Assembly: GCA_024398125.1 (NCBI GenBank)
Contig: JAKSJO010000003.1
Span: 1 to 43,707 of the forward strand
Length of the DNA stretch: 43,707 nucleotides
Direction of reading: 5' to 3'
From: Bacteroidales bacterium
GTDB lineage: Bacteria > Bacteroidota > Bacteroidia > Bacteroidales > UBA932
Within the stretch, counting starts at the first letter, position 1, and every line of letters begins with the position of its first letter. The position numbers and the translations under genes were made by a program. Positions 1 to 43,707 of the stretch are shown here, piece after piece. The notes beneath the pieces were generated by a model, which worked only from the letters and a program-made list of their open reading frames with translations, was not told the origin of the DNA and ran no database searches.

Positions 1-54
1 AGCATCAGACTTGGGCTGCCCAATGTGCCAAATGTATGTGTTTTCATTTCTTCA

Positions 55-261
55 TTACTTTTCTTCTTTTATCATGATGTAGACAAAAACTGCAGGTATG
101 AGGACCAAAAGGATCAGAACGCTTTCAAGGATTGCATATGACCCCACCTTGTCCAGAAGTGTCTGGAAACCGATTATCCCATCTACTATAAGAACCCATA
201 GTGCGAACCAGCAGACGAAGAATATCGATGCGAATTTGATCTTGCGTCTCTTGAGTTTCAT
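55..261 (-). CDS. small two-helix membrane protein, hypothetical
   Basis: A 68-residue protein of unknown function. A basic N-terminus (MKLKRRKIKF) is followed by two hydrophobic stretches, about residues 10-30 and 42-63, and a charged tail ending KEEK, so two membrane helices are expected with both ends inside the cell. It is the last of four genes on this strand (flavin reductase, broken EamA transporter, HTH-like protein, this one), with 21 bases to the gene before it. No family was recognised. The charge pattern and location in a run of same-strand genes support a real gene; nothing shows its role. Confidence 0.6.
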   Translation of the reverse strand: MKLKRRKIKFASIFFVCWFALWVLIVDGIIGFQTLLDKVGSYAILESVLILLVLIPAVFVYIMIKEEK

Positions 262-282
262 CGTTTCTACTAATCTACTATT

Positions 283-489
283 CTACATTAATAGCATTAT
301 CCGGCCCTCCGCTTTGCAGAAGACCTGGGTGTTTCTCATCACCACGGCATACACCTGGGCACTGGTCACCGGCTGACCGTCTTTGCGGACATGGAGCTTC
401 CTGCGATTGATGATCTCCGCTATCTGTTCGGTCTTCAGACCTCCGTTATGTTCGGCAAGCACGTATACTATGGCTTCCTCAATTCTCAT
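283..489 (-). CDS. small winged-helix (HARE-HTH-like) protein, hypothetical
   Basis: A 68-residue protein. Its opening (MRIEEAIVYVLAEHNGGLKT followed by EQIAEIINRR) and the later T-S-A-Q-V-Y-A-V-V-M-R segment resemble the helix-turn-helix layout of HARE-HTH / RpoE-delta type winged helices. In those, a short N-terminal helix, a recognition pair and a final beta strand (here F-C-K-A-E-G-R-I-M-L-L) form the fold. Such domains bind DNA or sit in restriction and transcription proteins; here the domain stands alone. It starts 3 bases after the broken EamA gene, so it is probably co-transcribed. The domain assignment is by eye and moderate; regulation of the neighbouring genes would be a guess. Confidence 0.65.
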   Translation of the reverse strand: MRIEEAIVYVLAEHNGGLKTEQIAEIINRRKLHVRKDGQPVTSAQVYAVVMRNTQVFCKAEGRIMLLM

Positions 490-492
490 GCC

Positions 493-811
493 CTAAAGGA
501 TCATAATGAGTGTACCAGCGAGAAGCAGAATGCTTCCAACGACGGTCTTCCACGTCAATGATTCGCCAAGGAAGATCACTGCGAAGATAATGGTGAGCAC
601 AATACTGCATTTGTCCACGGGAACGACTTTGCTCGCATCGCCTATCTTCAAAGCATAGAAGTAGCACAGCCATGATGCACCTGTTGCCAGTCCGGAAAGA
701 ATCAGGAGCAAGATTGGAGTTGACACCCTCGATTCCTACCTTGGCAAGAATGGAAGTAGCTGCTGCAAATACTGCGGACAGGATTGCGAACATTAGCCAC
801 ATACGCTTCAT
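493..811 (-). pseudogene. EamA/DMT-family transporter, internal deletion plus frameshift
   Basis: The N-terminus in one frame (MKRMWLMFAILSAVFAAATS followed by ILAKVGIEGVNSN) and the C-terminus in another frame (LILSGLATGASWLCYFYALK through to the stop at 493) are both typical of the short, about 140-residue EamA half-transporters of Bacteroidetes. Between them the usual middle segment of roughly 35-45 residues (end of helix 1, helix 2 and its loop) is absent, and the reading frame shifts at about 716-730. Read straight, the first frame runs into 60 unrelated residues. The family is a drug/metabolite exporter. This copy should not make a working protein unless the break is an assembly error. 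It lies 14 bases after the flavin reductase gene. Confidence 0.75.
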
Positions 812-825
812 GACTTCCGTAACGG

Positions 826-1389
826 TTACCTGATATTCTTGCCGTCAGAGAAAGCATTGCCTACCCTTTCCCCAAGGGCAATGTAGCCGAAGTGGCAAGG
901 ATCGAAGGTGATGAGGCCCATCTTTTCCACGTCAGGCTTTCCGTCCTCGGCAAGGCATTTCTCATCCACGAGGATATTGACAATCTCGGCGATGATATAG
1001 TAACCTGTCTCGCTCTCGTAGAGCTTCTCCTTGATGCGGCACTCAAGTGTCATCGGGAAATCTGTGAATACCGGAGCCTTCACATTCTCAGAAGGAACTG
1101 CAGTCCAGCCGGTCTTCTCCATCTTTGACGGCTCATTCTTCGCGCTGACGATACCTACGTAATCCGCAGCAGTAGCTGTGTCCTTTGTTGCGAAGGCTAC
1201 TGTGAACTCGCCGCAAGCATTGAGGTTCTCGGTTGTCTGGTGGGAGCCCATGCTTATCATGATTTCGCCGTTGTCCCACTGGCCGCCCCAGGCAGCGTTC
1301 ATGGCGTTCGCCTTGCCATCCTTGTTGTATGTGCCGATGACGAGCACCGGCTGTGGAAGCATCCACGCTTTTGGTCCGAATGATTTCAT
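826..1389 (-). CDS. flavin reductase family protein (FMN-binding split barrel)
   Basis: A 187-residue cytoplasmic protein of the flavin reductase-like / flavoredoxin group, which binds FMN in a split beta-barrel and moves electrons between NAD(P)H, flavin and an acceptor. The start (KSFGPKAWMLPQPVLVIGTY) and the stretches N-A-M-N-A-A-W-G-G and H-Q-T-T-E-N-L are family hallmarks around the flavin site, and the length is usual. The exact substrate cannot be read. It is the first gene of the group running down to 55. A promoter box lies at 1465-1472, and a perfect palindrome at 1424-1441 sits between that box and the start, so expression is probably switched by a dimeric regulator. The ATG at 1389 has no better alternative. 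Confidence 0.88.
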   Translation of the reverse strand: MKSFGPKAWMLPQPVLVIGTYNKDGKANAMNAAWGGQWDNGEIMISMGSHQTTENLNACGEFTVAFATKDTATAADYVGIVSAKNEPSKMEKTGWTAVPSENVKAPVFTDFPMTLECRIKEKLYESETGYYIIAEIVNILVDEKCLAEDGKPDVEKMGLITFDPCHFGYIALGERVGNAFSDGKNIR

Positions 1390-1423
1390 ATCAATTGTTT
1401 ACCATTTTGATGCAGATTTGAAT

Positions 1424-1441
1424 CATGAACAAGTGTTCATG
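1424..1441. promoter_or_regulatory. perfect 8-bp-arm palindrome, candidate operator
   Basis: CATGAACA-AG-TGTTCATG is an exact inverted repeat with a 2-base centre. It sits in the untranslated leader of the flavin reductase gene, between the probable -7 box and the start codon. Perfect 8-base arms suit a dimeric repressor of the MarR, TetR or HxlR kind. No such regulator gene is seen beside it. An RNA hairpin would have an impossibly small 2-base loop, so a DNA site is more likely. Confidence 0.5.
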
Positions 1442-1464
1442 GAAATCCGGCTCTATATATAACG

Positions 1465-1472
1465 CAAATGTA
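1465..1472 (-). promoter_or_regulatory. probable Bacteroidetes -7 box of flavin reductase
   Basis: On the minus strand this reads TACATTTG, an exact TAnnTTTG match, about 75 bases before the start codon. A clear -33 TTTG is not present at the usual distance, so the call rests on one box and its position. Confidence 0.45.
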
Positions 1473-1583
1473 GAAAAAAATCCGCGTTTGATTCTTAAAT
1501 ACCAATTTCGAAGGCAGATTCCTGAAAGAAGGCGGTGATTGCATTCAACTGCCGGCGATATCCAATCAAATTCCTTTTGTCCC

Positions 1584-1612
1584 TTGATTCGAAATCATTT
1601 TTTATATCTTTG
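1584..1612 (+). promoter_or_regulatory. probable promoter of the metalloprotease gene
   Basis: TTG at 1584-1586, an 18-base spacer and TATCTTTG at 1605-1612 match the Bacteroidetes -33/-7 arrangement. The leader to the ATG at 1669 would be about 50 bases. Confidence 0.6.
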
Positions 1613-1668
1613 TCAATCCATTACCGAGATGCCGACAAACAAAGGGCATATTAATACAAAGAAGAATT

Positions 1669-2610
1669 ATGAAAGCCATCAATAAACTCACGATCGTTAC
1701 GATCGCTGCAATAGCAGTCGCGTTCTCATGCTCAGGATCCAAAGTATACGACCCGGCACAGGACGACAAGAACAAAAAGGACCCTGTCGAGAACGTAGGG
1801 CCAGAACCTGAGCCTGAGACAAACACAAACACTGAAAACGAGAATAGTGGAGACAAGGTCAGCACTCCCCCTTCGACACTTTCCCAGTGGCTGGCAGGAA
1901 AGGAATCCCCACTCGATCCATTCTACAAGAAGTATCTTGACTGTGACGGTCTTCCTATTCTGTCGTCAGACAAAGTCCGCGACACATCGCTCTATCAGGC
2001 ACGTTACATCGTCCGCGAGATGCTGAAACGCATTCCAAAAGCCCGCGAGGAAATGATCAAATGCCATTTCCGCATCGGCGTGGTCGGTTATAAGGAGAAC
2101 ATCACAGACCTGCCGGAGTGCAAGATGATGCCTATCTGGTGGCCAGACACAGACTGGGATGCACGAGGCCGCGGCTATGGTGCAACCGAGGCAATTCCTG
2201 TAATGTCCATCGGAGAAGAAAACCTTGTCAAGGTTGAGGTCAGCGGATACACAGAGCGTTATTGGTCAGAGAGCATCATGGTACATGAGTTCGCCCACAA
2301 CGTCGACTTCGCCCTCCGCCGTGTTGACTCCAATTTCAAGAAAGCAATCGAGGACGCTTACAAGAATGCAAAGTCAAAGGGCCTCTGGAAAGGCACATAC
2401 TCGATGGACAATGACGCAGAGTATTTCGCCGAGGGCGCACAGGCTTGGTACAACACCTGCCGCATGGAAGTTCCAAGAGTCAATGGATCGGGAAAGTTCA
2501 AGCTCAAGACCCGCCAGCAGCTCAAGGACTATGACCCGGAACTGTATGACGTACTTGCCAACGTATTCCCAGAAGAATACCTCCACGGATATCACTTCGA
2601 TTTCGAATAA
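1669..2610 (+). CDS. secreted zinc metalloprotease lipoprotein (HEFAH, gluzincin-like)
   Basis: A 313-residue protein with a lipoprotein signal (hydrophobic residues 7-20, then C21), so it should be anchored in the outer membrane or periplasm. Residues 25-65 form a Pro/Glu/Asn-rich linker. The catalytic part holds HEFAH at 206-210, with the two zinc histidines and the catalytic Glu. A downstream D-A-E-Y-F-A-E-G at about 249-256 has E251 as the likely third zinc ligand. The R-G-Y-G-A-T-E and S-I-G-E-E-N segments before HExxH resemble a family of secreted metalloproteases that I recall mainly from basidiomycete fungi, with scattered bacterial members. It stands alone between a promoter (1584-1612) and a hairpin (2616-2640). 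The substrate is unknown; peptidase activity is inferred from the motif. Confidence 0.8.
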   Translation: MKAINKLTIVTIAAIAVAFSCSGSKVYDPAQDDKNKKDPVENVGPEPEPETNTNTENENSGDKVSTPPSTLSQWLAGKESPLDPFYKKYLDCDGLPILSSDKVRDTSLYQARYIVREMLKRIPKAREEMIKCHFRIGVVGYKENITDLPECKMMPIWWPDTDWDARGRGYGATEAIPVMSIGEENLVKVEVSGYTERYWSESIMVHEFAHNVDFALRRVDSNFKKAIEDAYKNAKSKGLWKGTYSMDNDAEYFAEGAQAWYNTCRMEVPRVNGSGKFKLKTRQQLKDYDPELYDVLANVFPEEYLHGYHFDFE

Positions 2611-2615
2611 CAGCA

Positions 2616-2640
2616 AAGGTCGGCCCACAAAGCCGACCTT
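2616..2640. terminator. hairpin between convergent genes, weak terminator
   Basis: AAGGTCGGC and GCCGACCTT form a perfect 9-bp stem with a 7-base loop right after the metalloprotease stop codon. The following tract (AATTGTTATA) is poor in T, so termination may be inefficient. It also faces the 3' end of the GH43 gene on the other strand. Confidence 0.6.
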
Positions 2641-2685
2641 AATTGTTATATATGGCGCGATAAGTTGATCCCTTGCGCCAGATCC

Positions 2686-4224
2686 TTACTGCGCTGGACC
2701 GTCATGGACATAGACGAAGTTCGAGAACGAAGCACGTCCGGCGGCACCTTTCACATTATATGAATACAGTGCGGTACGGGCACCCTTCCAGAATCCGAAT
2801 CTGAGATAGAAAGGATCACCGGCGTCCACGAACTTCTTACCGTCAAGGCTGTATGAGAACTGGAACTGTTGAGCATCCATATCATAGTCGATACGGAGAA
2901 CGACATTCTTCTTGACCTGGCACAGCACAGTCTCTGTCTTGTCATCGGAATGATACAGTTCAGTCCTGCCGTTCTCGCGACGGACTCCAAGCATCATGTT
3001 CATGTGACCCATAGCTGCAAGTCCACAGCGCTGTCCTTCGGCAATCTCAGTCACATCGAGGCTGACTGTCGCCTGGCTCTTGAAGCCCATGACCTTCTGG
3101 GTGACGGTATTGCGCGCAGCCCTGAATGTAGACGATTCAAGGGCATCCAGCTGAAGCGCATGACGCTTAGGGTCGACTCTCCATGCACCGTCAACCGGAT
3201 TATGGTTGAACTGCCACTGATATGAAAGGGATGATGATGAGAAATCATCGGATGAGGCTGGTGCAAAGGCATTGCCGCCGGCGACAGGCTTGGTCCAGAC
3301 TGTAACAGGGTTGCCTATGCCGTTTCTGTCTATGTCCACACCGATCACAGGCCATCCGTCCTCGCTCCATGTCATAGGCTGGAGGTGGACGACGCGGCCG
3401 ATGGATCCGTTCTGCTGAAAATGGAAGAAAGCCCACTTGCCGTCAGGAGTGTCAACCATGGAACCCTGATGGCAGCCATTCACATCGGTAGGGCCCTGTT
3501 CAAGCACAACACGCTTCTCGTATGGGCCATAGATATTCTTTGAACGCAGGATGGTCTGCCAGCCTGTGCCGACACCTCCCTCCGGGATGGAGATGTAGTA
3601 GTAGCCATTGAGCTTGTGCACCTTTGGGCCCTCGGCAACAGGGCCTGTATATACAGTGAAACCGTCGTCAAGCAGTTCGCGGCCATCATCGCTGAGCCTG
3701 TGGACGATGATAGGGCCGGCGCCATGCTGGCTGCGGACAAGATAAGCCTTGCCATCCTCATCCCAGAACGGGCAAGGATCCTCCCACTTAGGAATGTTCT
3801 TGACGCAGTGAAGCGGATCCCACTTGCCGTATGGATCGGTCGTCGAGGTCATGAAAAGACCCTCGTCAGGAGTACAGAAGTAAACATAGAAGCGACCGTC
3901 ATGATAGCGGATTGCCGGAGCCCAGGAGCCACCCGAATAGTGGGAATTGGTGTCCCAGCCAGGCATATCGAAGCGGTCATAGAGCTGGTTGACGAGAGTC
4001 CAGTTGACCATATCGTCGCTCTCAAGAAGCTGCATGCCGAGAAAATGGAAGTCGGATGCTACCATGAAATATTTCTCCCCCACGCGGATAACGTCAGGGT
4101 CGCTGTAGTCAGCGCATAGAATCGGGTTGATGTAGGTTCCGTTGCCCTGGTCACCCCAGCGGGACTGGGCAGAAAGGGACAGGGACATAAGTACAGCTGC
4201 AAGTGCAACAAAGAATCTTTTCAT
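2686..4224 (-). CDS. secreted GH43 glycosidase (beta-xylosidase / arabinofuranosidase type)
   Basis: A 512-residue enzyme with a signal peptide (residues 1-20, ending L-S-A-Q). The five-bladed propeller of family GH43 spans about residues 25-320. Its triad can be placed: base D42 in Y-S-D-P-D-V-I, modulator D149 in W-E-D-P, and acid E198 in V-A-E-G-P-K. Residues 335-510 form a beta-sandwich of the beta-xylosidase C-terminal (concanavalin-like) type. The family removes xylose or arabinose from xylan and arabinan side chains; which sugar cannot be decided here. The ATG lies 2 bases after the stop of the GH2 gene, so the two are certainly one operon. Their joint presence suggests work on a mixed pectin or hemicellulose side chain. 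Confidence 0.9.
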   Translation of the reverse strand: MKRFFVALAAVLMSLSLSAQSRWGDQGNGTYINPILCADYSDPDVIRVGEKYFMVASDFHFLGMQLLESDDMVNWTLVNQLYDRFDMPGWDTNSHYSGGSWAPAIRYHDGRFYVYFCTPDEGLFMTSTTDPYGKWDPLHCVKNIPKWEDPCPFWDEDGKAYLVRSQHGAGPIIVHRLSDDGRELLDDGFTVYTGPVAEGPKVHKLNGYYYISIPEGGVGTGWQTILRSKNIYGPYEKRVVLEQGPTDVNGCHQGSMVDTPDGKWAFFHFQQNGSIGRVVHLQPMTWSEDGWPVIGVDIDRNGIGNPVTVWTKPVAGGNAFAPASSDDFSSSSLSYQWQFNHNPVDGAWRVDPKRHALQLDALESSTFRAARNTVTQKVMGFKSQATVSLDVTEIAEGQRCGLAAMGHMNMMLGVRRENGRTELYHSDDKTETVLCQVKKNVVLRIDYDMDAQQFQFSYSLDGKKFVDAGDPFYLRFGFWKGARTALYSYNVKGAAGRASFSNFVYVHDGPAQ

Positions 4225-4226
4225 GG

Positions 4227-6626
4227 TTATTCGCTTTTCAGGGTTATTTCACAGGATTTGAGATATGGAGAAGTGAAGCGTACACGGATTTCGCCGGAAG
4301 CGTCCGCAGCACCGATGTACGCAAGGAGACGGCCACGATATGCGCGGTGCACAGCGTCGCTGTAGTCTGTCATGTCCGAGTTATTGCTGCCCTCAAGGCC
4401 GAGAAGACGTCCAGGACCGGCAATCTCGCAACGGATCTCATTGTCACCAAGTTTCACAGGGATGCCGTCCTGATCCAGGATCTCGACGACTACATGAGCG
4501 ACAGAGTCACTGCCCTTTCCAAGGGCAGTCCTGTCCGTGCTGACAATCAGCTGATACGGAGCGCGCGAACTGATGATGCTGTACTCAGCGACTGCCTCGC
4601 CTCCGTTGTATGCGACTGCCTTGAGCGCCCCCGGCCTGTATGGAACATCCCAGGAGATGACGCCGTCCCTGGTGTCGTATGGCTTGCGCTCACCGACTGT
4701 TCTGCCGTCAAGGAAAAGCTCTGCCGTCTCGGCATTTGTGTAGCAGACAACATGGATCATGTCGCCCGGTTCATAGTTCCAGACATCCCATGCATCGATG
4801 CTGTCATACTCGCCCCTAGACGGATATGTTCCTATGTAGCAGGTCGGGCTGTCGCTCCAGAGAGACGCACGGAACTGGCCGCGAGGCTTGCGGAAACTGC
4901 CGAAGTCCAGAAGGCCTGTATAGAAGCCTCTGGAAGGCCACTCGTTCGATTCGCCAAGATAGTCAGTGCCGGTCCAGATGAACTGTCCGAAGATATGTTC
5001 ATTGTCACGGGCTGCTGTCCATGCGTCATAGGTAGAGCTGTTCTCTGAGCCGTAGATTATGCGTTCAGGGTATCTTTCATGGTCGATCTGGTAGCGGCTT
5101 TCGGTATAGTTGTAGCCGACGACATCGATATGATCGGCATAGCTTGTCTGGTTCGACATGACGACTCCCGCCCACGCGCCGGTCACCGGGCGCGAAGTAT
5201 CAACGGCACGCACAGCGGCTGAAAGGCGCTTTGCTATGTCGCCGATACGCATGGCATCTGGAGAATCAGGCCTGTAGCCGCCATAGGCAGGCTGACTGAA
5301 GTCCTGGTTGCCTCCGGCAAGCACAGGATGAGAGTATGGATCATTAGGATAGTCCACCTCGTTTCCGATGCTCCAGAGGAAGATGGAAGGATGGTTGCGG
5401 TCGCGGCGTACCATGTCGCGGACGTCGGTCTCTCCCCACTCCTCGAAGAAGTCGTATGTTCCGTCAAAGCCAGGCTTTCCGACATTCCAGCCCTCGACCC
5501 ACTTGCGCTTTGGATACTCCCACTCATCGAATGCCTCATCCATCACAAGGAGACCAAGCTCGTCACAGAGGTCATAGAAAGCAGGAGACTGAGGATTGTG
5601 GCTGGTACGGATTGCGTTCGTTCCAAGAGCCTTGAGGTTCTCGAGACGTCTTTTCCACACATCACGCGGAACGGCAGCTCCAAGGACGCCGGCATCATGA
5701 TGCAGGCACACTCCCTTGACCTTCATCCACTCACCGTTGAGAGCGAAGCCCTTGTCCGGATCGAAATCGAGTGTACGGAGACCTACTCTGCAATCGGAGC
5801 GGTCAATGGTCCTGCCACCATCGACAATCGAAGCCTTCAGTGTGTAAAGATATGGATCGTCGAGATTCCATCGTCTAGGATTCCTCAGCTTGAGGTCAAC
5901 GTTCTGGGATGGCTTGAGCGGGCTGAGGCTTCTGGCCACGACCTTTCCCTCCGCATCAAGAAGCTCGAGACTGAGCTTTGCGGACTTGCCTGGTCTGCCT
6001 TCAACGGCGGCATCGACTGTGACAGTCGCGGTCTTCGCATCGATTGACTTGAGCTTCCAGCCCAGTCCCCACTGTGCGAAATGCAGGTCAGCCGCGCCGA
6101 TAAGATAGACGTCGCGATAGATGCCCGAGCCTGTGTACCAACGGGAATCAGCGATGCGGCTGTGGTCGACGCGGACGCTGAGGACATTGTCACCTTCGCG
6201 GTTCAGATAAGGCGTCAGCTCATACATGAACGACACATAGCCATTCGGACGCTCTCCGAGCAGATGTCCGTTCAGATAGACGCTGCTGCGGTTGTATACG
6301 CCCTCGAAGTAGATGAATACATGTTCATCAGTCAGCTGGCTGCCATCGAAATGCTTACGATACCAGGCGATGCCTCCGGGAAGGAAGCCTGTGCAGCTGG
6401 CATTGTCCGGGCTGAGAATGCCCTTGACTGACCAGTCGTGCGGAATGTCGACAGGCTGCCACCGGCTGTCGTCAAAGCCGGCATCGGCTGCATCTGCGAC
6501 GTCCGAGAGCTCGAACTTCCATCCGCTGTTGAACAATGATGATTCGCCGAATGAAGCCTGGGCATGTCCCAAAGACGCCGGAATGAGCGCCAGAATCGCT
6601 ATCTGCAGTAAACGGTTCAATCTCAT
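4227..6626 (-). CDS. secreted GH2 beta-galactosidase-like glycoside hydrolase
   Basis: A 799-residue exported enzyme (signal peptide about residues 1-22). The order is sugar-binding jelly roll (about 30-180), immunoglobulin-like domain (185-285), TIM barrel (290-590), a DUF4982-like sandwich (about 600-690) and a final Ig-like domain (690-799). The acid/base is E423 in I-G-N-E-V and the nucleophile is E528 in Y-G-S-E-N. This domain set is typical of Bacteroidetes beta-galactosidases in polysaccharide loci. Beta-galactosidase is the best guess, but beta-glucuronidase or beta-mannosidase activity is not excluded. It is the first gene of the GH2-GH43 operon and is divergent from the GH27 gene, with 81 bases between start codons. 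Shared control of beta- and alpha-galactosidase activity is therefore plausible. Confidence 0.9.
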   Translation of the reverse strand: MRLNRLLQIAILALIPASLGHAQASFGESSLFNSGWKFELSDVADAADAGFDDSRWQPVDIPHDWSVKGILSPDNASCTGFLPGGIAWYRKHFDGSQLTDEHVFIYFEGVYNRSSVYLNGHLLGERPNGYVSFMYELTPYLNREGDNVLSVRVDHSRIADSRWYTGSGIYRDVYLIGAADLHFAQWGLGWKLKSIDAKTATVTVDAAVEGRPGKSAKLSLELLDAEGKVVARSLSPLKPSQNVDLKLRNPRRWNLDDPYLYTLKASIVDGGRTIDRSDCRVGLRTLDFDPDKGFALNGEWMKVKGVCLHHDAGVLGAAVPRDVWKRRLENLKALGTNAIRTSHNPQSPAFYDLCDELGLLVMDEAFDEWEYPKRKWVEGWNVGKPGFDGTYDFFEEWGETDVRDMVRRDRNHPSIFLWSIGNEVDYPNDPYSHPVLAGGNQDFSQPAYGGYRPDSPDAMRIGDIAKRLSAAVRAVDTSRPVTGAWAGVVMSNQTSYADHIDVVGYNYTESRYQIDHERYPERIIYGSENSSTYDAWTAARDNEHIFGQFIWTGTDYLGESNEWPSRGFYTGLLDFGSFRKPRGQFRASLWSDSPTCYIGTYPSRGEYDSIDAWDVWNYEPGDMIHVVCYTNAETAELFLDGRTVGERKPYDTRDGVISWDVPYRPGALKAVAYNGGEAVAEYSIISSRAPYQLIVSTDRTALGKGSDSVAHVVVEILDQDGIPVKLGDNEIRCEIAGPGRLLGLEGSNNSDMTDYSDAVHRAYRGRLLAYIGAADASGEIRVRFTSPYLKSCEITLKSE

Positions 6627-6667
6627 AAGATATCTTTTTCTATTCCGTAAATGTAGCTAATAATTGT

Positions 6668-6675
6668 TACTTTTG
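6668..6675 (+). promoter_or_regulatory. probable -7 box of the GH27 gene
   Basis: TACTTTTG matches TAnnTTTG, 32 bases before the GH27 start. No good -33 element is seen. The same 81-base gap must also carry the promoter of the divergent GH2-GH43 operon; on the minus strand only TACATTTA (6655-6648) is a near match. Confidence 0.5.
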
Positions 6676-6707
6676 CGTGGACTGAAAAATCCATATCAAT
6701 AAATATC

Positions 6708-8087
6708 ATGAAGAAAACCATTCTCTATCTTGCCGCAGCAGCGATGGCTTTTGCCAGTCTCGCATCCTGCGGAACGAAAAAGGCTGAAAAGACCGTCTTC
6801 GAGCCCGGTACCTTCAAGGAGTGGGCACAGACCCCTCCTATGGGCTGGAACAGCTGGGACTGCTATGGTCCTACCGTAGTCGAGGACGAGGTCAAGGCAA
6901 ACGCAGACTACATGGCCGAGCACCTCAAGGAGTTCGGCTGGGAGTACATCGTCGTGGACATCCGCTGGTTCGTCGAGAACGACAAGGCAGGCGGCTACAA
7001 CCAGGACGACCCTCGTTACGTTATCGACGAATGGGGCCGCTACACACCTGCAGTCAACCGCTTCCCTTCTGCCGCTGACGGCAAGGGTTTCAAGCCGCTG
7101 GCCGACTATGTCCACAGCAAGGGCCTGAAGTTCGGCATCCACCTCATGCGCGGCATTCCTAAGGAGGCTGTTGCAAAGAAGCTCCCTGTCAAGGGCACAG
7201 ACGGCATCACCGCCGACCAGATCTGCTCGGACCGCCGTCTCTGCTGGTGGCTCCGCGACAACAAGACCGTCGAGGCCGACAGCCTTGGCGCCCAGGAGTA
7301 CTACAACTCTCTCTTCGACATGTATGCCGAGTGGGGCGTGGACTTCGTCAAGATCGACGACATGTCAGCTCCTGTATACCACGGTGACGAGGTAGAGCTC
7401 GTCCGCAACGCCATCGACCAGTGCGGCCGTCCTATCGTTCTCAGCCTCTCCCCTGGCGAGACCCCTGTCGACGCAGCAGACCACCTCGCAGAGCATGCCA
7501 ACATGTGGCGCATGGTCAACGACGTTTGGGATATCTGGCGCGACCTTCCACACCTCATGGACGTTGCCGAGGACTGGTACGGACGCATCCAGCCGGGCAC
7601 ATGGCCTGACTGCGACATGATTCCTCTCGGACGCATCAGCATCCGCGGCGAGCGCGGCGAAGAGCGCATGACCCGTCTCACCCCTGACGAGCAGTACTCT
7701 CTCATGAGCTACTTCACCATCATGAAGTCCCCTCTCATGTTCGGCGGCGACCTTCCAAGCAACGACGAGTTCACCCTCTCGCTCCTTACCAACCGCGACG
7801 TGCTCAAGATGCACCGCGAGTGCACCGACGTACATTCAGTATCATACGAGAAGGGCGGTCACCTCATCGTCGCTTCACATGACGCAGACGCTACATACGT
7901 TGCTCTCTTCAACATCAGCGAAGAGACCGCCACAGTCGGCACAGAGCTCGCAAAGCTCGGCTTCGACCTTAACGCTGACAGCTACAAGGTCAAGGACCTT
8001 TGGAGCAGCGAGACAGAGGAAGTTTCAGGCTCTCTCAGCTACGAACTCCGTCCTCACGCCTGCAAGCTCGTAAGCCTCAGCAAATAA
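6708..8087 (+). CDS. GH27 alpha-galactosidase, lipoprotein
   Basis: A 459-residue enzyme with a lipoprotein signal (C21 in L-A-S-C-G). The barrel begins with P-P-M-G-W-N-S-W-D, the GH27 hallmark. The nucleophile is D217 in V-K-I-D-D and the acid/base is D272 in W-R-M-V-N-D. A beta-sandwich closes the protein from about residue 375. The family releases terminal alpha-galactose, for example from galactomannan or raffinose-type sugars; some members act on other alpha-linked groups. Codon choice is strongly biased (CTC, CCT, AAG, GAC), suggesting high expression. It is divergent from the GH2-GH43 operon and ends at a strong bidirectional terminator (8104-8137). No transporter or SusC/D pair is present beside it. 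Confidence 0.92.
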   Translation: MKKTILYLAAAAMAFASLASCGTKKAEKTVFEPGTFKEWAQTPPMGWNSWDCYGPTVVEDEVKANADYMAEHLKEFGWEYIVVDIRWFVENDKAGGYNQDDPRYVIDEWGRYTPAVNRFPSAADGKGFKPLADYVHSKGLKFGIHLMRGIPKEAVAKKLPVKGTDGITADQICSDRRLCWWLRDNKTVEADSLGAQEYYNSLFDMYAEWGVDFVKIDDMSAPVYHGDEVELVRNAIDQCGRPIVLSLSPGETPVDAADHLAEHANMWRMVNDVWDIWRDLPHLMDVAEDWYGRIQPGTWPDCDMIPLGRISIRGERGEERMTRLTPDEQYSLMSYFTIMKSPLMFGGDLPSNDEFTLSLLTNRDVLKMHRECTDVHSVSYEKGGHLIVASHDADATYVALFNISEETATVGTELAKLGFDLNADSYKVKDLWSSETEEVSGSLSYELRPHACKLVSLSK

Positions 8088-8103
8088 TTGGCGGGTTAGA
8101 ATA

Positions 8104-8137
8104 AAAAGAGCCACGGAAACAGATCCGTGGCTCTTTT
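8104..8137. terminator. strong bidirectional rho-independent terminator
   Basis: AAAAGAGCCACGGA and TCCGTGGCTCTTTT make a perfect 14-bp stem with a 6-base loop. The A-tract and T-tract at the two ends let it serve both the GH27 gene (+) and the M64 peptidase gene (-), which converge here. Confidence 0.9.
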
Positions 8138-8151
8138 CATATATGTAGGTT

Positions 8152-10152
8152 TTAATCCTCGATAAAGACACCATCAACCCATTTACCAAAGTGGTTGACT
8201 GGAGGTGCAATGATGAAGGTTTCTGTATCCTCTGGAATGCTGATCGAGGCAGATCCCGAATTAAGGAAGTTATCTCTGTCCCAATCAAGGAATGCATTCA
8301 GTTCGACAGGGCTGAAGAAAGTACCCTGAGCCTGGCCTGAAAGGGCACGGATACGATAGAGTATCTGTCTTCTTGAAATCGCGTTGAAGATTCCCGTATT
8401 GTGATTCATGATGCTTCGAGCTGGGTCTTCGGTAGGACGGCAGAAGTCAGACGCCACCGTGTAGGCACCCTCAAAGAATCCAAGAGATTCAGTGGTTTCA
8501 TAGTTATTTGCGGTACCGAAGAGATCGTGCCAGAGAACATTTGAAGATGTAGTGATTTCGTATTCTGGATACGTAGCATTGGACTCAGCATCGACAAATA
8601 TGTCTACATTTCTGAAAAGGCCTATGTCATGGTATGATTTAAGATTGCTCCATACGCCGGTCGGATTCGGATAATAACTGCTGTAATAATACTCATCAGC
8701 AAGCTTGCCGAAGCCATGTCCGCAGATTTCATGATGCATGAGCTGACGTCTTTCGGCATCTGAGGTTCCAAGAGCACAATATGCGACTGCGCATGCCTCA
8801 CCATAATCAGATGTCACGTTCGTATACCATGAGTTATGACAGGTTCCTGCACGGCACGCCTGATTCGCCATGACAACAATAGTGGCTTTGCTGAGTCGAT
8901 CGTCAGCATTGCTGGAGAATGCACTCCTCGCATATTGCTGTACACGGGTATGGTTACCCGTAACAGACGTTGAATTCTCAGTAAACCTGACTGAAAGAGC
9001 CGTGGTATTGCCACTGTTGATAGCACCGTTAAGACCGGTATTCGTTGCGTTCAATCTCTGCGGAGAAACAACGTCGACATAATAGATGCTGAAAAGATCA
9101 CGGAACGACGACAATGGCTGTACACTGAAGAACTCATTGATTGCCTGGTTCATGATTGACTCGTAAGTACCACTTCTGAAGTCCACGTCGATGAAACCGT
9201 CACCCATGATGACAAGGTCAAGATTGTTTCCGCGTTCCTGGATTACATGGACCGTTCCGTCAACCACAGGGGATGCCGGGCGGAAGCTTGTCTTTGTATC
9301 TGCATTCGTAATGCTTCCAAAGGTACTTCTCTTGATCTCCATCCTACTGTTTTTTTCAATCACACCGACACTGCTTGCAGTATTCATGGTTAATGAAAAA
9401 CCATAGTTGAAAACAGTAGGAAGAGTAACTATGTAATAGTATCGGCCAACTTCGAAAGTCCCTCCTCCTGGAGCGGTAAGAGTCACTTCATCCTGTGCAT
9501 CTACAACCTGGGTAACGACAGGGACTCCTGCCGAGAAGGAAGCCTTGACACGTCCAGCGAGGGTCTCTCCATTATTGCCCTTGAGGGTAACGCTGGTGAT
9601 ATCGCTGCGAGAGACAGAAAAACGTACTCCGCCTCCAAGGTTGAAGAAGGAAAGTTCAAGTCCTCGATTGCTCGCTATTGTAGGAAAAAGATTATCAGCA
9701 AAAGAATCGGCAACTCCAAGCTGAGAAGAAGGAATTGTTACAGTGACAGAACTGCCATCGAACGCATTGTCTGCCCTGTATGGGTAGACTCCCCAGAATT
9801 CAGTATCCGTTAGTGAAATGCCATCCGGAATCACACCATTGAAATCCGCGACAGCTGCACTCGCTGCATTGTCTGAAGTAAAACGGGCACCGCCATCAGC
9901 AGCAGCGGCGTAGAAAATGCTGAGTTCGTCAGAAGGGGTCCAGAATACCTTTCCATCACTCTGACGTGAAGTCTTTGTCATGGAATCTCCGTCCGCCGAA
10001 GCTTTGATAGTGACCTGCTGACCCTTTACAGGAATAACAGAGGACTGTATCGAAGGACTGTCACTTGAGACATAAGATTCATTGCTTACGCAAGAAACAA
10101 GCGTAACCGCAGCTGTGCAGATTACGGCCAAATGATTAAAAAACTTTCTCAT
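8152..10152 (-). CDS. fimbrillin-like / M64 (IgA peptidase type) metallopeptidase fusion lipoprotein
   Basis: 666 residues from the ATG at 10152, preferred because a lipoprotein signal follows at once (MRKFFNHL ... L-V-S-C). An upstream start at 10233 would add 27 residues that overlap a separate peptide gene. About residues 25-290 resemble the fimbrillin-like beta domains of Bacteroidales surface proteins (G-K-V-F-W-T-P-S-D-E-L-S-I-F-Y, then a W-G-V-Y-P-Y segment). The second half is an M64 peptidase with H-E-I-C-G-H-G-F-G-K-L-A-D-E-Y at 8690-8735, carrying the zinc histidines and the distal acidic ligand. M64 peptidases are secreted; one clostridial member cuts human IgA, but most substrates are unknown. 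Its DNA looks AT-richer than its neighbours (25 of 60 G/C at 9361-9420 against 34 of 60 at 7501-7560). Confidence 0.85.
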   Translation of the reverse strand: MRKFFNHLAVICTAAVTLVSCVSNESYVSSDSPSIQSSVIPVKGQQVTIKASADGDSMTKTSRQSDGKVFWTPSDELSIFYAAAADGGARFTSDNAASAAVADFNGVIPDGISLTDTEFWGVYPYRADNAFDGSSVTVTIPSSQLGVADSFADNLFPTIASNRGLELSFFNLGGGVRFSVSRSDITSVTLKGNNGETLAGRVKASFSAGVPVVTQVVDAQDEVTLTAPGGGTFEVGRYYYIVTLPTVFNYGFSLTMNTASSVGVIEKNSRMEIKRSTFGSITNADTKTSFRPASPVVDGTVHVIQERGNNLDLVIMGDGFIDVDFRSGTYESIMNQAINEFFSVQPLSSFRDLFSIYYVDVVSPQRLNATNTGLNGAINSGNTTALSVRFTENSTSVTGNHTRVQQYARSAFSSNADDRLSKATIVVMANQACRAGTCHNSWYTNVTSDYGEACAVAYCALGTSDAERRQLMHHEICGHGFGKLADEYYYSSYYPNPTGVWSNLKSYHDIGLFRNVDIFVDAESNATYPEYEITTSSNVLWHDLFGTANNYETTESLGFFEGAYTVASDFCRPTEDPARSIMNHNTGIFNAISRRQILYRIRALSGQAQGTFFSPVELNAFLDWDRDNFLNSGSASISIPEDTETFIIAPPVNHFGKWVDGVFIED

Positions 10153-10159
10153 ACCTGTA

Positions 10160-10309
10160 CTATATATCCCAATCTTCGATATAGGTGTCTTCCGAATAGA
10201 ATCCAGAAGGATTCTGAAGCAGACAGTTGTCAAGTTCCATCGGGATGACTTTTACTTCAGGAGACGTATAGTCGACATGTCCTGAAGAGAGATTGTTCTG
10301 AGCTCTCAT
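10160..10309 (-). CDS. 49-residue Bacteroidales peptide, partner of the M64 gene
   Basis: An ATG at 10309 opens a 49-codon frame closed by TAG. The product has a polar start, then Y-T-S-P-E-V-K-V-I-P-M-E-L-D, a cysteine at position 29 and an acidic end (E-D-T-Y-I-E-D-W-D-I). This pattern, Tyr-x-x-Pro-Glu-Val followed by an Ile/Leu-Glu segment and a tail of acidic and aromatic residues, is one I recall in many unnamed short Bacteroidales proteins encoded just before fimbrillin-like or other lipoprotein genes. The stop lies 7 bases before the M64 start, and a promoter with both boxes lies 48 bases upstream. There is no signal peptide. Function is unknown; a role in export, assembly or regulation of the neighbouring surface protein is a guess. 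Confidence 0.75.
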   Translation of the reverse strand: MRAQNNLSSGHVDYTSPEVKVIPMELDNCLLQNPSGFYSEDTYIEDWDI

Positions 10310-10356
10310 ATCCAATTATTATTTAACAGGTTTAACATTCAAAATAACATGATATG

Positions 10357-10388
10357 CGAATATATGAATACCCGCGATTTAATCCAAA
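10357..10388 (-). promoter_or_regulatory. probable promoter of the peptide-M64 operon
   Basis: On the minus strand TTTG (10388-10385), a 20-base spacer and TATATTCG (10364-10357) fit the -33/-7 arrangement with one mismatch in the -7 box. The start of the peptide gene follows 47 bases later. Confidence 0.5.
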
Positions 10389-10410
10389 CAGGATGTTGGA
10401 AAACTGAAAA

Positions 10411-11196
10411 CTAGATAATCCCGAAATGCTTCAAGGCATTGGCGATGCCGTCGTCGTCGACGGAGGTTGTTATGTAGTCGGCGACGGCCTTGACGTTGTC
10501 GCCGGCGTTGCCCATTGCGATGCCGATGCCGGCAGCCTTCAGCAAAGAGATGTCGTTGCCACCGTCTCCAAAGGCGATGGTTTCCGAAATGTCCACGCCA
10601 AGATAGGCAGCCATGGCACGGAGACCATTATCCTTTCCCGCGGTTTTTGGCGAGATGTCAGTGAACTCCGGATGCCAGCGGCCCGAGATGCAGCTGTCCG
10701 TACGTTCAATGAGCGCATCTTCGGTCTCCTGGTCCATGAAGGCTGTCGCCATGAGCACCCGCTGTTCCGCAAGGACCTTCTCGCATGGAGGATAGGATGC
10801 AAGGTTGCCGACTGCCAGGCCGTCCTCGAAAAGGCGCTTCACAACCGGCTGCATGTTATATATACATACATCCCTCTCGCAGGAAAATATCACGGCATAG
10901 TTCTTTGCCGAGGCATCAGCCTTGATGGTTCCCACGTCATTAGGAGACATTGGAGAGCACAGTACCTCATCCTCGCCGACGAAACAATATGCTCCAGTCG
11001 TCGTCATGAAGCCGTCGATGAGATGCCGTATTTCGCCAAGGTTGTTGATGAACGCTACCGGACGCCCTGTCGCTATATATATGCCGCAGCCGGCCGCCTT
11101 TGCCTTTGTAAGGGCATCGATGGTCGACTGTGGTATCCTGTGGGTCTGGAAGCTTACCAGAGTTCCGTCTATATCGAAGAACAGTGGCCTGCCCAT
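10411..11196 (-). CDS. Cof-type HAD-IIB phosphatase
   Basis: A 261-residue cytoplasmic hydrolase of the haloacid dehalogenase superfamily. Motif I is F-D-I-D-G-T-L-V near residue 7-14 (nucleophile and acid/base Asp). The I-A-T-G-R-P segment is motif II. A cap of type IIB lies between about residues 85 and 190. Motif IV is F-G-D-G-G-N-D near the C-terminus. Such enzymes dephosphorylate sugar phosphates, pyridoxal phosphate or similar small molecules; substrate cannot be read. The start codon overlaps the stop of the radical SAM gene (TGATG), which implies coupled translation and a role in the same process as the UbiA and radical SAM proteins. Confidence 0.9.
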   Translation of the reverse strand: MGRPLFFDIDGTLVSFQTHRIPQSTIDALTKAKAAGCGIYIATGRPVAFINNLGEIRHLIDGFMTTTGAYCFVGEDEVLCSPMSPNDVGTIKADASAKNYAVIFSCERDVCIYNMQPVVKRLFEDGLAVGNLASYPPCEKVLAEQRVLMATAFMDQETEDALIERTDSCISGRWHPEFTDISPKTAGKDNGLRAMAAYLGVDISETIAFGDGGNDISLLKAAGIGIAMGNAGDNVKAVADYITTSVDDDGIANALKHFGII

Positions 11197-12101
11197 CAGA
11201 TTCTGAGCTTTGATCCCGCGATGATGGTTTCAGGAGAGAAATCGAACAGCGCCGCCATCTCGCCCGCCATGCAGAAACCGCACTTGTCGCAGACTCCGGC
11301 CTCGCTGCCGATGCACTGAGGCTTCTTGGTACCGTCGCTGAAGATGTAGTTGGTAATCCAGCACTGCGGCTTGAACTTGAGGTCGCGCATACGGCGCAGG
11401 CCTGCCTTGGTGTTCATGATAGGATAGCCTTTCTTCTTGTACTCGATGATCTCATCAATCACGCGGCGGCGGGTCTCCTGGTCGAGGGCGAGATACTCTG
11501 TTCCTGGGAAAGGAGTATGGAAATTCAGCGATATTGACTTGATGTGAGGATTGGACTTGGCATACTCGATAGCCTTGCCTACCGACTCGACATTGAGGGT
11601 ATTGATCGCCATGTTGACTGAAAGGGCCTTGTGTCCGCTTTCAGCGATATTCTTCTCGAGACGTGCCCATGTTCCCTCGCCACGGATGCGTTCATGATAC
11701 TCCCCTACGCCGTCCATGCTGACCCAGATGCTGTCGGCATGCGTGCCGGCAAACGGCTTCTGGGCATTGGTGGTGATGGTACATGAGTAGAAACCGATCT
11801 TCTTTGCTTCGTCGATGAGGTCGTCGATGGTACGGTCGCCGTCATGCCAGAGGAAAGGCTCGCCGCCCTCGAAGTCTATGAAGCGGGAACCGATCTTGTA
11901 GCAGTAGAGCATCTCCTCGCGGAGTGCGTCGAAGGACTTGGTGATCGGGTTCTTATGATTGTAAACGCTGCAATGCTTGCATGAAAGGTTGCATCTGTCG
12001 GATACGAAGATGACACTCTGGAGAGGCTTCTTCTGGCCGAAGATGCGTGCGCCGATGAACCACTTGGCGCAGTGGAAAAGCTGTGTTATTCCTGATGCCA
12101 T
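11196..12101 (-). CDS. radical SAM protein with C-terminal cysteine cluster
   Basis: A 301-residue enzyme. The radical SAM motif C-x3-C-x2-C is at C37, C41 and C44 (S-D-R-C-N-L-S-C-K-H-C), binding the 4Fe-4S cluster that cleaves S-adenosylmethionine. A glycine-rich G-G-E-P-F segment follows. The C-terminus holds further cysteines (P-Q-C-W, P-Q-C-I, then V-C-D-K-C-G-F-C), enough for an auxiliary iron-sulfur cluster. The layout recalls the HpnH / DUF3463 group, which acts on isoprenoid lipids, and it sits 1 base after a UbiA prenyltransferase gene. A reaction on a prenylated lipid is therefore a reasonable inference, not shown. Confidence 0.85.
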   Translation of the reverse strand: MASGITQLFHCAKWFIGARIFGQKKPLQSVIFVSDRCNLSCKHCSVYNHKNPITKSFDALREEMLYCYKIGSRFIDFEGGEPFLWHDGDRTIDDLIDEAKKIGFYSCTITTNAQKPFAGTHADSIWVSMDGVGEYHERIRGEGTWARLEKNIAESGHKALSVNMAINTLNVESVGKAIEYAKSNPHIKSISLNFHTPFPGTEYLALDQETRRRVIDEIIEYKKKGYPIMNTKAGLRRMRDLKFKPQCWITNYIFSDGTKKPQCIGSEAGVCDKCGFCMAGEMAALFDFSPETIIAGSKLRI

Positions 12102-12102
12102 A

Positions 12103-13107
12103 TTACCTGAAGAACAATAATACGAGTATTCTGACTACAATGATGAGAAGGCAGTAGTTTGCAAGGATATTGCGGGCAGAGAACCAACGTACAAGGAACC
12201 AGTCCAGACCGGCAGCCTTGGACTGCTCCAGATTGCCCATGTTGCCCATGTATTTCGGAGGATTGGCGGTGTTCCATTCCTTGCCGTTTGCGAATGCGAT
12301 CAGCGAGCGGAAGAGCCAGAGAGGCATCACGCAAAGCACCAATACCGCAATGTACATGATGTTGATATATCCAGTAGCTGAAGCTAGGGCGATTACGATG
12401 AAAGGAAGGAAGTTCAGGATGGCGCTCACCACCAGGTTGCCTTTGTCGCTGCCGACCAGGCCGGCAAGAGTCTTCTTGTCCGAAGCCTCGTCGCCCACCT
12501 TGTCAAGGAAACTGTGGGTAAAGAGGATATTGGTCACGAGAAGGCCGACAGGGATGGAGATCGCGATGATGAGATTGTCGATGCGGCCGCATGCTGCAAG
12601 ATACACACCCATCATGAGGAGAGGTCCGAAGATCACACCGATAACAGCTTCGCCGAGGCCCTTGTAACCAAGCTGGAGAGGCTTTCCAGAATAGAAATAG
12701 CCAAGGATGCCGCCGACAGCCGCAATCGCTGCCACCTGCCAACCACGGAAGGCAAGAACCACTGCACCGCAGATCAGAGCCTGAGCCGAGAAGAAATAGA
12801 TGGCATTTCGTAGATCGGCCACTGTCGCCGAGCCGTCAGTCAGATACGGATACTTTGCAGTATAGGCCTTCATGCCCTTGCGGACGACATCAAGGCGGTC
12901 GGCAAGCATATCCTCCTTATAATCGAAGTAGTCGTCGAGAAGGTTCATCGCCATGTGGGCGGCAAGAGCGCCGATGACGGCGATAAGTGCAAGGACAATA
13001 TTGAAGCCCGGGCCGATTGCGAGAACGAGAGCCAGCACAGCAGGCATTCCGCTTTGAACAAGCGATGCTGAGCGGCCGTTCTTCATCCATGTAGAAAAAT
13101 AGCTCAT
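12103..13107 (-). CDS. UbiA-family membrane prenyltransferase
   Basis: A 334-residue integral membrane protein with about eight or nine helices. The first Asp-rich motif is N-L-L-D-D-Y-F-D-Y-K-E-D at about residues 60-71 and the second is H-S-F-L-D-K-V-G-D-E-A-S-D. Both bind the magnesium-diphosphate of a polyprenyl donor. The nearest well-known relative is MenA, which prenylates dihydroxynaphthoate for menaquinone, but no men gene is nearby. The tight link with a radical SAM enzyme and a phosphatase suggests a different prenylated product. It is the first gene of the three and has a promoter box at 13131-13138. Confidence 0.85.
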   Translation of the reverse strand: MSYFSTWMKNGRSASLVQSGMPAVLALVLAIGPGFNIVLALIAVIGALAAHMAMNLLDDYFDYKEDMLADRLDVVRKGMKAYTAKYPYLTDGSATVADLRNAIYFFSAQALICGAVVLAFRGWQVAAIAAVGGILGYFYSGKPLQLGYKGLGEAVIGVIFGPLLMMGVYLAACGRIDNLIIAISIPVGLLVTNILFTHSFLDKVGDEASDKKTLAGLVGSDKGNLVVSAILNFLPFIVIALASATGYINIMYIAVLVLCVMPLWLFRSLIAFANGKEWNTANPPKYMGNMGNLEQSKAAGLDWFLVRWFSARNILANYCLLIIVVRILVLLFFR

Positions 13108-13130
13108 TTGAAAATAGTTGAATGAAAATA

Positions 13131-13138
13131 CAAAGATA
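13131..13138 (-). promoter_or_regulatory. -7 box of the UbiA-radical SAM-HAD operon
   Basis: TATCTTTG on the minus strand, 23 bases before the UbiA start, a usual leader length. The -33 position carries only TTCG. Confidence 0.6.
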
Positions 13139-13152
13139 CGAAAAATCCGAAT

Positions 13153-14571
13153 CTAACGAACCGGATCATATATTCGGAATGCACCGACATCCGTATGCTT
13201 CAATGAATCAAGTCTTGTCCTGAGCGACACGCTACCCTCTTTCTCAAGTGTAGAAATCTTGACGGCAAGGACTCCCCCATCCCAATTATCAAGCATTTCA
13301 TCCTCGGAATCGTAGACAGTCACTTCTCTTCCGAGATAAACATCTATGTTTTCCGCCCTCTTTATGAACAAGGTAGAGACATCCTCACCTGAAGGGACCG
13401 CCTTGCAGAACTCGCCGTACGAAGACTTCTCATTTATGCCTTTCATGAAAAGACAAGAGCCAGGAAGAGCAATGGCGATGATTCCAGCAGCAATGAATAC
13501 CGGTTTGGTCCAATCCCATTTCCAACCCATTCTGTCATGTACCATAGGATACATCGCGGTAACAAGCGGACAGATTGGGAGCAGATAGATGAACAGTTTC
13601 GAACTGAAGCACGACAGCATGACAAAGGTCACAACCGACGCTATCGCCATCAATCTTTCAGCGCTGGAACGTCCTTCAGCAGCACGGAATGACTGCAGCC
13701 ACGCACAGACGAGTACCGGACTGAAAGGAAGGAGCACGACCCAGATATAAAGTGCATAGAACCAGAATGGCTTTTTATGGTCAAAAGCAGATACAGCACG
13801 GTCAATGGTCTGGTGGAACAGCAGATTGTTCAGATACTCCGAACCGCCATCAAGATAGACCCCAGTAAACCAAAGCGCGCTGAAAGCAGCTATGATACCC
13901 CAGGTCCTGAAACCAAGATAATGGCCGATTCTGCGCCACCTGCCCTCGACGACAAGGAATACGGCGATTCCGGCGATAGGCATGAGAAGTCCGACAGGGC
14001 CTTTGGTGAACAGGGCCATGAAAATCCATATCGGCATCAGCCACCGTTCTCTTCCTCTGTAGGCCGATCCATCAGACTCCGCCGTGTACCATATATGGAA
14101 ACTTCTGAGCGAGAGAATGATGAACATGGTCATCAGCATATCCATCCTAAGGACTACAGCACAGGCAAGAAACAGTATAGAAGTCAATGTGAGCAAGGCT
14201 GCCGCCATCCTTCTGCGTGTATCCATGATACCCGGTGCAGTTCCGCAAAGCCATCTGTCCAGAACAACGACAGTCACAGCCGCAGGCACCCAGCATAGAA
14301 GAGATTCAAGCAGAAGGCTGCAGTGGGATCCGGCTATCAGTCGGCACAACATGACCAGCCAAAGAAAAAACGGCGGTTTGTCTGCGTATGGAATACCATG
14401 ATTGGAAAAGGCAAACAGCTTTCCATCAGCGATAGCCTCATCCGCTATGCTGAGATAGCGCAGCTCGTTCGACGGCGACCAGTCCCTAAGAATCATCATA
14501 GGGATGGAGGCGGCAAACATAAGGAGCAATGCCGAAAAGACTGGGTATTTGCGGACGAATTCTCTTATCAT
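13153..14571 (-). CDS. GT39 / ArnT-like membrane glycosyltransferase
   Basis: A 472-residue protein with a long series of hydrophobic helices up to about residue 390 and a small C-terminal soluble domain. The first external loop has N-E-L-R-Y-L-S-I-A-D-E-A, matching the acidic catalytic loop of the PMT/ArnT superfamily, followed by Y-A-D-K-P-P-F-F-L-W, another hallmark. These enzymes take a sugar from an undecaprenyl-phosphate carrier and place it on lipid A or another acceptor on the outer face of the inner membrane. It overlaps the LAB_N gene by 4 bases (ATGA) and is last of a three-gene operon with GT2 and LAB_N. Lipid A modification is the likely role; acceptor and sugar are inferred. Confidence 0.85.
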   Translation of the reverse strand: MIREFVRKYPVFSALLLMFAASIPMMILRDWSPSNELRYLSIADEAIADGKLFAFSNHGIPYADKPPFFLWLVMLCRLIAGSHCSLLLESLLCWVPAAVTVVVLDRWLCGTAPGIMDTRRRMAAALLTLTSILFLACAVVLRMDMLMTMFIILSLRSFHIWYTAESDGSAYRGRERWLMPIWIFMALFTKGPVGLLMPIAGIAVFLVVEGRWRRIGHYLGFRTWGIIAAFSALWFTGVYLDGGSEYLNNLLFHQTIDRAVSAFDHKKPFWFYALYIWVVLLPFSPVLVCAWLQSFRAAEGRSSAERLMAIASVVTFVMLSCFSSKLFIYLLPICPLVTAMYPMVHDRMGWKWDWTKPVFIAAGIIAIALPGSCLFMKGINEKSSYGEFCKAVPSGEDVSTLFIKRAENIDVYLGREVTVYDSEDEMLDNWDGGVLAVKISTLEKEGSVSLRTRLDSLKHTDVGAFRIYDPVR

Positions 14572-15200
14572 CTTCTACGGGATGACTTTATTCCTATCAC
14601 CATGTTTCGGGAATATGCGACGAAGCCGAACAGATGCCCAAGAATAAGGATTGGGTCCCTGCGAAGTAACGCATACGTAATGATGATTCCCGAACCGAGA
14701 AGGCTGATGATCCAGAAACCGACGGGCATCATGGACTCATTCCTGCGGACAGAGTATATCCACTGGTATACGAACCTGAGAGTGAATATGGTCTGACCTA
14801 CTGTTCCGAGCAGGACAAGCCACATCGGTATGCTTTCATTCTTAAGGAACGACTGGAAGAAAGCCGGCACATCGGAAAGCATCGTGGCGAGGACCAGAAA
14901 TGGGAATGCCACGACAAAGACTCTGGCAGGCTTTGGGAAACGCTTCCAGACGCCCTTGGCGTTGATGTTCCAGATATAAATGGCGTATGTGATGAACTGT
15001 CCGAAGAGAATGGAAAAATCATCCCTGAACCAGCCATACAGAAAAAACACCATCGAGCCGGCAAGGCTCATTATCCAGTAGGACAGAGGAGATTCAAGCT
15101 TCCTGGACTTCTCCGACTTGTACCACTGAACAAGGATACGAGCCGAAAAAAGCCCTTGGGCGATCAGTCCCAGAAGAAATACATACCACTTTGTCTCCAT
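14568..15200 (-). CDS. lipid-A-disaccharide synthase N-terminal-like (LAB_N) membrane protein
   Basis: A 210-residue protein built of two similar halves, each with three helices. The first half begins with L-G-L-I-A-Q-G-L-F-S-A-R-I-L-V-Q-W and the second with L-G-T-V-G-Q-T-I-F-T-L-R-F-V-Y-Q-W. This G-Q-x-x-F-x-x-R-F/I-x-x-Q-W repeat is the LAB_N signature, found at the N-terminus of some LpxB proteins and here as a free-standing pair. Free LAB_N proteins usually sit with a GT2 and an ArnT-like gene in Bacteroidetes. A role in handling the carrier-linked sugar is inferred. Start and stop overlap both neighbours. Confidence 0.85.
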   Translation of the reverse strand: METKWYVFLLGLIAQGLFSARILVQWYKSEKSRKLESPLSYWIMSLAGSMVFFLYGWFRDDFSILFGQFITYAIYIWNINAKGVWKRFPKPARVFVVAFPFLVLATMLSDVPAFFQSFLKNESIPMWLVLLGTVGQTIFTLRFVYQWIYSVRRNESMMPVGFWIISLLGSGIIITYALLRRDPILILGHLFGFVAYSRNMVIGIKSSRRR

Positions 15201-15934
15201 CAGTCGATATTGCTTTCAGCTATGCTGTAGTTGATGTAGCGGGTCTTCATCCACCTGTATGCAAAGCAGTCCATAAGAGGGCCGAGAAGGCGGTTCCACA
15301 TGCTGAACTTGCTGATACCTGCAGTACGTGGGAAATGACGAACCGGTATCTGGACGTAGGAAGCACCTTCCTGAAGCATTACCAGAGCCGGGAAGAAACG
15401 GTGCATACCCTTGAACATAGGGATGCGCTTCGCTACATCGCTACGGATGATCTTGAGCGGGCAGCCTGTGTCGACGGCATCATCACCCGTCATCATACGA
15501 CGGAAACCGTTCGCGAATTTCGACTGGAACCGCTTGGAGAGAGAGTCATTTCGTTTCGCACGGATGCCTATAGCCATACTGTGGTCAGCAATGGCATCAA
15601 GCAGCAGGTTGAAGTCTTCCGGTGCGGTCTGGAGATCCGCGTCGATATAACCGACATACTCGGAAGCTGCAGCATCGAAACCGGCCTTTATGGCTGCGCT
15701 CAATCCTGCATTCCTGGCAAAATCGATAAAGAAGAAGTCCTCGTGGCGGGAGCATATCTCACGGATATGCTCACCGCTACGGTCCTTCGAGCCATCGTTC
15801 ACGAACAGGACACATGCAGGGACCCTGCATGTCGGCAGGAATGCCGAGAAACGCTGCTCAAGAGCAAGCATGTTGTCCTCTTCGTTGTAGACGGGTACTA
15901 TTATGGTAAGTCTGAAGCCTTCTGTAGTTTTCAT
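15200..15934 (-). CDS. GT2 glycosyltransferase (ArnC / polyprenyl-phosphate sugar synthase type)
   Basis: 244 residues from the ATG at 15934. A frame open to 16012 would overlap the metY gene, and the GT2 fold (L-T-I-I-V-P-V-Y-N-E-E-D) starts just after the nearer ATG. The D-x-D-like Y-I-D-A-D-L-Q motif and the Q-T-A-P-E-D segment mark the nucleotide-sugar site. The enzyme probably loads a sugar onto undecaprenyl phosphate for the GT39 protein. Unlike ArnC it has no C-terminal membrane helices; the LAB_N protein may supply the membrane part. Its stop overlaps the LAB_N start (TGATG). Sixteen bases separate it from metY, so the operon may begin further upstream. Confidence 0.87.
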   Translation of the reverse strand: MKTTEGFRLTIIVPVYNEEDNMLALEQRFSAFLPTCRVPACVLFVNDGSKDRSGEHIREICSRHEDFFFIDFARNAGLSAAIKAGFDAAASEYVGYIDADLQTAPEDFNLLLDAIADHSMAIGIRAKRNDSLSKRFQSKFANGFRRMMTGDDAVDTGCPLKIIRSDVAKRIPMFKGMHRFFPALVMLQEGASYVQIPVRHFPRTAGISKFSMWNRLLGPLMDCFAYRWMKTRYINYSIAESNID

Positions 15935-15950
15935 AGTTTTGATATATCGG

Positions 15951-17240
15951 CTAAGCCTCGATTGAGTCGAGCGCCTGTGCGATGTCAGCGATAAGGTCCG
16001 CTGCATCCTCAAGACCGCATGAGTAGCGGATCATGTCAGGACGAACACCGCACTCCACGAGCTGCTGGTCGGTAAGCTGACGATGGGTCGCGCTGGCAGG
16101 ATGGAGACAGCATGTACGGGCATCTGCCACGTGGGTCTCGATGGCACCGAGCTTGAGCGCTGCCATGAACTGCTCCGCACCCTTTCTGCCGCCTACGACA
16201 CCGAAGCTTACCACGCCGCATGAGCCGTTTGGAAGATACTTCTTGGCAATTTCATGATACTTGTCACCAGGAAGGCCGCAATAGGTCACATAGAGGACCT
16301 TTGGATGAGCCTGGAGGAACTCTGCAACAGCCTGGCCGTTCTCGCAGTGACGCTTCATGCGTACATGGAGAGACTCGAGGCCCATATTGAGAAGGAATGC
16401 ATTCTGCGGTGACTGGATTGAGCCGAGGTCGCGCATGAGCTGCGAGGTTGCCTTTGTGATGTATGCACCCTCGATGCCGAATCTTTCGGTATAGGTGATG
16501 CCATGGTAGCTGTCATCAGGAGTACAGAGGCCTGGGAACTTTTCTGCATATGCAGTCCAGTCGAACTTGCCGCTGTCAACGATACAGCCGCCCACGCCTG
16601 CAGCATGGCCATCCATGTACTTGGTGGTAGAGTGGGTGACGATGTCTGCACCCCACTCGAAAGGACGGCAGTTCACAGGAGTCGGGAATGTATTGTCAAC
16701 GACGAGCGGAACGCCATGGGCATGCGCTGCCTTTGCGAATTTCTCGATGTCGAGGACGGTGAGTGCAGGATTTGCGATTGTCTCACCGAACACAGCCTTG
16801 GTGTTAGGCTTGAATGCTGCTTCAAGCTCCTCAACTGTGCAGTCAGGGCTTACGAAAGTGAAGTCGATACCCATCTTGCGCATGGTGACATTGAAGAGGT
16901 TGAAGGTACCGCCGTAGATGGAGCTGGAAGCCACTACGTGGTCGCCAGCATTGGCGATATTGAAAATAGCATAGAAATTCGCTGCCTGGCCTGAAGATGT
17001 AAGCATAGCTGCAGTGCCACCCTCAAGCGCACAGATCTTCGCTGCAACATAGTCGTTGGTCGGATTCTGGAGGCGGGTATAGAAGTATCCGCTGGCCTCG
17101 AGATCGAACAGCTTGCCCATTTCCGCACTGGATTCATACTTGAATGTAGTGCTCTGGATGATCGGAATCTGGCGTGGTTCGCCGTTGCCGGGACGATAGC
17201 CGGCCTGCACACACTTGGTGCCGAGTTTAAGTTCGCTCAT
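15951..17240 (-). CDS. metY: O-acetylhomoserine sulfhydrylase
   Basis: A 429-residue PLP enzyme of the Cys/Met metabolism family, full length. It makes homocysteine from O-acetylhomoserine and sulfide. The opening G-T-K-C-V-Q-A-G-Y and S-T-T-F-K-Y-E-S segments are MetY marks. The PLP lysine lies in T-H-S-T-T-K-Y-M-D-G-H, followed by A-G-V-G-G. The length of about 430 and the long insert around residue 240 favour MetY over the shorter cystathionine synthases and lyases. The GT2 gene follows 16 bases later. Upstream is the inverted-repeat element (17269-17431), and no good promoter box is seen in the remaining 28 bases. Confidence 0.92.
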   Translation of the reverse strand: MSELKLGTKCVQAGYRPGNGEPRQIPIIQSTTFKYESSAEMGKLFDLEASGYFYTRLQNPTNDYVAAKICALEGGTAAMLTSSGQAANFYAIFNIANAGDHVVASSSIYGGTFNLFNVTMRKMGIDFTFVSPDCTVEELEAAFKPNTKAVFGETIANPALTVLDIEKFAKAAHAHGVPLVVDNTFPTPVNCRPFEWGADIVTHSTTKYMDGHAAGVGGCIVDSGKFDWTAYAEKFPGLCTPDDSYHGITYTERFGIEGAYITKATSQLMRDLGSIQSPQNAFLLNMGLESLHVRMKRHCENGQAVAEFLQAHPKVLYVTYCGLPGDKYHEIAKKYLPNGSCGVVSFGVVGGRKGAEQFMAALKLGAIETHVADARTCCLHPASATHRQLTDQQLVECGVRPDMIRYSCGLEDAADLIADIAQALDSIEA

Positions 17241-17268
17241 TGTATATCTGTTTTTTTATAATTCATTG

Positions 17269-17431
17269 GAAGCTGTTTTGAAATGATTCACGAAATTGAT
17301 TATAGCAGATTTTTGAGGTTGGATTTCTTCTTGAAGAAGGAGCATAGCAGAGGCTATGTGACTGATGAAAGAAGGAATATAAACCAAAAAGATGCATAAG
17401 AAATGAAGTTGGATTATTTCAAAACAGATTC
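17269..17431. mobile_element. 163-bp MITE-like inverted-repeat element
   Basis: The ends are 21-base inverted repeats, 17269-17289 and 17411-17431, identical at 18 of 21 positions around the core CTGTTTTGAAAT. Inside lie two small palindromes, CTTCTTGAAGAAG (17327-17339) and ATAGC-AGAG-GCTAT (17344-17357). There is no transposase, so this is a non-autonomous element or repeat. The right end reads into the threonine aldolase gene and supplies its last codons and stop. No clear target-site duplication is visible. I recall similar spacer repeats in Bacteroidetes but cannot name a family. Confidence 0.6.
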
Positions 17432-18486
17432 TTAATTGTCTTGACGAGAGCATCGACGTTCTCAACCTTTGTCGCCCAGCTTGTGCAGAAGCGGACACAG
17501 GTGCGGCCGTCAGGAAGCGGCTGCCATACTTCGTATGCGAAATCCTTGCCGACCTTCTCCATCTGTGCGGATGTCAGGATAGGGAAAATCTGGTTGGTAG
17601 GGCTGTCCACATGGAACTCGATACCCTTTGCTGCAAGAGCCTCGCGTATTGTCTTTGCATGGCGGTTTGCGTTGGCAGCGATGTCTGTGTAGAGCCAGCC
17701 TGTCTCTGTCTTCTCAAAGAGGACCTCATACTGGATGCCGAGAAGACGGCCCTTTGCGAGCATACCGCCGTTCTGCTTTATGTTGTAGCGGAAGCAGTCG
17801 CTGAGACCGGCGTATGGCTCGGCTGCGCTGTTGGTGAATACTACAGCCTCTCCGAAAAGGGCGCCCTGCTTGGTTCCACCGATATAGAAGACGTCACAGA
17901 GCTTCGCGATCTCAGGAAGTGTGACGTCACATGCATCACATGTAAGACCGTAGCCGAGACGTGCTCCGTCAATGAACAGAGGAAGGCGGTTCTTGCGGCA
18001 GACAGCACTGATCTCCTCAAGTTCACTCTTTGAATAGATGGTACCGAACTCCGAAGGGAATGAGATATAAACCATCGCAGGCTGTACAATATGCTCGTGG
18101 CTTCCATCATTCCAGTGAGCCGCATAGGCATCCTGAACATCCTGTGCCTTTATCTTTCCTCCATACGAAGGAAGTGTGATAACCTTGTGACCGGTATGCT
18201 CGATTGCGCCTGTCTCATGGGCTGCAATGTGGCCGGTAGACGCACAGAGGACACCCTGATATGGGCGAAGTATGCTGGAGATGACTGTAGCGTTGGTCTG
18301 TGTGCCGCCGACAAGGAAGTGAACCTCCGACTGAGGGGCTTCGCATGCTTCCTTTATCATGGCGCGTGCATGGCCACAGAACTCGTCCATGCCATAGCCT
18401 GAAGTCTGGCAGTAGTTGGTCTCAGCCAGACGTTCAAGAATCTTTGGATGTGCGCCTTCGGCGTAATCACATTGGAAACGTATCAT
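17419..18486 (-). CDS. ltaE: low-specificity L-threonine aldolase (beta-eliminating lyase family)
   Basis: 355 residues from the ATG at 18486; a TTG 9 bases earlier is part of the promoter box and is rejected. The family splits threonine to glycine and acetaldehyde with PLP. Marks are F-Q-C-D-Y-A-E-G-A-H-P at the start, the S-G-Y-G-M-D loop, the F-I-D-G-A-R-L-G segment holding the PLP-ring Asp, and the PLP lysine in G-G-T-K-Q-G-A. The last codons and the stop come from the right arm of the inverted-repeat element, so the original C-terminus has been replaced by N-L-F or a similar short end. Neighbours are a sirtuin and a serine dehydratase, giving a serine/glycine/threonine theme. Confidence 0.9.
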   Translation of the reverse strand: MIRFQCDYAEGAHPKILERLAETNYCQTSGYGMDEFCGHARAMIKEACEAPQSEVHFLVGGTQTNATVISSILRPYQGVLCASTGHIAAHETGAIEHTGHKVITLPSYGGKIKAQDVQDAYAAHWNDGSHEHIVQPAMVYISFPSEFGTIYSKSELEEISAVCRKNRLPLFIDGARLGYGLTCDACDVTLPEIAKLCDVFYIGGTKQGALFGEAVVFTNSAAEPYAGLSDCFRYNIKQNGGMLAKGRLLGIQYEVLFEKTETGWLYTDIAANANRHAKTIREALAAKGIEFHVDSPTNQIFPILTSAQMEKVGKDFAYEVWQPLPDGRTCVRFCTSWATKVENVDALVKTIKNLF

Positions 18487-18492
18487 ATTGTG

Positions 18493-18500
18493 CAAATTTA
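18493..18500 (-). promoter_or_regulatory. possible -7 box directly before the threonine aldolase start
   Basis: TAAATTTG on the minus strand, only 6 bases before the ATG at 18486. If used, the transcript would have almost no leader. No clear -33 box is seen, and read-through from the sirtuin gene is also possible. Confidence 0.35.
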
Positions 18501-18501
18501 A

Positions 18502-19209
18502 TTATTTTATCTCTTCCTTGAAGATGGCCATTCCCTCGGTCGCAACTGCCTTGATATGCTTTACACGCTTGTCGCCTATGTTGACGTCAGCCGGATCGAT
18601 GAGCCATATTCTGGCATCACGTTTCGCGTATGCATAGAGACCTGCGGCCGGATAGACCTTGAGCGACGTTCCTATTATCAGCACAAGGTCGGCGGCTTCG
18701 ACATAGTCGATCGCCTTCGTGATGTTTGGAACAGCCTCGCCGAACCAAACTATATGTGGGCGCAGCTGACCTCCATCAGCACCTTTGTCGCCCAGCTGGA
18801 TATCTTCGTAGCCTATGTCAAAGACGCCCTGGGTACTGTATCCGTCAGCATCATTATAGCATCTTTCCGAGCGGACCTTAGTAAGTTCACCATGAAGATG
18901 GACCACGCGTGTGCTGCCTGCACGTTCATGCAGATTGTCGACGTTCTGGGTTATGACTGTGACGTCATAATCCTTCTCGAGTTCCGCAATCGCGATATGC
19001 GCGGCGTTTGGCTTCACGTTCTTCAGCTCGCGGCGGCGTATGTTGTAGAACTCGATCATCAAGCCTGGGTTGCGTGGCCAAGCATTGATATCAGCGACAT
19101 CCTCAACCCTGTAGTTCTCCCAGAGTCCGTTGCTGTCGCGGAAAGTGCTGATACCGCTCTCGGCGCTTACTCCCGCGCCGGAGAGTACGACCAGTTTCTT
19201 CTTTGCCAT
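18502..19209 (-). CDS. cobB: sirtuin, NAD-dependent protein deacylase
   Basis: A 235-residue Sir2-family protein that removes acyl groups from lysines using NAD. The NAD site is G-A-G-V-S-A-E-S-G-I-S-T-F-R (about residues 11-24), then T-Q-N-V-D-N-L-H, and the catalytic His is H106 in H-L-H-G-E. Y55 and R58 in E-F-Y-N-I-R-R match the Y-x-x-R pair that makes SIRT5/CobB-type sirtuins prefer negatively charged acyl groups such as succinyl. The zinc-binding Cys pairs are missing: only C117 is present, as in some other Bacteroidetes members as I recall. It is 5 bases after the serine dehydratase gene, so the two are co-transcribed. Confidence 0.9.
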   Translation of the reverse strand: MAKKKLVVLSGAGVSAESGISTFRDSNGLWENYRVEDVADINAWPRNPGLMIEFYNIRRRELKNVKPNAAHIAIAELEKDYDVTVITQNVDNLHERAGSTRVVHLHGELTKVRSERCYNDADGYSTQGVFDIGYEDIQLGDKGADGGQLRPHIVWFGEAVPNITKAIDYVEAADLVLIIGTSLKVYPAAGLYAYAKRDARIWLIDPADVNIGDKRVKHIKAVATEGMAIFKEEIK

Positions 19210-19214
19210 AATAA

Positions 19215-20438
19215 TTACATTCTGAAAGCTTCATCAAAACCCTTTGCCAGTCCGCCCTCTCCGGTCTCCTTGTAAAGGGATGGGAGGTCATGTCCTGTCT
19301 GCTTCATAACCCTTACGACATCATCGAAGGTCACTCTGTGGTAGCCATCCGACAGGGATGCGTACTGGTTTGCGTCAAGTGCACGAGCAGCCGCAAAGGC
19401 ATTGCGCTCAATACATGGAATCTGGACAAGTCCGCACACAGGGTCGCAGGTCATGCCCAGGTGGTGTTCGAGGCCCATCTCCGCAGCATACTCAACCTGT
19501 CTTGGAGAACCGCCGAAAAGCTGGCAGGTCGCAGCTGCAGCCATTGCACATGCGACTCCAACCTCACCCTGGCAGCCGACCTCGGCACCCGAGATCGACG
19601 CATTGCTTTTTACCACATTGCCGAAGATGCCCGCTGTCGCCAGAGCACGAAGAATGCGCTGCTCGGAGAAATCCTTGCTGAGCCACTGATGGTACAGTAC
19701 GGCAGGCAGGACGCCGCAAGAGCCGCAAGTCGGCGCTGTCACGACTGTTCCTCCGGAAGCATTTTCCTCGGCCACCGCCAGCGCATACGAGAACACAAGT
19801 CCGCGGCTCTGGAGGTTCGGCTTGTAGCCTGTCGCCTTCACGTGATATGTTGCTGCCTTGCGGGACAGCTTGAGAGGTCCAGGGAGGACGCCTTCCGCGT
19901 CCAGACCGTTCACGACGCTGGCCTTCATCGCGTCCCAGACGCGGCTCAGATAGATCCAGAAGTCTGAGGACTCGCATTCCTCGGCATACTCCCAAATATG
20001 ACGGCCGGTGTCCTTGCACCATTTCATGATGTCGGTAATGTTGGAGAACTCGTAGATGTCGTCTCCTTCGCCGATGAGCGATCCGGGGCCCTCTGACAGG
20101 GTTCCACCGCCGACACTGTAGACTGTCCATGGCTCGGATTTGTTTCCTTCGCCGTCCTTTGCGTAGTAGGTCATACCGTTGGTATGGAATGGAAGGACCT
20201 GATCAGGATGCCAGACTATCTCCACGGGGGCTCCTGTGAGACCATGGAGAGCATCAATGATTGCCACATCGGTAAGGTGGCCCTTGCCGGTGGATGCCAG
20301 GCTGCCGTAAAGATGGACCTCGAACGCAGACGCGCCAAGATGCTTCTGTCCGAACATGGTCGCTGCCTTCTGGGGCCCCATGGTGTGGCTGCTGGAAGGT
20401 CCTCGGCCGATTTTGTAAAGTTCCTTAAGTGATTTCAT
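19215..20438 (-). CDS. sdaA: L-serine ammonia-lyase (iron-sulfur type, single chain)
   Basis: A 407-residue serine dehydratase that turns L-serine into pyruvate and ammonia. The N-terminal beta domain opens with I-G-R-G-P-S-S-S-H-T-M-G-P. The alpha domain has the cluster cysteines in T-C-G-S-C-G-V-L-P and in C-D-P-V-C-G-L-V-Q-I-P-C. A length near 400 is usual for the one-chain form in Bacteroidales. It lies 33 bases after the Ehr-like operon, with no terminator between them, and is followed at once by the sirtuin gene. Together with threonine aldolase it points to serine and threonine catabolism. Confidence 0.95.
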   Translation of the reverse strand: MKSLKELYKIGRGPSSSHTMGPQKAATMFGQKHLGASAFEVHLYGSLASTGKGHLTDVAIIDALHGLTGAPVEIVWHPDQVLPFHTNGMTYYAKDGEGNKSEPWTVYSVGGGTLSEGPGSLIGEGDDIYEFSNITDIMKWCKDTGRHIWEYAEECESSDFWIYLSRVWDAMKASVVNGLDAEGVLPGPLKLSRKAATYHVKATGYKPNLQSRGLVFSYALAVAEENASGGTVVTAPTCGSCGVLPAVLYHQWLSKDFSEQRILRALATAGIFGNVVKSNASISGAEVGCQGEVGVACAMAAAATCQLFGGSPRQVEYAAEMGLEHHLGMTCDPVCGLVQIPCIERNAFAAARALDANQYASLSDGYHRVTFDDVVRVMKQTGHDLPSLYKETGEGGLAKGFDEAFRM

Positions 20439-20471
20439 TCGTGGTTTATGGTTAAGATATGGTTCCGGCTT

Positions 20472-21227
20472 CTACTTGCTTCTCGTAAGGTCAAGCAGGC
20501 CGTTGATGACTGTAAGAGGATGACAAGGGTTGCCAGGCAGATAGAGATCTGTATGGACCTTGTCGACATAGTGACGGTCGAGGGCAGTGTTCTCCTCGAG
20601 TGCGAAGATGCCGCCCGAGATAGCATCCGTACCGGCGAGCACGGAAATCCTCGGCTCCGGAACCGACTCCAGACAGATGTCGAGAGCCTCTGCCATATGT
20701 GCCGAGATCGGGCCTGTCACAACTACTCCGTCAGCATGGCGTGGAGAAGCCACGAACTCGATTCCGTAGCGTCCCATGTCGAAGTTTACGTTCGAGGTGG
20801 CTCCGAGTTCCCACTCGCAGCTGTTGTCGCCTGCTGCGCTTACCTGACGCAGCTTGAGCGAATGCTTGAAGATGCCTTTGATTTCTGGACGGATCGCAGC
20901 CTTGTCGACAGTTATAGGCTTATCCTCTCCTTCCTTGACGATAAGAAGCTCGCGACGGTTGGTCGCCATCTTGTAGTCGTCAGTGAAACGGATCTTCTCC
21001 GGATACTTCCTTGCACACTCACCACAGAAGGCGCACTTGCCGAGGTCGATGGAAACAGGTCCCTTGGCAATGGCGCGGCACGGACAGAGCGCAACCAGCG
21101 CGTCTTCATCGACCTTCTCGGTACTGATGACAGGACGGCCGCGGAAGATGCCCGGAACCTTTGCTTTGGTTGGATCCGGTATATATTGCTTTCCCTGATG
21201 GAATAATATGCTCAATCTATTGTTCAT
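20472..21227 (-). CDS. Ehr-type small subunit: ferredoxin domain fused to NuoB-like domain
   Basis: 251 residues. The N-terminal half carries one 4Fe-4S site: C65, C68 and C71 (C-A-F-C-G-E-C) plus C48 of the C-P-C motif; the usual fourth position after C71 is Y75. The C-terminal half aligns with HyfI/NuoB, but the proximal-cluster ligands are mostly gone. The C-x2-C pair reads D134-N-S-C137, the G-D-C-A-I position is G-T-D-A-I (D201), and the last P-G-C-P is P-G-N-P-C with the Cys moved by two residues. Electron passage through a normal proximal cluster is therefore doubtful. It is the last gene of the complex, 5 bases after the large subunit gene. Confidence 0.85.
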   Translation of the reverse strand: MNNRLSILFHQGKQYIPDPTKAKVPGIFRGRPVISTEKVDEDALVALCPCRAIAKGPVSIDLGKCAFCGECARKYPEKIRFTDDYKMATNRRELLIVKEGEDKPITVDKAAIRPEIKGIFKHSLKLRQVSAAGDNSCEWELGATSNVNFDMGRYGIEFVASPRHADGVVVTGPISAHMAEALDICLESVPEPRISVLAGTDAISGGIFALEENTALDRHYVDKVHTDLYLPGNPCHPLTVINGLLDLTRSK

Positions 21228-21232
21228 ATCGT

Positions 21233-22726
21233 CTATAGATCATGTCCGCAGTAGGACAGGTTGAAACTCTTGTTACAGATAGGGAAATCCGAAATCTCGT
21301 TGTCGCGGACGGCAAGTGCAAGCGCCATCCAGTTGTGGAATGACGGATCCTTGAACTTGTAGCGGAGAAGGTTTCCGTCAGCATCAGTAATGGCACAATG
21401 GCATATCTCGCCACGCCAACCCTCAACGAGAGATACCGCAAGACGGTCCGGCATAGGTGCATATGATGCAGTGTCTACTGTCTCGTCCAGAGGCATTGCG
21501 GCAAGCTTTGCTGCAAGAGCACGGACATAGACCATCGACTTTCTGATCTCGTTGACACGGACTGAAGTCCTGGAAAGCACGTCTCCATGATGCTTCACGA
21601 CAGGCTCAGCCTCGACAACGCTTCCCCATCCAAGGAATGGATGCGATTTTCGGATGTCACGATCAAGCCCGGAAGCACGCGCAGCCATGCCGACTGCTCC
21701 TATCGCCGAAGCCTGTTCCGTGGTTACGGTTCCTGTACGTTCGAGACGCGAAAGCGCTCCAGGGAAATGGAGCAGATGATTGCTTACTTCCTCGAAATCG
21801 CGTTCGTAGGCCTTCAGGATGCCATCAAGCTGGCTTGCAAGCTCAGCGGTAAATGGATAGTTGTTCTGGAAAGGGCGGACGCAGAACTTGCCGAGACGGT
21901 TTTCGCACCAGCACTGCATGAAGTTGATGAGAGGAGTACGCAGACGGCCATATACGGCGTTGCCGAGCTGATATGCGACATCTCCACAGATAGCCGAAAG
22001 GTCTCCGGTATGTATGGCCATGCGCTCAAGCTCAAGAGCGAGCATGCGCTCCAGTGAGGTACGCTCGCTGATCTTTGCACCACAGAGGGATTCCCAGACT
22101 GCAGCGAAAGCGCAGCCATGTCCAACCGCTGTATCGCCTGCGACATTCTCGGCCAGCATTGCACGCTGTGACAGCATTTCGCGGTCGATCATGAGATTCT
22201 CGACATCGCGATGCTGGTAACCAAGCATGATCTCAAGATGGAGGATCTTCTCGCCGTTGCATATGAATCTGAAATGACCAGGTTCGATTACTCCGGCATG
22301 GATAGGGCCCACACCGACCTCATGAAGTTCCTCGCCTTCCATCGAATAGAATGGATAGTCATCCGGGCAGCTGCGAACAGGCTTCATCCAAGGATGTCCC
22401 TTGTAGCCAAGTCCGAGCTGTTCCGAAATTTCTCGCTCGTAACGTTCGAGGGCGTTCACCTTTGCCGAAATGGACTGAAGACACTCATCCTTGATAACCT
22501 CGGTAGTGAGTATCTCGATATCATGACGCAGATCGTCAGCGACACAGGCTATCAGCCTTATCACAGAACGGCCGGTCCAGTAGCCGAAATAGTTTACGCA
22601 ATGCTTCTCGGGATGGCTGCCGCCGAGTCGTTCGACAAGCAGGTCACAGAATGGCTCGTAGTTGACTACAGGCAGATTCTTGAGTTCTACCGACTCCCCG
22701 TTCTTTATGAATATTGAATCGTTCAT
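21233..22726 (-). CDS. Ehr-type large subunit (NuoCD / HyfG-like) without Ni-Fe ligands
   Basis: 497 residues. Residues 1-110 resemble the NuoC / HycE N-terminal domain; the rest is NuoD/HyfG-like, with the strongly conserved V-G-P-I-H-A-G-V-I-E-P-G-H-F-R-F (about 138-154). In hydrogenases the Ni-Fe site is held by R-x-C-G-x-C and D-P-C-x-x-C. Here the first site reads E-N-V-A-G-D-T (A196, T199) and the second D-P-S-F-H-N (S462, N465), so all four cysteines are replaced. The protein cannot be a normal hydrogenase. It fits the energy-converting-hydrogenase-related (Ehr) group that links group 4 hydrogenases to complex I. It should sit on the cytoplasmic side of the membrane arm; the electron partner is unknown. 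Confidence 0.9.
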   Translation of the reverse strand: MNDSIFIKNGESVELKNLPVVNYEPFCDLLVERLGGSHPEKHCVNYFGYWTGRSVIRLIACVADDLRHDIEILTTEVIKDECLQSISAKVNALERYEREISEQLGLGYKGHPWMKPVRSCPDDYPFYSMEGEELHEVGVGPIHAGVIEPGHFRFICNGEKILHLEIMLGYQHRDVENLMIDREMLSQRAMLAENVAGDTAVGHGCAFAAVWESLCGAKISERTSLERMLALELERMAIHTGDLSAICGDVAYQLGNAVYGRLRTPLINFMQCWCENRLGKFCVRPFQNNYPFTAELASQLDGILKAYERDFEEVSNHLLHFPGALSRLERTGTVTTEQASAIGAVGMAARASGLDRDIRKSHPFLGWGSVVEAEPVVKHHGDVLSRTSVRVNEIRKSMVYVRALAAKLAAMPLDETVDTASYAPMPDRLAVSLVEGWRGEICHCAITDADGNLLRYKFKDPSFHNWMALALAVRDNEISDFPICNKSFNLSYCGHDL

Positions 22727-22738
22727 TGTTTCAAGTGT

Positions 22739-24172
22739 TTAGAGAGCCGCAGCCTGGTTTATGAGTTCGGTAAGGAATGCCGGTGGGCAATATGCGAGCA
22801 GTATTGCAGCGACAAGCAAGACAAGCTGCATGATATTCTCCCATAAAGCGCAGCGCTTTGCATCGATTCCCTTTGGAGCGTCGGCAAGGACTGCCGGCGG
22901 AGTCATGAACACGATGCTGAAGATACATTTTGCAAGAGCCCAGATAAGCACGGTAAGAAGCAGCAGCACTGCGGCAAGGAGCACCCATTGACCATTGACG
23001 GCCATGGACTTGAATACCATGAATTCGCTGACGAACAGGCCTGAAGGCGGTACGGCAGTGATGCTGAAGAAACCAAGCAGGAGCACAAGCGCACCGAATG
23101 GATTCAGGCTCAGGTAACCTCCCATGTCATCGAGCATCTTGCTGCGGAATGTGCGTGCAAGCTGGGCGAACTGGAAGAAGAGTGAAGACTTCACGAAAGT
23201 GTGAAGCACGATGTGCAGGATTGCAGCATAGCGTCCTACCCCACCCATTGCAAGACCGATGGTGACGAGAGCCATCTGCTCGATACCGGAGTATGCGAGC
23301 ATACGCTTGATGTTGCGGACCCTGATCATGTACGCAGAGGCAAAAAGGAGGGTAATGATGGCAATGGTTATCATCATCGCGTTGGCCCATGGCAGCAGAC
23401 TTGTGCCGGCAACAACCGTGAATGATCGGTAGATACCTACGAAACCGAGGTTTACAAGCACAGATGCAAGAAGGGCTGCCGCAGGAGATGGAGCATTGTC
23501 CTTTGCGTCGATTCCAGCTGTGAACATCGGGAAGAGGCCCATCTTTGCCGTATATCCGACAAATATGAAGATGAATGCAAGACGAAGCCAGAATGGATTG
23601 AGTGAGCTGCTGAGAGCCCTCAGGCTGGCATACGACAGGTCTGATGAACCTGCGTGCAGGAGGGAGAGGCTCATGAACAGAATGCCCACGAACACAAGGC
23701 TGATGCTGATGGCGCAGATGAAGGTGTACTTCCACGCTCCCTCAAGCGAGAGCTTGTCATGATGATGGTACACAAGCATTGCGGCACTGAGGGTGGTAAC
23801 TTCCGTGAACACCCAGGTCATTGCAATGTGGTTGGCGATATAGCCCATGCTGAGGGCGAACTGGAGAAGAACAAGGAATGCGAAATAACTGCAGGCAGCC
23901 TTGATTCCCTTGTCGCGCTCACGGACATATATTGCACTGTGGACGAAGGCCGGGATGCTGACGATGGTCAGCAGTCCGAGCATGAGAGATCCCGTTGCAT
24001 CAAAGGTAAAGAACTCCAGCGCAGTAGAGCCAGGGTTGAGGAAGGCATATACGGTCAGTGCGGCCTGAGCTGCCAAGACGGCAAGCACAGATACGGCAGC
24101 GACTCCCATACGGCGGATAGAAAGCAGCGCCGAAATTGCCAGGATGTTGATTATGATGTATGTCAGCAGCAT
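22739..24172 (-). CDS. Ehr/Hyf antiporter-like subunit (HyfF, NuoN type)
   Basis: A 477-residue protein with about 14 membrane helices, of the Mrp-antiporter-like family used as proton pumps in complex I and group 4 hydrogenases. The channel residues are kept: E124 in W-V-F-T-E-V, K210 in G-Y-T-A-K-M-G-L-F-P, and H324 with K328 in L-H-T-F-V-K-S-S-L. This indicates a working ion channel. It is the smaller of two such subunits in the operon, which suggests two pumping sites. The gene follows the HyfE-like gene with 1 base between them and precedes the large subunit by 12 bases. Confidence 0.9.
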   Translation of the reverse strand: MLLTYIIINILAISALLSIRRMGVAAVSVLAVLAAQAALTVYAFLNPGSTALEFFTFDATGSLMLGLLTIVSIPAFVHSAIYVRERDKGIKAACSYFAFLVLLQFALSMGYIANHIAMTWVFTEVTTLSAAMLVYHHHDKLSLEGAWKYTFICAISISLVFVGILFMSLSLLHAGSSDLSYASLRALSSSLNPFWLRLAFIFIFVGYTAKMGLFPMFTAGIDAKDNAPSPAAALLASVLVNLGFVGIYRSFTVVAGTSLLPWANAMMITIAIITLLFASAYMIRVRNIKRMLAYSGIEQMALVTIGLAMGGVGRYAAILHIVLHTFVKSSLFFQFAQLARTFRSKMLDDMGGYLSLNPFGALVLLLGFFSITAVPPSGLFVSEFMVFKSMAVNGQWVLLAAVLLLLTVLIWALAKCIFSIVFMTPPAVLADAPKGIDAKRCALWENIMQLVLLVAAILLAYCPPAFLTELINQAAAL

Positions 24173-24173
24173 A

Positions 24174-24803
24174 TCAGTCTTTAAGTTCAGTCAATTGTTC
24201 AACATCTGCATCCTTGAATACATCTCCGATCTTTCCGACGAAGATGCCGAGGATGAGCACACTGGCGAAGATATCAAGCAGCACACCCATATTGACGAGT
24301 ACAGGCATCTCGTTTCCGACTGCAAGGGATAGAACGAAGACGCCGTTCTCGATGACGGAGTAACCGATGATGTGAGAGAGAAGCTTTCGGCGTGACACGA
24401 TGAAATACAGTCCGAAAAGGATTGTACTGACAGCGGTCACGAAGAAGATCTTGTCGAGGTAGGCATCATCCACGCGCTCTGCAACAAGGAAGGTGGCAAC
24501 CACGATCAGCACAGTGATAAGGAGCGAAACGAAATGCGGAACGAATGGTTCTGCCTCACGTGTAATGTGGTGTTTGCGGATGATGTAGAAGAGGAAGTAC
24601 GGTACAGCAATGGTCTTGAAGACTATTGTCTCCAGCGAGATCATCGCAACATTGAATGCATTGACTTCGTGGAGCTGGATCACTGCCACGAGGAAAAGAA
24701 GTGCACCCTGGAGAATGAGGATCTTTACATAGTTTCTCATTCTGTTGGCAATCGCCATGTAGAACAGGGACACCAGGAAGATTATAAGCAAAAGTTCTTT
24801 CAT
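24174..24803 (-). CDS. Ehr/Hyf membrane subunit HyfE-like (NuoK-related)
   Basis: A 209-residue membrane protein with about six helices. HyfE-type proteins carry a NuoK-like half. The later segment I-I-G-Y-S-V-I-E-N-G-V-F is typical, with its buried glutamate in the helix that relays protons between the NuoH-like and antiporter-like parts. Length and order (HyfB, HyfC, HyfE, HyfF, HyfG) fit the family. Only 6 bases separate it from the HyfC-like gene upstream and 1 base from the HyfF-like gene downstream. Confidence 0.88.
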   Translation of the reverse strand: MKELLLIIFLVSLFYMAIANRMRNYVKILILQGALLFLVAVIQLHEVNAFNVAMISLETIVFKTIAVPYFLFYIIRKHHITREAEPFVPHFVSLLITVLIVVATFLVAERVDDAYLDKIFFVTAVSTILFGLYFIVSRRKLLSHIIGYSVIENGVFVLSLAVGNEMPVLVNMGVLLDIFASVLILGIFVGKIGDVFKDADVEQLTELKD

Positions 24804-24809
24804 GACCTG

Positions 24810-25712
24810 TTACATTTTGCCAGCCAGCATCATCACGCCGAACACAAGGAGCATTGCAACCGAACTGAGCGCGAAGATAAACTGAGGGTTATGATTCATT
24901 CTGTAGCGTGCCATGAAGGACTCTACGATACCGATGATGGAAGCGCAGAGTATCTGGACGCCGAAGAATACCGGGATTGCGATACCTGCCGGAAGGCTGC
25001 CGAGGAAAAGATTTGCAACCAGTGCGCCATACATTGCGAACTTGAGATATCCTGCACTGAAGATCATTCCGAGGTCGAATCCACTGTTGTCGAGAATCAT
25101 GACCTCATGGATCATGGTCAGCTCGAGATGGGTCTTTGGATCATCCACAGGAAGACGGCTGCTCTCTATCATAGCAAGTACAAGAAGGATTCCCGCTGCT
25201 ATGACTGCAAGCGAATAGCTCATCGTACCGCTGAGGTGAAGGGCCGCGAAGATGTCGCTGAATGACGAATAGCCGGTCATGAGCGCAAGAGATCCCATGG
25301 TCAGGAAGAACGCAGGCTCTGCCAGCATGGAGTAGAGACTCTCTCGTGAAGCTCCCATGCCTTCGAAGCTCGAGCCTGTATCAAGTGCGCCCACAATGCT
25401 GAAAAACTTGCCAAGGGCGAGCACATATGCGAAGAAAACGAAGTCTCCCTTGAAGCTGAGCAGGGCACCACTGTCGCCGAAAGGCACTGTAGCGATAGCC
25501 ATGATAATGCTGGCAAGATAGACTGCAGGCGCCATCCGGAACACGAATCCTGTGGTCTCGCTTATGACTGAGCCCTTTCTGAGAAGGCGCGCAACGTCAT
25601 GAAGCGGCTGGATCAGGGATGGTCCCTTGCGGCCTGCGCAGATGCTTTTCACGCGGGTGATGATACCTGGAAAGAAAAGCGCCGCAATGAATATCATTAA
25701 TACTGAATACAT
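24810..25712 (-). CDS. Ehr/Hyf membrane subunit HyfC-like (NuoH-related)
   Basis: A 300-residue protein with about eight helices, the membrane anchor below the catalytic subunits. It shows the conserved loop G-R-K-G-P-S-L-I-Q-P-L-H-D-V (about residues 28-41) and the acidic S-S-R-L-P-V-D-D-P-K-T-H-L-E-L-T-M-I-H segment, where HycD/HyfC proteins keep a row of acidic residues that couples the redox and proton sites. Three bases separate it from the HyfB-like gene. Confidence 0.9.
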   Translation of the reverse strand: MYSVLMIFIAALFFPGIITRVKSICAGRKGPSLIQPLHDVARLLRKGSVISETTGFVFRMAPAVYLASIIMAIATVPFGDSGALLSFKGDFVFFAYVLALGKFFSIVGALDTGSSFEGMGASRESLYSMLAEPAFFLTMGSLALMTGYSSFSDIFAALHLSGTMSYSLAVIAAGILLVLAMIESSRLPVDDPKTHLELTMIHEVMILDNSGFDLGMIFSAGYLKFAMYGALVANLFLGSLPAGIAIPVFFGVQILCASIIGIVESFMARYRMNHNPQFIFALSSVAMLLVFGVMMLAGKM

Positions 25713-25715
25713 GTA

Positions 25716-27542
25716 CTAGACAAAGATAAAGGTCAACATGATGGTAACGACGATGCAGATTATGCCGTAAAGCAAATACATCTGCAGATGGCCGTTCTGG
25801 AGGAACGAGAACCTGTCCATGAGACGGCGGTATGCACCGAGAGGCTTCTCGATCAGGCCGGTCTCGATGCGGTCGTAGTTCTCTGATTCCCACGATCCGC
25901 GCTCCTGAGGATAGATACCCTCTACCGGCTTGTACTCCTTATGGAAGCCCAGAAGGCCGGTAAACATATCCGCGTATGTCTTAACGAATGAAGTTGCGGT
26001 GTACTGGATGCGAGGAGTAGCCGCAGTGTAGCCGCAGCCCCAGGTTGGTCCGCTGGAAATCTTTCGCCTGCCATTGACAAGTTTCTTGATGCCGAGAAGG
26101 ATGAGAATGATGGCGACAAGTGCGATGGCAGCGATGCTGACCTTGCCCATTCCAACAGGAAGAGCCGCCACGGCTGATTCAGGGAATACTGTAATGCATG
26201 CGTCGGAAACCATTTTCAGATAGAACTGCGGGAAGAGACCGATGGAAAGCATAACAGCAGCCATCACGCCGAGAGGGAGTGTGCGGAGAAGTCCGAATTC
26301 CTTCATCTCAGGCAGCTCCGAACGTGAAGATCCGAGGAATACGATTCCGAATGCCTTGGTAAAGCAGAGAATCGCAAGACCGCCGATCATGACGAGGGCG
26401 AGAATGGCGAATGCCGCGCCGACAGCAGCCGTAGCTGGAGCACTGCCCATCCAGTCGAAGAGACCCATATAGATGAGGAGCTCGGAGATGAATCCGTTCA
26501 TCGGAGGAAGGCCGCAGATAGCGACAGCCGCGATGAGGAAGAATGCAGCCGTTGCAGGCAGCTTCTTAACGAGACCTCCGAGATGCTCGATGTCAAGGGT
26601 ATGTGCTGCATGATAAACATTACCTGCAGCAAAGAAAAGAGAAGACTTGAACAAGGCGTGATTCAAGGTATGGAGCAATGCACCGCAGAAACCGAGGCCG
26701 GCGAGGAGGCTGTTGCCCATTCCGGCACCGATGCAGCCGACACCTATGCCCATGCCGATGATGCCGATGTTCTCGATACTGTGGTATGCAAGAAGCTTCT
26801 TGAGATTGTGCTGTACGATAGCGAGCATCACACCATAGAGACCGCTGATGGCAGACACGGTAAGTATGATGCAGCCAGTCAGCATCATGTCAGGATTGAA
26901 AAGAGCGATGCTCCTCAGGATTCCGTAGATACCGATCTTGATGATGACACCCGACATTACTCCAGAGATATGTGCAGGAGCTGCAGGATGAGCACGAGGC
27001 AGCCATGTATGGAAAGGAACGAAGCCCGCCTTTACAGCAAAGCCTGCGATAAGAAGCAGGAAGTATGGGAAAGCCTCATGGCTGCCGGCGCCGGTGTGGC
27101 ACCAGGCCGACATAGCGTCGAAATCATAGGATCCGCATTTTGCGGCCAGTCCGAGGAAGCCTGCTGTAAGCAGAGCGACTGAAATATGGGACTGGATAAA
27201 AAAGTTTGCGCCGGCCTCGACAGTCTCTTTCTTCCAACTTTCAAAGATGATCAGGATGAAAGAGCTCAGAGCCATAAGCTCCCACGCCACCAGAAAGGCC
27301 AGGGCGTTGCGGAGGACGCAGAGTGACAGCATTGAAAGAAAACATACCACATAAGAGACAATATGGAGCACCAGCGCGCGGCTGTGCTCCAGATAATGCT
27401 TCATGTAGTCGGTTCCATACAATGCTCCGGCGACGAACACGAGACAGATGATTGCCATGAACCAGAGGGACAATGCATCCACTCCGACGGCAATTCCTCC
27501 GAACACGCTTCCGCCATCGAAAAGAAAACCTAAATTTTGCAT
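25716..27542 (-). CDS. Ehr/Hyf antiporter-like subunit (HyfB, NuoL type)
   Basis: 608 residues with about 14-16 helices. The channel residues are present: E88 in V-A-W-E-L-M, K171 in A-V-K-A-G-F-V-P-F-H, K202 in I-I-K-I-G-I-Y-G, and H295 with K299 in N-H-A-L-F-K-S-S-L. After the antiporter domain a cytoplasmic stretch (P-T-W-G-C-G-Y-T-A-A-T-P-R near residue 513) and a final helix follow, as in HyfB. It is the first gene of the complex. Only 33 bases lie between it and the nucleotidase gene before it, with no good promoter box, so it may be read from far upstream. Confidence 0.9.
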   Translation of the reverse strand: MQNLGFLFDGGSVFGGIAVGVDALSLWFMAIICLVFVAGALYGTDYMKHYLEHSRALVLHIVSYVVCFLSMLSLCVLRNALAFLVAWELMALSSFILIIFESWKKETVEAGANFFIQSHISVALLTAGFLGLAAKCGSYDFDAMSAWCHTGAGSHEAFPYFLLLIAGFAVKAGFVPFHTWLPRAHPAAPAHISGVMSGVIIKIGIYGILRSIALFNPDMMLTGCIILTVSAISGLYGVMLAIVQHNLKKLLAYHSIENIGIIGMGIGVGCIGAGMGNSLLAGLGFCGALLHTLNHALFKSSLFFAAGNVYHAAHTLDIEHLGGLVKKLPATAAFFLIAAVAICGLPPMNGFISELLIYMGLFDWMGSAPATAAVGAAFAILALVMIGGLAILCFTKAFGIVFLGSSRSELPEMKEFGLLRTLPLGVMAAVMLSIGLFPQFYLKMVSDACITVFPESAVAALPVGMGKVSIAAIALVAIILILLGIKKLVNGRRKISSGPTWGCGYTAATPRIQYTATSFVKTYADMFTGLLGFHKEYKPVEGIYPQERGSWESENYDRIETGLIEKPLGAYRRLMDRFSFLQNGHLQMYLLYGIICIVVTIMLTFIFV

Positions 27543-27575
27543 CGATTGAATATAACTAACTAACCTGAATTCGTA

Positions 27576-28391
27576 TTACCAGATCTTGATGAGGCCATAG
27601 CTCTGTCCCCAGCAGCCGTCCTGAACGATCGGTACGACCTTTCCATTCAGGTCCTTCTGGTTGTTGTCGATCTGCTTCATGAAGGTATGGCTGTGGCCGC
27701 CGATGACGAGGTCCACGTTCTCAACCAGAGGAATCAGACCCTTGTCACTGTACTCGTTGTTTCCATCATATCCCAGATGGCTGAGAAGGATGACCATGTC
27801 GCATTTCTTCTCGTTCTTGAGATAGTCAGCCCAGCGGTTGACCTCGTCCGAGGTATCAAGAGGCTTGAGTCTGTCAACTGTCTCGCGTGCAACGACCTTG
27901 GAGATATCGGTGAGGACACCGATGATGCCGATCTTCATTCCTCCCCTCTTGATGATTGTGCAAGGCTTTACATACTTGCCGAGTTCGTAAGGAGAGAAAT
28001 CATAGTTGCAGCATACGAACTGTGTCTTGATTTTCTTGACGCGGGCACAGAGGTCTTCGATTCCATTGTCGAACTCATGGTTGCCGAAGGTCATCGCATC
28101 GTACTTGAGTGCATTCGCGAGCTTGACCTCGAGTTCACCCTTGAGGACGGTGTAGTATGATGTACCCTGGTTGAAGTCTCCTGCATGAAGCAGGAGTACC
28201 TTGCTCTTGCCCTCTGCCTTCCTGAGGCTGTCGATGAATACCGCACGTTCGATCACTCCACCCTGTCCGTCACGTTCAGCGTCAAGGTGACTGTGGGTAT
28301 CGTTGACATGGGCGATTACAAGGCGCTGTGCAGACGCCTGACAGATGCCGAGGCCGAGTACGGCCGCTATGATAAGTATTGTCTTTTTCAT
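27576..28391 (-). CDS. 5'-nucleotidase-type metallophosphoesterase (catalytic half), exported
   Basis: A 271-residue protein with a signal peptide (residues 1-21). It holds the calcineurin-like metal site: H-V-N-D-T-H-S-H, A-G-D-F, G-N-H-E-F-D, a later S-H-L-G and G-G-H-S-H. UshA-type nucleotidases carry this domain followed by a substrate-binding domain in one chain; here the chain stops after the catalytic half, and the other half is a separate gene just upstream. It should hydrolyse nucleotides or similar phosphoesters in the periplasm, if it pairs with that partner. Twelve bases separate the two genes. Confidence 0.88.
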   Translation of the reverse strand: MKKTILIIAAVLGLGICQASAQRLVIAHVNDTHSHLDAERDGQGGVIERAVFIDSLRKAEGKSKVLLLHAGDFNQGTSYYTVLKGELEVKLANALKYDAMTFGNHEFDNGIEDLCARVKKIKTQFVCCNYDFSPYELGKYVKPCTIIKRGGMKIGIIGVLTDISKVVARETVDRLKPLDTSDEVNRWADYLKNEKKCDMVILLSHLGYDGNNEYSDKGLIPLVENVDLVIGGHSHTFMKQIDNNQKDLNGKVVPIVQDGCWGQSYGLIKIW

Positions 28392-28403
28392 GTCCTGTTG
28401 CCT

Positions 28404-29231
28404 TTACTGTGGAAGAACCTTCACTCTTCCGTCAACCTTGGCCTCGATGTACTTGCCCTGAGCCTTGATCTCACGGACATGCTCGATGATGCCGTCATAA
28501 ACTATCTTGTCGCTGATCAGGACTTCCTCGGCGTTATTCCTTGCGAAGATGTCGTCGCCGCCGTTGAGGAGGTAGTCGATGGTCGCAAGTCCGTAGATCT
28601 TGTCGTCATCCACAGGCTGGCCGCCGACCTTGAGGTCAACGAGCTTGCGGCCCTGGATGGTAACCTCGACACCCGATACCGCCTCCATTCCCTTGCCGGC
28701 TATGATCTCAAAGAGCCTGCGTACGTCCCTGCCATGTATGGCAACATATGTGAGGTAGTTGTTGAACGGGAACATCGAGAGGATGTCATCCAGAAGGACA
28801 TCACCCTGTGGCATGTCCACGCGTATGCCTCCGAAGTTGGTCAGTGCAATGTCCACAGGCCTGCCGAACTCTTTCTCGACGGCGGCCTTCAGGATATCTG
28901 CAGACCAGTTTGAAAGTTCACACTCAGGCTTGCGCTTGATCATTGCCTTTGGAGCGTAGCCGACGACCTCCTTTACGAAAGCCATCTCATCCTGGGCGTC
29001 GATCATGAGTTTTGCGACCTTTCGGGTCGAACCCCTGCGGAAGACCTTTCCATTAGGAGCAACATACCTGCATCCCTTGACGGTACCGAGGGCTTCCTTG
29101 ACATTGTCAGCTGTAGGAGCGGTCACACCTGTGCGTGAGCCATCCATCGGGATGACGCTCCATTCCATGTTCTGGGCATAAGAGCAGATTGCCATGCATG
29201 ATGCCAGAACGGCAAGAAACAGTCTTTTCAT
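28404..29231 (-). CDS. 5'-nucleotidase C-terminal (substrate-binding) domain protein, exported
   Basis: 275 residues with a signal peptide (about 1-19, ending S-Y-A-Q). The body matches the 5_nucleotid_C domain: L-T-N-F-G-G-I-R with its Asn and Arg, G-D-V-L-L-D-D-I-L-S-M-F-P-F-N-N, and I-H-G-R-D-V. In UshA this domain holds the nucleoside base. Alone it has no catalytic site, so it most likely works as a partner of the metallophosphoesterase encoded next. Residues 20-95 are an extra N-terminal region that I could not assign. It lies 4 bases after the ABC permease gene. Confidence 0.85.
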   Translation of the reverse strand: MKRLFLAVLASCMAICSYAQNMEWSVIPMDGSRTGVTAPTADNVKEALGTVKGCRYVAPNGKVFRRGSTRKVAKLMIDAQDEMAFVKEVVGYAPKAMIKRKPECELSNWSADILKAAVEKEFGRPVDIALTNFGGIRVDMPQGDVLLDDILSMFPFNNYLTYVAIHGRDVRRLFEIIAGKGMEAVSGVEVTIQGRKLVDLKVGGQPVDDDKIYGLATIDYLLNGGDDIFARNNAEEVLISDKIVYDGIIEHVREIKAQGKYIEAKVDGRVKVLPQ

Positions 29232-29235
29232 TCTA

Positions 29236-30609
29236 TCAGTTCATTTTAAGCCACTTCCAAAGATCCTTGAAAGTAGACTTCTTTCCATACATGAGAATAC
29301 CCACCTTGTAGATTTTTGCAGATACGATTGCACATCCCACGAAGGTGGCAACAAGCAGCACGATGCTGAGTGCGAGCTGCCATACAGGCACTCCGAAAGG
29401 AATGCGGGCAAGCATCACGATAGGTGATGTGAATGGGAACATCGAGCTCCAGAATACGAGGTTGCTGTCTGGCGCCTTGAACGCATAGAGTGCGATGAAG
29501 AATCCGAGCATGAGAGGAATGGTAAGCGGAATCTGCAGCTGCTGTGTGTCCGCTTCATTCTCCACAGCCGAGCCGATTGCAGCAAACAGCGATGCATAAA
29601 GCAGATAGCCGAAGAGGAAGAAGAGGACGAATGCGATGAGAATCTGAGCCACAGGAAGGTTCTGGACGGTAGTCATGATTGCACCGAGACCGTTCTCTTC
29701 AACTGATTCGGCAACAACGGCATTCATGTCCATACCGGCCATATTGATTCCAGGATTCATATTCTCTACCATTGCAGACGGATCGCTGCTGCCGACCATT
29801 TCCTGGATCTTGCCGCCGAATGCAGTTGTTGCAACACCAAGGATAGCAAAGGTAAGGACGATCCACAGCAGGAACTGGGTAAGGGCGACGAGTGCGACAC
29901 CTATGATCTTGCCGAACATGAGCTCGGTCGACTTGACTGATGAAACAAGAACCTCGACCACGCGACTCTTCTTCTCCTCGATGACGCTGGACATTACCTG
30001 ACCGCCGAAGAGGGCGATGAACATGTAGATGATCATGCCGAGGATCATAGATACGAGCATGTAGACACCGGATTCGGTGATGGTTTCCTTTCCATCGTCT
30101 CCGAGAGTGTAGGTCTTCATGCGGGTGTTCGAGTGAACCTCGCTCATTATCTCGTCGAGGTTGTCGATTTCATATGAGTCGATCCTGTAAGCCTCGATGG
30201 CGTCATTGATCTTCGAATCGATATTCTCGGTCATGTCCATTCCGAGAGGCTTCTTGGAGAAGGCCTCGGCCTTGACTGACTTCGCAACAGAGTCGAGAGG
30301 AGAGATTGTAAGAAGGGCATCCGCACCATACGCACCGAGGTCGGCCTTGATGGTCTCGATTTCCGTTCCCGTACAGTCCTTGTATGTTACGGTCTCGCTG
30401 TCCTGGAGGTATGGCAATACAATGCCTGAATCGTCAACCACAGCGATGACCTTTGCCTCCTCCTTGGTTGAAAGCATGATGATGCTTGGAAGGATACAGA
30501 GTGCTGCAAAGAGAAGAGGACCGAGGAAGGTGATGATGAGGAAGGACTTCTTCTTTACGCGGTTGAGATACTCGCGCTTGATGATGACGTTGATGATGTG
30601 TGTATTCAT
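29236..30609 (-). CDS. ABC-2 type exporter permease (NatB-like)
   Basis: A 457-residue membrane protein. One helix lies near residues 20-45, then a large outside domain of about 130 residues, then five or so helices from about residue 185. The sequence S-S-V-I-E-E-K-K-S-R-V-V-E-V-L-V-S-S, which ABC-2 permeases use as the coupling helix toward the ATPase, sits near residue 207. The NatAB group exports sodium or small compounds, but the cargo here is unknown. It is 1 base after the ATPase gene, so they form one transporter. Confidence 0.9.
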   Translation of the reverse strand: MNTHIINVIIKREYLNRVKKKSFLIITFLGPLLFAALCILPSIIMLSTKEEAKVIAVVDDSGIVLPYLQDSETVTYKDCTGTEIETIKADLGAYGADALLTISPLDSVAKSVKAEAFSKKPLGMDMTENIDSKINDAIEAYRIDSYEIDNLDEIMSEVHSNTRMKTYTLGDDGKETITESGVYMLVSMILGMIIYMFIALFGGQVMSSVIEEKKSRVVEVLVSSVKSTELMFGKIIGVALVALTQFLLWIVLTFAILGVATTAFGGKIQEMVGSSDPSAMVENMNPGINMAGMDMNAVVAESVEENGLGAIMTTVQNLPVAQILIAFVLFFLFGYLLYASLFAAIGSAVENEADTQQLQIPLTIPLMLGFFIALYAFKAPDSNLVFWSSMFPFTSPIVMLARIPFGVPVWQLALSIVLLVATFVGCAIVSAKIYKVGILMYGKKSTFKDLWKWLKMN

Positions 30610-30610
30610 A

Positions 30611-31468
30611 TTACTTGCCCTCCCTTACCAGTTTGATGAAAATATCGTTCATGCGTGGCATGAGTTCCTTGTACGAATTGATGGTCACGCCCTTGTCGAG
30701 GTATGACCTGAGGGTCGACGAGCCATCCATCTCGCGAGGAAGAACCTCGGTGATGCGGTTGCCCTCGGCATCGGTATAGACAAGTTCGACGTTGTTGTTG
30801 CCGTGCTCGCGGCGGATTGCCTCAACCTCGCCGGTGATCACGAGCTTGGACTTGTTGATGAGCGCGATCTCGTCACAAAGCTCCTCGACAGACTCCATGT
30901 TATGGGTCGAGAGGATGATCGACGCTCCCTCGTCCTTGAGACGCAGGATCTCCCTGCGGATGATGTCTGCGTTTACAGGGTCGAATCCCGAGAACGGCTC
31001 GTCAAGGATCATGAGCGAAGGCTTGTGCACAACTGTGGTGATGAACTGGAGCTTCTGGGCCATACCCTTCGAGAGCTCCTCGACCTTTTTCTTCCACCAG
31101 TCCTGGATGCCGAAGCGGACGAACCACTCCTTGAGTTCGCGCTGGGCGTCACGGGCACTCATCCCCTTGAGCTGTGCGAGGTACATGGCCTGCTCGCCTA
31201 CCTCCATCTTGCGGTAGAGGCCACGCTCCTCAGGCATGTATCCGATCTTCTCGACGTCACGCTGGGTGATCGGCCTGCCGTTAAAGAGTACCTCTCCTCC
31301 ATTCGGAATGGTTATTCTGTTGATGATACGGATCAATGTTGTCTTGCCGGCACCGTTAGGTCCGAGCAGCCCGAAGATCTTTCCTTCGGGGATGTCAACC
31401 GAAACATGGTCAAGAGCGATCTTCTCTCCGAAGCTCTTGGACACATCCCTGCATTCGATAAGTCCCAT
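30611..31468 (-). CDS. ABC exporter ATP-binding protein (NatA-like)
   Basis: A 285-residue ATPase. Walker A is G-P-N-G-A-G-K-T-T (about residues 36-44), the signature reads L-S-K-G-M-A-Q-K-L, Walker B is L-M-I-L-D-E-P, and the switch His follows in L-S-T-H-N. The C-terminal 70 residues are the small extension typical of the NatA / DUF4162 group. It supplies energy to the permease encoded next. It starts 3 bases after holA, which suggests co-transcription. Confidence 0.92.
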   Translation of the reverse strand: MGLIECRDVSKSFGEKIALDHVSVDIPEGKIFGLLGPNGAGKTTLIRIINRITIPNGGEVLFNGRPITQRDVEKIGYMPEERGLYRKMEVGEQAMYLAQLKGMSARDAQRELKEWFVRFGIQDWWKKKVEELSKGMAQKLQFITTVVHKPSLMILDEPFSGFDPVNADIIRREILRLKDEGASIILSTHNMESVEELCDEIALINKSKLVITGEVEAIRREHGNNNVELVYTDAEGNRITEVLPREMDGSSTLRSYLDKGVTINSYKELMPRMNDIFIKLVREGK

Positions 31469-31471
31469 CTT

Positions 31472-32518
31472 CTATGCGTTTAAAATTCTTAAAGTAAGTT
31501 CATTCAAAAGCTCACCCTGGTCGATGTCTCCACCGTCTCCTCCCTTGCCGCGATAGTCAAACTCGCAAAGGATGGTTATAACCGACATCAGGCTGTACAT
31601 ATTCCACTTCTTCATGGCATTTTCATACTCCCTGTGGAAGTATGGATTCATTCCGGGCAGTACACGAGCCTTGTCATCCGGGCTGAGGTAGCCTTTCTGG
31701 GAGTATACCGCGCTCAATCTCAGAAGGCGCATGAAATGGCCATAAAGGGCGGCCACGGCAGGCGCCATATTGAAACGCGCAGCGGAACCGACGTGTCTTG
31801 CGATACGCACAGCCCTTGCAGCATCCCTCTCCGAGAACGCGGAGTTGAGTTCGAAAATACTGAACTGACGGCTTACGCCAACATTTCGTTCAACGTCCTC
31901 GACCTTTATCTCCGTACAGCCTTCAGGAATGTTCTTGAGCATCTTCTCAGTCTCGACCGCAATCGTTCCAAGGTCCGTTCCAGCAGACTCCGCGAGAAGC
32001 TGGGCTGCCCGTGGATCAATGCTCAATCCCCTGCCCCTGTAATAATCCATTATCCAGCCACTCATCTGGTAGTCCCTGAGCGGAGCCGAATCCATGACGA
32101 CCCCGATTTTGGACACGCTCTTGTACAGCTGCCGGCGCTTGTCCGCCTTTGCCCTGTGCATTATGATCACAAGCACCGTGCTTTCAAGCGGCTGCTCGCA
32201 ATAGTATGCCAGATCCTCAAGATCATTCATCCTGTGGGCTTCCTTGACAACCACCAGCTGACGCTCTGCCATCATCGGATAGCGCCTTGCCGCACCGAGC
32301 ACCATGTCAGCGGTAACATCGCTGCCGTAGCAGATGGTTTCATTGAAGTCCTTTTCCTCCTCAGGAATACAGTTGCGGACTATGGCATCGCACACCAGGT
32401 CCGGATAGTAAGGTTCCTCACCCATAAGCAGATAGACAGGGCGAAACTGTCCCTGTTCCACCTCGCTTACGAGCTGCCTTGCAAGCTCTGCCGCACTATC
32501 GATTTTCTGCTTTGCCAT
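31472..32518 (-). CDS. holA: DNA polymerase III delta subunit
   Basis: 348 residues from the ATG at 32518; a frame open 7 codons further reads through the promoter box and is rejected. The delta subunit opens the beta clamp in the clamp loader. Family marks are F-R-P-V-Y-L-L-M-G-E-E-P-Y near the start, R-Y-P-M-M-A-E-R-Q-L-V-V-V-K-E-A, and the conserved middle and collar regions. It is the first gene of a long same-strand run into the ABC, nucleotidase and Ehr genes. Its promoter box (32526-32533) sits directly against the start codon, and a terminator of the previous unit lies just upstream. Confidence 0.92.
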   Translation of the reverse strand: MAKQKIDSAAELARQLVSEVEQGQFRPVYLLMGEEPYYPDLVCDAIVRNCIPEEEKDFNETICYGSDVTADMVLGAARRYPMMAERQLVVVKEAHRMNDLEDLAYYCEQPLESTVLVIIMHRAKADKRRQLYKSVSKIGVVMDSAPLRDYQMSGWIMDYYRGRGLSIDPRAAQLLAESAGTDLGTIAVETEKMLKNIPEGCTEIKVEDVERNVGVSRQFSIFELNSAFSERDAARAVRIARHVGSAARFNMAPAVAALYGHFMRLLRLSAVYSQKGYLSPDDKARVLPGMNPYFHREYENAMKKWNMYSLMSVITILCEFDYRGKGGDGGDIDQGELLNELTLRILNA

Positions 32519-32525
32519 AATCAAA

Positions 32526-32533
32526 CAAAGATA
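32526..32533 (-). promoter_or_regulatory. -7 box of holA, almost touching the start codon
   Basis: TATCTTTG on the minus strand, 7 bases before the ATG. It lies between the terminator of the HPF gene and holA, where a new promoter is needed. The transcript would be leaderless or nearly so. The -33 region is only T-rich. Confidence 0.55.
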
Positions 32534-32550
32534 CGTCAAATAGCTGACAT

Positions 32551-32576
32551 AAAAAAATCCCGGCGGGCAGCCGGGA
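32551..32576 (-). terminator. rho-independent terminator after hpf
   Basis: On the minus strand TCCCGGC and GCCGGGA form a 7-bp GC-rich stem with a 5-base loop, followed by seven T. It closes the CCA enzyme / Xer / HPF unit. Confidence 0.88.
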
Positions 32577-32610
32577 AGTGTTGAAAATCTATGTCCAAAG
32601 ATACGTGGAG

Positions 32611-32904
32611 CTATGCCTCGTTTGCCTTTTCCTTCACTCTTGTAAGCTTTTCCTTCATGGCATCAGCACAGTAGTTGATGGCGTCCTCGAAGGTCTTGGC
32701 ATTTTTCTCGATGACCAGTTCCTGGCCTGGAACGTGGATCTGTACCTTGACGTTCTTGTTGTCAGGTTCCTGGAGAAGGGAGAGAGTCACATCGACTGTC
32801 TCCAGTCCCTCATGGAATTTGTCAAGCTTTGCGAGTTTCTTCTCTGCGAATGCGATCAGCTTCTGGTCTGCATCGAACTTGAGAGTCTTGATCTTAATCT
32901 CCAT
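32611..32904 (-). CDS. hpf: ribosome hibernation promoting factor (short HPF)
   Basis: 97 residues from the ATG at 32904, chosen because the HPF fold starts there (M-E-I-K-I-K-T-L-K-F) and a perfect GGAGGT lies 4 bases before it. The beta-alpha-beta-beta-beta-alpha pattern and the terms V-D-V-T-L-S-L and V-K-V-Q-I-H-V-P are those of the short HPF/YfiA group. It binds the decoding site of idle 70S ribosomes. Its start lies inside the end of the recombinase gene (11-base overlap), so it is probably translated from the same message. Confidence 0.9.
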   Translation of the reverse strand: MEIKIKTLKFDADQKLIAFAEKKLAKLDKFHEGLETVDVTLSLLQEPDNKNVKVQIHVPGQELVIEKNAKTFEDAINYCADAMKEKLTRVKEKANEA

Positions 32905-33877
32905 AGTTACCTCCGTTTTTTGCCCTTGGATGGGCGTTGTCATACACTAATTTCAGTTTCTCGATGGAGTTGTGGGTGTACACCTGTGTCGCGGCAAGCG
33001 AAGAGTGTCCGAGCAGTTCCTTTATGGAATTCAGGTCCGTTCCTCCATTGAGCAGGCCTGTTGCCAGACTGTGTCTCAGGACATGCGGAGACTTCCTTCC
33101 GCTTATGTCGGAATTCTCTCCGAGTTCTGCCTTGACAGCCCTGTCGACGAACACCGGGTACAGCCTGCGGCCTCCCAAAGTCATCAGCAGAGGTGTACCG
33201 GCATCGGCACTCACTCCAACCATCGTGTCAACTGCACGTAAATATAAAGAAATTTCTTCAATAAGAACAGGCAGAAGCGGAATTTCCCGCATCTTGTCGC
33301 CTTTTCCGCGGACCTTCACCACCTTTCTGCCGAAATCCACGGACGAACGGTCCAGCGAGATAAGTTCAGCGCGGCGCATGCCGGTATTGAAAAGCATCGA
33401 CACGACAAGGCGTGAAAGCCTCTTTCCATACAGTTCCTTCGAGAACGCCGACCCGGGATCGGCAAGCATCATTTCCAGAGACTCCCCTCCCGCGTAGAAT
33501 GCCGTGTTCCCGAACCATGCAGCCATCGAATCATCCCTGTAGAATTCAGGCAGGCGCTTTTCCTGCTTCGGACGCGTCACCAGGCGTGCAGGATTGGATT
33601 TCAGCACCCCGCGGTGCATGAGCCAGCGGCACAGGCTGCTGATCACCGACAGATGCTGGTTGACGCTTCGGGCATTCAGGCCCTTTTCCTCCATGAGATA
33701 CACGATATGGTTTCGTAGACCCGTTGGAGTCAACGCGGAGCACATGGCGGCCTCGTTGGGATCGGCGCAGCCACAGGACTGGAGCGCAAAATCCCTCAGC
33801 ACCTCTTCGTAGATTTCGGCAGTCCTTGCCGAATAGCGGCGCTGCGTGCGTATATAGTCTATGAATTCTGATATCAT
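32894..33877 (-). CDS. Xer-type tyrosine recombinase
   Basis: 327 residues. The N-terminal SAM-like domain (about 1-110) is followed by the catalytic domain with the first Arg in T-G-M-R-R-A-E-L, a Lys in V-R-G-K-G-D-K, H-V-L-R-H, G-H-S-S and the tyrosine in V-Y-T-H. This is the full R-K-H-R-H-Y set, so it should be active. XerC/XerD resolve chromosome dimers at dif; the place next to hpf and among housekeeping genes supports a chromosomal Xer over a phage integrase. It overlaps the CCA enzyme gene by 4 bases and hpf by 11. Confidence 0.9.
   Translation of the reverse strand: MISEFIDYIRTQRRYSARTAEIYEEVLRDFALQSCGCADPNEAAMCSALTPTGLRNHIVYLMEEKGLNARSVNQHLSVISSLCRWLMHRGVLKSNPARLVTRPKQEKRLPEFYRDDSMAAWFGNTAFYAGGESLEMMLADPGSAFSKELYGKRLSRLVVSMLFNTGMRRAELISLDRSSVDFGRKVVKVRGKGDKMREIPLLPVLIEEISLYLRAVDTMVGVSADAGTPLLMTLGGRRLYPVFVDRAVKAELGENSDISGRKSPHVLRHSLATGLLNGGTDLNSIKELLGHSSLAATQVYTHNSIEKLKLVYDNAHPRAKNGGNYGD
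32909..32914 (-). promoter_or_regulatory. Shine-Dalgarno site of hpf
   Basis: GGAGGT on the minus strand, 4 bases before the hpf ATG and inside the last codons of the recombinase gene. Strong SD sites are uncommon in Bacteroidetes, and this one settles the start codon. Confidence 0.65.
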
Positions 33878-35313
33878 TTCACAGGTGTCAGACCGAACTC
33901 CGGCGCCTTTTCCCGCATAAGCCTGTCGGCCGACTCGAAATTGTTCTCGATGACTCCGTCAAGTATCGCTTCCTTGACTATCTCCTTCAGCTTGCCGATC
34001 TCCGCGCACGGACCGATGCCATAGACTTCCATGACATAGTCTCCGGTGATAGGATTCTTGAAGTTGCGTACTGCATCCTTCTCCTCGACTTCCACGAGCT
34101 TGGTCTTCACAAGCTCGAAATTCTTGCGCAGACGGGCGACCTTGGCAGGATTCTTCGATGTAATGTCCGCAGAACAGAGAAGCATAAGGTCGTCGATGTC
34201 GTCCCCTGCATCGAAGAGCAGGCGGCGTACGGCCGAATCGGTCACACCATCATCGACCAGGGCAATCGGGCGCATGTGCAGCCTGACCATCTTCTGGACA
34301 TACTTCATGGCATCCATGGACAGCGTCAGGCTGGAGAATATCTTCGGAACCTGCTTCGCGCCGACCACCTCATGGCCGTGGAAGGTCCAGCCGGTCTCCG
34401 GCTCATAACGCTTCACGACAGCCTTGCCGATATCATGCAGAAGCGCAGCCCAGCGCAGCCACAGGCAGTCAGGACCTGATGTGGCTGCCGCAACATTGTC
34501 AAGCACTTCCATGGTATGGGCGAAATTATCCTTATGTCCGCGGCCATCCACGTTCTCGATGCCCTTCAGTGCCGAAATCTGCGGCAGGATGCGTTCAAGC
34601 AGACCCACCTCGTCCAGAAGCCTGAAAGCCATCGAAGGCCTTGCCGTCACGAGCATCTTGTTCAGTTCCTCGGCTATACGCTCGCGGGACAGGATCGATA
34701 TCCTGTCGCCGATGCGCCTCATGGATTCAAGCGACTCGGGAACTATCTGGAAAGTCATGTCCTCAGTGCTGAGCTTGGTCGCGAAACGGACGGCACGAAG
34801 CATGCGCAAAGGGTCGTCGGAATAGGTTGTATCAGGGTCCAGAGGTGTGCGGATGATGCCCGCGGCAAGGTCCCTGATACCGCCGAACGGATCAACGAGT
34901 TCGCCGAAGCTGTCAGGCTGGAGACTGAATGCCATGGCATTGATGGTGAAATCTCTGCGCAGCTGGTCATCCTCGAGCGTACCGTCTTCTACTATCGGCT
35001 TGCGGCTCTCGCGGCGATATGATTCCTTGCGGGCTCCGACAAACTCTATTTCATCGCCGTCCGCATGAAGCATCGCCGTTCCGAAATTCTTGAAATAAGA
35101 TACGTATGAACCCGTCTTGCGGCCGACCGCCTTGGCGAAATCGATGCCGCTGCCCTCCACGACGATGTCTATGTCGTTTGACGGACGCCCAAGGAAACAG
35201 TCACGGACATAGCCTCCGATGACAAAGGCTCTCACCCCCATCTCGGCTGCAACTTCCGATACCGTCTTGAATATGGGTTTGTCAAGGAACCCACCGCTAA
35301 CCTTTGTAGACAT
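33874..35313 (-). CDS. CCA-adding tRNA nucleotidyltransferase with HD domain
   Basis: 479 residues. The polymerase beta-like head has G-G-Y-V-R-D and N-D-I-D-I-V-V with the two metal Asp. The R-R-D-F-T-I-N-A-M-A and R-A-V-R-F-A-T-K motifs that bind nucleotide and tRNA follow. From about residue 265 an HD domain appears (L-L-H-D-I-G-K), typical of bacterial CCA enzymes with phosphohydrolase activity. It builds or repairs the 3' CCA of tRNAs. It is 3 bases after the small HsdR-N gene and overlaps the recombinase gene (ATGA). Confidence 0.93.
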   Translation of the reverse strand: MSTKVSGGFLDKPIFKTVSEVAAEMGVRAFVIGGYVRDCFLGRPSNDIDIVVEGSGIDFAKAVGRKTGSYVSYFKNFGTAMLHADGDEIEFVGARKESYRRESRKPIVEDGTLEDDQLRRDFTINAMAFSLQPDSFGELVDPFGGIRDLAAGIIRTPLDPDTTYSDDPLRMLRAVRFATKLSTEDMTFQIVPESLESMRRIGDRISILSRERIAEELNKMLVTARPSMAFRLLDEVGLLERILPQISALKGIENVDGRGHKDNFAHTMEVLDNVAAATSGPDCLWLRWAALLHDIGKAVVKRYEPETGWTFHGHEVVGAKQVPKIFSSLTLSMDAMKYVQKMVRLHMRPIALVDDGVTDSAVRRLLFDAGDDIDDLMLLCSADITSKNPAKVARLRKNFELVKTKLVEVEEKDAVRNFKNPITGDYVMEVYGIGPCAEIGKLKEIVKEAILDGVIENNFESADRLMREKAPEFGLTPVK

Positions 35314-35316
35314 ATC

Positions 35317-35718
35317 TCAAGCGTTCATCATCTCATAATCCGGAAACCTTTCAAGGTATTCTCCCCTGCCCCCGTCGACACGGATGGCGTAGGATCTGGT
35401 CCCGTTGGTCAGGAACAGGTAAGGAACATCAAGAAGAGCATTATAGCGCAAGGCCTGGTCCAGAACATTCCTGTCGATATCGACCTCGGGGCGCTTGCAC
35501 TCGACAATAGCCAGCTTGCGTCCACCTCGTCCATAAACCACGATATCCGCGCGGTAGACCTTCGGTCCATCCGGACATGCGAGTTCAACCTCACTCATCA
35601 TCTGATGTTCAGGAACACCAGCCGAGTCACGAAGAAGGCCGATGAACCACTGACGGACCTTCTCTTCCGGCGTCAGTGCAACCTCCTTTCGTCTCAACGG
35701 ATCCCAAATTCTGTCCAT
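35317..35718 (-). CDS. small HsdR-N-like nuclease-domain protein
   Basis: A 133-residue protein matching the type I restriction enzyme R N-terminal domain (HSDR_N_2 type). The PD-(D/E)xK pattern is visible: the Asp in Y-R-A-D-I-V-V and I-V-E-C-K in A-I-V-E-C-K-R-P. Then come L-D-Q-A-L-R-Y-N and Y-L-F-L-T-N-G. Stand-alone copies are widespread in Bacteroidetes next to housekeeping genes and are not part of a restriction system here; no hsdM or hsdS is near. DNA cleavage or binding is possible but not shown. It is first in the unit that runs to hpf, with a promoter box 6 bases before its ATG. Confidence 0.85.
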   Translation of the reverse strand: MDRIWDPLRRKEVALTPEEKVRQWFIGLLRDSAGVPEHQMMSEVELACPDGPKVYRADIVVYGRGGRKLAIVECKRPEVDIDRNVLDQALRYNALLDVPYLFLTNGTRSYAIRVDGGRGEYLERFPDYEMMNA

Positions 35719-35724
35719 ACCTTA

Positions 35725-35732
35725 CAAAAGTA
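35725..35732 (-). promoter_or_regulatory. -7 box of the HsdR-N / CCA enzyme / Xer / HPF unit
   Basis: TACTTTTG on the minus strand, 6 bases before the start codon of the first gene, so the message would have almost no leader. The -33 box is weak. Confidence 0.5.
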
Positions 35733-35765
35733 AGCAAATCCAAGGGAAAACACCACCTTTATTCT

Positions 35766-35773
35766 TAAATTTG
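35766..35773 (+). promoter_or_regulatory. -7 box of the cation/proton antiporter
   Basis: TAAATTTG, 23 bases before the ATG at 35797, in a 78-base gap shared with the divergent HsdR-N unit. No clear -33 TTG. Confidence 0.5.
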
Positions 35774-35796
35774 TAGACTATATAAACACTACGCAG

Positions 35797-38049
35797 ATGT
35801 CAGCAGAAGTCAGTCTTGTCTCCCAGCTAGCCATCATCCTGATCGCAGCCGGAGTGATGACCATCATTTCCAAAGCCCTCAAGCAGCCGCTTATCCTCGG
35901 ATACATAGTCGCAGGATTCCTGGTTGGACCTCACCTGGGAATCTTCCCGCAATTCAGCCCGGAATCCGTCCATGAATGGTCGGAGATCGGAATCATCTTC
36001 CTGCTGTTCTCCCTTGGTCTGGAATTCAGTTTCAAAAAGCTTCTCAAGGTAGGAAGCAGTGCCATAATCCTTGCGGGATGCATCTTTGCAGGCATGTTCT
36101 TCCTGGGCATAACCATGGGACGAACCATGAGCTGGAGCATGATGGAGAGCATTTTCCTCGGAGGTATGCTTTCGATGAGCTCGACCACAATCATCATCAA
36201 GACATACGATGACATGAAGCTGAAGGACAAGCCATATGCTCCACTTGTATTCGGAACCCTTGTACTTGAAGACCTTCTGGCGATTCTCCTGATGGTATTG
36301 CTTTCCACCATGGCCGTTTCAAACAGTTTTGCAGGTGGTGAGATGATAATGGGCATCGCCAAGCTGGCATTCTTCCTTATTCTCTGGTTCCTCGTGGGCA
36401 TATTTGTGATCCCTACCGTACTGAAGAGGGCACACAAGTTCCTCAACGACGAGATTCTCCTCATTGTCAGCATCGGCCTCTGCTTCGGCATGGTAGCAAT
36501 AGCCAATGCCGTTGGATTCTCATCTGCGCTTGGTGCATTCGTAATGGGTTCCATACTCTCTGAAACAATCGAAGGCGAGCGCATCGAACATATCACAAGG
36601 CCTATCAAGGAGCTTTTCGGAGCCATCTTCTTCGTATCGGTCGGAATGATGATCAATCCGGGAGTCATCGGCGAGCACTGGGGATCTGTGCTGATCATAA
36701 CTATAATGACAATGGCAGGACTTGCCTCATTCTCGATCCTCGGCGTGCTTGTTGCGGGCAAGGGTCTGGACAACGCCGTCCATGTAGGTTTCAGCATGGC
36801 TCAGCTTGGCGAGTTTGCTTTCATCATCGCGGGAGTAGGCTGCAACCTCGGCGTCATGAGGGATTTCATCTACCCTGTCATCATCGCCGTATCCGTAATC
36901 AGTGCATTCGCGACACCATACGTCATAAAGCTGGGTGACCCTGCCTTGGAGCTGCTGCGCAAGAAACTGCCCCAGAACATACTGGACCGTATCGAGCAGT
37001 CTGGAGAAGCTTCAAGCGATTCCCGTGCAGAGCGCAGCGAGTGGAAGAACCTCCTTGCCGCTTATGCTCTCAGAGTAGGCCTGTACGGCGTCATACTGAT
37101 CGCTATCCTGATGGCGTCCAACCTGTATTTCGGCAAGCTGCTTGCCGCTGTCCTGCCGTCTCTGGGAGACCTTGTCTCCAGAATCATCGTCACCTTCGGG
37201 ACGCTTGCGCTGATGGCGCCATTCCTTCTTGGAATCGCGGTCAACAATGGCTCGATCAGCCGCTCCGCCCACAAGCTGCTGAGTGAAAACCGCAACGCCC
37301 AGTGGCCTATACTCGCGCTTATGCTGCTTCGCATCGCGATTGCGATGATATTCATCCTCATGGTTGTCCTGAGGCATTTTGACCTGGCTGGATGGACCGT
37401 CCTTGTCATCTTGCTCGCCGGCTTCTCATTCTTCATCGCAGCCAAGAGCTCTGTGCATAAGTTCAGCAGCCTCGAGGAACGTTTCTTCAGCAACCTCAAC
37501 GAGAAGGAGCTCTTGCAGAGAAGACGCGCTCCCGTCACCAGTACCGTGAACGACAAGATGGCCGGACACGATGTCAAGCTTGACGTCATGGTTGTAAGCC
37601 CTGATTTCGAGTACGTCGGCAAGGCTCTCAAGGAAATGCCTTTCAGAAGCGAGACAGGAGCCAATATCGTCAAGATCATACGCGGCAGCCGCTCTATCCT
37701 CATCCCTTCAGGCAACGAGCCTGTCTACCCTGGCGACAGGCTGCTCGCCGTCGGCACATCTGAACAGATTGAAGCTCTGAAGCGCTTCATGGCCGAGCGC
37801 AGTGTGGTCGCTTCCGAAAACGCCGCCGAAGACGAAGAATTCGTGGTAGAGGAAATCACCCTAAACGAAGATTCGCACCTTTGCGGCAGGACTCTCAGGG
37901 ATTCCGGAATGCGCAATGCCGGATGTACCCTTATTTCCGTGATGCGGGACGGCAAGCTGATGACCAACCCTCCTGCCGACTTCCACTTCACCGCCGGTGA
38001 CGCCGTATGGCTGGCCGGTCTCAAATCCTCGGTAGACTGGTACAGATAA
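35797..38049 (+). CDS. CPA2-family cation/proton antiporter with two TrkA-C domains
   Basis: A 750-residue membrane protein. About residues 8-385 form the 12-13 helix Na/H exchanger domain (KefB/GerN type), with the S-M-S-S-T-T-I-I-I-K and F-S-L-G-L-E-F-S segments and a G-A-F-V-M-G-S helix. Four or so extra helices follow (about 415-565), then two TrkA-C ligand domains (about 585-670 and 685-750). The NAD-binding TrkA-N domain of KefB/KefC is missing, so control by glutathione or NAD is unlikely. TrkA-C domains often bind cyclic dinucleotides or other small ligands. It should exchange K+ or Na+ for protons. It has its own promoter and no neighbour in its unit. Confidence 0.9.
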   Translation: MSAEVSLVSQLAIILIAAGVMTIISKALKQPLILGYIVAGFLVGPHLGIFPQFSPESVHEWSEIGIIFLLFSLGLEFSFKKLLKVGSSAIILAGCIFAGMFFLGITMGRTMSWSMMESIFLGGMLSMSSTTIIIKTYDDMKLKDKPYAPLVFGTLVLEDLLAILLMVLLSTMAVSNSFAGGEMIMGIAKLAFFLILWFLVGIFVIPTVLKRAHKFLNDEILLIVSIGLCFGMVAIANAVGFSSALGAFVMGSILSETIEGERIEHITRPIKELFGAIFFVSVGMMINPGVIGEHWGSVLIITIMTMAGLASFSILGVLVAGKGLDNAVHVGFSMAQLGEFAFIIAGVGCNLGVMRDFIYPVIIAVSVISAFATPYVIKLGDPALELLRKKLPQNILDRIEQSGEASSDSRAERSEWKNLLAAYALRVGLYGVILIAILMASNLYFGKLLAAVLPSLGDLVSRIIVTFGTLALMAPFLLGIAVNNGSISRSAHKLLSENRNAQWPILALMLLRIAIAMIFILMVVLRHFDLAGWTVLVILLAGFSFFIAAKSSVHKFSSLEERFFSNLNEKELLQRRRAPVTSTVNDKMAGHDVKLDVMVVSPDFEYVGKALKEMPFRSETGANIVKIIRGSRSILIPSGNEPVYPGDRLLAVGTSEQIEALKRFMAERSVVASENAAEDEEFVVEEITLNEDSHLCGRTLRDSGMRNAGCTLISVMRDGKLMTNPPADFHFTAGDAVWLAGLKSSVDWYR

Positions 38050-38079
38050 TTGAAAATCGTGGTCAAAAACATATCTTTG
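38050..38079 (+). promoter_or_regulatory. promoter of the GH3 / helicase / hydrolase operon
   Basis: TTG (38050-38052), a 19-base spacer and TATCTTTG (38072-38079) match the Bacteroidetes consensus well. The ATG follows 22 bases later. It is the best promoter in the window. Confidence 0.75.
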
Positions 38080-38101
38080 TGTAAATACAAAACCAACTAA
38101 T

Positions 38102-40501
38102 ATGAACATCAAGAAATTAGCATACGCGCTGCCTATCGCAGCAGCTGTGCTTGTGGGCTGTTCGGGAGGCGGTGCTTCATCGTTCCGCTACGCAGCCAAG
38201 GAAGAACCTCTTTCAAATCCAAAGATCGACAAGCTCGTCGACGATCTATATGGCAGGATGACCCAGGAGGAAAGGATTGCCCAGCTCCACGGTGTCTATC
38301 TCCACGACCTCCAGGACGCAGAAGGTCATCTCGACCCTGAGAAATGCCGTCAGCTCATTCCTAATGGAGTAGGACATTTTTCACAGTATGCCAGCAACGC
38401 CTCTCCTGAGACTGACCCTGACCGCCTCCGCGACATGGTTGCTGAGGCTCAGCAGTGGCTCAAGGAGAACACCACGACTGGAACTCCGGCACTTTTCCAC
38501 GAGGAGGTTCTCTCGGGTGTAGCTGCTCCGTACGCTACGACCTATCCACAGCAGATCGGTATCGCATGTTCCTTCAACCCTTCCCTGGTAGAGGCAAAGA
38601 CAAGATACACCGCACGCAATATGCGTGACATCGGCGGATTCCTTTCCCTCTCCCCTATGGTGGACGTTTCCCGCAATCCTTCATTCAACCGTAACGAGGA
38701 GTCATACGGCGAGGATTCATACCTCATCGCCGAGCTCGGAACAGCATTCGTACGCGGCCTCCAGTACGGAGGTCTCGAGAAGGGTGTAGCGACAACCAGC
38801 AAGCATTTCCTCGGCTACGGCAGTGGCTACATGGCCGGCGAAAAGGAGATGATGGAAGAGATTCTCCTTCCTCACGAGGCTATGATCCGTACAGCCGGCA
38901 GCAAGGTGGTCATGACAGGTTACCATGAGTACCATGGCACAAAGTGCGTCATCAACCATGAGCTCGCAGAGGGGCTGCTCCGTGACTATCTCGGATTCGA
39001 CGGCGTGATGGTCAGCGACTACGGTTCGATCGACCAGTTCCCTATGGAGAAGACCGATGACGTCCTCGCACGCAGGGCTGCACTGGCAATCGGCGCCGGC
39101 AACGACGTCGAGTTCGCGCAGGGCAGAAACTATTCGCATATCCAGGAGGCTATCGACGCCGGTCTGATGACCCAGGAGCAGCTTGAGACAGCTGTAAAGC
39201 GCGTCCTTACCCTCAAGGCACGTCTCGGCCTCCTCGACGAGAACCCTGTCCTTTACAAGGAAGGACATATCACTTTCGACACTCCTGAGGAGCGCCAGGT
39301 TGCATACGAACTCGCGACCCAGTCTGTCGTGATGCTCGAGAACAACGGCGTCCTTCCTCTCAAGGGCGATGCCTGCAACGTCATGCTGACCGGCCCTAAC
39401 GCGAACCAGATGTGGGCAATGGTGGGCGACTATACCTACCAGGCCATGGTATATTTCTGGCATCACATGAACCCTAGCGCCCTCAATCCTAAGATCAGCC
39501 TTCTCAAGGAGGCAATGGAATCAAAGCTTCCACAGGGATGGTCGCTCACATACGAGCGCGGATGCGACTGGACCGATGCCAACGAGACCAAGATAGAGAA
39601 TGCCGGCGACGCACGAGCTCTCGCAATGCTGAGAAGATTCGCAAGACGTGTCGAGAGCGGCGAGAACAACGACTGGAATGCTGCGATCGCAAAGGCAGCA
39701 AAGAGCGACGTCATCGTTGCCGCCATGGGTGAGAACGTTCTCCTCTGCGGCGAGAACCGTGACCGTGGCGGCCTTGGCCTTCCTGGACGCCAAAAGGAGT
39801 ATGTAGAGGCTCTTATCGCTACCGGCAAGCCTGTAGTGCTCATTCTCTTCGGTGGACGCGCACAGGTTCTCGGCGACCTCGCTGACCGCTGTGCAGCCGT
39901 CATCCAGGCTTGGTATCCAGGTGAGGAGGGTGGGAATGCCCTCGCAGACATCCTTTACGGCAAGGTCAGCCCATCCGGAAAGCTCAGCGTAAGCTATCCT
40001 AAGGTTGAGATCTACGATGAAAACATCTGCTACAACACTTCACTCGAGCAGGACGCACGCATCCAGTATCCATTCGGATACGGCCTCAGCTACAGCAGCT
40101 TCGAGTACTCAGACCTCGTCATCGACAACAGCGTGAAGACTTCCGCCGAGAAGATTAATATCAGCTTCACCATAACCAACAGCGGCGCGGCCAAGGCTGA
40201 CGAAATCGCTCAGATCTACCTCTGCCCTACCTCGGCAGACCAGGCCATGAAGCCTATCCAGCTCCATGGATTCGGAAGAGTCTCACTCGCACCGGGCGAA
40301 AGCAAGACCCTCTCGTTCATCATGTCTCCACAGGAGCTCGGCCACTATACAGCTGCCGGCTGGGAGATCCTTCCTGGCAAGTACAGCATCAAGATCGGTG
40401 CGTCATCCCAGGACATCAGACTTGCAAGCGACATCGAGCTTACCGGAAAGGCAGTCCGCATGCCACTCAGAAGCGTTTACTTCACCGAGCAGATCGACTA
40501 G
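38102..40501 (+). CDS. GH3 beta-glycosidase lipoprotein
   Basis: 799 residues with a lipoprotein signal (L-V-G-C, Cys at 20). The GH3 barrel (about 40-380) holds the nucleophile Asp in G-V-M-V-S-D-Y-G-S and the K-H-F-L-G-Y-G and H-E-Y-H-G segments. The alpha/beta sandwich follows (about 400-650) and a fibronectin III-like domain ends the protein (about 690-780). GH3 enzymes of this build cut beta-glucosides or beta-xylosides from oligosaccharide ends. The lipoprotein anchor places it at the outer membrane or in the periplasm. Codon use is strongly biased, as in the GH27 gene. The helicase gene starts 3 bases after its stop, an unusual pairing. Confidence 0.92.
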   Translation: MNIKKLAYALPIAAAVLVGCSGGGASSFRYAAKEEPLSNPKIDKLVDDLYGRMTQEERIAQLHGVYLHDLQDAEGHLDPEKCRQLIPNGVGHFSQYASNASPETDPDRLRDMVAEAQQWLKENTTTGTPALFHEEVLSGVAAPYATTYPQQIGIACSFNPSLVEAKTRYTARNMRDIGGFLSLSPMVDVSRNPSFNRNEESYGEDSYLIAELGTAFVRGLQYGGLEKGVATTSKHFLGYGSGYMAGEKEMMEEILLPHEAMIRTAGSKVVMTGYHEYHGTKCVINHELAEGLLRDYLGFDGVMVSDYGSIDQFPMEKTDDVLARRAALAIGAGNDVEFAQGRNYSHIQEAIDAGLMTQEQLETAVKRVLTLKARLGLLDENPVLYKEGHITFDTPEERQVAYELATQSVVMLENNGVLPLKGDACNVMLTGPNANQMWAMVGDYTYQAMVYFWHHMNPSALNPKISLLKEAMESKLPQGWSLTYERGCDWTDANETKIENAGDARALAMLRRFARRVESGENNDWNAAIAKAAKSDVIVAAMGENVLLCGENRDRGGLGLPGRQKEYVEALIATGKPVVLILFGGRAQVLGDLADRCAAVIQAWYPGEEGGNALADILYGKVSPSGKLSVSYPKVEIYDENICYNTSLEQDARIQYPFGYGLSYSSFEYSDLVIDNSVKTSAEKINISFTITNSGAAKADEIAQIYLCPTSADQAMKPIQLHGFGRVSLAPGESKTLSFIMSPQELGHYTAAGWEILPGKYSIKIGASSQDIRLASDIELTGKAVRMPLRSVYFTEQID

Positions 40502-40504
40502 CAG

Positions 40505-42199
40505 ATGAAGTCATTCGAAGAACTCGGGCTTGGCGAGCAGCTGCTTGCCGCGATCAAGGAACTCGGTTTCGAGCATCCAATGCCTATCCAGGAGGAGGTC
40601 ATTCCCTACCTCCTGGAGGGCGATAATGATGTCGTTGCCCTTGCCCAGACCGGAACAGGAAAGACCGCGGCTTTTGGATTACCATTGCTGCAGAAGCTTA
40701 ACCTGGAGTCCAAGGACACCCAGGCGCTTGTCCTCTGCCCTACCCGCGAGCTCTGCATCCAGATTGCGGATGACCTGAAGGATTACGCCAAATATCTCGA
40801 AGGCCTTTATGTACTGCCTGTTTACGGCGGTGCAAGCATCAAGAATCAGATCGCCGGGCTCAAGAAAGGTGTACAGGTAATCGTTGCGACCCCGGGACGT
40901 CTCATCGACCTGATGGAGCGCGGACATGTCGATCTCTCGATGGTCAGGAACGTCGTAATGGACGAAGCCGACGAAATGCTCAACATGGGATTCACCGAGG
41001 ATATCAACACCATCCTCGCTGCTGTACCGGAGGACAGGAACACACTTCTCTTCTCCGCTACCATGCCTGCCGAGATCGAGAAGATTTCCCGCACATACAT
41101 GCGTGACCCGCGCGAAATCGTAATCGGTCGGAAGAACGAAAGCACGGCCTCGGTGCGCCATATCTGCTATATGGTCAAGTCCACCGAGAAGTACCAGACC
41201 CTCAAGCGCATCATCGACTACTATCCGAGAATATACGGCATCATCTTCTGCCGCACCAAGGTAGAGACCCAGGAGATAGCAGACAAGCTCATCCATGACG
41301 GATACAACGTCGATTCGCTCCACGGAGACCTGTCCCAGGTTCAGCGCGACTATGTCATGCAGCGTTTCCGCATCCATAATATCCAGCTGCTCGTTGCGAC
41401 CGACGTTGCAGCCCGCGGGCTGGACGTGGACGATCTGACCCATGTCATCAACTATACCCTTCCGGACGAGACTGAAGTCTACACCCACCGCAGCGGCCGT
41501 ACCGGGCGTGCAGGCAAGACAGGCATCTCCATCGCCATACTGAACATGCGCGAGGCCCACAAGGTCCGCACCATCGAGAAACTTATCAACAAGACCTTTG
41601 AGGTCGGCAAGATTCCAACAGGAAAGGAAATCTGCAGCAAGCAGATCTTCAACCTCATGGACCGCATCGAGAAGGTCGAGGTCAACGAGGAGGAGATTGC
41701 CGGCATACTGCCTTCAGTGTTCAGCAAGCTGGAATGGCTGGACAAGGAAGAGCTGGTGAAGCGCATGGTGGCCCTGGAGTTCAACCGTATCATCGCCTAC
41801 TATCGCGACAATGAAGACTTCACCGCCGAATCCGACACCCTCCAGACAAAGCGCGAGAGGAATCATGTCGAGGTCAAGCGCGAGGAGGGCTATACCAAGC
41901 TCTTCATCAACATCGGCAAGATGGATGGATTCGGTCCAAAGGATTTCCTTGGCATGATAAACAACACCGTCGGCAAGACCGGGGACGGAAAGATCTCCGT
42001 CGGCCGCATCGACCTGTTCACCCGCTATTCCCTCTTCGATGTTGACCAGGCTCACGCCGAGGAGGTCATTCGAGAGCTCGGTTCGCTGCGTCTCCGAGGC
42101 CGTTCCATCCGCGTAAGCGAGGCAACCGACGAGCAGATCGACCGCGGCATCAAGGAAAAATCCGAGCCTCGCAAGAAGCACAGAAAGAAGAACAACTGA
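40505..42199 (+). CDS. DEAD-box RNA helicase with DbpA-type RNA-binding domain
   Basis: 564 residues. The helicase core shows the Q motif (F-E-H-P-M-P-I-Q), A-Q-T-G-T-G-K-T, P-T-R-E-L, D-E-A-D, S-A-T, and H-R-S-G-R-T-G-R-A in order over about residues 1-370. A dimerisation/linker part follows. A DbpA-type RNA-binding domain at about 455-545 (F-I-N-I-G-K-M-D-G-F) is followed by a basic tail. Such proteins (DeaD/CsdA group) unwind structured RNA in ribosome assembly and in the cold. It is read from the GH3 promoter or read-through and has no own promoter in the 3-base gap. Confidence 0.93.
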   Translation: MKSFEELGLGEQLLAAIKELGFEHPMPIQEEVIPYLLEGDNDVVALAQTGTGKTAAFGLPLLQKLNLESKDTQALVLCPTRELCIQIADDLKDYAKYLEGLYVLPVYGGASIKNQIAGLKKGVQVIVATPGRLIDLMERGHVDLSMVRNVVMDEADEMLNMGFTEDINTILAAVPEDRNTLLFSATMPAEIEKISRTYMRDPREIVIGRKNESTASVRHICYMVKSTEKYQTLKRIIDYYPRIYGIIFCRTKVETQEIADKLIHDGYNVDSLHGDLSQVQRDYVMQRFRIHNIQLLVATDVAARGLDVDDLTHVINYTLPDETEVYTHRSGRTGRAGKTGISIAILNMREAHKVRTIEKLINKTFEVGKIPTGKEICSKQIFNLMDRIEKVEVNEEEIAGILPSVFSKLEWLDKEELVKRMVALEFNRIIAYYRDNEDFTAESDTLQTKRERNHVEVKREEGYTKLFINIGKMDGFGPKDFLGMINNTVGKTGDGKISVGRIDLFTRYSLFDVDQAHAEEVIRELGSLRLRGRSIRVSEATDEQIDRGIKEKSEPRKKHRKKNN

Positions 42200-42218
42200 T
42201 CATTAAAACTATAACACA

Positions 42219-43283
42219 ATGAAAAAGACAATCGTTTCTTTGGCAGCCATGATGTTCATGGGCATCGCCATGAATGCGCAGACCGAGAACATCCTGTTCA
42301 TCGAGGACTGCGGAACCGGCCCTTACAAGGCTGAAATGGTATCGGACGAAAGCCTCCCTACCCACACCATCTATCGTCCTCAGGACATCGATGCAGCCGT
42401 AAAGGCACAGGGCAAGCTTCCTGTAATTCTCTACGCCAACGGCGCATGTGTAAACAACAACGTCGAAATGCGTTACCTCCTCAACGAGGTGGCTTCATAC
42501 GGCTACATCGCCATCGCTATCGGACCATACGACGAGCGTGACGTCAACGAGCAGTGGAAGGGCGTCCTCAAGAGCGCCTATCCTTCTACCAAGGAGGTCT
42601 GCATGCTTGCCAACGGCGAGATCGTGACTCCTCCTACAGCCGAAGAGATCGCTGCACGCCAGGCTGCAGAGCAGGCTAGACGCGAGGCTGCTGCAAAGGC
42701 CGCAGCTTCCCAGAAGAAGTCAAAGAAGAACGCCGCTCCTCAGCCAGCACCTTTCCGTACCTATCCAAAGCAGATGCTTGAAGCTATGGACTGGATCACC
42801 GAGCAGAACGCGAATCCGGCTTCCGAGTACTATCACTGCATCGACCTTGACAACGTAGTTGCCATGGGTCAGTCTTGCGGTGGAGCCCAGACCCTCGCGA
42901 TCGCTTACGATCCAAGAGTGAAGACTGTCGTAATGCTTAATACCGGTATCGGCGACATGGAGATGCAGGGTGCTACCAAGAGCGCTCTCGAGAACCTCCA
43001 CACTCCTATCTTCTACCTCATCGGCGGTCCTGTTGACGTTGCATACGGCAACTCGGCAAAGGATTTCGAGAGAATCAACAACCTTCCTATCGTAATGATC
43101 AACACTCTCGACGGTCACTCAGGAACCTACTACGAGACTCACGGCGGCCCATACGCCGTTGCTGTACGCAAGTGGCTCGACTGGCAGCTCAAGGGCAAGA
43201 TCAGCAATAGCGCATTCTTCCTCGATGACGACGTCCTCAAGGCTTTCTATCCAAACTGGACCGTTGTCCGCAAGAACTGGTAA
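42219..43283 (+). CDS. secreted alpha/beta hydrolase with a charged insertion
   Basis: 354 residues with a signal peptide (1-20, ending M-N-A-Q). The fold resembles the dienelactone hydrolase / polyester hydrolase branch. The nucleophile is the Ser of G-Q-S-C-G-G, the acid probably the Asp of G-P-V-D-V-A-Y, and the His that of D-G-H-S-G. Between about residues 144 and 182 lies an Ala/Lys/Arg/Glu-rich stretch (E-E-I-A-A-R-Q-A-A-E through K-K-S-K-K-N-A) that interrupts the fold before the nucleophile and looks like a single charged helix. The substrate is unknown; an esterase acting on acetyl or feruloyl groups of plant polymers is a guess from the GH3 context. A terminator follows. Confidence 0.82.
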   Translation: MKKTIVSLAAMMFMGIAMNAQTENILFIEDCGTGPYKAEMVSDESLPTHTIYRPQDIDAAVKAQGKLPVILYANGACVNNNVEMRYLLNEVASYGYIAIAIGPYDERDVNEQWKGVLKSAYPSTKEVCMLANGEIVTPPTAEEIAARQAAEQARREAAAKAAASQKKSKKNAAPQPAPFRTYPKQMLEAMDWITEQNANPASEYYHCIDLDNVVAMGQSCGGAQTLAIAYDPRVKTVVMLNTGIGDMEMQGATKSALENLHTPIFYLIGGPVDVAYGNSAKDFERINNLPIVMINTLDGHSGTYYETHGGPYAVAVRKWLDWQLKGKISNSAFFLDDDVLKAFYPNWTVVRKNW

Positions 43284-43310
43284 TCGGTAAATGGGGCGTG
43301 CCCCGATATA

Positions 43311-43346
43311 AAAAGAGGATGACCCGAATGAGTCATCCTCTTTTTT
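43311..43346. terminator. strong rho-independent terminator
   Basis: AAAAGAGGATGAC and GTCATCCTCTTTT make a perfect 13-bp stem with an 8-base loop and a T-run. The A-tract on the left also lets it work for the FMN reductase gene on the other strand. A small GGGG-CGTG-CCCC hairpin lies just before it (43293-43304). Confidence 0.9.
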
Positions 43347-43363
43347 CGTTGTTTGCAGTACTC

Positions 43364-43707
43364 TTACCTGATGAAATTTGTCGTGATCCATGGCTCGCGG
43401 GCAGGGTCCTTGGCGTTTCCGCTTGCGAACTGCTTGAGCATATATGCCATGTTGTCGGCAAGGGTTCGCATGGTCTGGAGTCCTTCGGCATCCTGAGACA
43501 CCTCGCCTGGGCCTGAACCGTACGCGATGTTCCAGTACTGCGATGTAACTATCGGCATATTGAGCATCTGGAAAGGCATCTGGAGTGTCTGGAAAGCTGC
43601 AGAAGCGCCTCCACGACGACATACAGCGATGGCTGCAGCCGGTTTGCCCTGCATCACTCCGCTTGCAGCATACGACATTCTCTGGAGCACAGAAAGAACC
43701 TGTCCGG
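43364..43707 (-). CDS. NADPH-dependent FMN reductase / flavodoxin family protein, partial
   Basis: Only the C-terminal 113 or so residues are in the window; the frame is open through the right edge, so the true start lies outside. The segments G-K-P-A-A-A-I-A-V-C-R-R-G-G, M-L-N-M-P-I-V-T-S-Q-Y-W-N and D-A-E-G-L-Q-T-M-R-T-L are typical of the NAD(P)H-dependent oxidoreductases of the FMN_red family in gut anaerobes. Such proteins reduce flavins, quinones or nitro compounds. The 3' end converges on the terminator at 43311-43346. Confidence 0.85.
   Translation of the reverse strand, partial: GQVLSVLQRMSYAASGVMQGKPAAAIAVCRRGGASAAFQTLQMPFQMLNMPIVTSQYWNIAYGSGPGEVSQDAEGLQTMRTLADNMAYMLKQFASGNAKDPAREPWITTNFIR

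Follow-up and report, generated by a model that had tools for sequence, protein, structure and literature searches.

What can a hydrogenase-like complex do once the residues that should hold its active-site metals have gone? Energy-converting hydrogenase-related (Ehr) complexes are described as lacking [NiFe] binding sites and an assigned function, with about half of Nitrospirales genomes encoding them (PMC12342949). They are also reported to lack Ni and Fe ligands, with a hypothesised FDH-Ehr link and with Mbx cited as a hydrogenase-related complex (PMC6349859). Ehr subunits are abundant with formate in Geobacter sulfurreducens, where their role is described as never investigated (PMC7894505), and a role in pH homeostasis is considered possible in Methylacidiphilum (PMC6688271). 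We analysed an Ehr locus of a Bacteroidales bacterium (UBA932; GCA_024398125.1) on contig JAKSJO010000003.1, positions 1 to 43,707 of the forward strand. This whole stretch of 43,707 nucleotides is referred to as the window. The genome measures 2.34 Mb and is 97.6% complete.

A six-gene Ehr operon

A first-pass annotation had read one open reading frame of the window as a hydrogenase-like large subunit accompanied by five further subunits. The frame does encode such a protein on the minus strand, and the companions are in place: six minus-strand genes run from position 27542 to 20472, separated by gaps of 1–12 bases, in the order HyfB-like, HyfC/NuoH-like, HyfE-like, HyfF-like, large subunit and small subunit (Table 1). 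Pfam and NCBIfam place all six products in the hydrogenase-4/complex I superfamily, the NCBIfam matches shown all being below their curated cut-offs. In sequence searches, the closest solved relatives of the large, small, HyfB-like and HyfC-like subunits belong to formate hydrogenlyase (7z0s), and the closest solved match of the HyfF-like subunit is 6u8y_H. The combination of replaced Ni-Fe cysteines, group-4-type large and small subunits and NuoH-, HyfE- and antiporter-like subunits agrees with the earlier assignment to the Ehr class.

Table 1. Features of the Ehr operon, with positions in the window
Feature	Position	Strand	Evidence
HyfB-like antiporter-type membrane subunit, 608 aa	25716..27542	-	PF00361 E 4e-54; NCBIfam hydrogenase 4 subunit B, below cut-off
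HyfC/NuoH-like membrane subunit, 300 aa	24810..25712	-	PF00146; matches HycD 7z0s_D
HyfE-like membrane subunit, 209 aa	24174..24803	-	PF00420; NCBIfam hydrogenase 4 membrane subunit, below cut-off
HyfF-like antiporter-type membrane subunit, 477 aa	22739..24172	-	PF00361; top NCBIfam match is hydrogenase 4 subunit F, below cut-off
Large subunit of NuoC/NuoD, HycE type; 497 aa, Ni-Fe cysteines missing	21233..22726	-	PF00346 E 9e-28; PF00329 slightly below cut-off
L1 site E193-N-V-A196-G-D198-T199, replacing (E)-R-x-C-G-x-C	22130..22150	-	Alignments; D198 in 154/154 Ehr rows
D460-P-S-F-H-N-W466, equivalent of hydrogenase R-A-P-S-Y-x-N, no Ni-Fe ligand site	21329..21349	-	Alignments with solved relatives and group-4 hydrogenases
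True L2 site N485-K-S-F-N-L-S491-Y-C-G494, replacing D-P-C-x-x-C	21245..21274	-	Alignments with solved relatives and group-4 hydrogenases
Small subunit of NuoB/HycG type, 251 aa, with a ferredoxin-like half fused at the N-terminus	20472..21227	-	PF01058 E 2e-18; HycG 7z0s_G E 1e-15
Remaining [4Fe-4S] site C48, C65, C68, C71	21015..21086	-	Kept in 67/67 first-set rows
Former N2 positions D134 and C137 (N2-bearing relatives have C-x-x-C)	20817..20828	-	Alignments
Former N2 position D201	20625..20627	-	Alignments
Former N2 position N233	20529..20531	-	Alignments

All four Ni-Fe ligands of the large subunit are replaced

Neither of the group 4 [NiFe] hydrogenase motifs, R-x-C-G-x-C and D-P-C-x-x-C, is present in the large subunit. 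At the first, E-N-V-A-G-D-T with A196 and T199 occupies the place of the hydrogenase motif, exactly as annotated. The second had been assigned to D-P-S-F-H-N (S462, N465), about 30 residues away from the true site, which is C-terminal to it. We rejected that assignment, since the segment aligns with 'raatyanw' of HycE, 'reptfpn' of MbhL and 'rapsfvn' of Nqo4, and, in 10 group-4 hydrogenases from Bacteroidales genomes (L180-L189), with R-A-P-S-Y-x-N or a near variant of it; by these alignments, the R-A-P-S-Y-x-N type motif is a general motif of the superfamily. The conclusion that all four ligands are lost stands, with S491 and G494 (bases 21245-21256) as the second pair: columns 196, 199, 491 and 494 read C-C-C-C in 10/10 hydrogenases and A-T-S-G in the window, and D-S/G-V/I-D in six NuoD-like rows.

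To place the window protein among its relatives, 80 loci were kept out of 259 found (the first set). Across the resulting 81 large-subunit rows, two of which end before position 491, no cysteine occurs at 199, 491 or 494, and one occurs at 196 only in L070 and L082; one row has A in place of G494. The absence from the window is therefore no sequencing error. More distant Ehr-like rows read SSSG (L178), STSG (L131) and SSSE (L137) at these columns. On this basis, the complex should not bind Ni-Fe. The view that it is not a hydrogenase gains further support from the genome, in which a search for HypD (PF01924; completeness 97.6%) found none. No [FeFe] hydrogenase was found there either. HypD was likewise absent from 34 of 46 Ehr-positive Bacteroidales genomes and present in 12; these are 46 of the 48 strong-match genomes described below, two with weaker or partial matches being left out.

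The small subunit lacks N2 and one ferredoxin cluster

N2 is the relay cluster common to complex I and group-4 hydrogenases. Alignment of the small subunit with HycG and MbhJ showed that C-x-x-C has become D134-x-x-C137, G-A-C has become G-T-D201 and P-G-C-P has become P-G-N233-P, so that the four N2 columns read DCDN in the window, against CCCC in N2-intact rows. In the first set, the small subunit reaches 200 aa or more in 67 rows (window included), while 11 loci have no small-subunit match and 3 a truncated one; D134 is found in 63 of the 67, D201 in 57 and N233 in 63. The genome contains one PF01058 and one PF00346 gene, both in the operon, and a search for a second NuoB or NuoD homologue found none, indicating that it holds no other N2 carrier of these families.

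The ferredoxin half is also reduced, with only the C48/C65/C68/C71 set left out of two [4Fe-4S] sites. We take this remaining set to be the counterpart of the complex I cluster nearer N2. It is complete in 77 of the 78 N2-lost rows of the wider sample presented below, the exception (L140) lacking the whole ferredoxin half. Two features were taken as signs of two ferredoxin clusters, namely a pair of cysteines ahead of C48 and a further cysteine within 72-78; by simple count, 43 of 55 N2-intact rows have both, versus 2 of 78 N2-lost rows, and the other 12 N2-intact rows lack one or both. An intact N2 with two ferredoxin clusters is typical, though not a stated defining trait, of most Ehr sampled outside the window clade, and the window has neither. 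The loss of the N2 relay and of one ferredoxin cluster implies that the usual electron route is interrupted in this clade, and, as far as its residues tell, the usual chain cannot deliver electrons to the old active site in N2-less Ehr. This weakens the earlier picture of a complete machine that oxidises or reduces something at that site.

In four Bacteroidales MAGs (loci L045, L046, L048, L075 and L099-L102), the small-subunit gene lies elsewhere in the genome, away from the large-subunit gene. It was searched for and not found in the L058 genome.

N2 appears to have been lost more than once

We widened the sample with searches of the window's order (198 genomes), family (199) and phylum (296), and of the phyla of the L082 (148) and L081 (145) genomes, the loci being the best matches of each search. 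This yielded 150 small and 163 large subunits. Nine rows without a large subunit or cut at N2 were dropped (L068, L099-L102, L118, L128, L136 and L156), leaving 141 in which the two subunits and the four N2 columns could all be read; setting aside eight distant Ehr rows, all CCCC, left 133. These counts include near-duplicates, and the two genome collections drawn on may share species.

The N2 columns read CCCC in 55 of the 133 rows and otherwise in 78, comprising 75 Bacteroidota-type rows (window and L004 included) and three from Verrucomicrobiota. The Bacteroidota-type states are DCDN (53), DADN (6), DAAN (5), DGDN (4), DNDN (3), DTDN (2), DTAN (1) and DVDN (1); those of Verrucomicrobiota differ (L140 TCDD, L081 NDCW, L153 SEEW). 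CCCC is kept in eight Bacteroidota rows (L170-L177). In a large-subunit tree of 96 of the 141 rows, the N2 state has to change four times, and starred branches force no fewer than three of these changes; the reconstruction is a quick one with SH-aLRT support only, rooted on the eight distant rows, one of which is very long-branched (L137). L170, with CCCC, clusters with Bacteroidales-type N2-lost rows (support 100*). N2 is ancestral in the superfamily; the direction of change in the tree depends on this and on the chosen root.

L004, a record under the label Fibrobacterales, has an N2-less Ehr of Bacteroidales type (63% identity), reflecting either transfer or mis-binning. One verrucomicrobial genome has two tandem Ehr operons (L202:3397-18021), and a similar tandem occurs in L205. 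The first small subunit of the L202 tandem reads TCDD, without ferredoxin half and N2, and the second has full cysteine sets.

Pocket residues and membrane arm are conserved irrespective of N2

Five residues in the former Ni-Fe loops, D198, N485, K486, S487 and S491, are kept in 78/78 N2-lost rows; in N2-intact rows, the first four are each found in 55/55 and S491 in 54/55. Over all 154 Ehr rows, D198 is invariant (154/154), as are N485, K486 and S487 where readable (152/152), followed by S491 (151/152) and C484 (146/152). None of the five is the majority residue in the hydrogenase or NuoD comparison rows. Residues conserved in at least 95% of Ehr and unlike both majorities also include D460, W466, Q171, N268 and C484; entries at 97-118, where the comparison rows are mostly gapped, were left uncounted. 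H239 is common to the window protein, hydrogenases and NuoD. Even the L140/L202 module, whose small subunit lacks the ferredoxin half and the N2 cysteines, retains the pocket residues.

Comparing the N2-intact and N2-lost sets, 85 large-subunit columns carry the same residue in at least 95% of both, and no column is fixed at this level for one residue in one set and another in the other. The small subunit has just two columns that differ in this way, 134 (C/D) and 233 (C/N). Since the N2-intact set is defined by those cysteines, only D134 and N233 are informative in this contrast. Each is present in 96% of the N2-lost set, where 54 of 78 rows retain C137; of the 75 rows of Bacteroidota type, 22 have A, G, N, T or V at position 137 and 6 have A at position 201. 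The N2-lost set is mostly one clade, and its conservation is therefore partly shared ancestry.

The membrane arm was assessed through the charged residues that superfamily alignment predicts for the ion path, with the N2-lost group defined by locus, thus taking in loci whose small subunit was unread. In the HyfB-like subunit, E88, K171, H295, K299 and E354 are found in 71/71 rows of this group and 19/19 of the other; of the 71, 13 have N and one has C in place of K202. In the HyfF-like subunit, K328 and E383 (74/74), K210 (73/74) and E124 (72/74) are kept in the N2-lost group, E383 being K in 2/19 intact rows; N occupies the position of the next lysine of other antiporter-type subunits. E183, R186, D190, D191, H195, E197, H202 and E203 of the HyfC-like subunit are present in 65/65 N2-lost-group and 19/19 other rows.

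The dN/dS ratios between the window and its nearest relative, L003, are 0.037 (B), 0.012 (C), 0.021 (E), 0.053 (F), 0.034 (large) and 0.012 (small), at dS values of 0.70-1.33; L005 is too distant for dS. The six subunits are under strong purifying selection.

Two HyfB-like genes, and hence three antiporter-like subunits per operon compared with two in the window, occur in 16 of the 80 loci (L008, L011, L012, L017, L026, L029, L033, L035, L036, L037, L039, L041, L042, L049, L050 and L081). The window itself also encodes a Na+/H+ exchanger-type protein with TrkA_C domains (35797-38049, plus strand).

Distribution and genomic context

Strong Ehr matches (>400 bits; the next scores 208) were retrieved from 48 of the 198 genomes of the order. 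The family search gave none in the 18 other genomes listed for the window's genus, indicating a patchy presence. No exclusion between Ehr and complex I was seen in that search, NuoCD-size frame matches occurring in some strong-Ehr genomes and not in others. RnfC exceeded the cut-off in the window genome and in 33 of the 46 Ehr-positive Bacteroidales, the other 13 having weak matches only; where RnfC is present, a ferredoxin economy probably is too.

No neighbour was widely shared among the first 80 loci. When their flanking ORFs were clustered, the largest group spanned 12 loci, at differing distances, and is ABC-transporter-like by eye; closely related loci account for most of the smaller groups. 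A gene combining HTH_17 and PTS_EIIA_2 domains was found close to the HyfB-like gene at 17 of 23 extended loci (L079, L081, L082, L197-L200, L203, L204, L206-L209, L211, L212, L214 and L215), ten of which are profile seeds and four of which have weak scores; Pfam assigned the domains on five of the 17 genes. L081 is N2-less. The gene was not found in L003-L078, where the flank is missing in many. It has the look of a dedicated regulator. A gene for a SulP-family transporter comes immediately after that for the Ehr small subunit in the locus surrounding L170 (L196:6114-7898).

What N2-less Ehr may do

We favour, tentatively and with a little less than even confidence, the reading of N2-less Ehr as a stand-alone Hyf-type ion-translocating membrane complex, with its peripheral arm as gate or conformational driver. 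Ions (H+ with Na+ or K+) would move through the HyfB- and HyfF-like subunits. The single rim cluster would sense ferredoxin or exchange electrons with it, and the D198/K486 pocket, together with the acidic loop of the HyfC-like subunit, would relay the change in charge into the membrane. With its other parts looking well preserved, the complex may move ions without the usual passage of electrons. Against a gate, the near-invariant rim-cluster cysteines (77/78) argue for a remaining redox role, and the conserved pocket residues could be structural.

An unusual redox path is the main rival, although we consider it rather unlikely. The complex would still be an oxidoreductase coupled to ion pumping, in which ferredoxin reduces the remaining cluster and the acceptor is reached at the rim or via a non-standard cofactor held by D134, D201 and N233, such as a mononuclear metal or an Asp-ligated cluster. 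Besides the rim cysteines, the RnfC distribution, with the ferredoxin economy it makes probable, is consistent with this, as is the retention of C137 in most N2-lost rows; the near-fixation of D134 and N233 means that the N2 pocket may hold another cofactor. However, the substitutions at C137 and D201 in 22 and 6 of the 75 Bacteroidota-type rows, and the different residues used in the verrucomicrobial losses, count against it. Moreover, by the geometry of complex I, without N2 the rim cluster would be too far from the pocket for fast tunnelling.

By analogy with the CO2-hydrating NDH-1 complexes, the old Ni-Fe pocket might instead host non-redox chemistry (for example, CO2 hydration or small-acid handling) coupled to ion movement. 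The strict, Ehr-only polar set of D198, N485, K486, S487 and S491 would suit such a role, and the SulP gene adjoins an N2-bearing member (L170) of the Bacteroidales-type tree group. Yet this neighbour was identified in one locus, and the first 80 loci have no widely shared neighbours; we regard this option as improbable. It is likewise improbable that the complex is an ordinary, ferredoxin-linked Ehr in which the N2 change is harmless drift: gene order and the other five subunits do resemble those of other Ehr, but D134 and N233 are nearly fixed and the loss recurs on the tree. A decaying relic, to which the loss of several redox sites and the patchy presence might point, can practically be dismissed, being contradicted by the selection test and by matches to every one of the six subunits at 57 of the 80 loci, with contig ends cutting many of the others.

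Returning to the ion-translocating reading, the loss of N2 at least three times with an unchanged pocket suggests that the role of the pocket probably never needed N2 electrons, even in N2-bearing Ehr. For L153 and L140, a second Ehr module with N2 cysteines lies alongside, and their losses may therefore be tolerated through a partner; the L081 genome has two further, weaker NuoB-type matches. A bolder generalisation, possible but on balance doubtful, is that no electrons are transferred through the complex in a whole clade of complex-I-family machines. Their hydrophilic arm would have turned into a gate, either non-redox or with a single cluster, which would drive or control the translocation of ions; a new D198/K486/S491 site would replace the Ni-Fe centre and, by extension, oxidoreductase activity at that site would also be lacking in N2-bearing Ehr from other phyla. 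The prediction that the old active site is independent of N2 electrons narrows the open question of the role of Ehr. Nature has here run an experiment on how such enzymes couple chemistry to ion pumping, in a conserved family that repeatedly discarded N2 while keeping its membrane machine and the loops of the old active site.

Comparison with known systems

The Ehr class itself is already known; the apparently new element is the loss of N2 with the rest kept. No mention of N2 loss in Ehr was found in the accessible portions of the open-access literature searched, which is weak evidence of novelty.

Among solved complexes, formate hydrogenlyase (PDB 7z0s) provides the nearest counterparts HycE, HycG, HycC and HycD; in contrast to the window, which has neither set, HycG carries the N2 cysteines and HycE the L1 cysteines as well as a cysteine opposite S491. 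Pyrococcus Mbh (PDB 6cfw) and Mbs/Mbx (PDB 6u8y), the source of the best HyfF-like match, belong to the same superfamily, but MbhJ keeps the N2 cysteines that the window small subunit lacks. Complex I (NuoB/NuoD; Nqo4, 2fug) is of the same family and shares H239, whereas the window has no N2 ligands and has G197 at the position of a NuoD tyrosine, presumably that of the quinone site. Compared with Mrp-type antiporters, the charged residues of the antiporter-like subunits are present, cation exchange being only predicted. The Ehr of Geobacter (ehrABCDLS), Nitrospirales and Methylacidiphilum, compared by description, are alike in having a large subunit without Ni-Fe ligands and a HyfB/C/E/F-like membrane part; the window operon would differ from them in additionally having dispensed with the N2 ligands and one ferredoxin cluster.
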